Shown one piece after another: positions 1-64,000 of a stretch of DNA of 64,000 bases. The position numbers were made by a program, and so were the translations under genes. Within the stretch, counting starts at the first letter, position 1. Every line of letters begins with the position of its first letter. The DNA is taken from NCBI RefSeq assembly GCF_026870155.1, contig NZ_CP113975.1:3906001-3970000 (forward strand). The letters run 5' to 3'. Under the pieces are notes generated by a model. It ran no database searches. It was not told the origin of the DNA and saw nothing but the letters and a program-made list of their open reading frames with translations. The stretch is from Flavobacterium marginilacus. Lineage in GTDB: Bacteria; Bacteroidota; Bacteroidia; Flavobacteriales; Flavobacteriaceae.

Positions 1-475
1 GCAGTCCTACTTCTTTAATGAAATTACCAAATACGGAATGCATATGAACTCTTGCCCAAGCATAAAAAATTTCGAAATAAGCCATACAAATTCCAATGAA
101 AGGAATCAGCCAGATAAAATCTTTTACTATTGAATTCTTCTTAGTGACAAAAAAAGAAATCTCATCATAAAAAAATAAACCAATCAAAATGATCAGGACA
201 ATTAATATAATAGGAAATAATACAGTAAATGATAAAAACTCATTACGTTCTTTCTCCGTTTTGCATTGGGAATAAAACTTAACCAATGTATTTTGCATAC
301 CAATAGCAAATAAAGGCATTATTACATTGGCACAAGACAAAATATAATTAGACAATCCATAAAATGTTTTACCTAAAATATGAGGAAATAAAAAAAGAGT
401 GCTTATTCCTCCAATTCCAAAACCGATATATGTTATTATAGTGTTTTTTAATGACTGATTTAATACTATACCCAT
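1..475 (-). CDS. Polysaccharide flippase, Wzx/MATE-like (partial, C-terminus off the window)
   Basis: This is the N-terminal part of a multi-pass membrane protein read leftwards off the edge of the window; about 158 codons are visible. It begins MGIVLNQSLKNTIITYIGFG at the ATG whose complement is 473-475. The visible part has at least four hydrophobic segments and the pattern typical of oligosaccharide flippases, with an early helix, then FPHILGK-like and MQNTLVKF-like stretches. Such proteins move undecaprenyl-linked repeat units across the inner membrane. The next gene upstream on the same strand is a glycosyltransferase, which supports a surface-polysaccharide locus continuing to the left. 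The family call is from pattern recognition of half a protein, so the substrate is unknown. Confidence 0.75.
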   Translation of the reverse strand, partial: MGIVLNQSLKNTIITYIGFGIGGISTLFLFPHILGKTFYGLSNYILSCANVIMPLFAIGMQNTLVKFYSQCKTEKERNEFLSFTVLFPIILIVLIILIGLFFYDEISFFVTKKNSIVKDFIWLIPFIGICMAYFEIFYAWARVHMHSVFGNFIKEVGL

Positions 476-523
476 TAATTGGAGTTTAAAGTTTAATGTT
501 AAAAAGTTTAAGGCTGAAATACC

Positions 524-1822
524 TTAACTTTTTGAATGAATTAATTGCGCCAGTTCTTTGGTCAAATTCTTTCTGGAATATTTTTGCAAACCTACACCAT
601 AGGATTGTAATTTCCCTTCTAAAAACTGATTGTAATAGGATATGATGGTGTTTTTTAATTTTTCTTTCTCGTTATATTCAAAAAAGACACCTGTATTTGT
701 TCCCGTTATTATCTCTGCAAAATCTGAATCCTTTGGTCCAATGGCAATTATAGGCCTATTCGAAACCATATATTCAAATAACTTGCCTGGAATAATGCTT
801 TTAGTTTCTTCAGAATTAATTTCGATAAGAAGCAGCACCTGAGAATTTCTTTGATGAGCAACAGCCTCTGAATGGGAAACATATCCAATATTATTCAGAT
901 AGGAATCAAGATTATATTGAGAAATAGTATCTAATACTTCCTGACTGACAGCTCCAATTAATTTTAATTCTAAATGTGATTTAAATTCAGGAATTTCAAG
1001 AATTAATTCAGCCAAAGTTCCCCATAAAACAACAGGATTCCGTTCAGAAAGAAATGAACCGATATGTGCAAGGCTAAACTTAGAATCAAGAACCACTTCA
1101 GTTCCTGGTTCATTATCATAGCCATTGGTAATAACGCTAATTGGTTTACCAGTTATTTCTTTGAACTCCGTTTTTGTAGTTTTACTGGTTACTATAACCC
1201 GGTCTGCAGTATTAAGCACTCTATATTCAAGAGCTTTATGCTTTCTTTCTGCTCTCACAGATAAACACAATGATTTGTGATATCCAATTGTCGTCCAAGG
1301 GTCACGAAAATCGGCAAACCAAGTAAGTTTAATTTTTTGTTTTAAAACCAAACCGATTAAATGCAGACTATGAGGCGGACCCGAAGTAATAATAGTATCA
1401 ATATTATTTTCAATAATGTATTTTTCCAAATAAGCAACAGAAGGTTTAACCCAAAAAACACGAGCATCCGGAATAAAAAGATTCCCGCGTATCCATAATA
1501 AAGCTTTATCCAAAAAAGTCTGCTTCTTCTTATTAGGAATAATACCCGAACTGATTTTTTTAGTTTTATTTTTAGAAAAGACCGAAGCTAACTGATAGGG
1601 TTCAAAAATCTTATTTTTTAAAATAATAACATTATCGGCAACTTCTTTTTCTAAATTGCCATCAATAATCGGATATGTTGGATTTTCAGGAATATAAACA
1701 ATCGGCTCGATATCAAAATCAGGCAGATATTTGACAAACTTAAGCCAGCGCTGCACACCTGGACCTCCAGCTGGAGGCCAGTAATAAGTTATGATAAGAA
1801 TTTTTTTTAATTCTGGTTTCAA
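524..1822 (-). CDS. Glycosyltransferase, GT4-like
   Basis: A 432-residue soluble protein that begins with the Rossmann-type start of GT-B enzymes (KKILIITYYWPPAGGPGVQR), in which the GGPG loop usually contacts the nucleotide sugar. The C-terminal half has KLFEYMVSNRPIIAIGP, the usual EX7E/donor-site region of GT4 enzymes, near residues 345-360. It lacks a signal peptide and probably works at the cytoplasmic face of the membrane, adding a sugar to a lipid-linked polysaccharide or lipopolysaccharide precursor. It lies 49 bp upstream of the flippase on the same strand, so the two are probably co-transcribed. Donor and acceptor cannot be told from the sequence. Confidence 0.85.
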   Translation of the reverse strand: MKPELKKILIITYYWPPAGGPGVQRWLKFVKYLPDFDIEPIVYIPENPTYPIIDGNLEKEVADNVIILKNKIFEPYQLASVFSKNKTKKISSGIIPNKKKQTFLDKALLWIRGNLFIPDARVFWVKPSVAYLEKYIIENNIDTIITSGPPHSLHLIGLVLKQKIKLTWFADFRDPWTTIGYHKSLCLSVRAERKHKALEYRVLNTADRVIVTSKTTKTEFKEITGKPISVITNGYDNEPGTEVVLDSKFSLAHIGSFLSERNPVVLWGTLAELILEIPEFKSHLELKLIGAVSQEVLDTISQYNLDSYLNNIGYVSHSEAVAHQRNSQVLLLIEINSEETKSIIPGKLFEYMVSNRPIIAIGPKDSDFAEIITGTNTGVFFEYNEKEKLKNTIISYYNQFLEGKLQSYGVGLQKYSRKNLTKELAQLIHSKS

Positions 1823-1895
1823 TTTTTTAATTTGTTATTATATGTAAATATGGATTATCGAGTTATTCAGCTGTATAACTCCATAATTCATATTT

Positions 1896-4343
1896 CTACA
1901 TATCTTTACTATTTATTACTTCTTTCTTTCTCTCAACATACAATCCGCCTGCTAAAAGAAATAACATTCCAATACAGCTAACTAATGTAATTGTACCTCC
2001 TGTTTTTACTACCTGAGGATCAAATTTAAACTCAATACTATGTTTTCCAGCTGGAACTACTATGGCTCGTAATGTATAATCTGCTCTCATAATAAAAGTT
2101 TCTTTACCGTCTATAAGTGCTGTCCAGCCTTTTTCATAATACATTTCGGAAAAAACAGCTAAACCTTCTTTTGAATTAACAGAAGTATATTTTAAATCAT
2201 TAGGCTGATAGGAATCTAAAGTTATTACCGCCGAACTATCTTTGGCAAAAGCCTTACCTTTAATAGCTGAAAACTCATTTTCGTTAATTACTGCCGTTTC
2301 TTTAGAATTAAACTTATCCAATGCCTTCATCTCGCCGTCAGCATTTTTTACAAATTGTATTTTGCTTACAAACCAGGCATTCCCATTGGCATCTGTATTA
2401 ATAATTGGCTGCTCCTTACCTTCTTTATCCGTTTGTATTACATACTTAACATTTAGCATATTAAGAATTTCCATATTGTTTTTGGCAATTTGGTAATCAA
2501 AAAGCTGCTGCATTCTTTGAGGTTTTACAGCACTGTATCCTCCTATCGCTTTATGGAAATAAGATGTTCTTCCCTGCATCAGCCCTTGAACGTCAAATAC
2601 TCGGTAATTAGTAGGATCTTCAAGAATCTTAGCATCCGCAGGAGTTTCTTGGAATGGAACTTCTACATCTCTGGCATTTACAAAATCTTTATTGGACACA
2701 TAGTTTTTATCTACAAAAAACAAATCGGTAACCATAAATAAACCAACTAAAATAATTGCTGTATTCTGTGCAATTCTATTTTTGACAAACAGCCACAAAG
2801 CGCCTGCCGAAATCAGGATAAAAAATCCAGAACGCAGTAAATCGGCACTATACAATGTTCTTCTGTCTTCTTTAAGCGCATCGACAAAATTTGGCCCATA
2901 ATTTTGCATTAAACCGCTATCACCTGCTCCCGCAAAACTGAACATACTTTTACATAAAAATAAAAATATAATCAATCCCAAACCTACGGCACCTGACTGT
3001 AATAATGGCTTTAACTGTTTTTCTTTTTCTAATTTGAAGAAAGACTGCAATCCCATAATGGCCAATATTGGAAAACACAATTCGAGAATAACCTGAATAG
3101 ATGATACTGCCCTAAATTTATTATACATAGGGATATGATCGATGCAAAAATTAGTCAATAAAGGAAAGTTTTTCCCCCAGGAAAGAATTAAAGTTAATAC
3201 AGCTCCACCTAAGAAAACGTATTTAATCTTTCTTTCATCTGTAAATAAAGCCAAAATCCCTAAAAAGAAAACTACAGCACCAATATATGCAGGAGCTGAA
3301 ACTATTGGCTGATCGCCCCAATACGTTGGCATTCCTCCCTTAGCATACTCAACAGCCTGCTCTTGTGTAATATATTGTCCTTGCCCTACTTGCTGCTGCT
3401 GTAAAAAATCAACTATTTTAGAATCCTCACTTAAACTCTCATTATTAGAACCGCCAAACAATCGAGGGGCTATCAAATTGAAACTTTCGGCAATTCCATA
3501 ACTGTATTCCGTAATATAATCATAGGTCATAGCCATATCAGTTACCTTTTTGGTACCATCAGGATTGAAGCTCAAATCACTTTTCCCGCGAGTACTGAAA
3601 GAAGCATACTCAGCAGTTGCCAATAAATTACCTGCATTAGAACCAATCGCAAAAATCCCTGCACCAATAAGTGTTCCGATAGAAAGCAGCAGAGGCTTAT
3701 ACTCTTTTGATTTAATTCCTTCGTAAATAAAATAACCTGAAAGAATTAAGAGTAATATCAACAGATAAAAGGTCATTTGAAAGTGATTCGCATTTACTTC
3801 CAATGCTACAGCAAACATAGTAAGCAATCCACCCCAAATATATTTTCGCTGAAAAGCCATTATAAAACCGGCAACAACCATCGGCATGTAAGCTATAGCA
3901 TGCGCTTTGGCATTATGCCCGACTCCAAGAATTATTATTAAATAGGTAGAAAAACCAAAAGCCACTGCTCCAAAAAAAGCTTTTAGCGGATCGGCTTTTA
4001 AAACCAGCATTAAAATGTAGAAACTCAAAAAGTATAAAAACAAATAATCAGCCGGACGTGGTAAAAAACGAAGTACATCATCAATAGCACCAACATAATC
4101 ATGAGGATACTTTGCTCCTAACTGATAAGTAGGCATACCGCCAAAAGCTGAATTTGTCCAATACGGTTCTTCATTATGGGCAGCTCTAAAATCATTTTGT
4201 TCTTTGGCCATACCCGTATACTGGGCAATATCCGATTGAAAAATCTGCTTTCCTTGTAATACTGGAAAAAAATAAAGAGTAGATACGAGAACAAAACCAA
4301 GAATGGCAAGTGCGTGCGGAAAGAACTTTTGAAGTTGCTTCAT
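1896..4343 (-). CDS. YfhO-family multi-pass membrane protein
   Basis: An 815-residue integral membrane protein with about a dozen hydrophobic segments in the first two thirds, followed by a soluble beta-rich C-terminal domain and one last transmembrane helix near residues 780-805. The pattern, including a PHDYVGAIDD-like loop, the ARDVEVPF region and the ending MRADYTLRAIVVPAGKHSIEFKF, is that of Bacteroidota YfhO proteins. In Gram-positive bacteria YfhO is a GT-C-like enzyme that glycosylates lipoteichoic acid; its job in Bacteroidota is not established. I chose the start at MKQLQKFFPHAL because the 35 extra residues of the longer reading are Lys/Asn/Ile-rich and look like translated leader DNA. 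The gene sits next to a glycosyltransferase, which fits sugar transfer at the envelope. Confidence 0.85.
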   Translation of the reverse strand: MKQLQKFFPHALAILGFVLVSTLYFFPVLQGKQIFQSDIAQYTGMAKEQNDFRAAHNEEPYWTNSAFGGMPTYQLGAKYPHDYVGAIDDVLRFLPRPADYLFLYFLSFYILMLVLKADPLKAFFGAVAFGFSTYLIIILGVGHNAKAHAIAYMPMVVAGFIMAFQRKYIWGGLLTMFAVALEVNANHFQMTFYLLILLLILSGYFIYEGIKSKEYKPLLLSIGTLIGAGIFAIGSNAGNLLATAEYASFSTRGKSDLSFNPDGTKKVTDMAMTYDYITEYSYGIAESFNLIAPRLFGGSNNESLSEDSKIVDFLQQQQVGQGQYITQEQAVEYAKGGMPTYWGDQPIVSAPAYIGAVVFFLGILALFTDERKIKYVFLGGAVLTLILSWGKNFPLLTNFCIDHIPMYNKFRAVSSIQVILELCFPILAIMGLQSFFKLEKEKQLKPLLQSGAVGLGLIIFLFLCKSMFSFAGAGDSGLMQNYGPNFVDALKEDRRTLYSADLLRSGFFILISAGALWLFVKNRIAQNTAIILVGLFMVTDLFFVDKNYVSNKDFVNARDVEVPFQETPADAKILEDPTNYRVFDVQGLMQGRTSYFHKAIGGYSAVKPQRMQQLFDYQIAKNNMEILNMLNVKYVIQTDKEGKEQPIINTDANGNAWFVSKIQFVKNADGEMKALDKFNSKETAVINENEFSAIKGKAFAKDSSAVITLDSYQPNDLKYTSVNSKEGLAVFSEMYYEKGWTALIDGKETFIMRADYTLRAIVVPAGKHSIEFKFDPQVVKTGGTITLVSCIGMLFLLAGGLYVERKKEVINSKDM

Positions 4344-4469
4344 TAAAATGATTTTAGATTTAAGGATTAACTGTTTTTGATTTTTCAGCTTTTGGAAATT
4401 GATTTTGAAATTGATTTTTGAATACTTTAAGAAGTCTATAGAAATCAAAAACCATATATTTAGAGATTA

Positions 4470-4754
4470 CTAATCAATCTCTTCATAATCAACATAATCC
4501 CCAACTTTTTTAGTTTCGCGGGGATTTTTACTATTGGCTGTATCAATTATAATTTCATCATTATTAGACGTTCTCTGCCAAGAAGACTGCTGCTGATATC
4601 TGTGTTGCCGCTGCTGAAAATTTTGTCCCGCTTTTTCTACCACCTTTTTTACTACCAAAGGCAAAAACAATCGAGCCAAAAATTTAAAAATATAATAGAA
4701 GGCAATCATAAAGAATACCATTTCTATAAAACCCGAAAAAGAGGCTGTCTGCAT
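4470..4754 (-). CDS. DUF4834 family small membrane protein
   Basis: A 94-residue protein with one N-terminal hydrophobic helix (about residues 8-38) followed by a Gln/Arg/Lys-rich tail that ends in an acidic stretch (KVGDYVDYEEID). This arrangement is that of DUF4834, a Bacteroidota family of unknown function. I prefer the ATG at MQTASFSG over one seven codons upstream because family members usually start this way. It lies 126 bp upstream of the YfhO gene on the same strand and may share its transcript. Confidence 0.75.
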   Translation of the reverse strand: MQTASFSGFIEMVFFMIAFYYIFKFLARLFLPLVVKKVVEKAGQNFQQRQHRYQQQSSWQRTSNNDEIIIDTANSKNPRETKKVGDYVDYEEID

Positions 4755-5109
4755 AATCAAATAATTTTTAGGCAAAATTAATAAATCAATATTGAAACTT
4801 TGGAGGAATTTAAAAATATCATTCTTAAAGAAATGATAAAAAAAGCCGATAAACTTCCAAAATTAAGAATAAAATACAAATTCTAAACCGTTCCAAAAAC
4901 ATTTTTAAAAAGACAAAAAGCCAGATATACTTCAAAAACACTTTTATATTCTTTTTTTTAACAAAAACACTACATTCACGACATAATTTCACATCAAAAA
5001 CTAAATTAAAAATTAAAAAAGGAAAAACAAATTCATAACATTTTGATTTTCAAAACATAATAAAAAACTAATTCTTAAAATTGCATTAGTTTATATGGAT
5101 TATAAACAG
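4755..5109. other. Gene-free AT-rich spacer
   Basis: About 355 bp between the divergent DUF4834 and helicase genes. It is very AT-rich, with poly-A and poly-T runs, and I found no convincing ORF, hairpin or repeat. Its right end leads into the helicase promoter. It could hold a long cold-regulated 5' leader for the helicase, but nothing in the sequence proves this. Confidence 0.5.
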
Positions 5110-5117
5110 TAATTTTG
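5110..5117 (+). promoter_or_regulatory. Candidate -7 box for the DEAD-box helicase
   Basis: TAATTTTG matches the Bacteroidota -7 consensus TAnnTTTG and lies 21 nt before the chosen ATG. The nearest upstream TTG (5081-5083) is 26 nt away, longer than the usual 17-23, so the -33 element is uncertain. Confidence 0.45.
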
Positions 5118-5138
5118 CACCCTATTTTAAAAATACAT

Positions 5139-7055
5139 ATGAATAAATTTGAACAATTAGGATTGAATGAGTCGTTACTGAAGGCGATTATCGATCTAGG
5201 ATTTGAGAATCCGTCAGAAGTACAGGAGAAAGCGATTCCCCTATTATTGGAAAAAGACACAGATATGGTTGCGTTGGCTCAGACAGGGACAGGGAAAACA
5301 GCAGCTTTCGGTTTTCCGCTAATCCAAAAAATTGATGCCGACAACAGAAATACACAAGCATTAGTTTTATCGCCTACAAGGGAGCTTTGTTTACAGATTA
5401 CCAACGAACTTAAAAACTACTCAAAATACGAAAAAGGTATTAATGTGGTAGCAGTTTACGGCGGGGCTAGTATTACAGAGCAAGCCAGAGAAATAAAGAG
5501 AGGTGCACAAATCATTGTAGCTACTCCAGGAAGAATGCAGGACATGATCAACAGAGGTTTGGTAAACATTAAAAACATAGATTACTGTGTTCTTGATGAG
5601 GCTGACGAAATGTTAAACATGGGATTCTATGAAGATATCTGTTCTATATTATCAGATACTCCAGACGAAAAAAGCACTTGGCTGTTCTCTGCAACCATGC
5701 CGCAGGAAGTTGCCAGAATTGCAAAACAATTCATGAGCGAACCGGTAGAAATAACTGTAGGAACTAAAAATTCAGGTTCTGCAACAGTTTCTCACGAATT
5801 TTACTTAGTTAACGCACGTGACCGTTACGAAGCTTTAAAAAGACTGGCTGATGCTAACCCAGATATTTTCTCTGTGGTTTTCTGCCGTACAAAAAGAGAC
5901 ACTCAGGCTGTTGCCGAAAAATTAATCGAAGACGGATACAGTGCAGCGGCATTGCACGGAGACTTATCTCAAGCACAGCGCGACGGTGTAATGAAATCTT
6001 TCAGAGGAAGACAAATTCAAATGCTTGTTGCAACAGACGTTGCTGCTCGTGGAATTGACGTTGACAATGTAACTCACGTAGTGAATTATCAATTGCCTGA
6101 CGAAATCGAAACTTACAACCACCGTTCTGGACGTACTGGACGTGCTGGTAAACTAGGAACTTCTATCGTAATTGTAACCAAAAGTGAATTACGCAAAATT
6201 TCTTCTATCGAAAGAATCATCAAACAAAGATTCGAAGAAAAAACAATACCATCTGGAATTGAAATCTGCGAAATCCAATTATTGCACTTAGCAACTAAAA
6301 TTAAAGATACTGAAGTTGATCACGAAATTGACAACTACTTGCCAGCTATCAATAATGTATTGGAAGGTTTATCTAAAGAGGAACTAATCAAAAAAATGGT
6401 ATCAGTAGAATTTAACCGTTTTATTGCTTACTACAAGAAAAACAGAGATATCTCATCTCAATCTTCTGGTTCTGAAAGACGTGAACGTGGTGATGACAGA
6501 GAATCAAGAGAAAACAATAATGGCGGTGCTACAAGATACTTTGTAAACATTGGTTCAAGAGACAATTTCGATTGGATGTCATTAAAAGACTACTTGAAAG
6601 AAACATTAGACTTAGGTCGTGATGATGTATTCAAAGTAGATGTAAAAGAAGGATTCTCTTTCTTTAACACAGACCCTGAGCACACTGACAAAGTAATGGA
6701 AATATTGAACAACGTACAATTAGAAGGACGCCGCATCAATGTTGAAATCTCTAAAAATGACGGTGGCGGAAGACGTGATCACAACGGAAGAAATTCTGGC
6801 GGTGGTTTTGGCGGAAGAAGCTCAGCTCCGAGAAGAGAAGGGAATTTTGCTCCAAGAAGAGAAGGATCAGGCGGATTTAGAGGCGACAGAGCTCCTAGAG
6901 AAGGCGGTTTCAGATCTGAAAGAAGCTCATCTCCAAGAAGAGAAGGCGGTTTTTCATCTGACAGAAGTTCAAGAGAAGGTTCTTCAGAAAGAGCTCCAAG
7001 ACGTTCTGAAAGTTTTGGTGATTCATCAAGACCAAGAAGACCAAGAAGAGACTAA
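5139..7055 (+). CDS. deaD: DEAD-box ATP-dependent RNA helicase (CsdA/DeaD type)
   Basis: A 638-residue RNA helicase. The core shows the Q motif region (FENPSEVQEKAIP), Walker A AQTGTGKT at residues 47-54, SPTREL, DEAD at 153-156, LFSATMP and the HRSGRTGRAG arginine-finger motif. A DbpA-type RNA-binding domain follows (TRYFVNIGSRDNFDWMSLKDYL onward), and then about 90 residues of repeated PRREG, GGF and SSR units. That tail resembles the RGG-like tails that bind RNA and help cold-adapted helicases act on structured RNA. Expected roles are ribosome assembly and mRNA turnover, especially in the cold. The start at MNKFEQLGL is preferred because the longer reading overlaps the promoter. A strong terminator follows the stop. 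Confidence 0.9.
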   Translation: MNKFEQLGLNESLLKAIIDLGFENPSEVQEKAIPLLLEKDTDMVALAQTGTGKTAAFGFPLIQKIDADNRNTQALVLSPTRELCLQITNELKNYSKYEKGINVVAVYGGASITEQAREIKRGAQIIVATPGRMQDMINRGLVNIKNIDYCVLDEADEMLNMGFYEDICSILSDTPDEKSTWLFSATMPQEVARIAKQFMSEPVEITVGTKNSGSATVSHEFYLVNARDRYEALKRLADANPDIFSVVFCRTKRDTQAVAEKLIEDGYSAAALHGDLSQAQRDGVMKSFRGRQIQMLVATDVAARGIDVDNVTHVVNYQLPDEIETYNHRSGRTGRAGKLGTSIVIVTKSELRKISSIERIIKQRFEEKTIPSGIEICEIQLLHLATKIKDTEVDHEIDNYLPAINNVLEGLSKEELIKKMVSVEFNRFIAYYKKNRDISSQSSGSERRERGDDRESRENNNGGATRYFVNIGSRDNFDWMSLKDYLKETLDLGRDDVFKVDVKEGFSFFNTDPEHTDKVMEILNNVQLEGRRINVEISKNDGGGRRDHNGRNSGGGFGGRSSAPRREGNFAPRREGSGGFRGDRAPREGGFRSERSSSPRREGGFSSDRSSREGSSERAPRRSESFGDSSRPRRPRRD

Positions 7056-7078
7056 TTTAATTAGCAGTTCTTATATAA

Positions 7079-7108
7079 AACTCCCGAACATTCGGGAGTT
7101 TTTTTTTA
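7079..7108 (+). terminator. Rho-independent terminator of the helicase gene
   Basis: Perfect GC-containing stem ACTCCCGAA/TTCGGGAGT around a short CA loop, followed by a run of T, 24 nt after the helicase stop codon. Confidence 0.9.
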
Positions 7109-7315
7109 AAAGCCATTAGTATTATCAAAATATTATTTTTCAAAAAGCCGTTAAACTATTTAAAAGATACTTAGTCTAACAATTTATGTTTTTAATAACA
7201 AATTCCACAATAAACAAGGCATAAAAAATTACAGATTGTTAATTTTCTTATAATTATAAACGAACAAGAAAATATTTAATGCCGTTTTACTACTTTTAAA
7301 GCTTTAAATCAGTTT

Positions 7316-8083
7316 ATGAAATATTTTATACTTTTTTTACTCTTTGTTACCTCTTTAAATTCAGCTGCCCAAAACACTGAAATACCCACAAAAATATCTG
7401 GTACTATTATCAGTGACAATACAGGCACTCCTTTGGCAGATGTTAACATCATAAATATCAATCAAGTAACAGGAACAACAACAGACAATAAAGGTCATTT
7501 TGAACTGGCAGTAACCCAAAGCGATACATTACACATCACCCTTCTTGGCTTCGAATCGTTACGTGTTCGTGTAACTAATGACTGGATTAAAAATAAAACA
7601 ACTACAATACAGCTTACCCAAAAAGCAATTCCATTAAACGAAGTAGTTATCAGCCCATATTACCTGACAGGCTATCTTGAAATTGACGCTAAATTAATAC
7701 CTATAAAAGAAGACTATAGATACAGTATTTCTGGTTTAGGTCAAGGCTATGAAGCAGGACAATACGCTCCCGAAGCTTTCGGAAAAGTATTAGGATCCAT
7801 CTTCAATCCGGCAGACATGCTCTATAATTTCTTTGGAAAAAGACCGCAGCAGCTCAAAAAACTCCGTGAAATGCGAAAAGATGATACTGTTAGGAAATTA
7901 TTGGAAACAAAATATGACCGAGAAACCATCTCATTACTTTTAGGCGTTTCTCAATCTGAAATTTCCGAAATATTAAACCGCTGCAGTTATTCTGAAGCCT
8001 TTATTAAATCCGCTAATGATCTGCAGATTATGGATGCCATAAGCGGCTGTTATGAGCAATACAAAATCCTAAAAAAGAAATAG
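7316..8083 (+). CDS. Secreted carboxypeptidase-regulatory-like domain protein
   Basis: A 255-residue protein with a signal peptide (MKYFILFLLFVTSLNSAAQ). An N-terminal beta-sandwich of the CarboxypepD_reg-like type follows: ISGTIISDNTGTPLADVNI, then TTTDNKGHFEL and a QKAIPLNEVVISP end. This is the domain Bacteroidota put at the N-terminus of SusC/TonB receptors, but here no plug or barrel follows. The remaining 150 residues are predicted helical, with a charged ending. It probably sits in the periplasm or at the outer membrane; its partner and role are unknown. It stands alone, with about 260 bp of AT-rich DNA upstream. Confidence 0.75.
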   Translation: MKYFILFLLFVTSLNSAAQNTEIPTKISGTIISDNTGTPLADVNIININQVTGTTTDNKGHFELAVTQSDTLHITLLGFESLRVRVTNDWIKNKTTTIQLTQKAIPLNEVVISPYYLTGYLEIDAKLIPIKEDYRYSISGLGQGYEAGQYAPEAFGKVLGSIFNPADMLYNFFGKRPQQLKKLREMRKDDTVRKLLETKYDRETISLLLGVSQSEISEILNRCSYSEAFIKSANDLQIMDAISGCYEQYKILKKK

Positions 8084-8144
8084 CTGATAGCTTTTAAATT
8101 TAGTAACAGAATTTAGATATAATCCTATTTCAATATTATTTGGA

Positions 8145-8275
8145 AGTGCCCCCGTTGAGAAAAGGGGCTTTCTTTTAGTATCGCTTACAAAGCCCCTTTC
8201 CTTAACGCGGTCGGGCTATCCGCGCTACTTCGGCAGCATGATCCTATTCCTCACTCGAACAAACGAGAAAATTTA
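8145..8275. repeat. Structured intergenic element (hairpins, dispersed-repeat type)
   Basis: The sequence holds an 11-bp hairpin, AAAGGGGCTTT (8161-8171) with AAAGCCCCTTT (8189-8199). A shorter one follows, CGCGG (8206-8210) with CCGCG (8220-8224), then CTACTTCGGCAGC. It is far more GC-rich than the DNA around it and has no ORF. It looks like a dispersed repeat of the sort common in Flavobacterium intergenic DNA, but no second copy occurs in this window. It could also act as a terminator-like element between the convergent flanking genes. Confidence 0.5.
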
Positions 8276-8314
8276 GCATGTAATCAGAAAATCTGTTATC
8301 TGAATTCTGTATAA

Positions 8315-8974
8315 TTACTTCTCATCACCATAATACCGCGCTTCAATGCGCTTAATATCCTTAATAGACTTCTTCGCCCAATCCAATCGTTTCTCCAAAA
8401 TTTCATCATCTGTCAATTTCCAATCAATATCCGAATTACGCAATCGGTTCGTCAGGTTCTGAATAATAATTGCCGCCGAAACCGAAATATTAAGACTCTC
8501 TGTAAAACCCACCATCGGAATTTTAAGAAAACCATCCGCTTTTTGAAGAATCTCTTCCGACAACCCGTCTCTTTCTGTTCCAAAAAACAGCGCACTAGGT
8601 TTCGAAATATCAAAATCTTCCAGCAGGCAGTCATTTTCATGAGGTGTAGTCGCAATGATTTGATAGCCTTTATTTTTCAAAGTATCAATACAATTCGTAA
8701 CACTGTGATAAGTCGAAATGTCAACCCATTTTTGTGCTCCCATTGCTATTTCCTTATCGATTCTTTTTCCGTAACGCTCCTCGATTACATGCAGTTCCTG
8801 AATCCCAAAAACTTCACAGCTGCGCATCACTGCACTGGCATTATGCATCTGAAAAACATCTTCAACAGCAATCGTAAAATGTTTGGTTCTGTCTTTCAAA
8901 ACCTTTAAAAATTTTTCTTTTCGGTTATCAGTTAAAATATTTTCTAAAAATTCCAGATAATCAGTATCAATCAT
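8315..8974 (-). CDS. trmH: TrmH-type (SPOUT) tRNA 2'-O-methyltransferase
   Basis: A 219-residue SpoU/SPOUT methyltransferase. Motif 1 is FQMHNASAVMRSCEVFGI, motif 2 is ALFFGTERDGLS and motif 3 is IPMVGFTESLNISVSAAI, which form the SAM-binding trefoil knot. The order and spacing resemble Escherichia coli TrmH, which methylates the ribose of G18 in tRNA, including the short Lys-rich C-terminal tail. Other SpoU members modify rRNA, so the exact target is inferred. It converges on no gene immediately, having the structured element at its 3' side, and it is divergent from the sirtuin gene. Confidence 0.8.
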   Translation of the reverse strand: MIDTDYLEFLENILTDNRKEKFLKVLKDRTKHFTIAVEDVFQMHNASAVMRSCEVFGIQELHVIEERYGKRIDKEIAMGAQKWVDISTYHSVTNCIDTLKNKGYQIIATTPHENDCLLEDFDISKPSALFFGTERDGLSEEILQKADGFLKIPMVGFTESLNISVSAAIIIQNLTNRLRNSDIDWKLTDDEILEKRLDWAKKSIKDIKRIEARYYGDEK

Positions 8975-9045
8975 TACAAATTGTTTTTGGCAAAAATACT
9001 AAAAAAGAGTAGTTTTATAATCTAAGATTGTAATCCATAAAAAAC

Positions 9046-9744
9046 ATGAAAAAGAAATTAGTCGTTCTTACCGGAGCCGGTATCAGTGCCGAAAGCGGTA
9101 TCAAAACATTTCGCGACAGCGACGGTCTATGGGAAGGCCATAATGTAATGGATGTTGCCACTCCCGAGGGCTGGCACAAAAATCCTGCATTAGTTTTGGA
9201 TTTTTACAATCAAAGACGTCAGCAGTTAAAAGAAGTACTACCTAATTTAGGCCATCAGATTTTAGCTGAACTTGAGAATGATTTTGACGTTTACATCATT
9301 ACCCAAAATGTGGATGATTTACATGAACGTGCCGGCAGCTCCAACATCACCCATTTACACGGCGAATTATTAAAAGTGAGAAGTTCCAAAAATGAAAGCT
9401 ACATTTTGGATTGGCATGCTGATTTGAATTTTGGAGATATAGACCCTAAAGGAAATCAGCTTCGTCCGCATATCGTTTGGTTTGGTGAGCAGGTTCCTGC
9501 TTTGAAAGATGCCATTACAATAACCGAACAAGCCGATTATTTTGCAGTCATTGGCACTTCACTGCAGGTTTATCCCGCTGCAGGATTAATTAATTTTACA
9601 CCAAAATCAACGCCCATTTATTATATTGACCCAAAACCAGCAAAAATCCCAAATCTTAGAAACCCGCTTAACGTAATTCCAAATATCGCGTCAGAAGGAG
9701 TCAAAATTTTAAAAGAAAAGCTTCTTGCTAATCTACAGCAATAG
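9046..9744 (+). CDS. cobB: Sirtuin NAD-dependent lysine deacylase, cysteine-free
   Basis: A 232-residue Sir2 protein. It shows GAGISAESGI at residues 10-19, FRDSDGLW, TQNVDDLH around 86-93, the catalytic histidine in HLHGEL (H105) and GTSLQVYPAAGL. Tyr54 and Arg57 (YNQRR) form the Y-x-x-R pair that in class III sirtuins (CobB, SIRT5) favours succinyl or malonyl lysine. The zinc-ribbon region after HLHGEL contains no cysteine, and the whole protein has none, so it cannot hold the usual Cys4 zinc. Its last 17 nt overlap the convergent potassium-channel gene. The product should remove acyl groups from cytoplasmic proteins using NAD. Confidence 0.88.
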   Translation: MKKKLVVLTGAGISAESGIKTFRDSDGLWEGHNVMDVATPEGWHKNPALVLDFYNQRRQQLKEVLPNLGHQILAELENDFDVYIITQNVDDLHERAGSSNITHLHGELLKVRSSKNESYILDWHADLNFGDIDPKGNQLRPHIVWFGEQVPALKDAITITEQADYFAVIGTSLQVYPAAGLINFTPKSTPIYYIDPKPAKIPNLRNPLNVIPNIASEGVKILKEKLLANLQQ

Positions 9745-10690
9745 GATAAAAAGTATTTAATAATCCCATATCAAGAACCGTGCTTTGATTATCTTCACTT
9801 TTGGTATACATTGGCTTAAATTTAGCTCCATAGACAATTTCTTCAAAAGTGTAAGAGGTTCTAGTCGCAACAGTGGTACTAAACATGTCATCAAATGTTT
9901 TTATAATCACTATAATTTCACCCGAAATTGACTCAAAATCTGCCGCCAAAAAACCATCCAAAGGACTCTCACTGGTTATAGGATGTACTAATGTCCATGC
10001 CAATGCAAGTGAATTTATTTTTTGATATTCTAAATCCAATATAAAAAATTTGTTAACCATCACCCCATTCTCTTCCATTCGCATTCCAAGAGTTACATTC
10101 ACTTCAGCATCTATGTAATTTGTGTTTTTATAAGGAGCTAACCTAAACATCAATGCTTTTCCATTATTAAAAGGTGCAATAATAGCATTATGAGAAAATT
10201 TTAAATAAATAGCAGGCTTGCTAAACCTCCCAAAAAACAAACCAGTAGCAATCGCAAAACTCAACAGTCCTATTAATGCTTCAGCAGATGATAATGCGCT
10301 GGTATAAAATCCTATCGGGCTGACATGCCCATATCCAACGGTTGTGAATGTCTGTGCACTAAAGAAATAAGCCTGCCCAAACTGCACCCATTCATTATCA
10401 GCAGTATCAATTCCGTTAAGATGTTCAATTCCGATACCAAAATAAAGAATAGCAAACACAAAATTTATAGAGATATAAAACAGCAGCAAAACAGAAAGGA
10501 ACTGCCAAGAAGACATATCTAACAAAGTGTGATACCAGCTAATCCTGTCTAGAATTCCGATACCTTTTTTGGTAGCATTTACCGATCCGTCTTTATTAAT
10601 AAATCGTCCCCCTGTATTGGATGCACTACTGCCGAAACCAGTATTTATCAGTGTTTTTGCTTTACTATTAAATTGATGAAATAATGCCAT
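9728..10690 (-). CDS. KirBac-type inward rectifier potassium channel
   Basis: A 320-residue protein with the inward-rectifier layout. It has an amphipathic slide helix (GILDRISWYHTLLDM), a first transmembrane helix at about 62-84, a pore loop with the potassium filter TVGYG at 117-121, and a second helix at about 135-155. A beta-rich cytoplasmic immunoglobulin-like domain follows (FMFRLAPYKNTN-like, VTLGMRMEENG, HPITSESPLDG). The family conducts K+ across the inner membrane and is gated by lipids and pH. I chose MALFHQF as the start because the 22 extra residues of the longer reading would place a second hydrophobic stretch before the slide helix. It overlaps the sirtuin gene tail to tail. 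Confidence 0.9.
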   Translation of the reverse strand: MALFHQFNSKAKTLINTGFGSSASNTGGRFINKDGSVNATKKGIGILDRISWYHTLLDMSSWQFLSVLLLFYISINFVFAILYFGIGIEHLNGIDTADNEWVQFGQAYFFSAQTFTTVGYGHVSPIGFYTSALSSAEALIGLLSFAIATGLFFGRFSKPAIYLKFSHNAIIAPFNNGKALMFRLAPYKNTNYIDAEVNVTLGMRMEENGVMVNKFFILDLEYQKINSLALAWTLVHPITSESPLDGFLAADFESISGEIIVIIKTFDDMFSTTVATRTSYTFEEIVYGAKFKPMYTKSEDNQSTVLDMGLLNTFYPIAVD

Positions 10691-10851
10691 ACTTTGTTTA
10701 TTAAATAGACTGCAAAATACTAATAAATCTAATGTAACAATAAATAAAAACGACACACTAATCAGGACAAAACATTCAATAGAAATCTAGCAGAATATGT
10801 TAGAATTACATTAAAGAGTTGATGTTTACAATCTAAACCCTCATTATCATT

Positions 10852-12765
10852 ATGGAATTAATCTTTACTTATTGGTGGATATTCTTAATTGTTTTATCCA
10901 TCTTATTTTACAAATTTGTTTTGCGTGTTTTCTTTGGAATGGTCATCGTTCCTGAAAACAAAATCGGATTGGTTACCAAGAAATTTGTTCTTTTTGGTTC
11001 TGAAAAATCACTGCCAGACGGCAGGATAATTGCCACCAGAGGCGAGGCGGGATATCAGGCCAAAACTTTGGCTCCCGGATTATACTGGGCTATGTGGCCT
11101 TGGCAGTTTTCTATCGACATGGCTTCTTTCACCATTATTCCCGAAGGAAATATTGGTTTGGTATTAAGTAAAGACGGAGCTGAAATACCAACAGGACGCA
11201 TTCTCGCCCAAAAAGTAAACTCAGACAACTTTCAGGATGCAACGATGTTTCTTGATAACGGAGGACAGAAAGGAAGACAATCTGCTTTTGTTACCACTGG
11301 TTCTTATCGTATCAATACACATCTATTTGAAGTAATAATTTCTCCTCAAGTGGTTATTTCTGAAAATATGGTTGGTATTGTAACCGCCATGGACGGTGAG
11401 CCGATCCCAATCGGGCAGATTGCCGGTAAATTTGTAGAAGGACACAATAACTTTCAGGATTTTGATCAATTCTTAAAAAATGGAGGAAACCGCGGATTAC
11501 AGCCGCAAGTAATGCTTGCTGGTTCCTATTACATTAATTCATGGGCAGTACAAATTGAACAAACCCCCATGACCGATGTACCTATTGGATATGTAGGAGT
11601 GGTTATTTCCTACATCGGAGAAGACGGTCAAGATGTAACCGGCGACAATTTCAAACACGGAAATATTGTCTCCAAAGGACAGCGCGGTGTCTGGATGGAA
11701 CCTTTTGGACCTGGAAAATACGCTCTTAATAAATACACTACCAAGTTAGAACCGGTTCCTACAACGAACTTAGTATTGAACTGGGCCGATGCCAGAAGCG
11801 AATCCCATAATTTGGATAAAAACCTTTCTACAATCACGGTTCGTTCCAAAGACGGTTTCCCTTTCAATCTGGATGTATCACAAATCATTCACGTTCCTGC
11901 CAATGAAGCACCAAAAGTAATTGCCCGCTTTGGAAGCATGAACAATTTAGTTTCTCAGGTTTTGGAACCAACCATTGGTAACTACTTTAGAAACTCAGCT
12001 CAGGAAAGCGATGTGATTTCATTCCTTTCTACCAGAAAAGAGCGTCAGGAATCGGCCAAAAATCACATCAAAGTTGTTTTGGACGAATACAATGTGAATG
12101 CAGTGGATACTTTAATAGGTGACATTGTTCCTCCTGAATCACTGATGAAAACATTAACGGACAGAAAAATTGCCGAAGAAGAACAAAAAACCTACCAAAC
12201 CCAAAAAATGGCTCAGGAACAGCGTCAGGGAATGGAAAAAGAAACAGCTATCGCCGATATGCAGAAAGAGATCGTAAAAGCTTCGCAAAGTGTTGAAATT
12301 GCTCAGAGAACTGCGGATGCAACCGTTAAAAAAGCCGAAGGAGATGCGACAAGTCTAAAACTTAATGTAAATGCCGAAGCCGAAGCTACAAAAATGCGAG
12401 CCAATGCCGAAGCCGAAGCTACAAAAGCAAGAGCAGGAGCACAAGCCGAGGCAACCAAACTTACCGCCAGTGCCGAAGCCGAAAGAATCTCCAAAACCGG
12501 TCTTGCAGAAGCTGAAAAAATCATGGCTATTGGTAAATCTACTGCTGAGGCTTATCAGCTGCAGGTTTCTGCAATGGGCGGTGATAACTTTACGAAATAT
12601 AAAATCACTGAAGAAATCGGAAAAGGAAAAATCAAAGTCATACCAGATGTTCTTATCTCCGGAAGCAGCGGTACCGATGGATCCATGAGCGGATTATTAG
12701 GACTAAAGCTTATGGAAATCATGGACACCGATAAAAGTAAAGGAATCTCAAAAAAGGGAGAATAA
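10852..12765 (+). CDS. Flotillin-like SPFH/Band 7 membrane-scaffold protein
   Basis: A 637-residue protein with one N-terminal transmembrane helix (about 5-28), then repeated SPFH-like beta-rich segments (VPENKIGLVTKKF, IPEGNIGLVLSKDG, ISENMVGIVTAMDG, VPIGYVGVVISYIG) and a prohibitin-type domain. Residues about 445-590 form a long helical region rich in Ala-Glu-Ala repeats (AEAEATKMRANAEAEATKARAGAQ), as in flotillins, where it drives oligomerisation. Flotillins organise membrane microdomains. The repeated VVxSxNxVGxV motif, present four times, is longer than in classical flotillins. It is a single gene with its own terminator. Confidence 0.85.
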   Translation: MELIFTYWWIFLIVLSILFYKFVLRVFFGMVIVPENKIGLVTKKFVLFGSEKSLPDGRIIATRGEAGYQAKTLAPGLYWAMWPWQFSIDMASFTIIPEGNIGLVLSKDGAEIPTGRILAQKVNSDNFQDATMFLDNGGQKGRQSAFVTTGSYRINTHLFEVIISPQVVISENMVGIVTAMDGEPIPIGQIAGKFVEGHNNFQDFDQFLKNGGNRGLQPQVMLAGSYYINSWAVQIEQTPMTDVPIGYVGVVISYIGEDGQDVTGDNFKHGNIVSKGQRGVWMEPFGPGKYALNKYTTKLEPVPTTNLVLNWADARSESHNLDKNLSTITVRSKDGFPFNLDVSQIIHVPANEAPKVIARFGSMNNLVSQVLEPTIGNYFRNSAQESDVISFLSTRKERQESAKNHIKVVLDEYNVNAVDTLIGDIVPPESLMKTLTDRKIAEEEQKTYQTQKMAQEQRQGMEKETAIADMQKEIVKASQSVEIAQRTADATVKKAEGDATSLKLNVNAEAEATKMRANAEAEATKARAGAQAEATKLTASAEAERISKTGLAEAEKIMAIGKSTAEAYQLQVSAMGGDNFTKYKITEEIGKGKIKVIPDVLISGSSGTDGSMSGLLGLKLMEIMDTDKSKGISKKGE

Positions 12766-12783
12766 ATTCCAATCCATTATCAA

Positions 12784-12814
12784 AAAATCTGCTGCAAACC
12801 AGCAGATTTTTTTT
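12784..12814 (+). terminator. Terminator of the flotillin-like gene
   Basis: Stem AAAATCTGCTG / CAGCAGATTTT with loop CAAAC, followed by T residues, 19 nt after the stop codon. Confidence 0.9.
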
Positions 12815-12979
12815 CTTAATAAACACTCAAGCAATATTTTACAATTAAAAATAAGTAATTTCATTATGTAAAACGTAAGACATTTAAATTAAATTCACTC
12901 ATAAAACAAATTTAAACGCCACTTTAACAAAAATTTAAAATATTTCATTTGGAAAAAATTTAAAATTTAAAAAAAAAGT

Positions 12980-12987
12980 TATATTTG
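12980..12987 (+). promoter_or_regulatory. Candidate -7 box
   Basis: TATATTTG fits TAnnTTTG and lies 33 nt upstream of the coiled-coil gene. The upstream TTG at 12949-12951 is 28 nt away, so the -33 box is not certain. Confidence 0.4.
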
Positions 12988-13020
12988 TTTTTCCTAAATC
13001 AACCTAATACCACTTAACCT

Positions 13021-13773
13021 ATGAATCTAAAATTACCTTTTAGCATTGTTTTCATTGCTTTTTCGCAATTTTTTTTCGCCCAAGAAACAAAAAATGAAAC
13101 AGCAAGTACTGAAACAACTATCACCACTACAGCAAAAGCGCCTGTTGATTTTAAAAAGCAAATACAAGATTTAAAGGATCAGGAAAAAGCGTATTTAGCC
13201 CAACAGGAGGCCGATAAAAAAGCTGCCAAAATCAAAGCAGAAGCTGATAAAAAAGCAAGCGAAGAAGCTCAAAAATCAGCTGAAAAAGCAACTGCTCAAG
13301 CAAAAACTGCAGAAGCTAAAGCTGCAGCTGAAGCAAAGGATGCAGCGGAAAAAGCTGCTAAAGAGAAAGCCATTGCAGACAAAGCCCAAGCCAATGCAGA
13401 TAAAAAAGCTGCCGAAGCTGCAAAAGACGCCGCTAACAAAATTGCAAAAGAAGAGGCTCTTGCCGCAAAAGCACAAGCAGAAGCGGACAGAAAAGCCTCT
13501 GAAGAATCTGAAAAAATTTCCAAAGAAAAAATAGCCGCTTTTAAGAAAGAAGCTGCGTCAGCAAAAGAAGCTCAGGACAAACTTGCAAAAGATGTTGCGA
13601 AACTGCAAAAGGAAAAAGAGGAAGCTGATCAAAAATTAGTAGAGTCAGCCAAATTAGCTTTAGAAAAATCAAAAATGCTAGAAGAGCAAATCGCCAAAGC
13701 AAGTGCTGAAGCAGAAAAAGCCGCTGCTGCCGAAGCAAAAATAGCTGCTGAAAAAGCAGTAAAAACAAATTAG
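13021..13773 (+). CDS. Secreted Ala/Lys/Glu-rich coiled-coil protein, unknown function
   Basis: A 250-residue protein with a signal peptide (MNLKLPFSIVFIAFSQFFFAQ), a short Thr-rich linker, and then about 190 residues of almost pure Ala, Lys, Glu, Asp and Gln in heptad-like order, for example AAEKAAKEKAIADKAQ. It should form one long helix or coiled coil in the periplasm. The composition resembles the TolA middle region, but there is no transmembrane anchor and no TolA C-terminal domain. A structural or spacer role is a guess. A terminator follows the stop. Confidence 0.7.
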   Translation: MNLKLPFSIVFIAFSQFFFAQETKNETASTETTITTTAKAPVDFKKQIQDLKDQEKAYLAQQEADKKAAKIKAEADKKASEEAQKSAEKATAQAKTAEAKAAAEAKDAAEKAAKEKAIADKAQANADKKAAEAAKDAANKIAKEEALAAKAQAEADRKASEESEKISKEKIAAFKKEAASAKEAQDKLAKDVAKLQKEKEEADQKLVESAKLALEKSKMLEEQIAKASAEAEKAAAAEAKIAAEKAVKTN

Positions 13774-13824
13774 CCCCATATAATAAAACAATACCTAACC
13801 TACTTAATTAACAATTTTTAAACT

Positions 13825-13852
13825 AAAATCCGTTGAAAAACGGATTTTTTAT
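13825..13852 (+). terminator. Terminator of the coiled-coil gene
   Basis: Stem AAAATCCGTT / AACGGATTTT with a GAAA loop and a following T-run, 51 nt after the stop codon. Confidence 0.9.
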
Positions 13853-13965
13853 TTAAGCTATGTACAAATTCTATTAGTTTTAAAATCCATATAATTAAAA
13901 GCCTGAAAGCAAATCTCCTAACCTGCCTTTTTTAAAATTACCTATCTTTACAAAAAATAAATACC

Positions 13966-15219
13966 ATGCAGCATATAATTGACCGTTTTATAAGTTATGT
14001 CACGATAGACACCGAATCTGATCCTAACTCAAACACAACACCCAGCACAGCTAAACAATGGGATTTAGCCAATAAATTAGCTGACGAATTAAAAAACCTC
14101 GGACTGGAAGATGTAACCATAGACGACAAAGCGTATATCATGGCTACTCTGCCAAGCAATGTTGATCATGAAGTTCCTACGATTGGATTTATTTCACATT
14201 TTGACACTTCTCCCGACTTTTCTGGTGCCAATGTAAAACCACAGATTATTACCGATTACAATGGTAAAGACATTGTTTTAAATGCCGAAAAAAACATCAT
14301 TTTATCGCCTTCCTATTTTAAAGATTTACTGCAATATAAAGGACAAACGTTAATCACTACCGACGGCACAACCTTACTGGGAGCAGATGACAAAGCAGGC
14401 ATTACAGAAATTGTTACTGCAATGGAATTCCTAGTTCAAAATCCAGACATTAAACACGGAAAAATCAGAATTGGATTCACGCCTGATGAAGAAATTGGAC
14501 GGGGAGCTCATCATTTTGACGTTGAAAAATTTGGAGCAGAATGGGCTTACACAATGGACGGAAGTCAAGTAGGAGAATTAGAATTTGAAAATTTCAACGC
14601 CGCAGGAGCTAAAATCACTTTCAAGGGAAAAAGTGTTCATCCTGGTTATGCCAAAGGAAAAATGATCAATTCCATGCTTATTGCTAATGATTTCATCAAT
14701 GAATTACCTGAAGATGAAACTCCTCAAGAAACCAGAGGGTATCAAGGTTTTTTTCACGTACATCATTTATCTGGAAGTATTGAAGAAACAGTTTTGGAAC
14801 TAATTATCCGTGATCATAACAAACAAAAATTTGAAAAAAGAAAAGAACTGATTCATAAAATAACAAAAAAAATCAACAAAAAATTTGCTAAGCAGTTTGG
14901 AGAAGATATTGTTATTGCAGAAGTAAACGATCAGTATTACAATATGAAAGAAAAGGTTGTTCCTGTAAAACATATTGTAAACATTGCTGAAAAAGCAATG
15001 AAAGAACTCGGCATTAAACCAATCATCAAACCCATCAGAGGAGGAACTGACGGATCTCAGCTATCGTTCAAAGGACTTCCTTGCCCAAACATCTTTGCCG
15101 GCGGTCATAATTTCCATGGCAAATACGAGTATGTTCCTGTTGAAAGCATGCAAAAAGCTGTAGAAGTAATTGTTCGAATTGCTGAATTGACTGCTAACGG
15201 GGATTATTTGAAAAAGTAA
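13966..15219 (+). CDS. pepT: Peptidase T (tripeptide aminopeptidase, M20 family)
   Basis: A 417-residue dinuclear zinc peptidase that removes N-terminal residues from tripeptides in the cytoplasm. The metal-site motifs are present in order: [14 protein letters not shown] (His and the catalytic Asp), [13 protein letters not shown] (bridging Asp), [15 protein letters not shown] (Glu-Glu and Gly-Arg-Gly) and a C-terminal [17 protein letters not shown] (last His). The [22 protein letters not shown] stretch is typical of PepT. Length and order match the family. The next gene starts 18 bp after the stop and may be co-transcribed. Confidence 0.93.
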
Positions 15220-15237
15220 AACTAAAACCATTGCTAT

Positions 15238-15801
15238 ATGGACATGATTAACCATTGGGCTAATGAATTAGACATTTTGAAAGCAATTATAGCCAAAACA
15301 GCATTAGTTGAAACCAATAAATGGGGAGGCTGTGTCTATGTACTCGGTAATAAAAATATTGTTGGAGTTGGAGGTTTCAAAAAATTCTTCACTCTTTGGT
15401 TTTTTAACGGTGCTTATCTCAAAGACGAAAAAAAACATTTAGTAAATGCAAATGAAGGAGTTACCAAATCATTGCGCCAATGGCGGTTTACATCCAAAGA
15501 TGAAATCAATGAAGAGGAGATTATCACCTATATTCTAGAAGCAATTCAAAACGAAAAAGAAGGTAAAATCATCAAACCTAAAAAAGTAACAGAACCAACG
15601 ATAATCCCTGATTTACTGCAAAAGGTACTGAATGACAATATCCAATTGAAGGATGCATTTCTAAAGTTCAGCCCTTATAAACAAAAGGAATTCATAGAAT
15701 TTATTGAAACTGCCAAACGGGAAGAAACCAAACTATCGAGAATCGAAAAAATAAAGCCCATGATTTTAGACAATATTGGTCTAAATGATAAATACAGATA
15801 A
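15238..15801 (+). CDS. YdeI/OmpD-associated family protein (DUF1801-like)
   Basis: A 187-residue soluble protein. The N-terminal part (KWGGCVYVLGNKNIVGVGGFKKFFTLWFFNGAYL) has the pattern of the DUF1801 / YdhG fold, and the C-terminal part (LKDAFLKFSPYKQKEFIEFIETAKREETKLSRIEKI) matches the OmdA domain of YdeI-type proteins, associated with bacteriocin protection in Salmonella. The molecular activity is unknown. Two start codons, 15238 and 15244, are possible; I used the first. It directly follows pepT. Confidence 0.75.
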   Translation: MDMINHWANELDILKAIIAKTALVETNKWGGCVYVLGNKNIVGVGGFKKFFTLWFFNGAYLKDEKKHLVNANEGVTKSLRQWRFTSKDEINEEEIITYILEAIQNEKEGKIIKPKKVTEPTIIPDLLQKVLNDNIQLKDAFLKFSPYKQKEFIEFIETAKREETKLSRIEKIKPMILDNIGLNDKYR

Positions 15802-15821
15802 AAAATTAAAATCCAAATTAC

Positions 15822-15862
15822 AAATCCCAAATTCCAGCACTATTGGAATTTGGGATTTTTTT
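15822..15862 (+). terminator. Terminator after the pepT-YdeI pair (AAATCCCAA family)
   Basis: Near-perfect 15-bp stem AAATCCCAAATTCCA / TGGAATTTGGGATTT plus a T-run, 20 nt after the stop. Four other terminators in the window share the AATCCCAA stem. Confidence 0.9.
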
Positions 15863-16063
15863 ATTAAAAACAATATCAATTTTCTTGCCTTTCAATTCAA
15901 AACAGACCCTTTAAATCAGTAAAACCTTAACATTGGAACATTAAAATATTTATTACATTTGTTAATATACCGAAAACAATTTGGTAACACTGAGGTAATT
16001 TTCAGAAAAACTTCCCAATTCAGTATCAGTATAAAATTAAATAATTCCTAAAATTAACTAATT

Positions 16064-16603
16064 ATGATAGAAAAAAAAGAAGATCAGCCCACTCCGGAAA
16101 AAGTGATACTTCCAAAATCACCAATAAATGAAAACAAAGAAGTTCCAAAGCCGGCTGTTTCTAAACCGGCACCAAAACCAAGAACAGTCAGAACTGTCGC
16201 TGCAAAACCAGCAACAGTTAAACCTGCAGCCACAAAACCAGTTACAGCAAAACCAGCAGTCTCAAGACCTTCTGCTGTAAAAACACCATCAAGACCAATC
16301 AATGCTAGTGTCACTCCACTAACTTCAGAAACTGCTGCTGAAGAAATAAAAACAGAAAAAACTGCTGTAGTTTCTCAAGAAGAGAAAAAAGATAAAAAGA
16401 AGAAAAAAAACAAATCAAAAATGAAAGAAAAAGAAAAAGAGAAAAAAGCAAAAGCTAAGGCCAAAGAAAAAGCGAAGAAGAAAGCAAAAAAGGCTAAAAA
16501 AGCCAAGAAAGAAAAAGCTAAAAAAGCAAAGCTGAAAGCCAAACTCAAAGAGAAAAAAGCGAAAGCAAAAGCTAAAAAAAGCAAAAAAGGCAAGAAAAAA
16601 TAA
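16064..16603 (+). CDS. Lysine/alanine-rich histone-H1-like protein
   Basis: A 179-residue protein without a signal peptide. Residues about 25-95 are Pro/Ala/Lys/Val repeats (AAKPATVKPAATKPVTAKPA) and residues about 105-179 are almost only Lys and Ala with some Glu (KAKAKAKEKAKKKAKKAKKA). The tail resembles histone H1-like and AlgP-like DNA-binding tails, so binding to nucleic acid or polyphosphate is plausible, but composition alone does not prove it. The downstream hairpin marks the transcript end. No family with a known activity was recognised. Confidence 0.65.
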   Translation: MIEKKEDQPTPEKVILPKSPINENKEVPKPAVSKPAPKPRTVRTVAAKPATVKPAATKPVTAKPAVSRPSAVKTPSRPINASVTPLTSETAAEEIKTEKTAVVSQEEKKDKKKKKNKSKMKEKEKEKKAKAKAKEKAKKKAKKAKKAKKEKAKKAKLKAKLKEKKAKAKAKKSKKGKKK

Positions 16604-16621
16604 CAGTCTTTTTATAAAAAG

Positions 16622-16667
16622 AAAATCCCAAATTCCAGTTACTAAATCGGAATTTGGGATTTTTTAT
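16622..16667 (+). terminator. Terminator (AAATCCCAA family)
   Basis: 15-bp stem AAAATCCCAAATTCC / GGAATTTGGGATTTT with a 12-nt loop and a T-run, 18 nt after the Lys/Ala-rich gene. Confidence 0.9.
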
Positions 16668-16685
16668 TGTAATAACAGTATCTGA

Positions 16686-16961
16686 TTAAGCTTTTTTATT
16701 CAAAGTAGCGCTTAACTCCAAAGAAATTGAAGAACGCTCCATTTTTAATTTTCCAGCCATTGTTTCAATAATTACTGTTGTATCTGCAAGCTCAGCTATT
16801 TTACCGTGAATACCGCTTTTTGTAATTATTTTATCACCTACTTTTAAGCCGTTTTCAAATTCTTTTTCGCTTTTAGCTCTTTTCTGCTGTGGACGAATCA
16901 TAAAAAAGTAAATGACTACGAACATCAATAAAAACGGCAAAAACTGTTGTATTTGTCCCAT
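16686..16961 (-). CDS. yajC: YajC, accessory subunit of the Sec translocase
   Basis: A 91-residue single-pass inner-membrane protein. A transmembrane helix (FLPFLLMFVVIYFFMIRPQQ) is followed by the family signature RPQQKRAKSEKEFENGLKVGDKIITKSGIHGKI. YajC associates with SecDF, whose gene lies far away at 56.2-59.2 kb. The gene lies 65 bp downstream of nusB on the same strand, a common Bacteroidota arrangement, so co-transcription with nusB is likely. Confidence 0.93.
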   Translation of the reverse strand: MGQIQQFLPFLLMFVVIYFFMIRPQQKRAKSEKEFENGLKVGDKIITKSGIHGKIAELADTTVIIETMAGKLKMERSSISLELSATLNKKA

Positions 16962-17026
16962 AATTTAAAAATTTAATATTTGTTAATTGTTTTATATTTA
17001 ATAGAAATGAAGCTGTGTCAAAAAAA

Positions 17027-17971
17027 CTACATTAAACCTCTTCCAATTTTTACGATTCTTTTATTACCTTCCAATTCTTTAACCAAATTATCCAAAATTC
17101 CGTTAATAAAAATACTGCTCTTTGGAGTTGAATATTCTTTGGCCAGTTCCAAATACTCATTCAAAGTTACTTTCACAGGGATAGAAGGGAATTTCAGGAA
17201 TTCGCAAATAGCCATTTTTAAAATAATGGTATCAATTTCTGCGATACGTTCGCTGTCCCAATTTGGCGTTTTATCAATGTACTCTTTAGCCAGCTCAGAT
17301 TCATTCAGAACTGTTTTTCTAAATAAATCTTTAACATAAGCTTTATCTTCGTTGTCTTTGTATAATTTTGGAACTCTAAAATTATCATCTTCGCCTTGTG
17401 TTATTCCTTTTAACTGCTTAACGATAAAAGTGTTCACCAATGGAATATCATCAATCCATGTTAACTTATCATCTTCCAGATAATCGTATAATTTTTCATT
17501 TGGAACAATAATATCCGAAAATACATCTACAATAAAAGCTTTATCTTCCTCAAAAGTATTCACCCTGTTAGTCATGTATTTAGCATACAATTCACTCTCC
17601 TTGATAGCATTAAGAAGCAGAATGATATAATCGTCATTCAGCGTCCAATTGTTTATTGAACGGTTTTCTAAAGCAATGCTAAGAGAATTATTTTCGGCAA
17701 GAATCTGAAAAATACTGTTCTTAATGAATTTTTCATTTGGATTGCGCTCTTCTTTGGTAGCCAAATGTTTCTGGCTTGACAGATGTAAAAAAACAGTTTC
17801 TTTTTTACAGATCTCTATCAGTGAAGAAAGCATGGTAAGGTATAAATCTTGAATGGCGTCAATACTATGCATAAGGAATTTTTCCTCTTTTTCTAAATTA
17901 TCAGAACCATTTTGATGCATTGCATAAATGGATTGCATGACTTTAACGCGGATGTGTCTTCTGTTTACCAC
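17027..17971 (-). CDS. nusB: Transcription antitermination factor NusB, long Bacteroidota form
   Basis: A 314-residue protein, twice the length of Escherichia coli NusB. It opens with VNRRHIRVKVMQSIYAMHQ, the RNA-contacting start of NusB. A long inserted helical region follows, and the canonical C-terminal helices lie near residues 205-305 (RKTVLNESELAKEYIDKTPNWDSERIAEIDTIILKMAICEFL, then FPSIPVKVTLNEYLELAKEYSTPKSSIFINGILD). NusB with NusE binds boxA RNA to support rRNA transcription. The ATG at 17971 puts the Arg-rich helix at the N-terminus. yajC follows on the same strand. Confidence 0.9.
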   Translation of the reverse strand: MVNRRHIRVKVMQSIYAMHQNGSDNLEKEEKFLMHSIDAIQDLYLTMLSSLIEICKKETVFLHLSSQKHLATKEERNPNEKFIKNSIFQILAENNSLSIALENRSINNWTLNDDYIILLLNAIKESELYAKYMTNRVNTFEEDKAFIVDVFSDIIVPNEKLYDYLEDDKLTWIDDIPLVNTFIVKQLKGITQGEDDNFRVPKLYKDNEDKAYVKDLFRKTVLNESELAKEYIDKTPNWDSERIAEIDTIILKMAICEFLKFPSIPVKVTLNEYLELAKEYSTPKSSIFINGILDNLVKELEGNKRIVKIGRGLM

Positions 17972-18080
17972 CTTGTAAGAACTTTTAAAATTAGGTCTGC
18001 AAAATTAATACTTTCTTGTCTTAAATGAAAATTTATAGTCTTTTAATTTCAGTACAGCTATTTTAGATTTTAAAACCTTT

Positions 18081-18134
18081 AAAGAAAAATGCCACTCATT
18101 CACAGATTAAAAATAAATCAGTGAATGAGTGGCA
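18081..18134 (-). terminator. Terminator of the leucine dehydrogenase gene
   Basis: 14-bp stem TGCCACTCATTCAC (18090-18103) with GTGAATGAGTGGCA (18121-18134). On the minus strand the second arm runs into TTTTTCTTT. Confidence 0.88.
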
Positions 18135-18152
18135 AAAATTTGTTTTAAAATA

Positions 18153-19256
18153 TTATTTTGCGTTTTCTATTTTTCTCAAATCAATGCGGTTTTGAGCAAT
18201 AGTCAAAGCGGCCTGGTGAGTTGTAATACTATTTGCAACGGCATAATCAAAGATTTCCAATGTAGTATTGTAAATATTTTCAGTTTTACGCATAATTTCG
18301 GCTTTGTCATAATGTTCTAATTCAGCATAAACATTGATAATACCTCCTGCATTAATCAGGAAATCCGGAGCATAAAGAATACCTCTTTCCTGCAGAATCA
18401 ATCCGTGAGTATTTTCGTTTGCCAATTGATTATTAGCCGCACCGGCAATCACTTTTGCTTTAATTTTATTTACGGTATTCTCGTTGATAGTTGCCCCCAT
18501 TGCACAAGGCGCATAAATATCAACATCTGCAGTGTACAAATCCTCTCCGGTAAATATCTGAGCATTATATTTAGCAGCTACCTGATATAATTTTTCTTCA
18601 TTGATATCAGTAATAAAAACCTGCGCTCCTTCTTTTGTCAAATATTCAACCAAAGTTTCTCCTACGTGTCCAATTCCTTGAACCAATATTTTTTTCCCTT
18701 CTAATTTTTCGGAATCAAACTGCTGTTTTGCGGCTGCTTTCATCCCCATGTACACCCCAAAAGCGGTAACAGGTGATGGATTTCCAGATCCGCCTCTTTC
18801 TTCGGAAATACCGGTGACATACGGAGTCACATCTCTTACAATATCCATATCGGCAGTTTCCATTCCAACATCTTCTGCAGTAATATATCTTCCGCTCAGC
18901 GAGTGTACAAACTCACCAAATTTACGCATCAATTCAGGTGTTTTCTGCGTTTTGGCATCACCAATAATTACTGCTTTACCGCCGCCAATATTTAATCCGG
19001 TAATGGCAGCTTTATAAGTCATACCTCTCGAAAGACGCAGCACATCATTCAAAGCTTCCCATTCATTAGCATAATTAAACATTCGTGTTCCTCCCAAAGC
19101 CGGTCCCATAACCGAATTATGAATACCTATAATTGCTTTTAATCCTGTATCTTTGTCATTGCAGAAAACAATTTGCTCATGACCGTTAAAAGACAATTGT
19201 CCAAAAACAGGATCCATTTTTTGAAGATCTTTACCAGTTGTAACAGTAGCATTCAT
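18153..19256 (-). CDS. ldh: Glu/Leu/Phe/Val dehydrogenase, probably leucine dehydrogenase
   Basis: A 367-residue NAD-dependent amino-acid dehydrogenase that oxidatively deaminates branched-chain amino acids. It shows the substrate region ALGGTRMFNYANEWEAL, the glycine-rich segment with catalytic lysine (ITGLNIGGGKAVIIGD), the Rossmann fold GIGHVGETLVEYL, and APCAMGATINENTV with AGAANNQL. Its length and the short N-terminal domain fit leucine dehydrogenase better than hexameric glutamate dehydrogenase. I use the ATG at 19256 (MNATVTTGKDLQ), since the longer reading adds an unrelated 13-residue leader. The gene is single and has its own terminator. Confidence 0.85.
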   Translation of the reverse strand: MNATVTTGKDLQKMDPVFGQLSFNGHEQIVFCNDKDTGLKAIIGIHNSVMGPALGGTRMFNYANEWEALNDVLRLSRGMTYKAAITGLNIGGGKAVIIGDAKTQKTPELMRKFGEFVHSLSGRYITAEDVGMETADMDIVRDVTPYVTGISEERGGSGNPSPVTAFGVYMGMKAAAKQQFDSEKLEGKKILVQGIGHVGETLVEYLTKEGAQVFITDINEEKLYQVAAKYNAQIFTGEDLYTADVDIYAPCAMGATINENTVNKIKAKVIAGAANNQLANENTHGLILQERGILYAPDFLINAGGIINVYAELEHYDKAEIMRKTENIYNTTLEIFDYAVANSITTHQAALTIAQNRIDLRKIENAK

Positions 19257-19456
19257 AATACTATTTTTATTAGTTAAAAAATACGAATTTATCAAAAAGA
19301 CACTTCAAACATACGTAAAAAATAAATATACATCAATAAATTTACTTAAAAATAAATATTTATTAATAATAATTGAAAATATTTATTTTAATATAATTGT
19401 TAAAATTTAGACATTAAACAAAAAACAAAATTAATTCCATACTGAATCCTCATAAA

Positions 19457-21217
19457 ATGAAAGAATTACGCTATTTAAATAAATATTTTATCAAATATAA
19501 ATTCAGCTTCTTACTTGGTATAATTATCACCATAATCGCACAAATATTTTCTTTATTTACTCCAAAACTCATTAGTAAATCATTTAATGAAATTGAAGCT
19601 TTTGCCAAAAGCAATGCTTCCGATACCAGCGTTATCAGCCAGCAGCTGATTTCTAATATTTTATTAATTATTGCTACTACAATCGTTGCAGGATTTTTAA
19701 CTTTTCTGATGAGACAGACACTAATCGTAATGTCCCGCCATATTGAATTTGACTTAAAAAATGAAGTTTTTCATCAATACGAAAGACTTTCCCAAAACTT
19801 CTATAAACAGAACAGAACTGGTGATTTAATGAACAGAATCAGTGAGGATGTTTCCAAAGTCAGAATGTATGTTGGACCAGCTGTTATGTATTCAATAAAC
19901 ACCTTTATCCGCTTTGCGATTGTGATTGGCTATATGTATAATGTTTCGCCAAGATTAACTCTTTACACAATACTGCCATTGCCAATATTGTCGTACTGCA
20001 TTTTTAAATTAAGTTCTGAAATCAATAAACGTTCGACCACTTTCCAGCAGTATTTATCAAAAGTATCCAGTTATACCCAAGAAGTTTTCTCAGGAATCAG
20101 AGTTATAAAAGCATATTCATTAGAAAATCAGCATCAGGACAACATTGCCGATCTGGCTAATGAAAGCAAAAGCAAAAGTTTGAGTCTTGCCAAAGTACAG
20201 GCTCTTTTTGGCCCACTAATGATTGCATTGATTGGTGTGAGTAACTTGGTGGTGATTTATTTTGGAGGTTTAATGTACATAAACGGCACCATCAAAAGCA
20301 TAGGAACTATTGCAGAATTTATCTTGTATGTCAACATGCTGACTTGGCCGGTTGCTTCATTAGGATGGGTTTCCTCTATGGTTCAGGAAGCAGAAGCTTC
20401 ACAAAAAAGACTCAATGAGTTCTTGAAAATAGTCCCCGAAATACAGAACAAAAACCCAAACAGTTCAAAAATAGAAGGAAATATTGCATTCAGTAATGTA
20501 AGTTTTACTTATGAAGATACAAATATAAAAGCGCTTCAAAATGTATCTTTCACAGTAAACAAAGGAGAAACTTTGGCGATTTTAGGGAAAACCGGTTCCG
20601 GAAAATCAACAATTCTAGCGTTGCTTTCTCGCCTCTATGATGTCACAAGCGGACAGATTCTGATTGACAATAATGAAATCAGCCAAGTCAATTTATTTGA
20701 TTTAAGAAATAATATTGGCGCTGTTCCCCAAGATGCCTTTCTATTTTCGGATACAATCAAAAACAACATAAAGTTCGGAAAAGAAGATGCCTCTGATAAT
20801 GAAGTAGAATCGGCAGCAAAAAGCGCCGCTGTTCATGACAATATCACAGGTTTTAAGAATGGATATGATACGATATTGGGCGAAAGAGGGATTACGCTCT
20901 CCGGCGGTCAGAAACAGCGTGTATCTATCGCCAGAGCCATTATAAAAAATCCTCCCATTTTACTTTTTGACGATTGCTTGTCAGCAGTGGATACAGAGAC
21001 CGAAGAAACGATTCTGAACAACCTTTTTGAGATATGCAGGAATAAAACTACCATAATTATAAGCCATAGGGTATCTTCTGCAAAAAATGCCGATAAAATC
21101 ATAATTCTTGATGAAGGCAGGATAATCGAACAAGGCACTCATAATCAATTAATAAACTTAGAAGGATATTATGCCTCTCTTTATTTAAAGCAGCTTTCAG
21201 AAAAAGAATTGCTTTAA
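19457..21217 (+). CDS. ABC exporter, fused membrane and ATPase domains
   Basis: A 586-residue type IV ABC half-transporter. Six transmembrane helices lie in residues about 15-310 and the ATPase domain in about 335-586, with Walker A GKTGSGKST, Q-loop GAVPQDAFLFSDTI, signature LSGGQKQRVS, Walker B ILLFDD, D-loop SAVD and the H-loop histidine in IISHRVS. The residue after Walker B is Asp (FDD) instead of the usual catalytic Glu. Homodimers of this family export lipids, drugs or peptides; the substrate is not evident. The next gene starts 66 bp downstream and may be in the same transcript. Confidence 0.88.
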   Translation: MKELRYLNKYFIKYKFSFLLGIIITIIAQIFSLFTPKLISKSFNEIEAFAKSNASDTSVISQQLISNILLIIATTIVAGFLTFLMRQTLIVMSRHIEFDLKNEVFHQYERLSQNFYKQNRTGDLMNRISEDVSKVRMYVGPAVMYSINTFIRFAIVIGYMYNVSPRLTLYTILPLPILSYCIFKLSSEINKRSTTFQQYLSKVSSYTQEVFSGIRVIKAYSLENQHQDNIADLANESKSKSLSLAKVQALFGPLMIALIGVSNLVVIYFGGLMYINGTIKSIGTIAEFILYVNMLTWPVASLGWVSSMVQEAEASQKRLNEFLKIVPEIQNKNPNSSKIEGNIAFSNVSFTYEDTNIKALQNVSFTVNKGETLAILGKTGSGKSTILALLSRLYDVTSGQILIDNNEISQVNLFDLRNNIGAVPQDAFLFSDTIKNNIKFGKEDASDNEVESAAKSAAVHDNITGFKNGYDTILGERGITLSGGQKQRVSIARAIIKNPPILLFDDCLSAVDTETEETILNNLFEICRNKTTIIISHRVSSAKNADKIIILDEGRIIEQGTHNQLINLEGYYASLYLKQLSEKELL

Positions 21218-21283
21218 TTGTTGTATAATACATATATTTTTATGATTTTTGATTGCTATTAAATAAAAAATGACGAAAAGATT

Positions 21284-21664
21284 ATGAGAGAAAATGATAT
21301 GTTAGAAAAAGAAGAAATATTCTCAAAAGTTTTAAGAGCTGGAAGAAGAACGTATTTCTTTGATGTTAGAGCTACCAAAGCTGATGATTATTATATTACA
21401 ATTACCGAAAGTAAAAAATTCACAGAAGAAGACGGTTCTTTTCATTTTAAAAAACATAAAATCTATTTGTACAAAGAAGATTTTACTGCATTTTCAGAAA
21501 TTTTAGAAGACATGACTTCTTATGTTTTAAACCATAAAGGTGAAGAAGTAATCTCCGAAAGACACCAAAAAGATTTCAAAAAAGAATATGCTTCAGACAA
21601 AACAGATGAAGAAAGTGTACGAAGCACTTCTAGTTTTACTGATATCGATTTTGACGATATTTAA
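21284..21664 (+). CDS. PUR-type nucleic-acid-binding protein (DUF3276)
   Basis: A 126-residue protein of the DUF3276 family, the Bacteroidota and spirochaete relatives of eukaryotic Pur-alpha (BpuR of Borrelia). The core, with IFSKVLRAGRRTYFFDVRATKADDYYITITESKKF followed by FHFKKHKIYLYKEDFTAFSEIL, is one PUR repeat: a curved beta-sheet plus a helix. Such proteins dimerise and bind single-stranded DNA or RNA. The C-terminal 30 residues are acidic and probably disordered. A strong terminator follows. Confidence 0.85.
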   Translation: MRENDMLEKEEIFSKVLRAGRRTYFFDVRATKADDYYITITESKKFTEEDGSFHFKKHKIYLYKEDFTAFSEILEDMTSYVLNHKGEEVISERHQKDFKKEYASDKTDEESVRSTSSFTDIDFDDI

Positions 21665-21680
21665 TTAAAAGACAAAAAAT

Positions 21681-21718
21681 AAAAAAGTCCAAAATCGAAT
21701 TGATTTTGGACTTTTTTT
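21681..21718 (+). terminator. Terminator of the PUR-domain gene
   Basis: Perfect 16-bp stem AAAAAAGTCCAAAATC / GATTTTGGACTTTTTT with a 5-nt loop. The A- and T-rich flanks could make it work in both directions. Confidence 0.9.
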
Positions 21719-21775
21719 ATTTATAATTTTTTTTTTTGGGTCAATTAACTGAATTTGCTTCTGGCAGATACCTTG

Positions 21776-22291
21776 TTACTCCAACATTATTTTTGAAGAT
21801 TTAAAGACCTTGACCCATTTTTCTTGAGATTCTGGCGTTATCTCTTTTTGCTGAGTTAACCATACATTACAAAATAATTCATTTTTTCCTTGTATAACGT
21901 ACCAGATCTGAGATTCAGAGACATGCTCAATTTTAAGGATAAACCAAGGATATTGTGCCTTGTCGTCCCGCTCAATTATTGTTCTTTTTGTGGCTGGAAT
22001 ATTTTTTAACGGCGGGTAAAATGCTTCAACCCTGCTTAATGGCACATATAGAGAATCTCGGCAAATATCTGTTGCCACCATTTCGCTGGAATTTCCAATA
22101 AATTCTTTGCCTTTCAAAAATCGTATCCCAGTCAGCATGCCCCTAACGTCATCTTGCTGATCAACTATATGCCAGCCCTCATCTTTCGGCCAGTTAATGG
22201 TAAATTTTTCCTTCTTTGAATTGGATTGCGCATTACTTATGCTACATATAAAAGATGCAGATAGAACGATACTTTTTACTAGTCTTTTCAT
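21776..22291 (-). CDS. Secreted protein of unknown function
   Basis: A 171-residue protein with a signal peptide (MKRLVKSIVLSASFICSISNAQ), so it is periplasmic or exported. The mature part begins KKEKFTINWPKDEGWHIVDQQDD and alternates charged and aromatic residues, as in a small beta-rich fold. I recognise no catalytic motif and no characterised family. It is followed on the same strand by no close gene, and the GNAT-like gene lies 72 bp upstream of it, so they may be transcribed together. Confidence 0.65.
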   Translation of the reverse strand: MKRLVKSIVLSASFICSISNAQSNSKKEKFTINWPKDEGWHIVDQQDDVRGMLTGIRFLKGKEFIGNSSEMVATDICRDSLYVPLSRVEAFYPPLKNIPATKRTIIERDDKAQYPWFILKIEHVSESQIWYVIQGKNELFCNVWLTQQKEITPESQEKWVKVFKSSKIMLE

Positions 22292-22363
22292 TGATTTAGA
22301 AGTAATATAAATTCCGAGGGCAGTTTTAGCTGCGAGAAAATTTAAAATAGAAAATTAATTGTC

Positions 22364-23482
22364 TTACAATTCTTTTCTAAAGGTTTTTCTTCGGCAGTGA
22401 ATTACCGGATTAAAATTTTTCCAAATCAGCTGTATAGCAAGATTATCAGCCAGCTCCGGTGTTCTAAAACAGTTTTCTACGCCATTCTCAGTAAAAGTCT
22501 TGTGATATTCATTAAAAATAACTGCAGTCACTCCCTTATTCTGATAATCTGGATGCACTCCAATAAGATAAAATATAACATCTTTACTGCTGCGTTTTGC
22601 TTTTAATAAATGTAAAAAACCAAAAGGAAATAATTTTCCATTGGCTTTTTGAAGTGCCCTTGAAAAACTAGGCATCACAATAGCAAATGCTACAAGCTTA
22701 CCATCTTTATCCTCTACATATTTTATGTATTCTGGATTAATGAAACTAATGTATTTATTCTTAAAATATTCTTTCTGAATATCAGATATTGCGACGAATG
22801 AAGACAGCTTTGCATACGATTCATTGAATAAATCAAACATTTTATCTACATAAGGCATTACATCCTTTGTTGATTTAAAATTAATCGGTTTAAGCTGGTA
22901 TCTTTTTTTAACTAATTCGTTGATTTTTTCAAAAAACTCCGGTTTAGCATTTGCAAACGGAAATTTATTTTCAACATATTCCTTTTCGGTAACGTATCCC
23001 AATTGTTCAAAATGTGCAGCATAATAAGGATGATTGTACCAAGTAATCATTGTTCCTAATTCATCAAAACCTTCCGTTAAAACACCTACTTTGTCAAGAT
23101 TTGAAAATCCCATCGGACCTTCCATATATTCCAGATTATTTTTTCGGCCGGTTTCATACACTTTTTCAAGCAGTGCTTTAGTTACTTCAATGTCATCTAT
23201 AACATCAAACCAGCCAAAACGAACTTTCTTTTTCTGCTGCTGATTCACCTCATCCCAATTGATAATTACTGCAATCCGGCCAACGATAACATTATTTTTA
23301 CGAGCCAGATAAAACGCAGCTTCGGCACTGTCAAAAGCGGGATTTTTGGTTTTATCAAATGTTTCCAGTTCATCTGAAATTATTGGAGGAACCCAATATG
23401 CGTTGCACTTGTATAAAGAAAAAGGAAATTTTATAAATTCTGTTAACTCGTTTTTGGTCTTAGCTTCTTGTATGGTAATCAT
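22364..23482 (-). CDS. GNAT-fold acyltransferase-like protein
   Basis: A 372-residue cytoplasmic protein with two GNAT-like halves. The N-terminal half contains AEAAFYLARKNNVIVGRIAVIINWDE and a GWFDVIDD strand. The C-terminal half has LVAFAIVMPSFSRAL and the acetyl-CoA loop region FYLIGVHPDYQNKGVTAVIFNEYHK (Q-x-x-G-x-x, matching motif A). Some homologues in Bacteroidota carry a GTP-cyclohydrolase label, which I see no support for here. The acceptor is unknown. The outer-membrane protein gene starts 26 bp upstream on the same strand, so they are likely one operon. Confidence 0.75.
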   Translation of the reverse strand: MITIQEAKTKNELTEFIKFPFSLYKCNAYWVPPIISDELETFDKTKNPAFDSAEAAFYLARKNNVIVGRIAVIINWDEVNQQQKKKVRFGWFDVIDDIEVTKALLEKVYETGRKNNLEYMEGPMGFSNLDKVGVLTEGFDELGTMITWYNHPYYAAHFEQLGYVTEKEYVENKFPFANAKPEFFEKINELVKKRYQLKPINFKSTKDVMPYVDKMFDLFNESYAKLSSFVAISDIQKEYFKNKYISFINPEYIKYVEDKDGKLVAFAIVMPSFSRALQKANGKLFPFGFLHLLKAKRSSKDVIFYLIGVHPDYQNKGVTAVIFNEYHKTFTENGVENCFRTPELADNLAIQLIWKNFNPVIHCRRKTFRKEL

Positions 23483-23508
23483 TGCAGTCTATGTGGGGGA
23501 ATATTATT

Positions 23509-24459
23509 TTATTTCTTCGATTTTTTAAGTGATTCTTTGGTATTTGTCTTTTTAGCCATGTCCTTAACAGCCTTTTCTTCTTTGGTCATAAGATATACGT
23601 CTTTATAACGCGCGTCATATCGCCACGAAACTCCTACGCCTCCGTAAAACACTGAAGGAGTATCTTTAAAATTACCGCTTATAGAAGCATCAACCTGAAG
23701 GTTTCTGTTAATTAAATAAGCTGCGCCGCCTCGTACGATTGCATCACTGTAAAAATCGCTTTTAATTCCTTGATTTTCAACAAAAGCAGACCAGTTTTTA
23801 TTAATCCCTTTAGTCAGCGTCAAAATATAACTCAAACTTGGATAATCTGTTGTAATATAATTACCAATAATATTTGCTACAAAAACCCAAGAACCGTCAC
23901 CTAAGTGATTCTGCAGAATCAAAGCTACTTTTGGAGAAATTTCAGAATTAGGAGAGAAATAAAACGGATTGTTATGTCCTGCAAAATTGACTCCAGCAAA
24001 AACAGCTACTGAAGGGATGACCTGATGCCAGCTGAATTTATGATTGGCTTTCCAGCTGTAAATATTAGGTTCTTTTTTGTACCCCTTATTAGGATCATAC
24101 AGCAAATATTTTGCTCCAAAAACAGTTTGCTTAAAATCATATTTATCTACAGTTTTCATTGGATAATTGAAAGTTTCAAGCACATACTGAGCATCAGCAA
24201 TAAACTCTAATTCTTCCAGAAATGCTCCGTAGCGCACTTCTAAATCCATTCCAAAACCATAGGCATCATACCGCAGCAGGCTATGATTTTCTTTAATACC
24301 GAACACACCTGTTTCTACCTGCAAAACTGTTTTTCCAACAGCAAATGCCGACATAGATTCGCCTGGCCTGTTCGAATTAATCTCATCGGTATGCTGACCG
24401 TAATGAGCTATTGGAAATAAAAAAAGGGAAACTAAAAAAACTTTTTTGAAATTGAACAT
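23509..24459 (-). CDS. Outer-membrane beta-barrel protein (MetA-pathway phenol degradation-like)
   Basis: A 316-residue protein with a signal peptide (MFNFKKVFLVSLFLFPIAHYGQ) followed by NSNRPGESMSAFAVGKTVLQVETG, the opening of the Phenol_MetA_deg/transporter barrel family. The rest alternates hydrophobic and polar residues as in a 12-14 strand barrel. The last 25 residues are Lys-rich and lie after the final strand, which is unusual for a barrel protein whose last residue is normally aromatic. The family is annotated as transport of hydrophobic compounds, but no substrate can be assigned. Confidence 0.75.
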   Translation of the reverse strand: MFNFKKVFLVSLFLFPIAHYGQHTDEINSNRPGESMSAFAVGKTVLQVETGVFGIKENHSLLRYDAYGFGMDLEVRYGAFLEELEFIADAQYVLETFNYPMKTVDKYDFKQTVFGAKYLLYDPNKGYKKEPNIYSWKANHKFSWHQVIPSVAVFAGVNFAGHNNPFYFSPNSEISPKVALILQNHLGDGSWVFVANIIGNYITTDYPSLSYILTLTKGINKNWSAFVENQGIKSDFYSDAIVRGGAAYLINRNLQVDASISGNFKDTPSVFYGGVGVSWRYDARYKDVYLMTKEEKAVKDMAKKTNTKESLKKSKK

Positions 24460-24552
24460 ACTGAATTAGTTGAATGAAAATAGATAACGTTTTTCAAATG
24501 TACTATATTTTATCGTAACAATCATTCGGTTAAAAATTACTTATGAATATAG

Positions 24553-25143
24553 TTAAAAATTATTAATAGAATCTTGGTTTAAAAAAGCTATTAGTTCCTT
24601 AACAGCTTTACCGCGATGGCTTATTGCATTTTTGGTTTCTAATGAAAGCTGTGCAAAAGTTTCCTGAAAACCTTCAGGTTTAAAGATCGGATCGTAACCA
24701 AAACCTTGGTCGCCATATTTTTCTAAAGTAATTGTACCGCGGGCAATTCCGGTAAAAAGATACTGTTCTCCCTTTATATTTAAAGCAATAACAGTTTTGA
24801 ATTGCGCATCTCTATTGGTTTTATTTTCCAGATTCAAAAGCAGTTTATCCATATTATCAGCAGCTGATTTTTGTTCGCCGGCGTATCGTGCCGAAAAAAC
24901 ACCTGGCTCACCGTTCAAAGCATCAACTTCCAGTCCCGTATCATCAGCGAAACAGTCATAACCGTATTTTTGGGTCACATAATCAGCTTTCAAGACTGCA
25001 TTCCCTTCAATAGTAGCGGCAGTTTCAGGAATATCTTCATTACATCCGATACTTTCCAGACTGATAATTTCAATACTTTGTGGCAGCATACTTTGTATCT
25101 CTTTAATTTTATTTTTATTATTGGTCGCAAAAACGATTTTCAT
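24553..25143 (-). CDS. rdgB: Non-canonical purine NTP pyrophosphatase RdgB/HAM1
   Basis: A 196-residue house-cleaning enzyme that hydrolyses dITP, XTP and similar nucleotides to monophosphates and so keeps them out of DNA. It starts MKIVFATNNKNKIKEI, the TNNxxK phosphate-binding start of the family, and has DDTGLEVDALNGEPGVFSARYAG (catalytic Asp), GYDPIF and the ending SHRGKAVKEL. All conserved blocks are present. I chose the ATG at 25143, since the extra nine residues upstream are not family-like. Confidence 0.93.
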   Translation of the reverse strand: MKIVFATNNKNKIKEIQSMLPQSIEIISLESIGCNEDIPETAATIEGNAVLKADYVTQKYGYDCFADDTGLEVDALNGEPGVFSARYAGEQKSAADNMDKLLLNLENKTNRDAQFKTVIALNIKGEQYLFTGIARGTITLEKYGDQGFGYDPIFKPEGFQETFAQLSLETKNAISHRGKAVKELIAFLNQDSINNF

Positions 25144-25218
25144 AATGGCACTTTTAAAATGAGAAACCAAAAATACATTTTTTTACTGACCAATAAAGAA
25201 AACTGCCTTTTAAACCAC

Positions 25219-25396
25219 GGCATTCGCTTTTAAAAGTTTCTAACACGAATTACACTAATTTGCACGAATTAAGATTGCTATTTTATTACACAAAATATTC
25301 AAAACTGTAAAAAGTTATAAAATTTGATTTCAATTTTGATAAGAATTAGTGTTAATTGGTGAAATTCGTGTTTATCTTTTTTTAAATGCGAATGCC
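25219..25396. repeat. Long imperfect inverted repeat (about 50-bp arms)
   Basis: The left arm starts GGCATTCGC and runs through AACACGAATTACACTAATT (25219-25270). The right arm (25342-25396) ends in GCGAATGCC and, reversed, reads GGCATTCGCATTTAAA and then AACACGAATTTCACCAATT, matching most positions. About 70 bp of AT-rich DNA lies between. The arms contain the CAC-n-AATT units typical of dispersed Bacteroidota intergenic repeats. This fills most of the gene-free stretch 25144-25553; the remainder shows only the YhcH gene's upstream DNA. Confidence 0.7.
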
Positions 25397-25553
25397 ATGC
25401 TTTTAAATAATCAAATATACTGCATAGAAATCTGCTGAAATGCAAATCATTTTCGAAGCTGATCTTAATACTTATTTTAGATTAAAAATACCTTTCAATT
25501 CTGTAATTTTCGCATTAATTTTACCATTCAATTAATTCAATCTAAGAGAAATT

Positions 25554-26000
25554 ATGATTATAGATTTTATAGAAAATGCAGCCCGATACGAAGCAGTTCA
25601 TCCGTCATTTAAAACTGCTTTTGATTATTTAAAGCAAGATGACAAAGACGCTTTGGATGGTTTAATCGATGAAAAAGCAGGTGTAAAAATGTTTGCTTAC
25701 AAAGGAGAAGGAAAAAGCAGAGCAAAAAGTCTGGAAACATTTGAATGCCATGACAAAAATATTGACATTCAGTTCTGCATCAGCGGAAGCGAAGGTTTTT
25801 TGTGGAAACCAAGAGCGAAATGCGTTTCTCCAAACGGAGAATACAACACCGAAAAAGATGTTCGTTTTTTTAACGATGAACCAGACACTTATTTTGAACT
25901 GAAGGCCAATCAGTTTGTTGTATTTTTTCCTGAAGATGTTCATGCGCCAATGATCAGTGAAAATGATCTGGATAAAATAGTTGTAAAAGTATTGGTATAA
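25554..26000 (+). CDS. YhcH/YjgK/YiaL family (DUF386) cupin-like protein
   Basis: A 148-residue protein of the DUF386 family, a beta-sandwich often found with sugar-acid or sialic-acid catabolic genes. It has the family pattern ETFECHDKNIDIQFCISG near the middle and FVVFFPEDVHAPMI near the end. The conserved His in HDKN and the Glu-Asp-x-His of FPEDVHAP are candidate metal ligands. Anomerase or metal-dependent roles have been proposed for relatives. No sugar genes are adjacent here, so context gives no substrate. Confidence 0.82.
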   Translation: MIIDFIENAARYEAVHPSFKTAFDYLKQDDKDALDGLIDEKAGVKMFAYKGEGKSRAKSLETFECHDKNIDIQFCISGSEGFLWKPRAKCVSPNGEYNTEKDVRFFNDEPDTYFELKANQFVVFFPEDVHAPMISENDLDKIVVKVLV

Positions 26001-26107
26001 CCCAAATTTTAATATTACTATTTTTATTAATAAAGTCCTGACTGTTAAAAACAGGTTAAAACATAGTTAAAATACTTATTTTAAGCTTTTTAATACAATA
26101 AAGTTGT

Positions 26108-26278
26108 AAATTTGAGTGTGGTTTTGATTAATTACTTGAGGTATAATATCACAAATATTTAAGTATTAGAAAAAGTATCTCAATAGTCAGCTATACCGAA
26201 TTATAGTAACGTATAAGTTAGATAATGATAAATCAGAACTACAAAATTGGAGGGCCGTAAAAAGCCCTCCTTTTTTTT
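26108..26278 (+). ncRNA. Candidate small RNA or attenuator with a tiny 11-codon ORF
   Basis: Between two genes lies a -7-like TAAATTTG (26108-26115), then about 130 bp without any long ORF, then a strong terminator (GGAGGGC / GCCCTCC plus eight T, 26249-26278). An ATG at 26225 opens an 11-codon frame, MINQNYKIGGP, whose stop lies in the terminator loop. This could be a free small RNA, a leader attenuating the next gene, or just a spacer. No -33 TTG is present at the right spacing. The gap 26001-26307 holds nothing else I can support. Confidence 0.35.
26249..26278 (+). terminator. Rho-independent terminator
   Basis: Seven-bp GC-rich stem GGAGGGC (26249-26255) with GCCCTCC (26264-26270) and eight T residues. 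It lies 249 nt after the YhcH stop and 30 nt before the next ATG. Confidence 0.88.
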
Positions 26279-26307
26279 GAAGTAAAAATCCAGATTTAAG
26301 TACTATA

Positions 26308-27066
26308 ATGCATCTGACAAATCAATACTTTCTGGCAATGAAAACATTTTCCCTTTATTCTTCAATTCTAAAACTGATTGCCCAGAAAAAAATTATTGAT
26401 ACAGCTGAAAATCAGTTTAACATCAATCCAAAAATTATAAAGCAGTCTGCTGCTGGTTTAGGTTTAACATTTGTCAGTAAAAAAGAACAGGAAGGCAGCG
26501 TCTGTCTGGCAGACAGTCATGAAGTGCGTCCTGAATTTAAAGAGACATTTACTTCTGAAGATTTATTCAATTACATCTACGCGGTAATTCATTCATCAAA
26601 ATACAGGGAAAAAAATTTAAAAACAGATTCCCAAAATATTCCAATACAAACTGACAGTCTTAAATTTTGGAAGCTAGTGCAGTTCGGCAGAGAATTACGT
26701 AAAATTCATTTGCTAAAAAATGATAATACTGTCAACTCCAGTGCACAATTTACAAATGAAGGCAATACTATTGTTAAACATTCAAAATTTAAAACATTTT
26801 CCGAAACTCATTTTTCACCATCAGAGGAAAATTGTGCCGACAGAAATTTAGGGCGCGTGTACATCAGCGAAAATCAGTTTTTTGACAATATACCCGAATC
26901 CGTATGGAATTTTTGCATAGATGATTATCAGCCTGCAAAAAAGTGGCTCCAAGACCGAAAAGAATGCGAGCTTACTCCTGAAGACATTTCACAATACCAA
27001 AAAATAATTGCGGTTCTAACTGAAACAGTTCAGATTGCAAAAAAAATTAATAAACTAGATATTTAG
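26308..27066 (+). CDS. Orphan type ISP restriction-modification C-terminal (specificity-like) domain
   Basis: A 252-residue protein. The stretches FTSEDLFNYIYAVIHSSKYREKN, FWKLVQFGRELRKIHLL and the ending RVYISENQFFDNIPESVWNF ... DYQPAKKWLQDRKECELTPEDISQYQKIIAVL match the C-terminal region of single-chain type ISP enzymes such as LlaBIII. There that region follows nuclease, helicase and N6-adenine methyltransferase domains and recognises the DNA target. None of those domains is present here or nearby. It may be a remnant, a stand-alone modifier, or a protein that recycled the fold. The start could be 26308 or the Met at 26338. Confidence 0.6.
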   Translation: MHLTNQYFLAMKTFSLYSSILKLIAQKKIIDTAENQFNINPKIIKQSAAGLGLTFVSKKEQEGSVCLADSHEVRPEFKETFTSEDLFNYIYAVIHSSKYREKNLKTDSQNIPIQTDSLKFWKLVQFGRELRKIHLLKNDNTVNSSAQFTNEGNTIVKHSKFKTFSETHFSPSEENCADRNLGRVYISENQFFDNIPESVWNFCIDDYQPAKKWLQDRKECELTPEDISQYQKIIAVLTETVQIAKKINKLDI

Positions 27067-27163
27067 CCTTTACTTTGAAATTAATGAAAACAATAAATAA
27101 TCGATGAAATTTATAATTTTCTAAAAAGACAGAACTGTAATAGAAATATTAATAGCTGTGTTT

Positions 27164-28672
27164 TTAATATTTGGTCACATTCGTTAAATTATCTGGAAAA
27201 TAGGAATCTGATAAATTGGTAAATTCATCACCTCTCATAAAAATATTGATATCGACTTCGCTAAAACTGTTTTTCCCGGCTGCTGCCAAAAGCTCGTTAG
27301 CAGCGTGAAGAGTGTTTTTATGAAAATGATACACTCTTTCAGATTTATCGGTTACGACTAATCCTTTCATCAGCATTTTATTCTGAGTGGCAACTCCTGT
27401 CGGGCATTCGTTATTATTGCAGCGCAAAGCTTGAATACAGCCCAAAGAAAACATAAAACCGCGGGCTGAATTACACATATCAGCCCCCAAAGCTACAGCT
27501 CTCAAAATGGAATATCCCGAAATGATTTTACCGCTGCAGATTACTGTTATCTTATCTCTTATTCCTAAACGGACCAATGTTTTGTTTACAAAAATAATTG
27601 CTGGTTCAAAAGGCATTCCAACACCGTCTGCAAATTCGAGCGGTGCGGCTCCAGTACCGCCTTCGGCACCATCGACAGTAATAAAATCAGGAAAGCAGTT
27701 TTGATGAATCATTTCCTGACATAGCGTTTCAAATTCAGAAGTTTCACCGATGCACAATTTAAAACCAATTGGTTTTCCATTAGATAATTGACGTAAATGA
27801 GCAATGAATTCTATCAGACCTTTTGCATCTGAAAAGGCATTATGGCTGGGTGGAGAAAGAATAGTCGTGTGTGGTTCAACCCCTCTTATTTTTGCAATCT
27901 GTGCTGTGTTTTTCTGCGCAGGAAGAACACCGCCGTGACCTGGTTTTGCTCCTTGTGATAATTTAATTTCAATCATTTTTACAGCAGGAAGATTCGCTTT
28001 TTCTGCAAATTTATCAGCATCAAAATTTCCTTCGGAATTACGGCAACCAAAATAACCAGTACCAATCTGCCAGGTAATATCCCCTCCATTTTGATGGAAC
28101 TCGGTCAATCCTCCTTCTCCCGTATTGTGATAAAAATTTCCTTTCTGTGCACCTTTGTTTAGTGCTACAATAGCATTTTCGCTTAATGAACCAAAACTCA
28201 TAGCCGAAATATTCAGTAATGAAGCAGAATACGGCTGTTTACAGTCTGAACCGCCAACGAGAACCCGCGGCAATTCATGATTGACAGATGCTGGAAACAT
28301 CGAATGCTTTATTCCTTCGTAACTCGATTGGTTTAAAACTAACTGCGTCCCAAAAGGAGAAGTTGCATCAATATTTTTAGCTCTTTGGTACACTAAAGAA
28401 CGCTGGTTTCTTGAAAACGGCTTACCGTCGGTGGTGCGTTCTATAAAGTACTGCTGAATTTCGGGAGCAATCATTTCAAACAAATATCTAAAATATCCCA
28501 ATATTGGGAAGTTTCTTAAAATAGCATGTTTTTGCTGAATGGTATTATAAAAGCCAACAATTATAAGGATTATCATTATAGCCGAAAAAACAAATCCTGT
28601 TTTTAGAAAATAATTAAAACCGAGAGAAATTAGTAATAATGTAATACTGATAATGAATAACTGTTTTCTCAT
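27164..28672 (-). CDS. FMN-binding glutamate synthase-family protein
   Basis: A 502-residue protein with an N-terminal membrane hairpin (about residues 5-42), then a glutamate-synthase-type FMN barrel. It has AMSFGSLSENAIVALNKGAQKGNFYHNTGEGGL, GCRNSEGNFD, KLSQGAKPGHGGVLP, ISPPSHNAF-like SPPSHNAFSDAKGL, TVDGAEGGTGAAPLEF and the Cys-containing NSARGFMFSLGCIQALRCNNNECPTG. The glutaminase domain of full GltB is absent. It belongs to the stand-alone family whose substrate is not settled. The conserved cysteines (GCIQALRCNNNECP) fit the 3Fe-4S region of GltS. It is single on its strand. Confidence 0.85.
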   Translation of the reverse strand: MRKQLFIISITLLLISLGFNYFLKTGFVFSAIMIILIIVGFYNTIQQKHAILRNFPILGYFRYLFEMIAPEIQQYFIERTTDGKPFSRNQRSLVYQRAKNIDATSPFGTQLVLNQSSYEGIKHSMFPASVNHELPRVLVGGSDCKQPYSASLLNISAMSFGSLSENAIVALNKGAQKGNFYHNTGEGGLTEFHQNGGDITWQIGTGYFGCRNSEGNFDADKFAEKANLPAVKMIEIKLSQGAKPGHGGVLPAQKNTAQIAKIRGVEPHTTILSPPSHNAFSDAKGLIEFIAHLRQLSNGKPIGFKLCIGETSEFETLCQEMIHQNCFPDFITVDGAEGGTGAAPLEFADGVGMPFEPAIIFVNKTLVRLGIRDKITVICSGKIISGYSILRAVALGADMCNSARGFMFSLGCIQALRCNNNECPTGVATQNKMLMKGLVVTDKSERVYHFHKNTLHAANELLAAAGKNSFSEVDINIFMRGDEFTNLSDSYFPDNLTNVTKY

Positions 28673-28728
28673 TACTGAAACAATTTAAAAGTTACTAAGA
28701 TTTATTTATATGCCTATCCTTAACTAAT

Positions 28729-28845
28729 TAATACCAAACAGATCGAATTATCCACAGATTAAAAAGATTTACACAGATTTAAAAAAATAGTAATGAAATC
28801 TGTGAGACTCTGTGTAATCAGTGGCAAAAAAATTACATGGTATTA
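28729..28845. repeat. Imperfect inverted repeat with CAGATT units
   Basis: Outer arms TAATACCA (28729-28736) and TGGTATTA (28838-28845) enclose inner arms CCACAGATT...ACACAGATTT (from 28752) and AAATCTGTGAG...CAGTGG (to 28824). The build is like the element at 25219. The IS element lies 14 bp beyond. Together with it this accounts for the gene-free stretch 28673-28950. Confidence 0.65.
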
Positions 28846-28859
28846 TTTGCGGATAGTTA

Positions 28860-29717
28860 GAGCCTGTTTAAAAATTTAAAATAAATAATTGTTATGGGTT
28901 AAAGAAACCGATTGAAATTTGTCTTTTTGTAGTGACCAAACCATAAAAAGATGTATCCAACCGATTTGACAGAAACCCAGTGGCAATTTATAAAAAAGAT
29001 TTTAGGATTCGATGATAGAAAGCGGAAATATAATTTGAAAGTCATTTAGAATGCGATTAATTATCTCGTAAAAACAGGTTGTCAGTGGCGAATGTTACCT
29101 AAAGATTTTCCAAAATGGCAATTAGTGTATTATTACTATTGGAAATGGTCAAATTTGGAATGTTTTGATTTATTACTGTCAAAATTGCGAGAAAAAGTCA
29201 GGTTTAATAGAGGTCAAAATACAATGCCAAGTCTAGGAATAATGGATAGTCAAAGTGTACGATGGGGAAATAATCGTTCCTTAAATAGTTTTGATGGCAA
29301 TAAAAAAGTAAAAGGAATTAAACGGCATATTGTGGTTGATAAAAATGGGTTTCTTTTGGCAATAATGGTAACAGTTGCCAATGTCCATGATAGTAAAGCG
29401 GCAGATTTACTAATGAGGACGCTTCACTATTTTTTATGTCCTATAAAAGTAATCCTTGCCGATGGTGGTTACAGAGGCGAAGTGATTGAAAACATAAAAA
29501 ATAAATTTGGCTATATTATTCAAGTGGTAATGCGTTCAGATGATAGAAAAATGGGGTTTAAACCTATACATAAAAGATGGATTGTAGAGAGAACATTCTC
29601 TTGGTTTGACAACGACCGAAGATTATGTAGAAATTATGAACTACTTTTTGAAACATCCGAGAATATGGTCAAAATTGCAACTATAAAATTATTATTAAAT
29701 AAAATTTAAACAGGCTC
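28860..29717 (+). mobile_element. IS5-family insertion sequence, 858 bp, with TTA target duplication
   Basis: Perfect terminal inverted repeats GAGCCTGTTTAAA (28860-28872) and TTTAAACAGGCTC (29705-29717) bound the element. Both sides are flanked by TTA (28857-28859 and 29718-29720), as expected for a 3-bp TnA target duplication of the IS1031/IS5 type. The only gene is the interrupted transposase. It has landed between the FMN glutamate synthase-like gene and the DUF4198 gene, 46 bp upstream of the latter's ATG, so it has probably replaced that gene's native upstream region. Confidence 0.92.
28951..29709 (+). pseudogene. IS5-family DDE transposase broken by an amber codon
   Basis: The frame opens MYPTDLTETQWQFIKKIL at 28951 and would give 252 residues, but codon 33 is TAG (29047-29049). 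Family members have Trp there (I-W-N-A-I-N-Y-L), so a single G-to-A change TGG to TAG explains it. The frame continues intact afterwards with TGCQWRMLPKDFPKW, the first catalytic Asp in IMDSQSVRWG, the second in ILADGGYRGE and the Glu in VERTFSWFDNDRR. The rest of the sequence is undamaged, so the mutation looks recent. Translation from the internal ATG at 29092 would lack the N-terminal domain. Confidence 0.88.
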
Positions 29718-29763
29718 TTATATAAGTCAAAATCAATTTTAAAGCAACTAAAAATCAATTACA

Positions 29764-30480
29764 ATGAAAAAATTACTATCAAAAATAGCTCTGGGATTTG
29801 TTCTTTTATTAGTTCCAATGGCTCTAAATGCTCATAATATCTGGCTGGAAGTAAAAGGATCGGGCAAAATCAATGATAAAGTACAGGTGCAGTTATACTT
29901 TGGCGAATACGGTCAGGAAGCTCCAGAAAAAGGAGCGAAACCAGACCGTTTAAAAGACATCAAAATATTCCTGATTGATGCTTCCGGAACAAAATCAGAA
30001 ATTACAATGACACAGACAGAAACGCACTGGCAGGGTTCTTTTGATGCAAAAACCATTGGAACCTATCAGATAATTGGAATAAATGACCAAGGAGAAGTTA
30101 GAGATATGTCCAAAAAACATCTAGGTTTTGCAAGAAGCATCTCGTATCTAAAAGCTGTTTATACAGTAAAAACTCCTGAAACAAAAGAATATGCTGTTCA
30201 TCGATTAGATTTAACTGTACAAAAACAGAATGACACTTATTTGCTGACTGCATTTAAAGACAAAAAACAGCAGGGCAATCTGAATATTACAATTATCAAT
30301 CCGGATGGCTGGGTAAAAACAACAGAAACAAATGAAAAAGGTAAGGCATCTTTTGTTCCAAACAAAAAGGGGCTCTATCTCATCAATCTGGAATGGATCG
30401 ACAGCACCAAAGGAACTTTCAAGGATAAAGCATTTGATAATACTGTCAATAAAACTGTACTCTCGTTGAGAGTTGAATAA
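29764..30480 (+). CDS. DUF4198 periplasmic protein, probable metal-uptake/flavin-cluster component
   Basis: A 238-residue secreted protein with a signal peptide ending near residue 22 (LVPMALNAHNIWLEV). The mature start HNIWLEVKGSG and the YFGEYGQEAPEKGAKPDRLKD block are typical of DUF4198, a family of beta-sandwich domains often encoded with nickel/cobalt or iron transporters and with ApbE-linked DUF2271/PepSY genes. The histidine just after the signal peptide is a possible metal ligand. It is the first gene of the iron/flavin region, separated from the next gene by a repeat and a terminator. The IS element lies 46 bp upstream. Confidence 0.8.
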   Translation: MKKLLSKIALGFVLLLVPMALNAHNIWLEVKGSGKINDKVQVQLYFGEYGQEAPEKGAKPDRLKDIKIFLIDASGTKSEITMTQTETHWQGSFDAKTIGTYQIIGINDQGEVRDMSKKHLGFARSISYLKAVYTVKTPETKEYAVHRLDLTVQKQNDTYLLTAFKDKKQQGNLNITIINPDGWVKTTETNEKGKASFVPNKKGLYLINLEWIDSTKGTFKDKAFDNTVNKTVLSLRVE

Positions 30481-30527
30481 ACCACTATGGCGTCAGACTT
30501 AAAATATACTACGCTAAACCCTATTTA

Positions 30528-30591
30528 TTTGCCACAAATTTCACAAATTAGCACTAATTAATTTGTGAAAATTTGTGCAATTTGTGGCAAA
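30528..30591. repeat. Near-perfect 64-nt inverted repeat with CACAAATT units
   Basis: The left arm starts TTTGCCACAAATTTCACAAA (30528) and the right arm ends GCAATTTGTGGCAAA (30591), with only a few mismatches. It is the shortest of the CAC-n-AATT inverted repeats here. It lies 48 nt after the DUF4198 stop and could fold into a long hairpin in that transcript. The gene-free stretch 30481-30964 also holds the terminator at 30677, the promoter at 30850 and the operator dyad at 30888. Confidence 0.75.
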
Positions 30592-30676
30592 ATTTTTAGG
30601 AACCGAAAGATAAATACACTAAAGAACATAGTTTTGAACTAAATTTGAGACTAATAAATCTAAAAACTGTACAAAA

Positions 30677-30720
30677 AACAAAGATTCGGAATCTCATCTG
30701 AATCTTTGTTTTTTTTTGCA
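30677..30720 (+). terminator. Terminator downstream of DUF4198
   Basis: Stem AACAAAGATTC (30677-30687) with GAATCTTTGTT (30700-30710), extended by three further pairs including one G-T, then a long T-run. It lies about 200 nt after the DUF4198 stop. Confidence 0.88.
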
Positions 30721-30849
30721 ACAAATAGAAAAAACAGCTTAATCATAAATTTGAAAATAAATAAAATTTTTAACACAATTTGTTTAAACCTTTCACTGTT
30801 TTTTTAATCTAAAAAAGTGCATTTTAAGCCATATTTAAGAGTATAATAA

Positions 30850-30879
30850 TTGGTATTACACTATTTATTTTTACATTTG
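30850..30879 (+). promoter_or_regulatory. Promoter of the ankyrin-DUF2271-PepSY operon
   Basis: TTG (30850-30852), 19 nt spacer, then TACATTTG (30872-30879). This matches the Bacteroidota TTG-N17-23-TAnnTTTG pattern well, with a transcription start expected near 30886 and an 80-nt leader. Confidence 0.75.
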
Positions 30880-30887
30880 CACTATTT

Positions 30888-30904
30888 TTATTTATTCTAA
30901 ATAA
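30888..30904 (+). promoter_or_regulatory. Perfect 7-3-7 dyad, candidate iron-repressor operator
   Basis: TTATTTATTCTAAATAA is a perfect 7-bp inverted repeat around TTC. It covers the expected start of transcription, 9 nt after the -7 box. A close relative lies at the TonB-receptor promoter (36892). A Fur- or DtxR/MntR-type repressor is possible, but this is inferred from place and symmetry only. Confidence 0.55.
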
Positions 30905-30964
30905 TACCCGATTTAAGTACGAAATAAAGAATCAAACGTAACTACCCTATAACAACAAACAATT

Positions 30965-32485
30965 ATGAAAAAAAATATTTTCATTGCTTTTGCCTTAGTA
31001 TCTGCATTATTCGTTAGTGCACAGCAGAAAAATATGCTTTTAGAGCAGTCTTTCTGGAAAACATCACCAGATTTAGCGACAGTTCAAGCTGAAATCGCAA
31101 AAGGTAGCAGCCCATCTGAATTAAATTCAAGGTCTTTCGACCCAGTAGTTCTCGCTATAAATAATGATGCACCAAACGCTACTATAAAATTCCTACTGGA
31201 ACAGCCTGGAAATGAAGTTACAAAAACAACTCACGACAACAGAATATATCTGCATTGGGCTGCAGCTAAAGGAAATCTTGAAATCATAGAATATTTGATT
31301 GCTAAGAAATCTGATGTGAATCTGGAAGACAGCCACAGTTCGTTTCCTATCACGGCAGCTGCAAGCAGCGGTGTAACTAATACTGCAGTTTATGAAGCTT
31401 TTTTTAAAGCGGGTGTAGAACCTATGAAAAAATACCAGGACGGTGCAAACCTGCTGCTGCTGGCAATTCCTTATGACAAAGACCTTGCACTTTCAGCTTA
31501 TTTCGCAACCAAGGGAATGTCACTCAAAGATGTAGACAGTAACGGCAATACCGCCTTCAATTATGTAGCCAGAACAGGTAATATTCCTTTCTTAAAAACA
31601 CTATTGGAAAAAGGAGTAAAACCTACAGACAATGCACTGATTTTTGCTGCTCAAGGTTCCAGAAGAGAAACAAATACAATCGAAGTTTACAAATATTTAG
31701 TAGAAGATTTAAAAATCAATCCTAGTGCGACAAGTAAATTTGGGGAAAATGTATTTCATTTTCTTGTCAGCAAACCAAAACAAGCAGATATCATTAACTA
31801 CTTTTTGGGCAAAGGCGTAAGTATTGCCAAAGCCGATAACGAAGGTAACACTCCTTTGATGGTAGCTGCTGCGGCAAGAGAAACTTCTGCAGCATTGGAA
31901 CAAATACTGCTGATTGTAAAAACAATAAATTTCCAGAACGGAAATGGAGAATCTGCATTGACAATGGCTATAAAATCAGGAACTCCTGAAACTGTTACTA
32001 TGCTTTTAGACAAAGGTGCCGATGTAAAAGTACTAGACAAACAAGGAAATGGTCTGGGTTATTACCTAATTCAATCGTACAGAGCTCCAATGCAGGGAAT
32101 GGGTGGCCGTCCGGAAGGCGGGAACGCGCCAAAACAAGATCCTTTTGCGGCTAAAGCAAAACTGCTTCAGGACAAAGGCTTAAACTTGGCCGCAGCTCAA
32201 AATGACGGAAATACGCTTTATCATTTGGCAGTAGCCAAAAATGATTTAGCTTTATTGAAAAAATTAGCCGATTTAAACATCGACATCAATGCTAAAAACA
32301 AAGACGGATTAACGGCTTTACACCGTGCCGCGATGATTGCCAAAGACGATACCATTTTGAAATACCTGCTTTCTATTGGTGCCAAAAAAGATATCAAAAC
32401 TGATTTTAAAGAAAGTGTTTTGGACTTGGCAAAAGAAAATGAAACACTGACAAAAAACAAAACAGATTTAACTTTTTTAAAATAG
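30965..32485 (+). CDS. Secreted ankyrin-repeat protein of the flavin/iron cluster
   Basis: A 506-residue protein with a signal peptide (MKKNIFIAFALVSALFVSAQ), so the ankyrin repeats are periplasmic. About a dozen ankyrin-like units can be seen, for example HWAAAKGNLEIIEYLIAKKSDVN, GNTPLMVAAAA, GESALTMAIKSGTPETVTMLLDKGADV and DGLTALHRAAMIAKDDTILKYLLSIGA. A Gly/Pro linker (MQGMGGRPEGGNAPKQDP) splits the last repeats. Ankyrin folds bind other proteins, so it may scaffold the periplasmic redox partners; this is inferred from its place as first gene of the operon. It lies 109 bp upstream of DUF2271. Confidence 0.85.
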   Translation: MKKNIFIAFALVSALFVSAQQKNMLLEQSFWKTSPDLATVQAEIAKGSSPSELNSRSFDPVVLAINNDAPNATIKFLLEQPGNEVTKTTHDNRIYLHWAAAKGNLEIIEYLIAKKSDVNLEDSHSSFPITAAASSGVTNTAVYEAFFKAGVEPMKKYQDGANLLLLAIPYDKDLALSAYFATKGMSLKDVDSNGNTAFNYVARTGNIPFLKTLLEKGVKPTDNALIFAAQGSRRETNTIEVYKYLVEDLKINPSATSKFGENVFHFLVSKPKQADIINYFLGKGVSIAKADNEGNTPLMVAAAARETSAALEQILLIVKTINFQNGNGESALTMAIKSGTPETVTMLLDKGADVKVLDKQGNGLGYYLIQSYRAPMQGMGGRPEGGNAPKQDPFAAKAKLLQDKGLNLAAAQNDGNTLYHLAVAKNDLALLKKLADLNIDINAKNKDGLTALHRAAMIAKDDTILKYLLSIGAKKDIKTDFKESVLDLAKENETLTKNKTDLTFLK

Positions 32486-32510
32486 CAGTAAGCTTTAGGT
32501 CTTAAGCTAA

Positions 32511-32590
32511 ATTCATAATTCATAATTCATAATTCATAATTCATAATTCATAATTCATAATTCATAATTCATAATTCATAATTCATAATT
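32511..32590. repeat. Heptamer microsatellite ATTCATA, 11.4 perfect copies
   Basis: Eighty bases consist of eleven uninterrupted copies of ATTCATA plus ATT. The tract starts 25 nt after the ankyrin stop codon and ends 4 nt before the DUF2271 ATG. It is non-coding, but fills the whole translation-initiation region of DUF2271. Perfect repeats of this length tend to gain or lose units by slippage, so it may vary between cells. Confidence 0.95.
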
Positions 32591-32594
32591 AAAT

Positions 32595-33077
32595 ATGAAA
32601 TCAATATTCAAAATAGCTCTTGCGGGAGCATTCATCTTCCTTTTATCTTTCCAAGCCACAGCGCAGACGAGCAAATACAAATGCATGCTTCAAATGTCTA
32701 ACTATACAGGTGAAGGGGCTTATATAGTGGTATCTCTTATCAATGCCAAAGGTGAATACGACAAAACGCTTTATGTAATGGGTGATGATAAAAAATGGTA
32801 CAAAACCCTAAAGGAATGGCATAAATTTTATTCACAAAAACCTACTGATATTAGTGCAAAAACCGGTGCTTCAGTTACAGGCGGCGACCGCAGCATGACA
32901 ACACTGGAAATTGAAGATTCTAAAATCAATAAAGGATACAAACTTCGTTTCGAAACAGCGGTCGAAGATCAAAAATATTATGTAACCGATCTTGAAGTTC
33001 CTTTGACTACCGAAGGAATCGCTGATAAAACCGAAGGCAAAGGATATATCCGCTATGTAAGATTGAATAAATTATAA
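32595..33077 (+). CDS. DUF2271 periplasmic protein with ApbE-type flavinylation motif
   Basis: A 160-residue protein with a signal peptide (IALAGAFIFLLSFQATAQ). The mature part has YKCMLQMSNYTGEGAYIVVSLINAKGEYDKTLYVMGDDKKWYKTLKEWHKFY, typical of DUF2271, and then the short motif TGASVT at residues 90-95. That motif matches the [S/T]GA[S/T]x[S/T] pattern at which ApbE attaches FMN through a phosphoester; by analogy with NqrC, Ser93 would be the acceptor. With the PepSY reductase and ApbE genes beside it, the protein is best read as a periplasmic FMN carrier. Its start codon directly follows the heptamer tract, and a 20-bp hairpin follows its stop. Confidence 0.85.
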   Translation: MKSIFKIALAGAFIFLLSFQATAQTSKYKCMLQMSNYTGEGAYIVVSLINAKGEYDKTLYVMGDDKKWYKTLKEWHKFYSQKPTDISAKTGASVTGGDRSMTTLEIEDSKINKGYKLRFETAVEDQKYYVTDLEVPLTTEGIADKTEGKGYIRYVRLNKL

Positions 33078-33089
33078 TTTTTATCTGCG

Positions 33090-33140
33090 AAAATCTGCAA
33101 AATCTGCGTGCTCTTTTTTTACGCAGATTTTGCAGATTTT
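33090..33140. repeat. Perfect 20-bp hairpin between DUF2271 and PepSY genes
   Basis: AAAATCTGCAAAATCTGCGT (33090-33109) pairs perfectly with ACGCAGATTTTGCAGATTTT (33121-33140) across an 11-nt, T-rich loop. A third ATCTGC lies just upstream. It starts 12 nt after the DUF2271 stop and ends 31 nt before the PepSY ATG. A TTTTT run at 33137-33141 follows the stem, so it may act as a partial terminator or mRNA stabiliser. Confidence 0.85.
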
Positions 33141-33171
33141 TAAACAAAATCCCAATAACACAATTACATCA

Positions 33172-35361
33172 ATGACTCTTTCTTTCTGGCGTTACTCCCA
33201 CTTGGCCTTGGCGGTGTTTTCTTCGTTGTTTTTACTATTAGCATCCGTAACCGGAACCATACTCGCGGTTGATGCCATTCAGGAAAAAACAGTTTCTTAC
33301 CGAGCCGAAAATTTTGATACAATAACGCTCGGCGAAACCTTACCGATACTCAAAAAAAACTATCCTGAAATAACCGAAGTAACAGTTGACCACAACCAAT
33401 TTGTAACTTTAGAAGGGCTAGATCAAAAAGACAATGATGTCAACGCTTACATCGATCCGCGGACAGGAAAAATATTAGGAGAACCCATCAAGAAAAGCGA
33501 ATTTATTCAATGGATTACAGGACTTCACCGTTCACTGTTTCTTCACGAAACGGGGCGATTTTTCGTAGGATTTATTTCTTTTATCTTAGTTTTAATTTCA
33601 ATTTCGGGTTTTATTCTTATCCTTAAAAGACAAAGAGGTATCCGCAACTTTTTTTCCAAAATCATAAAAGACTATTTTGCTCAATATTATCACGTTGTTT
33701 TAGGCCGATTGGCACTGATTCCGATACTGATAATAGCAGTTACCGGAACTTATCTGACATTGGAAAAATTCAATTTTTTCATTCCAAAAACAGATTCGAA
33801 AGAACAGCAGGAAACCGTAAAACCTACACCAATTACCGATAAAGCCTCGATATTTAAGAGTACACTTTTAGCCGATGTTGAAAAAATAGAATTCCCTTTT
33901 TCAGACGATCCCGAAGAATATTACATTATCACCCTAAAAGACCGAGAGATTGAAGTCAACCAAGTTACAGGTGCCGTTGTAAGCGAAAAACTTTTCCCTG
34001 TAACAACTCTCTTGTCAAATCTCAGTCTTGACCTGCATACCGGCAGAACCAATGCCATTTGGGCTTTCATCCTTGGACTTGCCAGTTTAAACATATTGTT
34101 TTTTATCTATTCCGGTTTTGCAATGACTTTCAAAAGAAGAGCAAGCCGAATCAAAAACAAATTCAAAGCCGAAGAAAGTAAATACATTCTGCTCGTCGGT
34201 TCCGAAAACGGAAGCTCCCTACGATTTGCCAATGCAATCCTGAAGCAGTTAACTGATAGCGGAGAAAAAGCACATATTGCAGAGCTTAATAATTACACTA
34301 TTTACCCAAAAGCCGAGCATTTATTAATTTTCACATCAACCTATGGCTTGGGCGATGCCCCGTCAAATGCTGACAAGTTCGAATCACTTTTGAATAAATA
34401 CAATCAACAGCAAAAAATTAACTATACCGTAATTGGTTTTGGCTCCAAATCATATCCGGATTTTTGCGGTTACGCGAAACAAATTGACCTATTGCTTGTA
34501 AATCAGGAATGGGCGCACCGATTTATTGATCTGCAGACAGTAAACGACAAATCAGCCGAAGAATTTGTCGAATGGGTAAAACAATGGAATCACAAAACTG
34601 GTTTCCAATTGGCAACTACTCCATCTTTGTACAATCATATTCCGAACGATTTAGAGAAATTAATGGTGTTAGAAAAAACTACAGTTTCAGAAAATGAACA
34701 AACCTTTTTACTGACATTGCGTGCTGGAACGCGAAGCAGATTTACCTCGGGAGACTTATTGGCGATTTATCCCACCAATGACAATAGAGAACGTCTCTAC
34801 TCTATAGGAAACAGTAACGGAAACATCCAATTGGCGGTAAAATTACACCCTTCCGGTTTGGGTTCCGGATTTTTATACAACGCAAAAGCCGGCGATATCA
34901 TCAAAGCCAGAATAATTCCTAACCATGCTTTTCATTTTCCTAAAAAAGCCAAAAAAGTGGCTCTTATTTCAAATGGAACTGGAATTGCTCCTTTCTTGGG
35001 AATGATTGAACAGAACAAGAAAAAAGTCGAAATCTACTTATATAGCGGTTTCCGCCAAAAAACCGAAATCACTTCCAGTTACGAAACATTTGCTTCCGAA
35101 ATGACTCAAAAACAGCAATTAAAGAACATCAACTTGGCATTTTCCCGTGAACAGGATCATCATTATGTAATGGATTTAATCAAGAGAGACGAAGAATTTT
35201 TTGCTGATTTATTGAATAGCGAAGGCACGATAATGATTTGCGGAGCACTAAAAATGCAGTTTGATGTCGAAAATATACTTGACGCAATTTGTCTGTCAAA
35301 AAATAACACAACTCTTTCCAGCTATATAAGCAAAGGTCAGATTTTGACAGATTGTTATTAA
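33172..35361 (+). CDS. PepSY membrane protein fused to flavodoxin and NADPH reductase domains
   Basis: A 729-residue electron-transfer protein. Residues 1-330 are a PepSY-TM module: four transmembrane helices (about 5-30, 125-150, 175-200, 300-325) around periplasmic PepSY repeats, with histidines in YSHLALA, TGLHRSLFLHETG and YYHVVLGR that could ligate haem. Residues about 340-480 are flavodoxin-like (LLVGSENGSSLRFANAIL, TSTYGLGDAPSNADKF). The rest is a ferredoxin-reductase-like FAD/NADPH part (RLYSIGNSNGN, ISNGTGIAPFLGMI, MICGALKMQFDV), as in sulfite reductase and cytochrome P450 reductase. It should move electrons from cytoplasmic NADPH across the inner membrane. I chose MTLSFWRYSHL because the earlier ATG at 33130 lies inside the hairpin. 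Confidence 0.88.
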   Translation: MTLSFWRYSHLALAVFSSLFLLLASVTGTILAVDAIQEKTVSYRAENFDTITLGETLPILKKNYPEITEVTVDHNQFVTLEGLDQKDNDVNAYIDPRTGKILGEPIKKSEFIQWITGLHRSLFLHETGRFFVGFISFILVLISISGFILILKRQRGIRNFFSKIIKDYFAQYYHVVLGRLALIPILIIAVTGTYLTLEKFNFFIPKTDSKEQQETVKPTPITDKASIFKSTLLADVEKIEFPFSDDPEEYYIITLKDREIEVNQVTGAVVSEKLFPVTTLLSNLSLDLHTGRTNAIWAFILGLASLNILFFIYSGFAMTFKRRASRIKNKFKAEESKYILLVGSENGSSLRFANAILKQLTDSGEKAHIAELNNYTIYPKAEHLLIFTSTYGLGDAPSNADKFESLLNKYNQQQKINYTVIGFGSKSYPDFCGYAKQIDLLLVNQEWAHRFIDLQTVNDKSAEEFVEWVKQWNHKTGFQLATTPSLYNHIPNDLEKLMVLEKTTVSENEQTFLLTLRAGTRSRFTSGDLLAIYPTNDNRERLYSIGNSNGNIQLAVKLHPSGLGSGFLYNAKAGDIIKARIIPNHAFHFPKKAKKVALISNGTGIAPFLGMIEQNKKKVEIYLYSGFRQKTEITSSYETFASEMTQKQQLKNINLAFSREQDHHYVMDLIKRDEEFFADLLNSEGTIMICGALKMQFDVENILDAICLSKNNTTLSSYISKGQILTDCY

Positions 35362-35400
35362 TTTTTGGAGCAGAAAGATAGGGCATTTTTAGAAACATGG

Positions 35401-35475
35401 GTCCCGCTCTTCGTTTCAATCTTGTGGGCTGAACCCCAGCCCACAAGGATTTCCACTTCGATCGGGGCTAAAGAC
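35401..35475 (+). repeat. Composite dispersed repeat, copy A: hairpin module
   Basis: TCCCGCT-TTCG-TTCAAT leads into the stem CTTGTGGGCT (35421-35430), loop GAACCCC, and AGCCCACAAG (35438-35447), then a tail with ATCGGGGCTAAA (35461-35472). Two more copies at 50.3 and 62.6 kb keep the ends and loop but have different, still paired, stems. The palindrome of this copy lies at 35519. Together they fill the gene-free stretch 35362-35682; the last 130 bp before ApbE are plain AT-rich DNA. Confidence 0.85.
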
Positions 35476-35518
35476 AGGCATTTTTGCTTTTTTGGAATTA
35501 ATTGTTATTCAGTATTCG

Positions 35519-35551
35519 AGACCTAACAGGTTTTAAAAACCTGTTAGGTCT
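35519..35551. repeat. Composite dispersed repeat, copy A: 33-nt palindrome
   Basis: AGACCTAACAGGTTTT, one central A, then its exact reverse complement. The same palindrome follows the hairpin module of copies B and C. Confidence 0.92.
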
Positions 35552-35682
35552 AAAATTAGGGGTTCGAAAGAATTGAAAACTTTATTTGACTCATTTTTAC
35601 ACAATATTGTCATGAATGACAAAGTTTAAGGAAAGAAATACTGAAACAGAGCAATCGAATCAAAGCAGAATACAAAATCATT

Positions 35683-36684
35683 ATGAAAAGAAAATACTTT
35701 ACAGCACTATTATCACTGTTTTTTCTAATCCAGACCGTCAACAGCCAAGTCCTCCGCAAGAGAGCCACAATGCTTATGGGCGGGCGTTTTGACATTACAA
35801 TTGTTGCCAAAGATTCATTAACAGCAGAGCAAAGTATTGATGAAGTTATCACCGAAATTTCGAGGATCGAATACCTAATCTCCGACTGGAAACCCAGCAC
35901 TCAAATATCCGAAGTAAACAGAAATGCCGGAATTCAGCCTGTAAAAGTCGATAAAGAAGTTTTTGAACTGACGAAAAGAGCCATTCATTTCTCAGAAATA
36001 ACCAATGGCGGTTTTGATATCAGCTTCGCTGCTATGGACAGAATCTGGAAATTCGACGGATCCATGACCGAAATGCCTTCGGCGGAAGTCATTAAAAAAT
36101 CGGTCGAAAAAGTAGGTTATAAAAACATTATTCTGGACAGTATAAACTCAACCATTTTCCTAAAATTAAAAGGGATGAAAATTGGTTTCGGAGCACTCGG
36201 TGAAGGTTATGCCACCAATAAATGCAAGGAAATGATGCTCGCCAAAGGAATCAAGGCAGGAATTGTAAACGGCACCGGCGATATGAGCACATGGGGAAAA
36301 CAGCCTAACGGAAAACCTTGGAAAATAGGCATTACCAATCCTTTTCATCCGGATGACTTATTAGGTGCTATTCCGCTGACACAAGGTGCGGTTACGACTT
36401 CTGGATCCTACGAAAAATTTGTTGTTTTTAACGGCAAACGCTATTCCCACATCATAAATCCGTCAACTGGTTATCCAGTAACCGGTCTCTGCAGTGTTAC
36501 CGTTGCAGGTCCAAATGCCGAAACCGCCAATGGATTGAGTACTTCCCTTATGATTTTAGGACAAAAGGAAGGTTTACTTTTGCTCAACAAATTCCCCGAT
36601 TACAGCTGTCTGATGATTACTGATGAAGGGAAAGTAGTGAAATCAAAAAACTTCCAAATTAAAAAAATCAAATCTAAACTTTAG
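35683..36684 (+). CDS. apbE: ApbE FAD:protein FMN transferase
   Basis: A 333-residue periplasmic enzyme with a signal peptide (MKRKYFTALLSLFFLIQTVNSQ). It transfers FMN from FAD to Ser/Thr of target proteins with Mg2+. Family motifs: RATMLMGGRFDITIVAKD, ISRIEYLISDWKPSTQISEVN, GFGALGEGYATNKCKEMM, GIVNGTGDMSTWGKQPNGKPWKIGITNP, QGAVTTSGSYEKF and YSHIINPSTGYPV, with the metal-binding Asp/Thr residues in the last blocks. The obvious substrate is the DUF2271 protein two genes upstream. It is separated from the PepSY gene by 321 bp carrying a composite repeat, so it may have its own promoter, which I could not place. Confidence 0.93.
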   Translation: MKRKYFTALLSLFFLIQTVNSQVLRKRATMLMGGRFDITIVAKDSLTAEQSIDEVITEISRIEYLISDWKPSTQISEVNRNAGIQPVKVDKEVFELTKRAIHFSEITNGGFDISFAAMDRIWKFDGSMTEMPSAEVIKKSVEKVGYKNIILDSINSTIFLKLKGMKIGFGALGEGYATNKCKEMMLAKGIKAGIVNGTGDMSTWGKQPNGKPWKIGITNPFHPDDLLGAIPLTQGAVTTSGSYEKFVVFNGKRYSHIINPSTGYPVTGLCSVTVAGPNAETANGLSTSLMILGQKEGLLLLNKFPDYSCLMITDEGKVVKSKNFQIKKIKSKL

Positions 36685-36891
36685 TTTTCTTAAAAAACTA
36701 TCCTTTTTTATAAGCTCCATTCTAAATTTTCCAAAACGAAATAGATTAGCAAACAACGTTACGAAGCAATTCCTACAGCCTTAGAACAATATTTATTAGC
36801 AAATATTTCTTGTATTCATAATTTTTAGAGCAATAAAAAAATCTAAAATAATGATTCACAAATAGTTAAAAACTTATTAAAATATTATTAA

Positions 36892-36906
36892 TATTTAGTC
36901 TAAATA
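36892..36906 (+). promoter_or_regulatory. Perfect 7-1-7 dyad upstream of the TonB receptor, candidate operator
   Basis: TATTTAGTCTAAATA is a perfect inverted repeat around one T and ends 2 nt before the -33 box. It shares TTTAnTCTAAATAA with the dyad at the ankyrin promoter. The TTAG-n-CTAA core is like DtxR/MntR-type boxes and the 7-1-7 form like Fur boxes; the regulator is not known. Confidence 0.55.
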
Positions 36907-36908
36907 AG

Positions 36909-36939
36909 TTGTCACATCTAAATTTAGGTTTTATATTTG
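36909..36939 (+). promoter_or_regulatory. Promoter of the TonB-dependent receptor
   Basis: TTG (36909-36911), 20 nt, then TATATTTG (36932-36939), a full match to the Bacteroidota pattern. The start of transcription should lie near 36946, 27 nt before the ATG. Confidence 0.8.
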
Positions 36940-36972
36940 CATTGTTATTTTTAATTATTCCAAATAAACAAC

Positions 36973-39336
36973 ATGAAATATATTTTCCTCCCCCTAACGC
37001 TCTTAGCATTCTGCCTAAACAGTCAAGCCCAAGACGTTGCAAGTAATTCAAACAGCACAAAAGATAACAGCCTTTACTATTTTGCTTCCGACAGTATAAA
37101 ATCAGTTAATGATACAGTAAAGAAAAAAGGCCAGCAATTAAAAGAAGTTATAGTAACTGGAAATAAACAGCCAAAACCAGTAACCGCTTTACGTTCTGGA
37201 TTAAAACCAATGGATGTACCACAAAGTGTACAAATAATTGATGCTGAAATTATCGAACAGCAGCAGGCTATCCGCTTGAGTGATGTTATCAAAAATGCAA
37301 ATGGAGTATATGTAGGATCTGCCCGAGGCGGTGCCAATGAATCATTATGGTCCAGAGGATACTCAATGGATGCTAACAATATGTTTAAAAACGGGTTCCG
37401 CTATAATGGAGGTTCGATTCCAGATGTAGCTTCTTTGGAAAGAGTAGAATTTCTTAAAGGTGGTTCTGCCTTACTTTTTGGAAATGTTACTCCTGGAGGA
37501 ATACTAAACTTGGTTACCAAAACGCCTAAATTTACCGAAGGAGGTCAATTAAGCATGCAAATGGGAAGCTATGCTTTTTATAAGCCATCTATTGATTTTT
37601 ATGGACCAATAAACAAATCTATAGCTTATAGATTTAATGCCTCTTACGAAAATTCAGAAAGTTTTAGAGATTTTGTAAAAAACGATCGTATTTATCTTAA
37701 CCCATCTTTATTGTTCAAAATTTCAGATAAAACTCAAATTACAGCACAGGGAGATTATTTAAGTGCTGATTGGACTCCTGATTTTGGAACTGGAATTGTA
37801 GATAAACAGATATTAGATATTCCAAAAAATGTTTATTATGGCGCACTTTGGTCAACAGGAAACACAAAATCATCAAGTGCTTCAGTATTTGTAAATCATG
37901 ATTTTAATGACAACTGGAAATTAGGTTTCAACACGTCATATCAATCCTACCGCAGAACACAAAAATCTACAGCACAATTATCTAATTTAGCTTATTCAGA
38001 TATTGATAATGATAACGTTCAAGAAGTGAATTGGAAGCGTGGTTTAACACAAGCAGATGCTGCCGAAAAAATATATGGTAATCAACTGAGTCTGCAGGGA
38101 ACTTTCAATACAGGAAAAATCAAACATCAAATATTTACAGGAGCTGATTATGAATATTCTTCTGCTCCAAGTTATACTTTTGTATTTTACGACGACAAAA
38201 ATATCACCCAGACTACCGAAACTAAGGCCATAAATCTTTTCAATTACGATTACAGCAAAGAAAGTTTAAATGCACCATACGCTACCAGAGCAACCCAGCT
38301 AGCTACTACAGATACACAACGTTTTGGAGCATTTGCTCAGGATTTAATTTCGATTAATAAATATATCAAAGTCTTAGCAGGACTACGCTGGTCTTGGCAA
38401 GAAGCAGAAGTTACAACTACCAAAGAGGTACTGACACCATCAGCAGATAAAAAATCTAACACTATAACTACTCCTTTAGAAGATGCAATCCCTACAACAG
38501 CTGACAAAGTATTAAATAAAGCATTTTCTCCAAAAGCAGGATTAGTAATTCAGCCAAACAAAGATTTATCATTATTTGCTAGTTACTCTAACTCATTTTC
38601 TCCAAATACAGGAACTAATGTTAATTTACAGCCTTTAGATCCATCTATCATAGACCAATACGAAGCTGGTATAAAAACAGATTTCTGGAAAGGCCTTTTG
38701 AGTACAAATGTAACCGTATACCAAATTGAGAACAACAACTTGGCTCAAACCGCCCAATTCCAAGCTGACGGAATTACCGAAAACGTAAACACCAATTTAA
38801 AAGAATTAGTAGGTGCTACAAAAGGAAAAGGAGTTGAAATTGACATTACTGCCAGACCCATTGAAGGTTTAAATATTAATGCTGGATATAGCTTTAATGA
38901 AACTAAAGTATCAAAATCTTCAGGAACAAGTGGCAGCCTTGTTGTGGGAGACGTTCTTGCAAGAACACCAAAGCACACTGCGAACTTAAGTTTTTTCTAT
39001 AAATTACCTAGCGGTGTATTAAAAGGATTATCTTTTGGAGCTATCGGGAACTATATTGGAGACAGAACGGGTGGGTGGAATGATGACTATCAATGGGCAC
39101 TCAACACAAATACTCCTAATCCAAATGACTATACTGTAACAATCAGAGATCGTGATATTCCATTAGAGGGTTATACAACAGTGGATGTTTCTGCAGGATA
39201 TGATTGGAAAAAATTCTCCATCCTTTGTAAATTATCTAATATTACTGATGAATTGAATTATACAGTACACGAAAACTACAGTGTGAACCCAATTGCTCCA
39301 CGTCAAGTAATGGTAAGTTTAAAATACAAATTATAA
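36973..39336 (+). CDS. TonB-dependent siderophore receptor (FhuA/FoxA-like)
   Basis: A 787-residue outer-membrane receptor with a signal peptide (MKYIFLPLTLLAFCLNSQAQ). A TonB-box-like LKEVIVTG leads into the plug (PMDVPQSVQIIDAEIIEQQQAIRLSDVIKNANGVY through LERVEFLKGGSALLFGNVTPGGILNLVTK). A 22-strand barrel follows, ending with the usual aromatic/hydrophobic C-terminus (QVMVSLKYKL). The PQSVQIID and GGILNLVTK motifs are typical of ferric hydroxamate-type receptors. It lacks the N-terminal carboxypeptidase-like domain of SusC proteins. It probably takes up a siderophore made by others, since no siderophore synthesis genes are nearby. The own promoter and dyad suggest iron control. Confidence 0.92.
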   Translation: MKYIFLPLTLLAFCLNSQAQDVASNSNSTKDNSLYYFASDSIKSVNDTVKKKGQQLKEVIVTGNKQPKPVTALRSGLKPMDVPQSVQIIDAEIIEQQQAIRLSDVIKNANGVYVGSARGGANESLWSRGYSMDANNMFKNGFRYNGGSIPDVASLERVEFLKGGSALLFGNVTPGGILNLVTKTPKFTEGGQLSMQMGSYAFYKPSIDFYGPINKSIAYRFNASYENSESFRDFVKNDRIYLNPSLLFKISDKTQITAQGDYLSADWTPDFGTGIVDKQILDIPKNVYYGALWSTGNTKSSSASVFVNHDFNDNWKLGFNTSYQSYRRTQKSTAQLSNLAYSDIDNDNVQEVNWKRGLTQADAAEKIYGNQLSLQGTFNTGKIKHQIFTGADYEYSSAPSYTFVFYDDKNITQTTETKAINLFNYDYSKESLNAPYATRATQLATTDTQRFGAFAQDLISINKYIKVLAGLRWSWQEAEVTTTKEVLTPSADKKSNTITTPLEDAIPTTADKVLNKAFSPKAGLVIQPNKDLSLFASYSNSFSPNTGTNVNLQPLDPSIIDQYEAGIKTDFWKGLLSTNVTVYQIENNNLAQTAQFQADGITENVNTNLKELVGATKGKGVEIDITARPIEGLNINAGYSFNETKVSKSSGTSGSLVVGDVLARTPKHTANLSFFYKLPSGVLKGLSFGAIGNYIGDRTGGWNDDYQWALNTNTPNPNDYTVTIRDRDIPLEGYTTVDVSAGYDWKKFSILCKLSNITDELNYTVHENYSVNPIAPRQVMVSLKYKL

Positions 39337-39485
39337 ATACTGTTAGTTAAGCTTTTTATTTTTTTTCAAAAACTTTTTCTGTTCCTTTCATCATTTTGAA
39401 ATACAGAAAAAGTTTTTGTTTTTAAGAATAAGAACTACTTTTACAGGATTCATTTTAAATTTAACTAACAAACCCCAAAATAAAT

Positions 39486-39911
39486 ATGCCATCTCCAGTT
39501 TCAGAATGTCTGTATTGCCAAAACAATGACACTTTAAACCAATTAATGATTAAAATAGGCGATTTAAAAGTATCACAGCTTTTCCTTTTCAAAGAACAAT
39601 CGTATTCTGGACGATGTAACGTAGTTTATAAAGATCATGGTGTAGAACTTTACGAGTTAAGCGACGAACAGCGCAATTTATTCTTTGAAGATGTTGCCAA
39701 TGTTGGAAGAGCAATTGCCAAAGCTTTTAATCCAGACAAAGTTAATTATGGCGCCTATAGCGACACTTTATCACACCTGCACGTTCACATCGTACCAAAA
39801 TACAAAGAAGGTTACGGCTTTGGAACGGTATTCGAAATGAACCCGCAGAAAACGTATTTAACCGATGCCGAATATACCGAGGTAATCGAAAAAATTAAAG
39901 CGAATTTGTAA
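39486..39911 (+). CDS. HIT-family nucleotide-binding hydrolase
   Basis: A 141-residue histidine-triad protein. The catalytic motif is HLHVHIVPK (HLHVH at 97-101), preceded by a Zn-type start CLYCQ (residues 8-11) as in the Hint branch. It probably hydrolyses AMP-linked phosphoramidates or dinucleotides such as ApnA in the cytoplasm. It is a single gene between the receptor and the toxin-antitoxin pair. A terminator follows at 39920. Confidence 0.88.
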   Translation: MPSPVSECLYCQNNDTLNQLMIKIGDLKVSQLFLFKEQSYSGRCNVVYKDHGVELYELSDEQRNLFFEDVANVGRAIAKAFNPDKVNYGAYSDTLSHLHVHIVPKYKEGYGFGTVFEMNPQKTYLTDAEYTEVIEKIKANL

Positions 39912-39919
39912 AACATAAA

Positions 39920-39960
39920 AAATCCCAATTCTGAAATAGTATCAGAATTGGGATTTTCTT
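39920..39960 (+). terminator. Terminator of the HIT gene (AAATCCCAA family)
   Basis: 16-bp perfect stem AAAATCCCAATTCTGA (39920-39935) / TCAGAATTGGGATTTT (39943-39958), 8 nt after the stop. Confidence 0.92.
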
Positions 39961-39976
39961 TTAAAGTGGAAAAAGT

Positions 39977-40014
39977 TTTGTCCAAAATCTGGACAAATTT
40001 TTTTTGTATCTTTG
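39977..40014 (+). promoter_or_regulatory. Toxin-antitoxin promoter with operator dyad
   Basis: A perfect 8-5-8 dyad, TTTGTCCA (39977-39984) / TGGACAAA (39990-39997), lies just upstream of the -7 box TATCTTTG (40007-40014). Its place, between the -33 and -7 regions, is where an antitoxin repressor would bind. TTG at 39978-39980 is 26 nt from the -7 box. Confidence 0.6.
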
Positions 40015-40035
40015 TAATTATCAAAAAATAAAACC

Positions 40036-40257
40036 ATGACAACCATAACCATTAATGAGCGTACAAAGGCAGGCAAAGCATTGCTTGAACTGGCAAAATT
40101 ATTATCGCTTACAAATAAAGGTGTGGAAATAAATGAGGAAAGCACATACGCCCCTGAATTTGTTGAAAAAATAATGAAGGCCGAAAAAAACATAAAAGAG
40201 GGAAAAACCAAAACTATTGATCCGAATGATGTATGGGGAAGTTTAGGATTGAAATAA
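40036..40257 (+). CDS. Antitoxin of a YoeB-type module (DUF2683-like)
   Basis: A 73-residue protein. The N-terminal 30 residues (MTTITINERTKAGKALLELAKLL) look like the DNA-binding part of small ribbon-helix-helix or Phd-like antitoxins, and the C-terminal part (PEFVEKIMKAEKNIKEGKTKTIDPNDVWGSLGLK) resembles the DUF2683 region that wraps the toxin. It should neutralise the YoeB-type toxin and repress its own promoter through the dyad at 39977. Its last 25 nt overlap the toxin gene, so translation is coupled. Confidence 0.8.
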   Translation: MTTITINERTKAGKALLELAKLLSLTNKGVEINEESTYAPEFVEKIMKAEKNIKEGKTKTIDPNDVWGSLGLK

Positions 40258-40514
40258 CCCAAGAAGCCGAAAAAGATTTGGCTAAACATTTTAAATCCGG
40301 CAATAAATCAAACATAAACACTATTCGAAAAATAATACTTGAACTTGAGAACACACCCTATCAAGGAATTGGTAAACCCGAAAAACTAAAACATCAATTT
40401 AGTGGTTATTGGTCAAGAAGAATAAATCAAAAAGACCGATTGGTTTATAAAGTTGATGAAGATATCGTCACAGTTTATGTAGTTTCAGCAATGGGACATT
40501 ACTCCTACAAATAA
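40233..40514 (+). CDS. yoeB: YoeB/Txe-type ribosome-dependent mRNA interferase toxin
   Basis: A 93-residue RelE-fold toxin that cleaves mRNA in the ribosomal A site when its antitoxin is lost. The residues equivalent to the catalytic set of Escherichia coli YoeB are present: Glu50 (GKPEKLK), Arg69 (QKDRLVYKV) and the terminal His89-Tyr90 (SAMGHYSYK). The WSRRINQ block is also typical. The ATG at 40233 lies within the antitoxin gene, 25 nt before its stop. It is followed by a terminator, so the pair forms a complete transcription unit. Confidence 0.9.
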   Translation: MGKFRIEITQEAEKDLAKHFKSGNKSNINTIRKIILELENTPYQGIGKPEKLKHQFSGYWSRRINQKDRLVYKVDEDIVTVYVVSAMGHYSYK

Positions 40515-40555
40515 AAAATCCCAATTCCGAAAAATTTCAGAATTGGGATTTTTTT
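40513..40555 (+). terminator. Terminator between the toxin gene and the convergent gene (AAATCCCAA family)
   Basis: Perfect 15-bp stem AAAAAATCCCAATTC (40513-40527) / GAATTGGGATTTTTT (40540-40554). A- and T-tracts on both sides make it suitable for both strands. Confidence 0.9.
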
Positions 40556-42836
40556 ACCTTCTGGATTTAAAATAGTCTGCTAGATTTTCACAACCCGACA
40601 AATCACCACTATATTCCGGAAATTGTGTGGCAACCCTTTTTGAATCACTATATACATTCTCTTCTGCATAATCCATCATCCTCAGACAAAGCGCTTTGAA
40701 TTTTGCTGTTTTGGCATTTTGAAAAGCTAATTTGTAATAGGCTACTGCCTTGAGTTTATTTCGGTATTCTATTTCGTCTATATAGGACTCATTTTCATAG
40801 TTTTGGTCAAAATAAGAAGTACTGCTGGAATAACGGCGCATCATCCATGAATTACCATAATCTGACATATTGTAATAACAGTTTGCCAAAAGAAAATAGT
40901 AATAATCTCTATTTTTGATTTTCGGATTATTGGCTAGATTGGTGTATTTTATCAAATGTTCAGTGATGGAAAGTTTGGTAACCAAAAACCTTTCTTTATG
41001 TTCAATAAAGTTTTCGGTATGTTTAAAATCATAAAACGGATTCTGGTCAAAAGTATAATCGTCGCCATAATTCCCTCTTTCCCAAGCATTATAATTGTCT
41101 TCCCAGTATCTTTCATCTATCGATTTAAAAGTAATTAAAGCATTACTCAATTGATTTTCCCGAATGTATTTTGTTCCCAATAAATCCTTCAAATAATCAT
41201 TATCTTTTAGCAATTTGGCATAAATCGCTTTTTCGAATTGACTTAAATTTCCTACTTTCAGTTTATTGACAATAATCTGCAGATACTTGGCCGAATACAC
41301 AAAATCCAAATAGTCGAAATAAGTATAAAACACTTCCAAATTCCCCGAGGTTTGAATGCGGTTGCCTTGCCATTCAACATCGCTAATATCATAACCATTA
41401 TCAAAATTTGATTCCAATAAAGAAATTAAAGCAATTCCATCAGTAATATTTCCTTTAAATTCCAATTCTCTTCCCAAAGCAAAAATAAAACGCACGTCTT
41501 TTTTGTATTTCAAAATCACATTTTGGATCTCAGGCTTGATAATTGCTTTCCCATTTTCTTGATTCGCCGTAATACAAATTGCTTTTATTTTTTCAATCTC
41601 TTCTAAAGACTTATCGTTTTTAAACTTTTTTTCAAATGAAGCTATTTGTTGTAAACAATCATCATATTTTCGGGTCATAAACAGCAGATTAATTTGAGAA
41701 GCTTCCCAAACCAAAGGGTTTTGTATCGCTTTCAAATCAATTGATACTACAAAATCCAAAACTTCCAGAGCATAGAATCGGTCTTTTTCAGAACGGTCTC
41801 TTAATATTTCAGTAGTAATTTTATCATTATCTTCACTCCAATAATCAAATTGCGTTGAAGGCAAATAATTGGAATAATAAGGTGTATAAACCCAATCTTC
41901 AATTTTATTTATCTCGCGCAAAAGCAAAAAACCAAGAATCTCTGATTTTGGATTATTTTTATAAATTTCTTTTAGATAATCTAGATTTTTATCTACTTTT
42001 TGAACAGAAGCATACGCATAAACATTAGCAATTTCCTCTTTGCTTCTGGCATGTTTTAAAGCTTCTGAAATTTTAAATCCATCGTGAAAATAATAATAAC
42101 TAGCGTATGTTTTTTCAGGGCAGTCAGCCATTAAGTTAGCTGTATTCAGCATAGATTCACCACCTGATTTTGTAAAATTATAGAAAAACAAACTCCAATA
42201 ATATAGATAATCTTTTTTGTTTCCATTGAAATTATCCTCAAAAACAGTTTTTATAACATCCGTTTTTCCAGCATAATAAGCCAATCGAGTTGCCAAAAAA
42301 GCATATTTGCGTTTAAAATAGGGATTGTGTTCTTGTTGTGTAATTCTAACTAATTTATCCAGGAAATCACCTCTCTTATTTGTGTTCACAGCCTCATTTC
42401 TTTCCCAAACATCCTGTTCGAAAAAACCATTAATGATTTCACAGTTCTTTGCTGTTTTCAAATAGGCAATCGCATCTTGTTTATTGTTTTTATAAAGATA
42501 TTGGATAAAATCATTATTGGATTTGGGGTTAATATCAGTCAGCGTCAAATTGTTATTAAAATCTTCAATAGATTCAATACTAACCTTTCTATTGGCAAAA
42601 TTATACCAATCCAAAATATTGGCTTCCACACTAGTTTTGTAACTATTTGGATTTAGATCATAATCAAATCCCCATAAATTGGCATTATAGTAAAATGCCA
42701 TATAGTGTGAATATTTGAAATATTCGGGTCTTAATAAACAATACCGAATATCCTCACCATAAGGCGAATAACCACATGCGATTCCCTTGTAAAAACTACT
42801 TACTAAAAGAACTATAAAAACTAGAAATCTCTTCAT
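40554..42836 (-). CDS. Secreted helical-repeat protein of unknown function
   Basis: A 760-residue protein with a signal peptide (MKRFLVFIVLLVSSFYKGIACG) and the unusual mature start CGYSPYGEDIRYCLLRPEYFKY. The body is strongly helical with repeated Tyr/Leu/Ala patterns (for example KNRDYYYFLLANCYYNMSDYGNSW), like TPR or HAT repeats. I recognise no enzyme motif. The chosen ATG overlaps the end of the upstream lipoprotein gene by 41 nt, so the two are translationally coupled and probably work together at the cell envelope. A start at 42863 would remove the signal peptide from the N-terminus and is less likely. Confidence 0.75.
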   Translation of the reverse strand: MKRFLVFIVLLVSSFYKGIACGYSPYGEDIRYCLLRPEYFKYSHYMAFYYNANLWGFDYDLNPNSYKTSVEANILDWYNFANRKVSIESIEDFNNNLTLTDINPKSNNDFIQYLYKNNKQDAIAYLKTAKNCEIINGFFEQDVWERNEAVNTNKRGDFLDKLVRITQQEHNPYFKRKYAFLATRLAYYAGKTDVIKTVFEDNFNGNKKDYLYYWSLFFYNFTKSGGESMLNTANLMADCPEKTYASYYYFHDGFKISEALKHARSKEEIANVYAYASVQKVDKNLDYLKEIYKNNPKSEILGFLLLREINKIEDWVYTPYYSNYLPSTQFDYWSEDNDKITTEILRDRSEKDRFYALEVLDFVVSIDLKAIQNPLVWEASQINLLFMTRKYDDCLQQIASFEKKFKNDKSLEEIEKIKAICITANQENGKAIIKPEIQNVILKYKKDVRFIFALGRELEFKGNITDGIALISLLESNFDNGYDISDVEWQGNRIQTSGNLEVFYTYFDYLDFVYSAKYLQIIVNKLKVGNLSQFEKAIYAKLLKDNDYLKDLLGTKYIRENQLSNALITFKSIDERYWEDNYNAWERGNYGDDYTFDQNPFYDFKHTENFIEHKERFLVTKLSITEHLIKYTNLANNPKIKNRDYYYFLLANCYYNMSDYGNSWMMRRYSSSTSYFDQNYENESYIDEIEYRNKLKAVAYYKLAFQNAKTAKFKALCLRMMDYAEENVYSDSKRVATQFPEYSGDLSGCENLADYFKSRR

Positions 42837-43842
42837 TACTGTATTTTTTAAAAGTGCTGTCATCTAAATGGAATAAAGAAATAGTTGCATTGGAATCTAA
42901 TTCTACATTCTTTTTTATTATCGAAATTGCCTTACTGATTGTTTCTGCACTCACTTCTTCGCATTTTATTTGGTCTCCTTTTTTGAAAAAAGTATCATAC
43001 TGATAAGTGCTGTCTTTTGTCACCTCGTACCACAATGGCTTGACTGGTTTTGTAAATCCGGCAATATCTGACGAATTCATATTTAACAATCCCGAAAAAC
43101 GATTGTTTTCATACCATTGGGTCCAGTAAAATACAGGTAGTGCCACATCTAAATGCATAGGATAACTGCGTCTTTCATCCAAATAGGATTCCAATTCGGC
43201 AATGTCCAAAATAGAGTTTTTATCTTTTTGGGACAAAGGCTTTATAAGATTATAACACATCAGCATCGCTTTGTCCACAGGCGGAACTCCCATAATATCT
43301 GGATATTTATAAGGATAAAGGCGAAGAGTACAGCTGATTTCCTTATTGGATAATTCTTTTATTTTTTTCAGCAAATAGAAATACTTCTCTTTGGTCGATT
43401 TAGTCCAATCGCAGTCAATCTGAATTTCCGAATACTCAAAAATGTTTTTATCACTGTAATCTTTATGATATCTGTCAATCAGAAAAACAATATTATCTGC
43501 TAATTTGTCCAGCGATTTTTCAGTATTGTATTGAAAGATTTCGTTTTTAATAAAAACTGCAGGTACAATAGTTAACGAATCTAACTTGCGAAATTCATAC
43601 TCTCTTGGCCTATTTTTTTCATACGGAAAATTGCCCATCGTTTCATTATAATCTACTTCAAAAAATTTGACATAGACTTTTTTGACCTGCAATTTGTTAA
43701 TTTTCTCAATGGATTCATCATCAAAAGAAGTATTGCTTTTCCAGTAATAAAAAGCTCTTTCAACATTTTCTACTTTATTTTCTTTTTTGGAACAAGACAA
43801 AAACAAAACAGAAACAAAGGCAAACAAAACAATTTTTCTCAT
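42796..43842 (-). CDS. Lipoprotein with TIM-barrel-like domain (DUF3142-like)
   Basis: A 348-residue lipoprotein: the signal sequence MRKIVLFAFVSVLFLSCSKK has a lipobox with Cys17. The mature part reads ERAFYYWKSNTSFD, KKVYVKFFEVDYN, EIQIDCDWTKSTKEKYFYLLKKIK, CTLRLYPYK, GVPPVDKAMLMCYNL and DVALPVFYWTQWYENN. The order of alternating strands and helices, with acidic residues at strand ends, fits a glycoside-hydrolase-like TIM barrel of the DUF3142 kind. Activity on a polysaccharide is only a suggestion. The gene overlaps the start of the downstream secreted-protein gene. Confidence 0.7.
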   Translation of the reverse strand: MRKIVLFAFVSVLFLSCSKKENKVENVERAFYYWKSNTSFDDESIEKINKLQVKKVYVKFFEVDYNETMGNFPYEKNRPREYEFRKLDSLTIVPAVFIKNEIFQYNTEKSLDKLADNIVFLIDRYHKDYSDKNIFEYSEIQIDCDWTKSTKEKYFYLLKKIKELSNKEISCTLRLYPYKYPDIMGVPPVDKAMLMCYNLIKPLSQKDKNSILDIAELESYLDERRSYPMHLDVALPVFYWTQWYENNRFSGLLNMNSSDIAGFTKPVKPLWYEVTKDSTYQYDTFFKKGDQIKCEEVSAETISKAISIIKKNVELDSNATISLFHLDDSTFKKYSNEEISSFYSSFSK

Positions 43843-43934
43843 AGAAATAGGGATTTTATCAAAGTGTAAAAATCGTACTAAAATTATATAATTTCAAAAC
43901 ACTAAATCAAGAAATAAAACCATTTTTTTGACTG

Positions 43935-43978
43935 AAAACAAAAAATCCCAATTCTGAAACAGTATCAGAATTGGGATT
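43935..43978 (-). terminator. Terminator of valS (AAATCCCAA family)
   Basis: 14-bp stem AATCCCAATTCTGA (43944-43957) / TCAGAATTGGGATT (43965-43978). On the minus strand it runs into TTTTTTGTTTT, 20 nt after the valS stop. Confidence 0.9.
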
Positions 43979-43998
43979 CATTTTTTAAGATAATTTAC

Positions 43999-46632
43999 TT
44001 ATTTCAATCCAGCCAGACTCTGCTCAATTGTAGCAATTTTAGAAAGCGCATCGGCTTCTTTTTTGCGTTCGTTTTCGATAATTTCGGGTTTTGCATTGGC
44101 TACAAACTTTTCGTTTGACAGCTTCACCTGCACCGATTTCAAGAATCCTTGAATATAAGTTAACTCTTCAGTCAGCTTTGTTATTTCGGCTTCAACATCA
44201 ATATTTCCGGTAATCGGAATGAAATATTCATTTGATTTCACACGGAAAGACAACGCTCCGTCCACTTTATCCGAAACATATTCTAAAGATGTAATGTTTC
44301 CTAATTTGGCTACAACCGAATCAAAATAAACAGAAGCTTTGTCATTGTTTACTACTTTCAATTCAATCGCATCCTTAAATGGAATATTCTTGTCTTTACG
44401 AATGGTTCTGATTCCAGAAATCACCTCGATTGAATTTTCAAAATCAGTAATTAATTTGGCATCGAACGGTTTCAATTCTGGCCAAGTTGAAACAATTAAA
44501 GCTTCTTCAGGAGTTCTTTCTGCAATATGCTGCCAAATTTCTTCTGTCAAAAATGGCATAAATGGATGTAATAATTTCAAATTATTTTCCAGCATTTCTA
44601 TTGCTTTCGCAAAAGTAACGCTGTCAATCGGCTGTTGGTACGCTGGTTTTATCATTTCCAAAAACCAAGAACAGAAATCGTCCCAAACCAATTTGTAAAT
44701 TCCCATCAAGGCATCAGAAATTCTATATTTTTCGAAATTATCCTCGATTTCCAAAAGTGTCTGCTGTAATTTGGCTTCGTACCATTCAATCGCCACTTTT
44801 GAAGATTCCGGCTGTGTAATTGAATCTGAAACTTCCCAGCCTTTGATCAATTTGAAGGCATTCCAGATTTTATTGGTAAAACCTTTTCCTTGATTGCACA
44901 ATTCTTCGTCAAACATAATATCATTCCCTGCAGAAGCGCTCAAAAGCAATCCTACACGAACACCATCAGCACCAAATTTTTCAATTAATTCTAAAGGTTC
45001 TGGTGAATTACCCAACGATTTAGACATTTTACGTCTTTGTTTGTCACGAACCAAACCTGTTAAATACACATTCGAGAATGGTTTTTCTCCTGCATATTCA
45101 TAACCTGCAATAATCATTCTCGCCACCCAGAAAAACAAAATATCCGGACCCGTAACTAAATCATTGGTTGGATAATAATATTTGAAATCTTCGTTTTCAG
45201 GATCCATAATTCCACCAAAAACAGACATTGGCCACAACCACGAAGAAAACCAAGTATCAAGTGCATCGGCATCTTGAGTAAGGTTGTCGGTTGTCAGTTG
45301 CTGGTTGTTGGTTCTTTCTTTAGCTAAAGCTAAAGCTTCTTCAATAGTTTCAGCAACTACAAAATCCTCTTTTCCATCGCCATAATAATAAGCCGGAATC
45401 TGCTGTCCCCACCACAATTGACGGGAAATATTCCAATCACGGATATTATTTAACCAATGTGCATAGGTATTGTCAAAACGTTTTGGATGCAGTTTAATAT
45501 CACCGTCTTCCAAAACCGATTTAATAGCTGGTTTTACCAAATCATCCATTTTCAAAAACCATTGATCGGACAAACGTGGTTCGATTACCGCTTTTGTTCT
45601 TTCAGAAGTTCCTACTTTATTTAAGTGGATTTCGGTTTTTACCAAAGCTCCAGATTCTTCTAATTCTTTTGCAATTTCGGCACGAACCACAAAACGATCT
45701 TTCCCTTGGTAATGCAATCCAAAACTGTTCAAAGTAGCATCTTCATTGAAAATGTCAATGATTTCCAGATTGTGCTTCTCCCCTAATGTTTTATCATTTA
45801 CATCATGAGCAGGCGTTACTTTCAAACAGCCTGTTCCAAACTCTACATCTACATATTCATCTTCGATAATTGGAATAACACGACCGCAAATTGGCACAAT
45901 CGCTTTCTTTCCTTTCAAATGAGTGAAACGCTCGTCATTTGGATTAATGCAAATGGCAGTATCTCCAAAAATAGTTTCCGGACGAGTTGTTGCGACAGTC
46001 AAGAAATCTTCTGAACCTTCGATTTTATATTTTAGGAAAAATAATTTTCCTTGTTGTTCTTCATAAATAACTTCTTCATCAGACAAAGTGGTTTTGGCTT
46101 CTGGATCCCAGTTTACCATTCGGTAACCGCGGTAAATCAATCCTTTGTTGTATAAATCCACAAAAGATTTAATTACAGATGCCGACATATCTGGATCCAT
46201 CGTGAATTTGGTTCTTTCCCAATCACAGGAACAGCCCAATTGTTTCAACTGTTCTAAGATTGTTCCTCCGTATTTATCTGTCCAATCGTAAGCGTGTTTT
46301 AAAAACTCCTCACGGGTCAAATCCGATTTATTGATTCCTTCCGATTTTAATTTGGCAACTACTTTTGCCTCTGTTGCAATCGAAGCGTGATCGGTTCCAG
46401 GTACCCAGCAAGCATTAAAACCTTTCAAACGTGCTCTTCTAATTAAAACATCTTGAATAGTATTATTAAGCATGTGTCCCATGTGCAATACTCCAGTCAC
46501 ATTGGGTGGCGGAATTACAATAGAATAAGGTGTTCTATGGTCAGGCTCCGAATGAAAATAATTATTCTTCATCCAGTAATCATACCATTTATTTTCAATA
46601 GTTTTAGCGTCAAATTGTGCAGGAATTGTCAT
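43999..46632 (-). CDS. valS: Valyl-tRNA synthetase
   Basis: An 877-residue class I synthetase that charges tRNA-Val. HIGH-type motif HMGH is in PNVTGVLHMGHML, and KMSKS is in RRKMSKSLGNSP. The editing domain (TTRPETIFGDTAICINP, GTGCLKVTPAHDVND), the DALDTWFSSWLWP block and the C-terminal coiled coil (about residues 815-877) are all present. Near residue 431 the sequence NNQQLTTDNL is encoded by a stretch built of AACCAACAACC-like units (45282-45313). The start ATG lies 9 nt after a 16-bp tandem repeat. Confidence 0.96.
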   Translation of the reverse strand: MTIPAQFDAKTIENKWYDYWMKNNYFHSEPDHRTPYSIVIPPPNVTGVLHMGHMLNNTIQDVLIRRARLKGFNACWVPGTDHASIATEAKVVAKLKSEGINKSDLTREEFLKHAYDWTDKYGGTILEQLKQLGCSCDWERTKFTMDPDMSASVIKSFVDLYNKGLIYRGYRMVNWDPEAKTTLSDEEVIYEEQQGKLFFLKYKIEGSEDFLTVATTRPETIFGDTAICINPNDERFTHLKGKKAIVPICGRVIPIIEDEYVDVEFGTGCLKVTPAHDVNDKTLGEKHNLEIIDIFNEDATLNSFGLHYQGKDRFVVRAEIAKELEESGALVKTEIHLNKVGTSERTKAVIEPRLSDQWFLKMDDLVKPAIKSVLEDGDIKLHPKRFDNTYAHWLNNIRDWNISRQLWWGQQIPAYYYGDGKEDFVVAETIEEALALAKERTNNQQLTTDNLTQDADALDTWFSSWLWPMSVFGGIMDPENEDFKYYYPTNDLVTGPDILFFWVARMIIAGYEYAGEKPFSNVYLTGLVRDKQRRKMSKSLGNSPEPLELIEKFGADGVRVGLLLSASAGNDIMFDEELCNQGKGFTNKIWNAFKLIKGWEVSDSITQPESSKVAIEWYEAKLQQTLLEIEDNFEKYRISDALMGIYKLVWDDFCSWFLEMIKPAYQQPIDSVTFAKAIEMLENNLKLLHPFMPFLTEEIWQHIAERTPEEALIVSTWPELKPFDAKLITDFENSIEVISGIRTIRKDKNIPFKDAIELKVVNNDKASVYFDSVVAKLGNITSLEYVSDKVDGALSFRVKSNEYFIPITGNIDVEAEITKLTEELTYIQGFLKSVQVKLSNEKFVANAKPEIIENERKKEADALSKIATIEQSLAGLK

Positions 46633-46641
46633 TTTTATATG

Positions 46642-46689
46642 GATTCGTTGAATTGTTGATTCGTTGAATTGTTGATTCGTTTAATCGTG
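46642..46689. repeat. 16-bp tandem repeat just upstream of valS
   Basis: GATTCGTTGAATTGTT occurs twice perfectly (46642-46657 and 46658-46673), with a third copy matching 12 of 16 (46674-46689). The tract ends 9 nt before the valS ATG on the minus strand. Confidence 0.9.
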
Positions 46690-46872
46690 TTTCAAATCAA
46701 ATTGACGATTAAACGGTCAAACAAATCAACAGCAAAAGCTTTGGTTTGATTTTTGATGTTATATATAACGGCAAAAGTAAATAATTAAGCACAGTATAAA
46801 AAGCGAAATAAAAAATTGTGCATTAATTAATAAGGTAGTACATTTACTATACCTACTAAAAAACCAAAGAAA

Positions 46873-47262
46873 ATGAAAAAAATTACAGCACTTATCGTCC
46901 TGCTTTTTATAAGCTATATAGGATTTGCTCAAAATGGTCCTAAGATTGAAATACAGCAATCTAACAACACTATTGATTACGGACAAGTAAATAAGTCTTC
47001 CGATAATGGAATCCGGAACTTTACATTTACCAATAACGGCGATGCACCATTAAGCATAACCGGAATCCAGTCTACTGCCAGTTTCACTATACTGTACAAA
47101 CCTAATCAGCCTATTGCTCCTGGAAAATCAGACAAAATTGAAATAAAATACAATATGGTGCCAGGTCCGATACGCAAAACCATTACACTGGAAACTAATG
47201 CCGTAAATTATGACGGTGGCCGTGTTCCTCTCAAAATTAAAGGAGAAGTCCTTACAAACTAG
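46873..47262 (+). CDS. DUF1573 secreted protein
   Basis: A 129-residue periplasmic or exported protein with a signal peptide (ITALIVLLFISYIGFAQ) and one immunoglobulin-like DUF1573 domain: DYGQVNKSSDNGIRNFTFTNNGDAPLSITGIQSTAS, then PGKSDKIEIKYN and an ITLETNA strand. This ASPM/SPD-2/Hydin-like fold is common in Bacteroidota surface proteins; the function is unknown. It is a single gene, ended by a terminator shared with the convergent protease gene. Confidence 0.85.
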   Translation: MKKITALIVLLFISYIGFAQNGPKIEIQQSNNTIDYGQVNKSSDNGIRNFTFTNNGDAPLSITGIQSTASFTILYKPNQPIAPGKSDKIEIKYNMVPGPIRKTITLETNAVNYDGGRVPLKIKGEVLTN

Positions 47263-47275
47263 ACAACCTATTTAC

Positions 47276-47306
47276 AAAAAAAACGCTTTTAAAAGCGTTT
47301 TTTTTT
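47276..47306. terminator. Bidirectional terminator between convergent genes
   Basis: A-run, ACGCTTTT/AAAAGCGT stem and T-run form one symmetric hairpin between the DUF1573 gene and the protease gene; it can end transcription on both strands. Confidence 0.9.
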
Positions 47307-48636
47307 ACAAATCATCTGTCAAATGAAATGAAAATTTAAAAGGCTTACCATTTCTTTCAACCTCCATATAAAACTTTTTATCCTCTTCCGATTTAAACAA
47401 TTCATTTAGCTTTTGCAATGAATAATGATAAACCGGCACTTTATTAATCGTAATAATTATATCTCCAGTCTGAAGACCGCTTTTTGCCGCTGGCGAATTT
47501 TTTCGAACATTAGCTATTTCATAAATTGGTTTGAGCTCAAATTTATATTTAAAATCATTCGTGATATTTCTTCCCTCACTATTAAAACTGACACTGCCGG
47601 ACAAAGGCACTGTCTCCAGCTTGACAGTTTCTTTCACCCACTGTATTCCATTGTGTTTTATTTCGATACCGCTTTTATTATAACTAAAAGGTTCGCCAAA
47701 ACCTGAATTTTTCTTCAAGAAAAGGCTTTCGTTTTTATAATCGAAAACTACCGAAAAACGCTTCAATATTTCTCCCCCAAGCGATCCTGCCCGATCTTTA
47801 ACCATACGAACATTTTTTATAGAACTAGAATCTGGAAAAGCTACAATTGGTGACTTAAAAGTATAATTACCAAATGAATAACTAGCAACTCTGGCTCTTT
47901 TCCCTTCAATTTCACCGCTAAAACCTTTCCCTAAAAAATCATCAAAATTTTTAGACGGGACTTTAATTTCACTCGATAAATTTTGAAAAAGCCATACCGA
48001 ATCGCTGTTTCCGGTATCCAATAACATTTTAGTCTGAACTTTAGAGTTCTCAATATCAACTGTTCCTACTATATAAGGTTTATATTTTTCAATTGTGATT
48101 GGCACCCTGTCAAATCTTTTCTCTATTTTTTTCCGATTTGCTTCAAGATTTTTATAAACGATAACTTTTTTATTCGCATAATCAATACGAACCAAATTCT
48201 CTCTAAAAAACTGACATCCTATAATTCCATTTACTGGAACGCCTATTTGCGAAGAAAGATTGAAACTCTGGTCGAGAATTACGTAAATAAGCTGTCGGGT
48301 TGCTTTAACCCCGTCTAATTCCAAAATATTATTGGTTGTTTTCAATCCTTCAATAGCTTCTTCGCTTCCCAAACCACGCAGACTTATTTTTTCGGAATTA
48401 AAAAAACTAACCTCCGGATTATCTTCCAGACTAAAAAGAATAGTTTCCTCAACTCCTGTATCCAAAAGAAAGTTCAGTTCTACTCCATTTACTTTTATAG
48501 GTATAAAAACTAAATTATTAATTAAAACTATTGGAACAGTAACTTTCTCAATTCCTTTATCAAATACAAAACCCTCCTGAGCAAAAACAGGCATTATTGT
48601 CAGTAATAAAAGAAAAAATACACTTTTTTTCTTCAT
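47305..48636 (-). CDS. Secreted retropepsin-like aspartyl protease with PDZ domain
   Basis: A 443-residue protein with a signal peptide (MKKKSVFFLLLLTIMPVFAQ). Two Asp-Thr-Gly active-site motifs, LNFLLDTGVEETILF (about residues 55-69) and TKMLLDTGNSDSVWLF (about 203-218), lie in two similar beta-rich lobes, so one chain could form the paired active site of aspartyl proteases. A PDZ domain is at the C-terminus (IANVRKNSPAAKSGLQTGDIIITINKVPVYHY). Such proteins are common in Bacteroidota, with no assigned substrate. Its stop codon lies beside the shared terminator. Confidence 0.88.
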   Translation of the reverse strand: MKKKSVFFLLLLTIMPVFAQEGFVFDKGIEKVTVPIVLINNLVFIPIKVNGVELNFLLDTGVEETILFSLEDNPEVSFFNSEKISLRGLGSEEAIEGLKTTNNILELDGVKATRQLIYVILDQSFNLSSQIGVPVNGIIGCQFFRENLVRIDYANKKVIVYKNLEANRKKIEKRFDRVPITIEKYKPYIVGTVDIENSKVQTKMLLDTGNSDSVWLFQNLSSEIKVPSKNFDDFLGKGFSGEIEGKRARVASYSFGNYTFKSPIVAFPDSSSIKNVRMVKDRAGSLGGEILKRFSVVFDYKNESLFLKKNSGFGEPFSYNKSGIEIKHNGIQWVKETVKLETVPLSGSVSFNSEGRNITNDFKYKFELKPIYEIANVRKNSPAAKSGLQTGDIIITINKVPVYHYSLQKLNELFKSEEDKKFYMEVERNGKPFKFSFHLTDDL

Positions 48637-48761
48637 TTAGTTATATTTCTATATTGTTACCCAATTATACAATAATAATGTATCAAAAACAACAAAATAG
48701 ACATATTGTTTACAGTTATTATGGAAAATAAATTGCAAATTTGCACCTCAAATTTATAATC

Positions 48762-49958
48762 ATGCCTGAAATTTCAATCAGAGGCCGGAGAATGCCGGAA
48801 TCGCCAATCCGAAAATTGGCTCCTTATGCTGACCAAGCTAAAAAAAAGGGTCATAAGGTTTATCATTTAAACATTGGACAACCCGATATAAAGAGTCCGG
48901 AAGTTGCAATAAATGCTATTAAAAATATAGATTTAGCTATCATCGAGTACGGTCCTTCAGCCGGATACGAAAGCTACCGAAAAAAACTGGCCAAATTTTA
49001 CACTAAACAGGATGTAAAAGTTGGTTATGAAGATATAATGATAACAACAGGAGGTTCTGAAGCACTTTTATTTGCTCTTGGAAGTATCATGGATCCAGGA
49101 GATGAAGTTATCATTCCTGAGCCTTTTTATGCCAATTACAGTGCCTTCTCGGAAGAGTCAAGCGCAAAAGTGGTTCCTGTAATTTCTAACATCGAAAGCG
49201 GTTTCACACTGCCAACGATTGAAGAATTTGAAAGAGCTATTACGCCAAAATCAAAAGCGATCTTAATCTGTAACCCAAATAACCCAACAGGCTATTTATA
49301 TTCGGAATCCGAAATTAAACAGCTGGGAGAATTGGTTAAAAAACACGATTTATTTTTGATTGCTGATGAAGTGTATCGTGAATTTATCTATGATGAAAGA
49401 GATCACCACTTTTCGGTAATGAACCTGAAAGGAATCGAGCAGAATGTGATCATGATTGATTCTGTTTCCAAAAGATACAGCATGTGCGGCGCACGTATTG
49501 GCTGTATGATTACTAAGAACAGAGAAGTTATCGCTGCCGCTATGAAATTTGCACAGGCTCGTTTATGTCCGCCTACAATCGAACAAATCGCCTGCGAAGC
49601 AGCTATTGACACGCCTCAAAGTTATTTTGACGAAGTAATCGTTGAATACAAGGAACGAAGAGATATTTTAATCAGCGAATTGAACAAAATAGACGGCGTA
49701 ATCGTTAAGACTCCGAAAGCTTCTTTTTACTGTATTGCCCAATTGCCTATTGATAATGCCGATGATTTTGCACAATGGCTTTTGGAAAAATACGAACTGA
49801 ATGGTGAAACGGTAATGATTGCTCCTGCTGCAGGATTTTATTCGACTCCGGGTGTTGGTTTGAATCAGGTTCGTATCGCTTATGTTTTGAAAAAAGAAGA
49901 TTTGATTAATGCTGTTCGAATTTTGAAAGAGGCAATTAGCGTTTATAATTCGAAATAG
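48762..49958 (+). CDS. PLP-dependent class I/II aminotransferase
   Basis: A 398-residue fold-type I aminotransferase. It shows YGPSAGYESYRKKLAKFY, TTGGSEALLFALGSIMDPGDEVIIPEPFYANY, CNPNNPTGYLYS, LIADEVYREFIYD, and the PLP lysine in IDSVSKRYSMCGARIGCMI. The C-terminal GVGLNQVRIAYVL contains the Arg that binds the substrate carboxylate. It resembles aspartate/tyrosine aminotransferases, but the amino-acid substrate cannot be fixed. I use the ATG at 48762, since MPEISIRGRRMPESP is the usual start. Confidence 0.9.
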   Translation: MPEISIRGRRMPESPIRKLAPYADQAKKKGHKVYHLNIGQPDIKSPEVAINAIKNIDLAIIEYGPSAGYESYRKKLAKFYTKQDVKVGYEDIMITTGGSEALLFALGSIMDPGDEVIIPEPFYANYSAFSEESSAKVVPVISNIESGFTLPTIEEFERAITPKSKAILICNPNNPTGYLYSESEIKQLGELVKKHDLFLIADEVYREFIYDERDHHFSVMNLKGIEQNVIMIDSVSKRYSMCGARIGCMITKNREVIAAAMKFAQARLCPPTIEQIACEAAIDTPQSYFDEVIVEYKERRDILISELNKIDGVIVKTPKASFYCIAQLPIDNADDFAQWLLEKYELNGETVMIAPAAGFYSTPGVGLNQVRIAYVLKKEDLINAVRILKEAISVYNSK

Positions 49959-49979
49959 AAAGCATTTATCTTAAATATC

Positions 49980-50012
49980 AAAAAGCAATATCAATTAAGG
50001 GTATTGCTTTTT
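49980..50012 (+). terminator. Terminator of the aminotransferase gene
   Basis: AAAAGCAATA (49981-49990) / TATTGCTTTT (50002-50011), followed by more T residues, 22 nt after the stop. Confidence 0.85.
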
Positions 50013-50059
50013 TTGTTTTATGATAAACAGGTTTTACCGCAAATTTGCAAATTATTTAC

Positions 50060-50160
50060 GCAAGATTGCCATTGCGTAGGACACCAGCGAGACCAAATTG
50101 GCGAAGCAATCTCACGCGACGTGAGTAACCAACCTGAGATTCCTACGGAATGACAAGATT
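50060..50160. repeat. Dispersed-type intergenic element
   Basis: A GC-richer stretch in AT-rich DNA, with GATTGCC...GGCGAAGCAATC pairing, CACGCGACGTGAG (imperfect dyad) and GAGATTCCTACGGAATGACAA. The wording is typical of dispersed repeats in Flavobacterium genomes, but only one copy is present here. Confidence 0.45.
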
Positions 50161-50216
50161 GTGGAATATTAGAATGGTAAAACGTAATTAATGGATAAAG
50201 TTTAGCTTTTCGGCAG

Positions 50217-50249
50217 AGACCTAACAGGTTTTGAAAACCTGTTAGGTCT
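50217..50249. repeat. Composite dispersed repeat, copy B: 33-nt palindrome
   Basis: AGACCTAACAGGTTTT, central G, then its reverse complement; identical to copy A except for the central base. Confidence 0.92.
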
Positions 50250-50299
50250 GAATCACAGAATGTTATTTCAGTTCTTGATTTTTATTTCTGATGAAACAA

Positions 50300-50385
50300 A
50301 ATGTTGTTCTTTAGCCCCGATTGCAGTGAAAATACTTGTATGCCGGGGTTCGGCATACAAGATTGTAACGAAAAGCGGGAGAAAT
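50300..50385 (-). repeat. Composite dispersed repeat, copy B: hairpin module
   Basis: On the minus strand it reads CTCCCGCTTTTCGTTACAAT, stem CTTGTATGCC (revcomp of 50352-50361), loop GAACCCC, GGCATACAAG (50335-50344), then ATCGGGGCTAAA. The palindrome at 50217 follows in the same orientation, as in copies A and C. The gene-free stretch 49959-50539 holds the terminator, the element at 50060, both parts of copy B and about 150 bp of AT-rich DNA before folE, where TATCTTTA at 50493 may be a weak -7 box. Confidence 0.85.
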
Positions 50386-50539
50386 GTTGTTATAAAATGC
50401 CAAATGTTCTGCTCCTAAAAACAATAATAAATACCTATTTATTGATAGAATTAAAAGCCGAAATTGATAGAAAATGTTTCCTTTTTATTAATTATCTTTA
50501 CCCCTCAAAAATAGACAATCATAATAACAGTACCTTTTA

Positions 50540-51211
50540 ATGATAAACAACGAAGAATTTCAGGACGAAATAGGAAACAATCATATTAGTACAAATGCTA
50601 AAAACCCTGTAAGAGACGATGCTTTTGCGATTACAGATGACGAAAAGATTGAAAAAATAAAAAAAGACGTCGAAAATATCCTTTTGACGCTGGGAATGGA
50701 TTTAACGGACGACAGCCTTAAAGGAACTCCAAATCGTGTTGCCAAAATGTTTGTAAAAGAAATTTTTGGAGGATTGAATCCTGATAAAAAACCAAAAGCT
50801 TCGACTTTTGAAAACAATTACAAATACGGCGAAATGCTGGTTGAAAAAAACATTACGCTTTACTCTACCTGCGAACATCATTTATTGCCAATTATCGGAA
50901 GAGCACATGTGGCTTACATTTCGAGCGGAAGGGTTATTGGTCTTTCAAAAATGAACCGAATTGTAGAACATTATGCTAAGAGACCTCAAGTTCAGGAACG
51001 TTTGACAATGCAGATTGTTCAGGAGCTTCAGCAGGCCTTAGGGACGGAAGATGTTGCCTGCGTTATTGACGCTAAGCACCTTTGCGTGAATTCTAGAGGA
51101 ATCAAAGATATCGAAAGCAGTACGGTAACTTCTGAATTTGGTGGAAAATTTAAAGATCCTCAAACGAAAAGAGAGTTTTTGGATTATATCAAATTGAACA
51201 CTAGTTTCTAA
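50540..51211 (+). CDS. folE: GTP cyclohydrolase I
   Basis: A 223-residue enzyme that makes dihydroneopterin triphosphate from GTP, the first step of folate and biopterin synthesis. The zinc ligands are Cys111 and His114 in STCEHHLLPIIGRAHVAYI and the Cys in HLCVNSRGIKD. GLSKMNRIVEHYAKRPQVQERLTMQI is the family signature. The first 35 residues are extra, acidic and probably flexible. cysS follows 138 bp downstream, beyond a tandem repeat. Confidence 0.95.
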   Translation: MINNEEFQDEIGNNHISTNAKNPVRDDAFAITDDEKIEKIKKDVENILLTLGMDLTDDSLKGTPNRVAKMFVKEIFGGLNPDKKPKASTFENNYKYGEMLVEKNITLYSTCEHHLLPIIGRAHVAYISSGRVIGLSKMNRIVEHYAKRPQVQERLTMQIVQELQQALGTEDVACVIDAKHLCVNSRGIKDIESSTVTSEFGGKFKDPQTKREFLDYIKLNTSF

Positions 51212-51299
51212 TTAATTCAAACAATTAATTTTAAAATTTAACCATTAAGATATTAAGGAAATTAAGGCTTGAAATTCTTAATTCTTTTTAAGCCTTTAA

Positions 51300-51347
51300 T
51301 TTTCTAATTATCACATTTTCTAATTATCACATTTCCTAATTATAAGA
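51300..51347. repeat. 16-bp tandem repeat just upstream of cysS
   Basis: TTTTCTAATTATCACA occurs twice perfectly (51300-51315, 51316-51331), and a third partial copy (51332-51347) ends 2 nt before the cysS ATG. Confidence 0.9.
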
Positions 51348-51349
51348 CA

Positions 51350-52828
51350 ATGCCATTATATAAAAGTCAAACCTTAAAAATATACAATTCTCTTTCGGGA
51401 GAAAAAGAAACATTTACGCCAATCAACGAAGGAAATGTGGGGATGTATGTATGCGGGCCTACAGTTTACAGCAATGTGCATCTTGGGAATGTGAGAACTT
51501 TTATGTCTTTTGACGTAATCTTTAGATACTTACAGCATTTGGATTATAAAGTACGCTATGTTCGAAACATTACTGATGTTGGACATATTGTAGACGATGT
51601 AGATGAAGGCGAGGACAAAATTGCCAAAAAAGCGCGTTTGGAACAATTGGAACCGATGGAAGTGGTTCAGAGATATACTGTAGATTTTCATGATATCCTG
51701 AATGCTTTTAACTTTTTACCTCCAAGTATCGAACCAACAGCAACCGGACATATTATCGAGCAAATCGAAATCATAAAAACCATTATCGATAAAGGAATTG
51801 GTTATGTGGCCAATGGATCAGTTTATTTTGATGTGGTTAAATTCAATGAAACTAACAATTACGGTGTATTAAGCGGTCGAAACATCGAAGACATGCTTGC
51901 CAATACCCGTGATCTTGACGGACAGTCGGACAAAAGAAACCCGCAGGATTTTGCACTTTGGAAAAAAGCCGAACCACAGCATATCATGCGCTGGCCTTCG
52001 CCTTGGAGCGACGGTTTTCCAGGCTGGCATTTGGAATGTACAGCAATGAGCACCAAATACCTTGGAAACCATTTTGATATTCACGGTGGCGGAATGGATT
52101 TGAAATTCCCGCATCATGAGTGCGAAATTGCACAAAACGAAGCCTGCACAGGTCATACTCCCGTAAATTACTGGATGCATGCCAATATGCTGACTTTGAA
52201 CGGTAAAAAAATGGCAAAATCAACTGGAAATAATATTCTGCCGGGAGAAATTTTAACAGGCGACAATGCTTTTTTAAGCAAAGCTTTTTCGGCTTCAGTA
52301 GCGCGTTTCTTTATGTTACAGGCACATTACAGAAGCATTCTTGATTTCTCTGACGAAGCTATTATCGCTGCTGAAAAAGGATATAAAAGGCTGATGGACG
52401 CGATGGAAACTTTGAAAGCCATTTCGGCAAAAGAAACCAGCTCACTAGATATTTCTGGCTGGAAACAATTGTGCTACGATGCGATGAATGATGATTTCAA
52501 TACGCCGATTCTTATTGCGCAGTTATTTGAAGGCGTTCGTTTTATTAATTTACTGAAAGACGAAAAAGAAACTTTAAATCCAGCAGATTTGAAACTATTT
52601 ACCATAACAATGCAGGCTTTTGTATTTGATGTTTTGGGATTGGAAGAAGAAAAATCAAATGGCAATACTGATAAATTAGAAGGTGTCGTGAACATGCTTA
52701 TCGGCATGCGTAAACAAGCAAGAGACAATAAAGATTTTGCAATGTCTGACCAAATCCGTGATCAATTAATAACATTAGGTATTCAGCTGAAAGACGGAAA
52801 GGAAGGAACAACTTTTAGTATAAATTGA
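51350..52828 (+). CDS. cysS: Cysteinyl-tRNA synthetase
   Basis: A 492-residue class I synthetase. The first zinc ligand is in [20 protein letters not shown] (Cys28-type, with HLGN as the HIGH motif); further ligands lie in GWHLECTAM and [14 protein letters not shown] ([10 protein letters not shown]) is the KMSKS equivalent. [12 protein letters not shown] and [14 protein letters not shown] are intact. yidD follows 40 bp downstream and lgt thereafter, an order often seen in Flavobacteria. Confidence 0.96.
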
Positions 52829-52868
52829 TTTTAGATTGTTGATTAACAATTTTTGACTTCAAAAAATC

Positions 52869-53150
52869 ATGAAATTTCTAACAGCTCCTTTTATTTTACT
52901 CGTTCGGTTTTATCAAGGAGCCATCTCGCCTTTTACCCCTGCATCCTGTCGCTTTGAGCCAACTTGTTCGAGTTATATGATTCAGGCTCTGCAGATTCAC
53001 GGATTGTTTTATGGAAGCTATTTGGGTATAAGAAGAATATTGAGATGTCATCCTTGGGGCGGAAAAGGTTATGATCCGGTGCCATCCTCTCCCCAGCCTT
53101 CTCCAAAGGAGAAGGAGAAAGAAAACAAAGAATGTAAGCATAATCATTAA
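52869..53150 (+). CDS. yidD: Membrane protein insertion efficiency factor YidD
   Basis: A 93-residue protein with the YidD signature [32 protein letters not shown] and [13 protein letters not shown], including the three conserved Cys. It helps YidC insert membrane proteins. The normal family end is at GYDPVP. Here about 22 further residues ([22 protein letters not shown]) are encoded by a small inverted repeat, CCTTCTCC-AAA-GGAGAAGG (53097-53115), that has entered the 3' end of the gene. Confidence 0.93.
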
Positions 53151-53226
53151 AAATAAAAATCTTACCTTTTTGTTAACACAACGATTTAAATGAAAGTAAT
53201 ATTTTCACAAAAAAAATAAAAAATAA

Positions 53227-54156
53227 ATGACACACGCTTTAAACATTATCTGGAATCCTTCTGAAGGTATTGACTTAGGTTTTTTCATTATTCGCTATTA
53301 CAGTCTGATGTTTGTAATCGCTTTTGGATTGGGCTGGTATATCATGAAACATATTTTTGAAAGAGAGAATATTTCCATCGATAAATTAGATTCTTTATTT
53401 GTTTGGACAGTGTTAGCTACTTTGGTCGGTGCGCGTTTGGGACACGTTTTCTTTTACGACTGGGAATATTACCGCAACAATTTAGCCGAAATAATATTAC
53501 CTTTCCGTTTCACTCCCAAATTTCAATTTACGGGATATCAAGGACTGGCAAGTCACGGAGCTACCATTTCAATTATCGCGGCGATGTATTTTTTCAGCAA
53601 AAAAGTACTCCACAAACCTGTTTTATGGATATTAGACAGAGTGGTTATCCCTTGTGCCAGCGGTGCTATTTTTGTAAGATTAGGAAATTTTTTCAATTCT
53701 GAAATCGTAGGTAAAGAAACTACATCTGCATTTGGAGTTCGTTTTGTTAGAGACCAATTTAGTCCAAGAGAGGCAGTCAATGCAACCCAGCTTCCAACAC
53801 CAAAAGATGCCTACGACGCTATTGCTGCTAATCCTCAATTTGCAAATTTACTTCAACAGGTTCCCGCAAAGCATCCGGCGCAGTTATATGAGGCATTCTG
53901 TTATATCTTTGTATTTGCCGCATTATTTTTCCTTTATTGGAAAACAGATGCAAGAAAAAAATCAGGATTTTTATTTGGATTATTTTTAGTTCTTTTATTC
54001 ACGGTACGTATTGTAGTCGAATCGGTAAAAGAGAGCCAGGGAGGCTTTGAAAGCGATTTAGGAAACGTATTATCAACAGGACAATGGCTGAGTATTCCGT
54101 TTATACTAGTTGGATTGTATTTTGTATTTACTGCAAAAAAGACGAATGAAATATAA
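53227..54156 (+). CDS. lgt: Prolipoprotein diacylglyceryl transferase
   Basis: A 309-residue inner-membrane enzyme that attaches diacylglycerol to the lipobox Cys of preprolipoproteins. It has about seven transmembrane segments. Family blocks: IIRYYSLMFVIAFGLGW, GARLGHVFFYDWEYY, GLASHGATISIIAAMYFFSKK (the HGG-like site is SHGATI), CASGAIFVRLGNFFNSEIVGKET and HPAQLYEAFCYI. Near residues 178-215 there is an inserted soluble loop (VRDQFSPREAVNATQLPTPKDAYDAIAANPQ) longer than in Escherichia coli, as usual in Bacteroidota. A terminator follows. Confidence 0.95.
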   Translation: MTHALNIIWNPSEGIDLGFFIIRYYSLMFVIAFGLGWYIMKHIFERENISIDKLDSLFVWTVLATLVGARLGHVFFYDWEYYRNNLAEIILPFRFTPKFQFTGYQGLASHGATISIIAAMYFFSKKVLHKPVLWILDRVVIPCASGAIFVRLGNFFNSEIVGKETTSAFGVRFVRDQFSPREAVNATQLPTPKDAYDAIAANPQFANLLQQVPAKHPAQLYEAFCYIFVFAALFFLYWKTDARKKSGFLFGLFLVLLFTVRIVVESVKESQGGFESDLGNVLSTGQWLSIPFILVGLYFVFTAKKTNEI

Positions 54157-54178
54157 ATCACGTTCAATAATAATTTAT

Positions 54179-54215
54179 AAACAGCCACTGAAAATTCAGT
54201 GGCTGTTTATTTTTT
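54179..54215 (+). terminator. Terminator of lgt
   Basis: Perfect 14-bp stem AAACAGCCACTGAA (54179-54192) / TTCAGTGGCTGTTT (54195-54208) plus T-rich tail; also suited to end the convergent ygiN-like transcript. Confidence 0.92.
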
Positions 54216-54219
54216 ATAG

Positions 54220-54510
54220 CTATCCTAATTTTGAAGTGCTATAAACTGTCATTTCCCCATCTAAATACAGATCAGAAACCTCACTAAATTTTACGAAATA
54301 TAATTGTTTCATATGCAGATCCAATCCTTCTTTATTTTCCCAAATCTCATGAAAAATAAAAACATTAGGATTTTCTATATTTTGATGCAGATCATATTGT
54401 AGACAGGCAGCCTCTTTTCTGGAATTCTCTACCAAATTCAGTAAGATTGTTTTTAATTCTTCTCTCTTTTCAGATTTACTTTTAATAATTACCGTCAAAT
54501 TTATTTCCAT
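54220..54510 (-). CDS. Antibiotic-biosynthesis-monooxygenase-fold protein, YgiN-like
   Basis: A 96-residue ABM-fold protein of ferredoxin-like shape. LTVIIKSKSEKREELKTILLNLVENSRKEAACLQYDLHQNIENPNVFIFHEIWENKEGLDLHMK matches the quinol monooxygenase YgiN branch. Its start is 2 nt from the end of the MdaB-like gene, so the two are co-transcribed and probably coupled. In Escherichia coli ygiN also follows mdaB and the pair is proposed to cycle quinones, which supports the call. Confidence 0.85.
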   Translation of the reverse strand: MEINLTVIIKSKSEKREELKTILLNLVENSRKEAACLQYDLHQNIENPNVFIFHEIWENKEGLDLHMKQLYFVKFSEVSDLYLDGEMTVYSTSKLG

Positions 54511-54512
54511 AA

Positions 54513-55106
54513 TTAGTTCAAAAAAACTTCCGTTAAATGATTTCTATACATCTCTAAATCGCTGTTTAAATTAGCTCCTTTCATGACATCATGGAAATGT
54601 AAGCTTTCCAATGGCTCCATTCCTGTAAAAGCATTCATTCTGTGGAAACCAAATAATACTCCATCATCAACGCTTGTTTCTCCAAAGAATTCTCCTGGCA
54701 GTGTAAAAGCTTCCTTCGGCGCATTCCAAGATGAAGTTACCATGTATTTTCTGCCGTGCAGCAGTCCTCCTGTTCCGTAATTGACTGCAGGATTTTTAGA
54801 GGAACGCCCATCACTTTTGTAAATACCATTATCATGACCTTCGGTGAAAACAACATCTATATATTTCTTGAAAGCATGTGGCAATTGAAACCACCAAATC
54901 GGCGTATGATAAATGATAACATCTGCCCAGACAAATTTTTCTACTTCTTGAGCAGGATCATATTCATCGTTTACATCTGTGCTTCTTACTTCAAAATCTT
55001 TATTATTTAGAAAAAATTCTGCAGTTGCATTTGCAATTGTCCGATTAAATTTTCCACCTGAATGGCCAAATTTCTGACCTCCGTTTATTATAAATATCTT
55101 TTTCAT
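54513..55106 (-). CDS. mdaB: NAD(P)H quinone reductase, MdaB-like
   Basis: A 197-residue flavoprotein of the flavodoxin-like quinone reductase family. It begins MKKIFIINGGQKFGHSGGKFN, and then has WADVIIYHTPIWWFQLPHAFKKYIDVVFTEGHDNGIYKSDGRS, YGTGGLLHGRKYMVTSSWNAP and a GMEPLESLHFHDVMKG end. These match MdaB, which reduces quinones by two electrons and prevents semiquinone formation. It is divergent from a LysR regulator, which may control it. Confidence 0.9.
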   Translation of the reverse strand: MKKIFIINGGQKFGHSGGKFNRTIANATAEFFLNNKDFEVRSTDVNDEYDPAQEVEKFVWADVIIYHTPIWWFQLPHAFKKYIDVVFTEGHDNGIYKSDGRSSKNPAVNYGTGGLLHGRKYMVTSSWNAPKEAFTLPGEFFGETSVDDGVLFGFHRMNAFTGMEPLESLHFHDVMKGANLNSDLEMYRNHLTEVFLN

Positions 55107-55131
55107 TTTTATTAGATTTAATTCGATGAAA

Positions 55132-55183
55132 CAAATTTACGGCACTAATAAGTATTATTAAAATAACATAATTCATACCTTTG
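55132..55183. promoter_or_regulatory. Divergent promoter region of mdaB-ygiN and lysR
   Basis: TAAATTTG on the minus strand (complement of 55132-55139) and TACCTTTG on the plus strand (55176-55183) are candidate -7 boxes. The 36 nt between them contain ATTATTAAAATAAC, an AT-rich T-n11-A-like dyad suited to LysR binding. No TTG -33 boxes are seen, so activator dependence is plausible. Confidence 0.5.
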
Positions 55184-55209
55184 TATCATAATTATAATAA
55201 CTGCATGAA

Positions 55210-56103
55210 ATGGTAAATCTAGAATGGTATCGAACTTTCAAATATGTTTACAAAACAGGAACCTTAACTGGCGCGGCAGAAGCATTATTTATTTCACAGC
55301 CGGGAGTCAGTCTGCATTTGAGTTCGCTTGAAAGCTATGTCGGTTATAAACTATTTGACAGAACCAGCCGAAAAATGGTTCCAACCGAAAAAGGAAAAGT
55401 ACTTTACAACTTTATAACCGATGCACTTTGCAAACTGGAAGAAGCCGAAAAAAATTTCCAGCGAAGTACTGAAAAAAACACCCCGACTATCAGCATCGGA
55501 ATGTGTTTTGAAACTTTTCAAATTACGTTAGAACCCTATTTGGCAACCTTTCCGTTTAATGTGATTATTCAATTTGGGGAATATCCGGAAATGATTGAAA
55601 ACCTCGACAAAGGTATTTTGGACTTAATCATCACGCCGCAGATGATTTCTAAAAATGCTATCGAGTATCAGGCTTTCTCATCGGAAACCATAATTCTAAT
55701 TGCAGGCAGTGAAACTGATTCGAATGATTTTGATATTTTAAAAAAACAAAATGATCCCATAAAAATCGAAGAATGGCTAAAAAAGCAAAGATGGTATGGT
55801 ACTACAGGAGACATGGAGCATTTAAGACGTTTTTGGCAGCTTAATTTCAACAAACATGCCGATTTCAGACCAAATTACATTGTTCCAAATTTAAACTCCA
55901 TAGTACGCTGTTTAAGCAACAGCACCGGACTGGCAGTAATTCCAGATTTCTTATGTAAGTCAGAATTAGAAAGCGGAAAAATAAAACTTCTATGGGAAGG
56001 CAAAACTCCTTTAAAAAACACACTCTACTTTGCCAGCAAAAAGAAAACTATTTATACAAATGAAATACAATTGATAAAAGATACTTTTACAAAAATAATG
56101 TAG
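55210..56103 (+). CDS. LysR-family transcriptional regulator
   Basis: A 297-residue LysR regulator. The winged HTH is TGTLTGAAEALFISQPGVSLHLSSLESYVGYKLFDRTSRKMVPTEKG (about residues 18-64), followed by a linker helix and a two-lobed effector domain (TISIGMCFETFQI, IQFGEYPEMIENLDKGILDLIITP, LSNSTGLAVIPDFL). It lies divergent to mdaB-ygiN with 103 bp between, so a quinone or electrophile response is likely, inferred from context. The nearby upstream ATG at 55205 is followed at once by a stop. Confidence 0.93.
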   Translation: MVNLEWYRTFKYVYKTGTLTGAAEALFISQPGVSLHLSSLESYVGYKLFDRTSRKMVPTEKGKVLYNFITDALCKLEEAEKNFQRSTEKNTPTISIGMCFETFQITLEPYLATFPFNVIIQFGEYPEMIENLDKGILDLIITPQMISKNAIEYQAFSSETIILIAGSETDSNDFDILKKQNDPIKIEEWLKKQRWYGTTGDMEHLRRFWQLNFNKHADFRPNYIVPNLNSIVRCLSNSTGLAVIPDFLCKSELESGKIKLLWEGKTPLKNTLYFASKKKTIYTNEIQLIKDTFTKIM

Positions 56104-56150
56104 GCGCTTTTTATCAAAAAGACAACATATAAACTTTTCAGTAATGAGCA

Positions 56151-56187
56151 AAAAAAAGATTCAGTTTTCACTGAATCTTTTTTTTAT
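56151..56187. terminator. Bidirectional terminator between lysR and secDF
   Basis: Perfect 15-bp stem AAAAAAAGATTCAGT (56151-56165) / ACTGAATCTTTTTTT (56170-56184), loop TTTC, between two convergent genes. Confidence 0.92.
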
Positions 56188-56207
56188 AATTAATCTTTAG
56201 TGTTTTA

Positions 56208-59177
56208 TTATGCCTGCTGATGTTTCACTTCTACATCATGTTTCTCATCCTTAGAAATGGTATCAACCAAAACAGGAGTAGCAATAAATAATGAAGAATA
56301 TGTACCAATGATAATACCGATAAGCATTGCAAAGATAAATCCTCTGATAGACTCTCCACCAAAAACAAACATAATCAGCAATACAAAAATCATTGTTAAT
56401 GAAGTATTGATTGTTCTAGACATTGTAGAGTTTATCGATTTGTTAACGATTTCTCCAAAAGTTCCTTTTGTTTTACCATCCAAGAATTCACGTACCCTGT
56501 CATATACAATTACAGTATCATTCATCGAGTAACCAATAACTGTCAGGATAGCAGCGATAAAGTGCTGATCAATTTCCATTCCGAAAGGCATGTATTTCCA
56601 AAGTAATGAATAAACTCCTAATACAAAGATAACGTCATGCGCAACAGCAGCGATAGCTCCTAAACTATATTGCCATTTTCTGAAACTGATTACTAAATAT
56701 AAACCTACAATAAGCATTGCTCCTAAAACGGCCCAGTAAGCATTTGTTTTAATATCTTCTGCAACTGTTGGTCCAACTTTTGAAGCTTGTACAATACCTA
56801 ATTTTTTACCGTCAAAAGTCTTTACAAATTTATCATAAGTCATATCAGCAGCATAATGTTTTTTCAAAGTCTGGTACAACATTTTGTTCACCTCTTCGTC
56901 AACTGCACTTCCTGTTTCCTGAATTTTATATTTGGTCGTAATTTTTAACTGATCGTCTTTACCAAATATTTTAGCTTCGGCACTGCCAAATACAGCGGTT
57001 AACTCAGCTTTAACCTCTTCAGGCTCCATAGATTTAGCAAAACGAACTTGGAAAGTTCTTCCTCCTACGAAATCCACGCCTTGATCAAAACCATGTGTAG
57101 CAATTGATACAATACTTACAATAGTAACAATAATAGAGAAAAGATAAGTCCATTTTTTGATTCCCAAGAAATCAAAGTGGAAATTAGTAAAGAAGTTTTT
57201 CGAGAAATTAGTCACGAAAGACAAATCGTTTTTACCTGCAATATTTTTATCAATAAAAATTCTGGCAATAAAAATAGAAGTAAATAAAGAGGTAATAATA
57301 CCAATTAATAAAGTAGTAGCAAATCCTTTGATTGGTCCAGACCCAAAGATGAATAACACGGCTCCAGTCAAAATGTGGGTTACGTTTGCATCAACGATAG
57401 AACGCATAGCTCCAGTCCAGCTGTAAGAAGCTTTCACTGCTTCGTCTAAAGTTTTCCCGGCCCTTAATTCTTCTTTTGCTCTTTCATATATAATGATATT
57501 CGCATCCACCGCAGTACCCATTGTTAAAACGATACCCGCAATACCAGGCAATGTAAGCACAGCACCCAAGCTTGATAAAATACCAAACATAAATAATAAG
57601 TTGACTGCCAAAGCAATATTTGCATACCAGCCTGCTTTACCATAATAGATAATCATCCAAAGAGATACTAAAAGCAATCCAATAACTGCAGAATTAGTAC
57701 CATTATCAATAGCTTCCTGACCCAAGGATGGTCCTACCACTTCAGATTGGATAATTTCAGCTGCTGCCGGTAATTTACCAGCTCTTAATACATTCGCTAA
57801 ATCTTTAGTTTCTGTAACATCAAAATTTCCAGAAATCTCAGATCTTCCCCCAGCAATTGGTCCGCTGGAAACACCTGGAGCAGAATATACAATATCATCA
57901 AGAACGATAGCGATATTACTTTTTTGAGTATATGCTTTTCCTGTTAATTCTTCCCATTCTTTTGCACCAGTGTTGCTCATCTGCATAGAAACCGCTGGTT
58001 TTCCTAATTGGTCAAATGTATCGCTGGCATCTGTTACAACTCCGCCACCCATTGAGGCAACGTTATCCCTATTACCTTTTAAAGCATATAATTCAACAGC
58101 TTCAACCTCTTTTTCTTTTGCATCTTTAATAGTAGTTGGTTTTCCCCAAACAAATTTTGCATAACGCTGATCACCGGCTAACAAAATTCTGATATCAGCT
58201 CTTTTAAAATAAGAATTAATTACAGCAGTATCTTTTGGAGAGAAAAGACCTAAAACCGGTCCTCCGCCTTGAGCAATAATTTTATCTATAATAGGATTAT
58301 TTCCTTTTTTAGTAGCGGTAGAATCTTTTGCATCAGTCAATAAAGCACTTAATGAATCTTTTGCAACAGTTTTAGTTTGAGTTTTAGCAACTTCAGTTTT
58401 CTTCAAAGCCTCATTAGCTGCCATGATGAAATTACCAATTTCTTCAATTTTATATGTTTCCCAAAACTCTAATTGAGCTGTACTCTGCAATAATTTTTTA
58501 ATTCTGTCAATATCTTTAGCACCTGGAAGCTCTACAAGAATTCTTCCTGACTCACCTAATTTTTGAATATTTGGCTGTGTAACACCAAACTTGTCTATAC
58601 GCTCTCTTAATACTTTAAAAGCACTTTCAACAGACTCATCAACTTTTCTTTTGATTACTTTTTGAACCTGAGCATCTGACATTTGAAAAGTAACACCGCC
58701 GTCACCCTGCAGACTTCTGTTTGCAAAAATTTCTGGAGATGCTAATTTTACAGAACCTTTAGAATTCGCTTCAAAAGCTTCAAAGAAGGCATCTATATAG
58801 GTCTGATTTCCTTGTTGATTTTTAGTAGCATCCGCCAAAGATTTATTAAAAACTGGATTTTTCGAATTATTTGATAATCCTTTCAAAATGTCTTTAACAG
58901 AAATCTGAAGAGTTACGTTGATTCCCCCTTCTAAGTCAAGACCTTTATTGATTTGTTTATCTTTTACCTCATTGAATGTAAAATCAGTAAAACCTAAGCT
59001 AAACACTTTTTCTTTACCAATTGAATCCAAATATTTTACTTCTTTTTCCGGGTTTCCGCCAGCAAAAGTTTTTGCATCACTTTTAACTTTACTCGAGACA
59101 AAAGTGAAAGAAAGTTGGTAAATACTTACCAATGCAAATAGAATTGCGAAAAATTTAATAAGTCCTTTATTCTGCAT
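56208..59177 (-). CDS. secDF: Fused SecD-SecF protein translocase subunit
   Basis: A 989-residue membrane protein with SecD and SecF in one chain, the usual Bacteroidota form. Twelve transmembrane helices in two sets of six flank large periplasmic domains. SecD hallmarks: NKGLDLEGGINVTLQI, RIDKFGVTQPNIQKLGESGRILVELPGAKD, LRAGKLPAAAEI, TMGTAVDANIIIYERAKEEL. SecF hallmarks: DQGVDFVGGRTFQVRF and GYSMNDTVIVYDRVREFL. It uses the proton gradient to pull proteins out of SecYEG. YajC, its partner, is encoded at 16.7 kb. Confidence 0.96.
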   Translation of the reverse strand: MQNKGLIKFFAILFALVSIYQLSFTFVSSKVKSDAKTFAGGNPEKEVKYLDSIGKEKVFSLGFTDFTFNEVKDKQINKGLDLEGGINVTLQISVKDILKGLSNNSKNPVFNKSLADATKNQQGNQTYIDAFFEAFEANSKGSVKLASPEIFANRSLQGDGGVTFQMSDAQVQKVIKRKVDESVESAFKVLRERIDKFGVTQPNIQKLGESGRILVELPGAKDIDRIKKLLQSTAQLEFWETYKIEEIGNFIMAANEALKKTEVAKTQTKTVAKDSLSALLTDAKDSTATKKGNNPIIDKIIAQGGGPVLGLFSPKDTAVINSYFKRADIRILLAGDQRYAKFVWGKPTTIKDAKEKEVEAVELYALKGNRDNVASMGGGVVTDASDTFDQLGKPAVSMQMSNTGAKEWEELTGKAYTQKSNIAIVLDDIVYSAPGVSSGPIAGGRSEISGNFDVTETKDLANVLRAGKLPAAAEIIQSEVVGPSLGQEAIDNGTNSAVIGLLLVSLWMIIYYGKAGWYANIALAVNLLFMFGILSSLGAVLTLPGIAGIVLTMGTAVDANIIIYERAKEELRAGKTLDEAVKASYSWTGAMRSIVDANVTHILTGAVLFIFGSGPIKGFATTLLIGIITSLFTSIFIARIFIDKNIAGKNDLSFVTNFSKNFFTNFHFDFLGIKKWTYLFSIIVTIVSIVSIATHGFDQGVDFVGGRTFQVRFAKSMEPEEVKAELTAVFGSAEAKIFGKDDQLKITTKYKIQETGSAVDEEVNKMLYQTLKKHYAADMTYDKFVKTFDGKKLGIVQASKVGPTVAEDIKTNAYWAVLGAMLIVGLYLVISFRKWQYSLGAIAAVAHDVIFVLGVYSLLWKYMPFGMEIDQHFIAAILTVIGYSMNDTVIVYDRVREFLDGKTKGTFGEIVNKSINSTMSRTINTSLTMIFVLLIMFVFGGESIRGFIFAMLIGIIIGTYSSLFIATPVLVDTISKDEKHDVEVKHQQA

Positions 59178-59353
59178 TACTACTAAAAATTAATTATTTT
59201 TATTTATTATTTTTTGCTTTAAACCCTATAAAATAAGCCATTACGTCATTTTTGAAAAACAAAAAAGAGATTCACGATTTATATCATTTTTTTTAAACCG
59301 AGCAAATATATAATTAACGGAAAGATTAACCAATTAATTTATTAATTAAAATC

Positions 59354-59389
59354 AAAAAAAAGACTGCAAAATTGCAGTCTTCTTTTTTT
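59354..59389 (-). terminator. Terminator of mdh
   Basis: AAGACTGCAA (59360-59369) / TTGCAGTCTT (59372-59381), with an A-run at 59354-59361 that reads as a T-run on the minus strand. Confidence 0.88.
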
Positions 59390-59402
59390 CCTATGAAAAT
59401 TA

Positions 59403-60338
59403 TTATACCAAAACTGATTTCAAATCAGCATTCATGTTTCTAACTGCCTCAGCACTTTTAGCAAAAGCTGCTTTCTCAGCATCATTCAATTCGATATCAA
59501 CAATTTGCTCTACACCGTTTTTACCTATAATACAAGGTACTCCAATACAAATATCATTTTGACCATATTCTCCTTCTACAAGAACAGAACAAGCAATCAT
59601 TTTCTTTTGATCATTCAAAATACTGTCAACCAAATAAGCAACAGAAGCTCCTGGAGCATACCAAGCCGAAGTTCCTAATAAACCCGTAAGCGTTGCTCCG
59701 CCAACCATAGTAGCCGCAGCAACTTTATCTAATTCTTCCTGAGATAAAAACTGAGATACCGGTATACCATTATAAGCAGCCAATCTTGTTAAAGGAATCA
59801 TCGTAGTATCTCCGTGTCCGCCAATAACCATTGCCGAAATATCATTAGACGGTTTGTCCAATGCTTTAGATAAATAATATCTAAAACGGGAGCTGTCTAA
59901 AGCACCGCCCATTCCGATAATTCTGTTTTTTGGCAAACCAGTGGATTTCAATGTCAAATATGTCATTGTATCCATCGGATTAGAAACTACAACTACAATA
60001 CAATTTGGTGAATGAGCCAATACATTCTCTGCAACAGTTTTAACAATTCCTGCATTAATTCCGATTAATTCTTCTCTAGTCATTCCAGGTTTTCTTGGAA
60101 TTCCCGAAGTAATCACAACCACATCACTATTAGCTGTTTTAGAATAATCATTGGTAACCCCAGAAACATTGGTATTAAAACCAGTGTTTGTAGCACATTG
60201 CATGATATCCATAGCTTTACCCTCGGCAAAACCTTCTCTGATATCCAATAATACTACTTCACTTGCAATTCCTCTATAAGAAATTGAATCTGCACAGGAT
60301 GCTCCCACATTCCCTGCTCCTACAATGGTAACTTTCAT
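59403..60338 (-). CDS. mdh: Malate dehydrogenase
   Basis: A 311-residue NAD-dependent LDH/MDH enzyme of the TCA cycle. The Rossmann start is MKVTIVGAGNVGASCADSI, and the substrate loop ITSGIPRKPGMTREELIGINA contains the Arg residues for a dicarboxylate. VVVVSNPMDTMTYL, the catalytic His in VIGGHGDTTMIPL and GVPCIIGKNGVEQIVDIELND also fit. Absence of a Gln at the loop position 102 equivalent (it is Arg, PRKPG) favours malate over lactate. The start at 60338 agrees with the family. It follows gyrB on the same strand. Confidence 0.94.
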   Translation of the reverse strand: MKVTIVGAGNVGASCADSISYRGIASEVVLLDIREGFAEGKAMDIMQCATNTGFNTNVSGVTNDYSKTANSDVVVITSGIPRKPGMTREELIGINAGIVKTVAENVLAHSPNCIVVVVSNPMDTMTYLTLKSTGLPKNRIIGMGGALDSSRFRYYLSKALDKPSNDISAMVIGGHGDTTMIPLTRLAAYNGIPVSQFLSQEELDKVAAATMVGGATLTGLLGTSAWYAPGASVAYLVDSILNDQKKMIACSVLVEGEYGQNDICIGVPCIIGKNGVEQIVDIELNDAEKAAFAKSAEAVRNMNADLKSVLV

Positions 60339-60399
60339 TTTTATTTGTTTTTTTATTAATTTCAAATCAAAAAACGAAAAATACAGCTCATTCTAAAAA

Positions 60400-62370
<1,971 letters not shown>

Positions 62371-62592
62371 CTAACAACAAATATAAGAAACCATAAAGGA
62401 TTTAATGGTTAAAATCACATATTAAGTTGTTAAGTTATTAACAAAAAGACGAAAATATCTGTTTAAATTCCAGTATCAACAAAAAAACCAGATTCAATTA
62501 CAAAAATCAAACCCAAAATGCAATTTCTGCCCAACAGCCTAAGTCTGATTATTCTTTTTTGAAGCAGAACATTGTACTTTCTTACAAGAATC

Positions 62593-62670
62593 CTCCCGCT
62601 ATTCACTTCAATCTTGTGGACTAAACCCCAGTCCACAAGGATTTTCGTTTCTATCGGGGCTAAAAATCAA
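62593..62670 (+). repeat. Composite dispersed repeat, copy C: hairpin module
   Basis: TCCCGCTATTCACTTCAAT precedes the stem CTTGTGGACT (62613-62622), loop AAACCCC, and AGTCCACAAG (62630-62639), then ATCGGGGCTAAA (62653-62664). It lies between gyrB and aspS. The rest of the gene-free stretch 62341-62810 holds the palindrome, the aspS terminator and AT-rich DNA that should contain the gyrB promoter, which I could not place. Confidence 0.85.
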
Positions 62671-62710
62671 CATTTTTGCTTTTTTTCCAGTAAATGTAGC
62701 TGTCTAAATC

Positions 62711-62743
62711 AGACCTGACAGGTTTTAAAAACCTGTCAGGTCT
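62711..62743. repeat. Composite dispersed repeat, copy C: 33-nt palindrome
   Basis: AGACCTGACAGGTTTT, central A, then its reverse complement. It differs from copies A and B by a paired change (A-T to G-C), which keeps the hairpin perfect. Confidence 0.92.
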
Positions 62744-62753
62744 CAAGCCATAA

Positions 62754-62792
62754 AAAAAGGGTTTGTATTTTTCAATACAAACCCTTTTTAAA
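62754..62792 (-). terminator. Terminator of aspS
   Basis: Perfect 16-bp stem AAAAAGGGTTTGTATT (62754-62769) / AATACAAACCCTTTTT (62774-62789), 22 nt after the aspS stop on the minus strand. Confidence 0.9.
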
Positions 62793-62810
62793 AAATATAT
62801 AGATTAAAAA

Positions 62811-64000
62811 CTATCTAATAATTCTAACATTCATTTCTTCCACTTTTTTATCCGAAAGCAGTGTTGGCGCTCCAAATAATAAGTCGTCGCTGGTTCCGGT
62901 TTTCGGGAAAGCCATAACTTCTCTAATAGACGTCTTTTTCTCCAAAATCATCATTAAACGATCGATACCCCAAGCGATTCCTCCGTGTGGCGGTGCGCCG
63001 TACTGAAATGCTTTATACATGGTTCCAACACTTTTGATCATTTCTTCTTTGTTGTACCCCATATTTCTATAAGTTGCTTCCAGAATTTCCGATTTGTGTG
63101 CACGAACTGACCCTCCACCAATTTCGTAGCCGTTCAGAATTAAATCATACTGCTGTGCGATAATCGTTCCTATTTCGCTGTCATCACCTTTCATATGTTT
63201 TTCCAAATCATAAACAGCCGGCATAGAGAACGGATTGTGTGTAAATGTCCATCTTCCTTCGTCAGTTCTTTCAAACATTGGGAAATCAACCACCCAAGCC
63301 GGACGCAATTCCTTTGAATTAATCAAATGTAACATTTTACCCATTTCCTGACGAACAGCATCCAACGCTTTGTTAGCTGTTGCATAATCTGCTGCCGAGA
63401 AGAATACAATATCTCCCACTTCTGCATTGGTCGCTTTTATTATTCCGGCAGCGATATCTTCACCTAAGAATTTAATAATTGGCGACTGTAATTCATCTTC
63501 GTTTACAATAATATAAGCCAACCCTCCCAAACCGTGCTGTTGTGCAATCGCGGTAAGGTTTTCGATCTGCCCCTTAGACATACGCTTATTGCCTTGCTCT
63601 TTGGCCGAAACCTTAATACATTTTACGATTCCGCCTTCTTCAATTGGCTTGCTGAATACTTGGAAAGTAGTATCTTTTACAATATCGGTAATATCCTGCA
63701 TTTTTAAACCGTAACGCAAATCTGGCCGGTCACAGCCGTAGAAATCCATTGCTTCTTTATAGGTAATCACTTCAAATGGTTTCAAAACCCATTTATTTCC
63801 GTATATCTTTTTAACTACTTCATTAAACATTTTAGTGTTCAAATCGATAATCTGCTGCATACTTGCGTAGGCCATTTCAATATCCAATTGCGTAAATTCC
63901 GGCTGACGGTCTCCACGGGAATCTTCATCTCTGAAGCAGCGTGCTACTTGGAAATATTTCTCATAACCGCTTACCATCAGCATCTGTTTGAACTGCTGCG
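62811..64000 (-). CDS. aspS: Aspartyl-tRNA synthetase (partial, N-terminus off the window)
   Basis: The last 397 or so codons of a class II synthetase of the bacterial type. The visible part starts within the catalytic core, before FQVARCFRDEDSRGDRQPEFTQLDIEMAYA (motif 2). The bacterial insertion (GAD) domain runs from about FQVFSKPIEEGGIVKCIKVSA to LINSKELRPAWVVDFPMFE. Motif 3 is GAPPHGGIAWGIDRLMMIL, and the chain ends near MNVRIIR. The reading frame is open to the window edge; the anticodon domain would lie beyond. Bacteroidota often have an AspRS that also charges tRNA-Asn if GatCAB is present; that cannot be judged here. Confidence 0.95.
   Translation of the reverse strand, partial: QQFKQMLMVSGYEKYFQVARCFRDEDSRGDRQPEFTQLDIEMAYASMQQIIDLNTKMFNEVVKKIYGNKWVLKPFEVITYKEAMDFYGCDRPDLRYGLKMQDITDIVKDTTFQVFSKPIEEGGIVKCIKVSAKEQGNKRMSKGQIENLTAIAQQHGLGGLAYIIVNEDELQSPIIKFLGEDIAAGIIKATNAEVGDIVFFSAADYATANKALDAVRQEMGKMLHLINSKELRPAWVVDFPMFERTDEGRWTFTHNPFSMPAVYDLEKHMKGDDSEIGTIIAQQYDLILNGYEIGGGSVRAHKSEILEATYRNMGYNKEEMIKSVGTMYKAFQYGAPPHGGIAWGIDRLMMILEKKTSIREVMAFPKTGTSDDLLFGAPTLLSDKKVEEMNVRIIR

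Follow-up and report, generated by a model that had tools for sequence, protein, structure and literature searches.

A Secreted Ankyrin-Repeat Protein Conserved with a Probable Periplasmic Iron-Reductase Module in Bacteroidota

Introduction

The closest described relative of the gene set considered here is the PepSY-like flavinylation system (Meheust et al. 2021, PMC8238504), with which it shares PepSY, DUF2271 and ApbE proteins. In the published clusters the DUF2271 domain is flavinylated by ApbE in other organisms, some of the PepSY proteins have an NAD-binding domain, and a connection to TonB receptors and iron is described (PMC8238504). A second relative is FoxB of Pseudomonas, which holds two haem sites with two histidines each (PMC11334425). 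In XusABC of Bacteroides, a TonB receptor is combined with a PepSY inner-membrane protein that has been proposed to reduce ferric siderophores (PMC13142918), while RhuH/RhuR/RhuA of Riemerella includes a haemophore, RhuH, of solved structure (PMC11967795). Flavodoxin and FAD/NADPH halves, finally, are found together in NADPH-cytochrome P450 reductase and in the reductase part of NO synthase.

Here, we analyse a locus of Flavobacterium marginilacus within a stretch of 64,000 nucleotides (contig NZ_CP113975.1, positions 3,906,001 to 3,970,000), called the window below. Since its PepSY, DUF2271 and ApbE parts match the published system, the gene set can be described as that system plus a secreted ankyrin-repeat protein. 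This partner is apparently new: we found no published description of it in the PepSY/DUF2271 system, and the word ankyrin is absent from the main text of PMC8238504.

Results and Discussion

An earlier note on this DNA had proposed a six-gene periplasmic flavin/iron system. The six genes are indeed present on one strand, and Pfam/NCBIfam matches give each of them the expected domains and motifs, DUF4198 falling just below its cut-off. The N-termini of all the proteins except the PepSY fusion look like signal peptides by eye, also as proposed. What does not stand is the grouping into one six-gene unit, as discussed below. The features, in window coordinates, are as follows.

28860-29717, plus strand: IS5-family element (transposase ORF 29092-29709; NCBIfam transpos_IS5_3, 142.7 bits; ends set by eye)
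29764-30480, plus strand: DUF4198 secreted protein, 238 aa (Pfam PF10670, 32.1 bits against a cut-off of 34)
30676-30717, plus strand: terminator-like hairpin with 12-nt loop and T-run, in the DUF4198-ankyrin gap
30872-30879, plus strand: promoter-like box TAnnTTTG before the ankyrin gene
30882-30904, plus strand: iron-type operator before the ankyrin gene
30965-32485, plus strand: secreted ankyrin-repeat protein, 506 aa (Pfam ankyrin repeats, 134.8 bits)
32510-32590, no strand: AATTCAT 7-mer repeat, 11.6 perfect copies, in the ankyrin-DUF2271 gap
32595-33077, plus strand: DUF2271, predicted FMN carrier (Pfam, 130.6 bits)
33172-35361, plus strand: PepSY_TM, flavodoxin and FAD/NADPH reductase fusion, 729 aa (Pfam/NCBIfam)
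35396-35473, minus strand: Flavo-1 RNA (Rfam RF01705, 77.1 bits), in the PepSY-ApbE gap
35683-36684, plus strand: ApbE FAD:protein FMN transferase, 333 aa (Pfam, 262.7 bits)
36885-36907 and 36945-36967, plus strand: two iron-type operators before the receptor gene
36973-39336, plus strand: TonB-dependent siderophore receptor, 787 aa (TIGR01783, 245.3 bits, cut-off 223.5)

The Flavo-1 RNA is antisense to the PepSY and ApbE genes that flank it. The whole copies of the AATTCAT repeat vary among strains, with 11 in the window, 10 in L126 and 5 in L127.

We begin with the part of the machine that is already known. The window DUF2271 carries the flavinylation motif [ST]GA[ST] as TGAS at residues 90-93, and the motif is found in 54 of 61 DUF2271 proteins, with the acceptor S/T retained in the other seven. 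Loss of flavinylation in a sub-clade was also considered, as five proteins read GET and two GPT; these nevertheless keep the acceptor Thr, and ApbE is present in all five genomes whose DUF2271 reads GET. A PDB profile search with DUF2271 gave nothing useful.

For the PepSY protein, the ATG at 33172 is more likely to be the start than the TTG at 33130 given in the list of open reading frames. Numbered from this ATG, His10, His119, His174 and His289 are candidate haem ligands; all four align with histidines of FoxB (7abw; profile match with E 6.7e-17), which shares the PepSY_TM core. The 7abw chain has 382 residues, whereas the window protein additionally contains fused flavodoxin and NADPH-reductase domains and, compared with P450 reductase and NO synthase, a fused PepSY membrane domain. 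At 764 aa, its frame is the longest of the eight PepSY_TM frames in the genome (370-537 aa for the others). The suggestion that an NADPH reductase is joined here to a PepSY core with candidate haem ligands is supported by the sequence. As in the flavinylation system, the PepSY_TM protein is clustered with ApbE and DUF2271 in the window; elsewhere in the family sample 39 loci bear the ankyrin, and at no such locus was ApbE found among the near neighbours.

We now turn to the ankyrin protein, whose AlphaFold2 model (pLDDT 91.8) retrieved only other ankyrin-repeat proteins as top matches in a fold search. The earlier note had asked whether its gene stays with DUF2271, and it does so to a striking degree, with some exceptions. 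In all 79 named loci where this could be tested, DUF2271 comes after the ankyrin gene at a distance of no more than 349 bp; in the family sample, the ankyrin gene lies directly upstream of 40 of the 46 DUF2271 genes above the cut-off; and in the phylum sample an ankyrin orthologue is present in 20 of 22 genomes with DUF2271 versus 0 of 274 others. This is not an artefact of ankyrin repeats being generic, because in the phylum sample no orthologue scores below 270 bits and no other ankyrin match exceeds 52.1 bits. The conserved core is a trio of ankyrin, DUF2271 and PepSY/flavodoxin/NADPH-reductase genes. As to the exceptions, the ankyrin gene is absent at six of the 46 places, and in one fragmentary genome an orthologue is separated from DUF2271. 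One of the six ankyrin-less places, locus L057, still encodes PepSY at full length, which speaks against a strict need for the ankyrin. Considering the Bacteroidota samples and three proteobacterial DUF2271/PepSY loci that were read, the partner was observed only in Bacteroidota; no ankyrin is annotated near the three proteobacterial loci, where a different small gene occupies its slot.

The operators point to iron. The genome contains 28 operator matches versus 6 in the control, and all nine exact positions adjoin genes for TonB receptors, haemophore, DUF4198, AraC or hemA, while sites with one mismatch have mixed neighbours. The operator of the ankyrin and receptor genes also occurs at HmuR/haemophore, at a DUF4198 gene and at hemA. 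The box at 30872-30879 agrees with TAnnTTTG, which we take to be the promoter consensus; a sigma-70 promoter scan gave no excess (42 vs 37.1). By analogy with Riemerella (PMC7976709, PMC11967795), Fur would be the regulator acting through this operator. In Riemerella, a run of genes labelled receptor, hypothetical, ankyrin, "predicted periplasmic protein" and "nitric oxide synthase" is up under iron chelation, the ankyrin with a log2 value of 2.41 (PMC5429918), and from the gene order and labels in that table we infer that this run is the same trio.

Taken as a whole, we consider it fairly likely that the ankyrin, DUF2271 and PepSY reductase genes constitute a three-gene periplasmic iron-reductase module, served by ApbE and with the ankyrin as dedicated partner. 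Electrons would start from the NADPH/FAD/FMN domains that the PepSY protein has in the cytoplasm, reach two b-haems in its membrane part, and pass from these to FMN held covalently by periplasmic DUF2271. Reduced DUF2271 would then deliver electrons to ferric complexes imported by TonB receptors, and the Fe2+ formed could be taken up via FeoB, for which the genome has a candidate. The outer-membrane partner would be interchangeable: the siderophore receptor of this locus would be replaced elsewhere by a haem or Xus-like one. As a protein observed only in Bacteroidota, the ankyrin would most likely be a periplasmic adaptor that keeps DUF2271 close to the PepSY protein or to the ferric substrate.

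The neighbourhood of the trio in relatives raises the possibility of another substrate. Outside Flavobacterium, DUF6607 lies upstream in 26 of the 39 ankyrin-bearing family loci and adjoins the ankyrin gene in 25; 24 of the DUF6607-trio loci have an HmuR-like receptor and 15 have HmuY. DUF6607 is the family of RhuH (8xjc profile match with E 1.8e-110; 53% identity in the fold match; PMC11967795), and with a haemophore gene beside so many trios the reduced substrate may therefore include haem besides ferric siderophores. At seven family loci a DUF4374-like protein, whose representative scores 17.8 bits, below the cut-off of 25, and a receptor lie upstream of the trio; in the window, none of the genes near the trio that were scanned matched DUF4374, the family of the Xus surface lipoprotein.

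One could go further and regard the module as a haem-iron system at root, in which haem arrives by way of an HmuR-like receptor and a RhuH-type haemophore, DUF2271-FMN reduces it or drives iron release in the periplasm, the ankyrin handles haem, and the use of siderophore receptors in Flavobacterium is secondary. Campylobacter ankyrin Cj1386 reportedly handles haem. The window ankyrin, however, has no cysteine and no invariant histidine, and the trio is kept without DUF6607/HmuR haem genes in the Flavobacterium and f3/f4 loci that were read. A haemophore is not an obligate partner either, as 16 of 48 family genomes with DUF6607 lack the ankyrin. In the window genome, DUF6607 lies far from the trio, at 1.03 Mb, as part of a divergent haemophore/receptor pair with an exact operator match in between. 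We regard this possibility as rather unlikely. Somewhat more doubtful still is an extension of the three-gene module in which the ankyrin solenoid is a near-obligate, Bacteroidota-specific reductase subunit that docks flavinylated DUF2271 to any imported ferric cargo, haem included; in the haemophore-linked Flavobacteriaceae, the same machine would then free haem iron reductively outside the cytoplasm.

Another option considered was that the ankyrin has no part in electron delivery and protects or matures the reductase, by assisting haem loading of PepSY or by guarding FMN against oxidative damage. Bacterial periplasmic ankyrins linked to catalase are precedents, and ankyrin-bearing family loci have a full-length PepSY protein (723-743 aa) in 37 of 37 uncut cases, while the two family loci with a shorter one (473 and 487 aa) lack the ankyrin. 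On the other hand, full-length PepSY proteins occur without ankyrin in L057 and, judged by gene length, in the three proteobacterial loci, and the gene adjacent to the ankyrin is that of DUF2271, not PepSY. This role is accordingly improbable.

The original version of the proposal, a single six-gene siderophore operon with DUF4198 and the ankyrin as metal-binding and scaffold partners, is very unlikely. The genes are co-directional, DUF4198 is common in the published clusters (1500 of 3220, PMC8238504), and receptor, DUF4198 and ankyrin are consecutive in two near relatives. The six genes are nevertheless probably not one operon, because the ankyrin and receptor genes have separate operators, because 484 bp separate DUF4198 from the ankyrin gene, and because of the IS5 junction. 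The hairpin in this gap was found by eye, 12-nt loops being outside the range of our scan. The IS5-family element, one of seven full-length copies in the genome, ends 46 bp before DUF4198 and marks a rearrangement junction, at which the window, compared with the same-species locus L126, lacks the receptor block that would precede DUF4198. No iron-type operator was found upstream of the window DUF4198, and only one of 80 named loci has DUF4198 at the trio (threshold E 1e-8, which divergent copies could escape), so that it does not appear to be a core or constant partner in this lineage. The ankyrin gene, described as the first of the operon, is second of the six and heads only the trio.

That the ankyrin is a secreted host-directed effector, present here by chance, can practically be dismissed: its matches to Legionella Dot/Icm ankyrin effector models reach at most 73.7 bits against cut-offs of 450-1400, its gene accompanies those of DUF2271 and the reductase in many genera, and F. 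akiainvivens, whose ankyrin proteins were taken as possible host mimics (PMC6801697), itself has the trio (L191).

Conclusion

The probable task of the gene set is to move electrons through the inner membrane and so to free iron from captured iron complexes, with the ankyrin partner as the apparently new element in an otherwise known machine. If this is true, an unrecognised partner is added to a widespread iron-reduction system, and a function class would be available for a large family of secreted bacterial ankyrins, with at least 508 related stretches among the at least 594 pattern matches listed; some of these proteins may be mistaken for host-directed effectors. In Flavobacteriaceae, the iron-reduction system would be tied to haem uptake, and the processing of haem iron in the periplasm would become testable.

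Results and Discussion

All six plus-strand genes of the earlier note were recovered at 29764–39336 by the ORF listing, and domain profile searches gave them the domains named there. The window comes from a Flavobacterium near F. aquicola whose genome totals 5.32 Mb on 2 contigs; the ankyrin protein there is 95% identical to that of a named F. aquicola locus and 98% identical to that of a genome marked as the same species. The conserved unit is the trio of ankyrin, DUF2271 and PepSY reductase, which is strongly co-conserved, with exceptions. The features are:

27164–28672, minus strand: 502-aa glutamate synthase-like protein (Pfam), beside the cluster; N-terminal hydrophobic stretch by eye
28860–29717: IS5-family element with terminal inverted repeats; ends set by eye
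30965–32485, plus strand: ankyrin
32510–32590: AATTCAT repeat, 11.6 perfect copies, separating ankyrin from DUF2271
32595–33077, plus strand: DUF2271
33172–35361, plus strand: PepSY/flavodoxin/NADPH-reductase fusion
35396–35473, minus strand: Flavo-1 RNA, antisense within the cluster
50309–50386, plus strand, and 62588–62665, minus strand: the other two of three Flavo-1 RNAs in the window

The AATTCAT repeat has 11 whole copies in the window, 10 in a same-species locus (L126) and 5 in an F. aquicola locus (L127); it is possibly a spacing or expression switch.

That ankyrin stays with DUF2271 across Bacteroidota is borne out in three samples. In the family sample of 120 genomes, DUF2271 occurs in 45 (44 over the cut-off) at 47 places, 46 of them over the cut-off. 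Stretches were fetched around all 46 places besides the window; at 39 of them the gene immediately before DUF2271, in the same orientation, is an ankyrin orthologue; with the window included, this holds for 40 of the 46 over-cut-off places. Among the six others, L041 and L068 also have no PepSY neighbour, L057 keeps the DUF2271–PepSY pair and misses ankyrin alone, L076 and L077 have shorter PepSY proteins, and L073 is an ApbE–DUF2271 fusion, as judged by coordinates. The below-cut-off place, L078, has neither ankyrin nor PepSY. The ankyrin search of the same genomes gave 43 rows for 42 genes in 40 genomes: 40 adjoin DUF2271, one is cut by a contig end (G015), and one stands alone in a genome that is 81% complete (G079), where about 7–8 kb of flank in each direction contain no DUF2271.

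The phylum sample comprises 296 genomes, at least four of them also in the family sample. DUF2271 is over the cut-off in 22, and ankyrin orthologues (at least 270 bits) are found in 20 of these versus none of the 274 others (Fisher p 4e-29, kinship ignored), other ankyrin hits reaching 52.1 bits at most. Both DUF2271 genomes that do without ankyrin carry ApbE–DUF2271 fusions (L109 and L111, Pfam confirming L111 only). The two genes are visibly adjacent in 19 of the 20; the exception, G370, has them at the ends of two different contigs.

When named GTDB genomes were scanned with the ankyrin profile, at least 594 pattern matches and at least 508 relatives came up, of which the best 80 were kept; these are the closest relatives, with Flavobacterium overweighted, and all are in Bacteroidota as placed by title. 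DUF2271 follows ankyrin within 349 bp in 79 of these 80 loci, the contig ending at that point in the remaining one, and PepSY comes next in 76 of 77 testable loci. The flanks include ApbE in 68 of the 80 loci and DUF4198 in 1; in 8, ApbE is followed by a receptor that shares at least 60% identity with the one in the window.

Among 97 plasmid records carrying DUF2271, ankyrin appears in a single one, a Spirosoma plasmid, where the gene order is the same. Outside Bacteroidota, on the three proteobacterial plasmids examined (from Marinobacter, Cupriavidus and Hoeflea), a small PepSY-domain or hypothetical gene occupies the slot upstream of DUF2271, so that ankyrin may be a lineage-specific replacement there; the PepSY protein after DUF2271 is 736–739 aa by gene length.

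The proposal of a single six-gene operon, on the other hand, is not borne out: the genes do not look like one operon, given an IS5 junction before DUF4198 and separate operators at ankyrin and receptor. The IS5 element, one of 7 full-length, near-identical copies in the genome, ends 46 bp before the DUF4198 start; its long transposase ORF aligns to model positions 50–257 only, and the ORF start is thus missing. In L126 a TonB receptor lies upstream of DUF4198, and in L127 a receptor is likewise immediately upstream. The homologue of the L126 upstream block is found at 3.780–3.786 Mb in the window genome, some 150 kb off, and the junction is marked by the IS element and a short repeat common to the window and L126. 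By parsimony, the window strain rather than L126 would be the rearranged one. Allowing up to 4 mismatches to the operator, an iron-type 18-position motif, we find one site upstream of ankyrin, two upstream of the receptor and none upstream of DUF4198.

We now turn to the proteins. The PepSY protein combines a PepSY_TM core with flavodoxin and cytochrome P450 reductase-like FAD/NADPH halves. It resembles FoxB in its membrane core (profile against 7abw, E 6.7e-17) and in four histidines (His10, 119, 174 and 289; M1 = 33172) that align on those of FoxB; across 28 sequences three are invariant and the fourth is at least 90% conserved, one row ending before that residue. The window genome has 8 PepSY_TM hits, the trio's frame being 764 aa and the others 370–537, and one strong FeoB candidate (175.9 bits, 703-aa frame).

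The flavinylation motif of the window DUF2271 is TGAS. Among 61 DUF2271 proteins, 54 have [ST]GA[ST], 5 GET and 2 GPT, so the Ser/Thr acceptor is kept in all. GET replaces GA[ST] in L058, L068, L070, L071 and L074; ApbE is kept in all five genomes, and ankyrin and PepSY neighbours in all of these loci except L068. Ankyrin is modelled with confidence as a solenoid (pLDDT 91.8), and other ankyrin-repeat proteins head its fold matches in the PDB. The protein lacks Cys altogether, and no His is invariant, although three reach at least 90% conservation; it is therefore more likely to serve as a protein-binding adaptor than to form a metal site.

Flavobacterium ankyrin promoters share a TAnnTTTG box followed by TTATTTnnAnnnnnTCTAAATAA. 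With up to one mismatch, the operator pattern matches 28 times in the window genome, whereas its reversed form matches 6 times. Exact matches occur at nine positions, whose neighbours are HmuR/DUF6607, TonB receptors, a DUF4198 gene, AraC regulators and hemA. One-mismatch sites are mixed, some having no iron gene or no gene at all in range; they include those of ankyrin, of the receptor and of a class-V aminotransferase, which we take to be sufS. In 74 of 79 named loci the 250 bp before ankyrin contain an operator at up to 4 of 18 mismatches, versus 11 of 395 shuffled sequences, the motif being derived partly from these same promoters; 250-bp segments chosen from these loci for highest AT content, which overlap and can include other operators, reach this threshold in 94 of 395 cases. 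Two more clusters with TonB receptors, PepSY_TM and the same operator lie at about 2.13–2.17 Mb and 3.776–3.786 Mb of contig C1.

Control of the trio by Fur is inferred from Riemerella, where mutating a Fur box in the RhuH/RhuR promoter increases expression (PMC11967795) and the B739_0173 promoter is bound by Fur (PMC7976709). The Fur box sequence in the latter paper differs from our operator. B739_0173 is the receptor heading a run of receptor, hypothetical, ankyrin, predicted periplasmic protein and 'nitric oxide synthase' (PMC7976709), which by gene order and labels would hold the orthologous trio. Chelation raises all five genes (log2 3.31, 3.64, 2.41, 3.06 and 1.05, in order), in a study that acknowledges unequal cell densities (PMC5429918).

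Clusters of PepSY, DUF2271, ApbE and DUF4198, DUF2271 flavinylation and the iron hypothesis are already published (PMC8238504, PMC11334425, PMC12004947, PMC7190382); none of these four papers uses the word "ankyrin" in its main text. Among the open-licence papers listed, we found none whose main text describes ankyrin paired with DUF2271/PepSY. The nearest precedent is the Riemerella expression table, where the ankyrin gene is apparently entered without comment (PMC5429918). Near the F. psychrophilum haem locus, transcripts that respond to iron and may take part in electron transfer across the membrane have been reported (PMC9331221); these may be the trio. F. akiainvivens IK-1, for which three ankyrin proteins are listed among possible host mimics (PMC6801697), also carries the trio (L191).

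As to the substrate, 26 of the 39 ankyrin-bearing family loci (window apart) have DUF6607, the family of the haemophore RhuH (PMC11967795), upstream, 24 of them with an HmuR-like receptor and 15 with HmuY. Another receptor type, related to the MxcH model, is found in 8 of the 39, 7 of these together with a DUF4374-like protein (the representative of each scores under its curated cut-off), and 5 have neither DUF6607 nor the MxcH-type receptor. These varied uptake neighbours point to the trio being either a general reductase that couples to various uptake systems or a module for haem that also serves siderophores.
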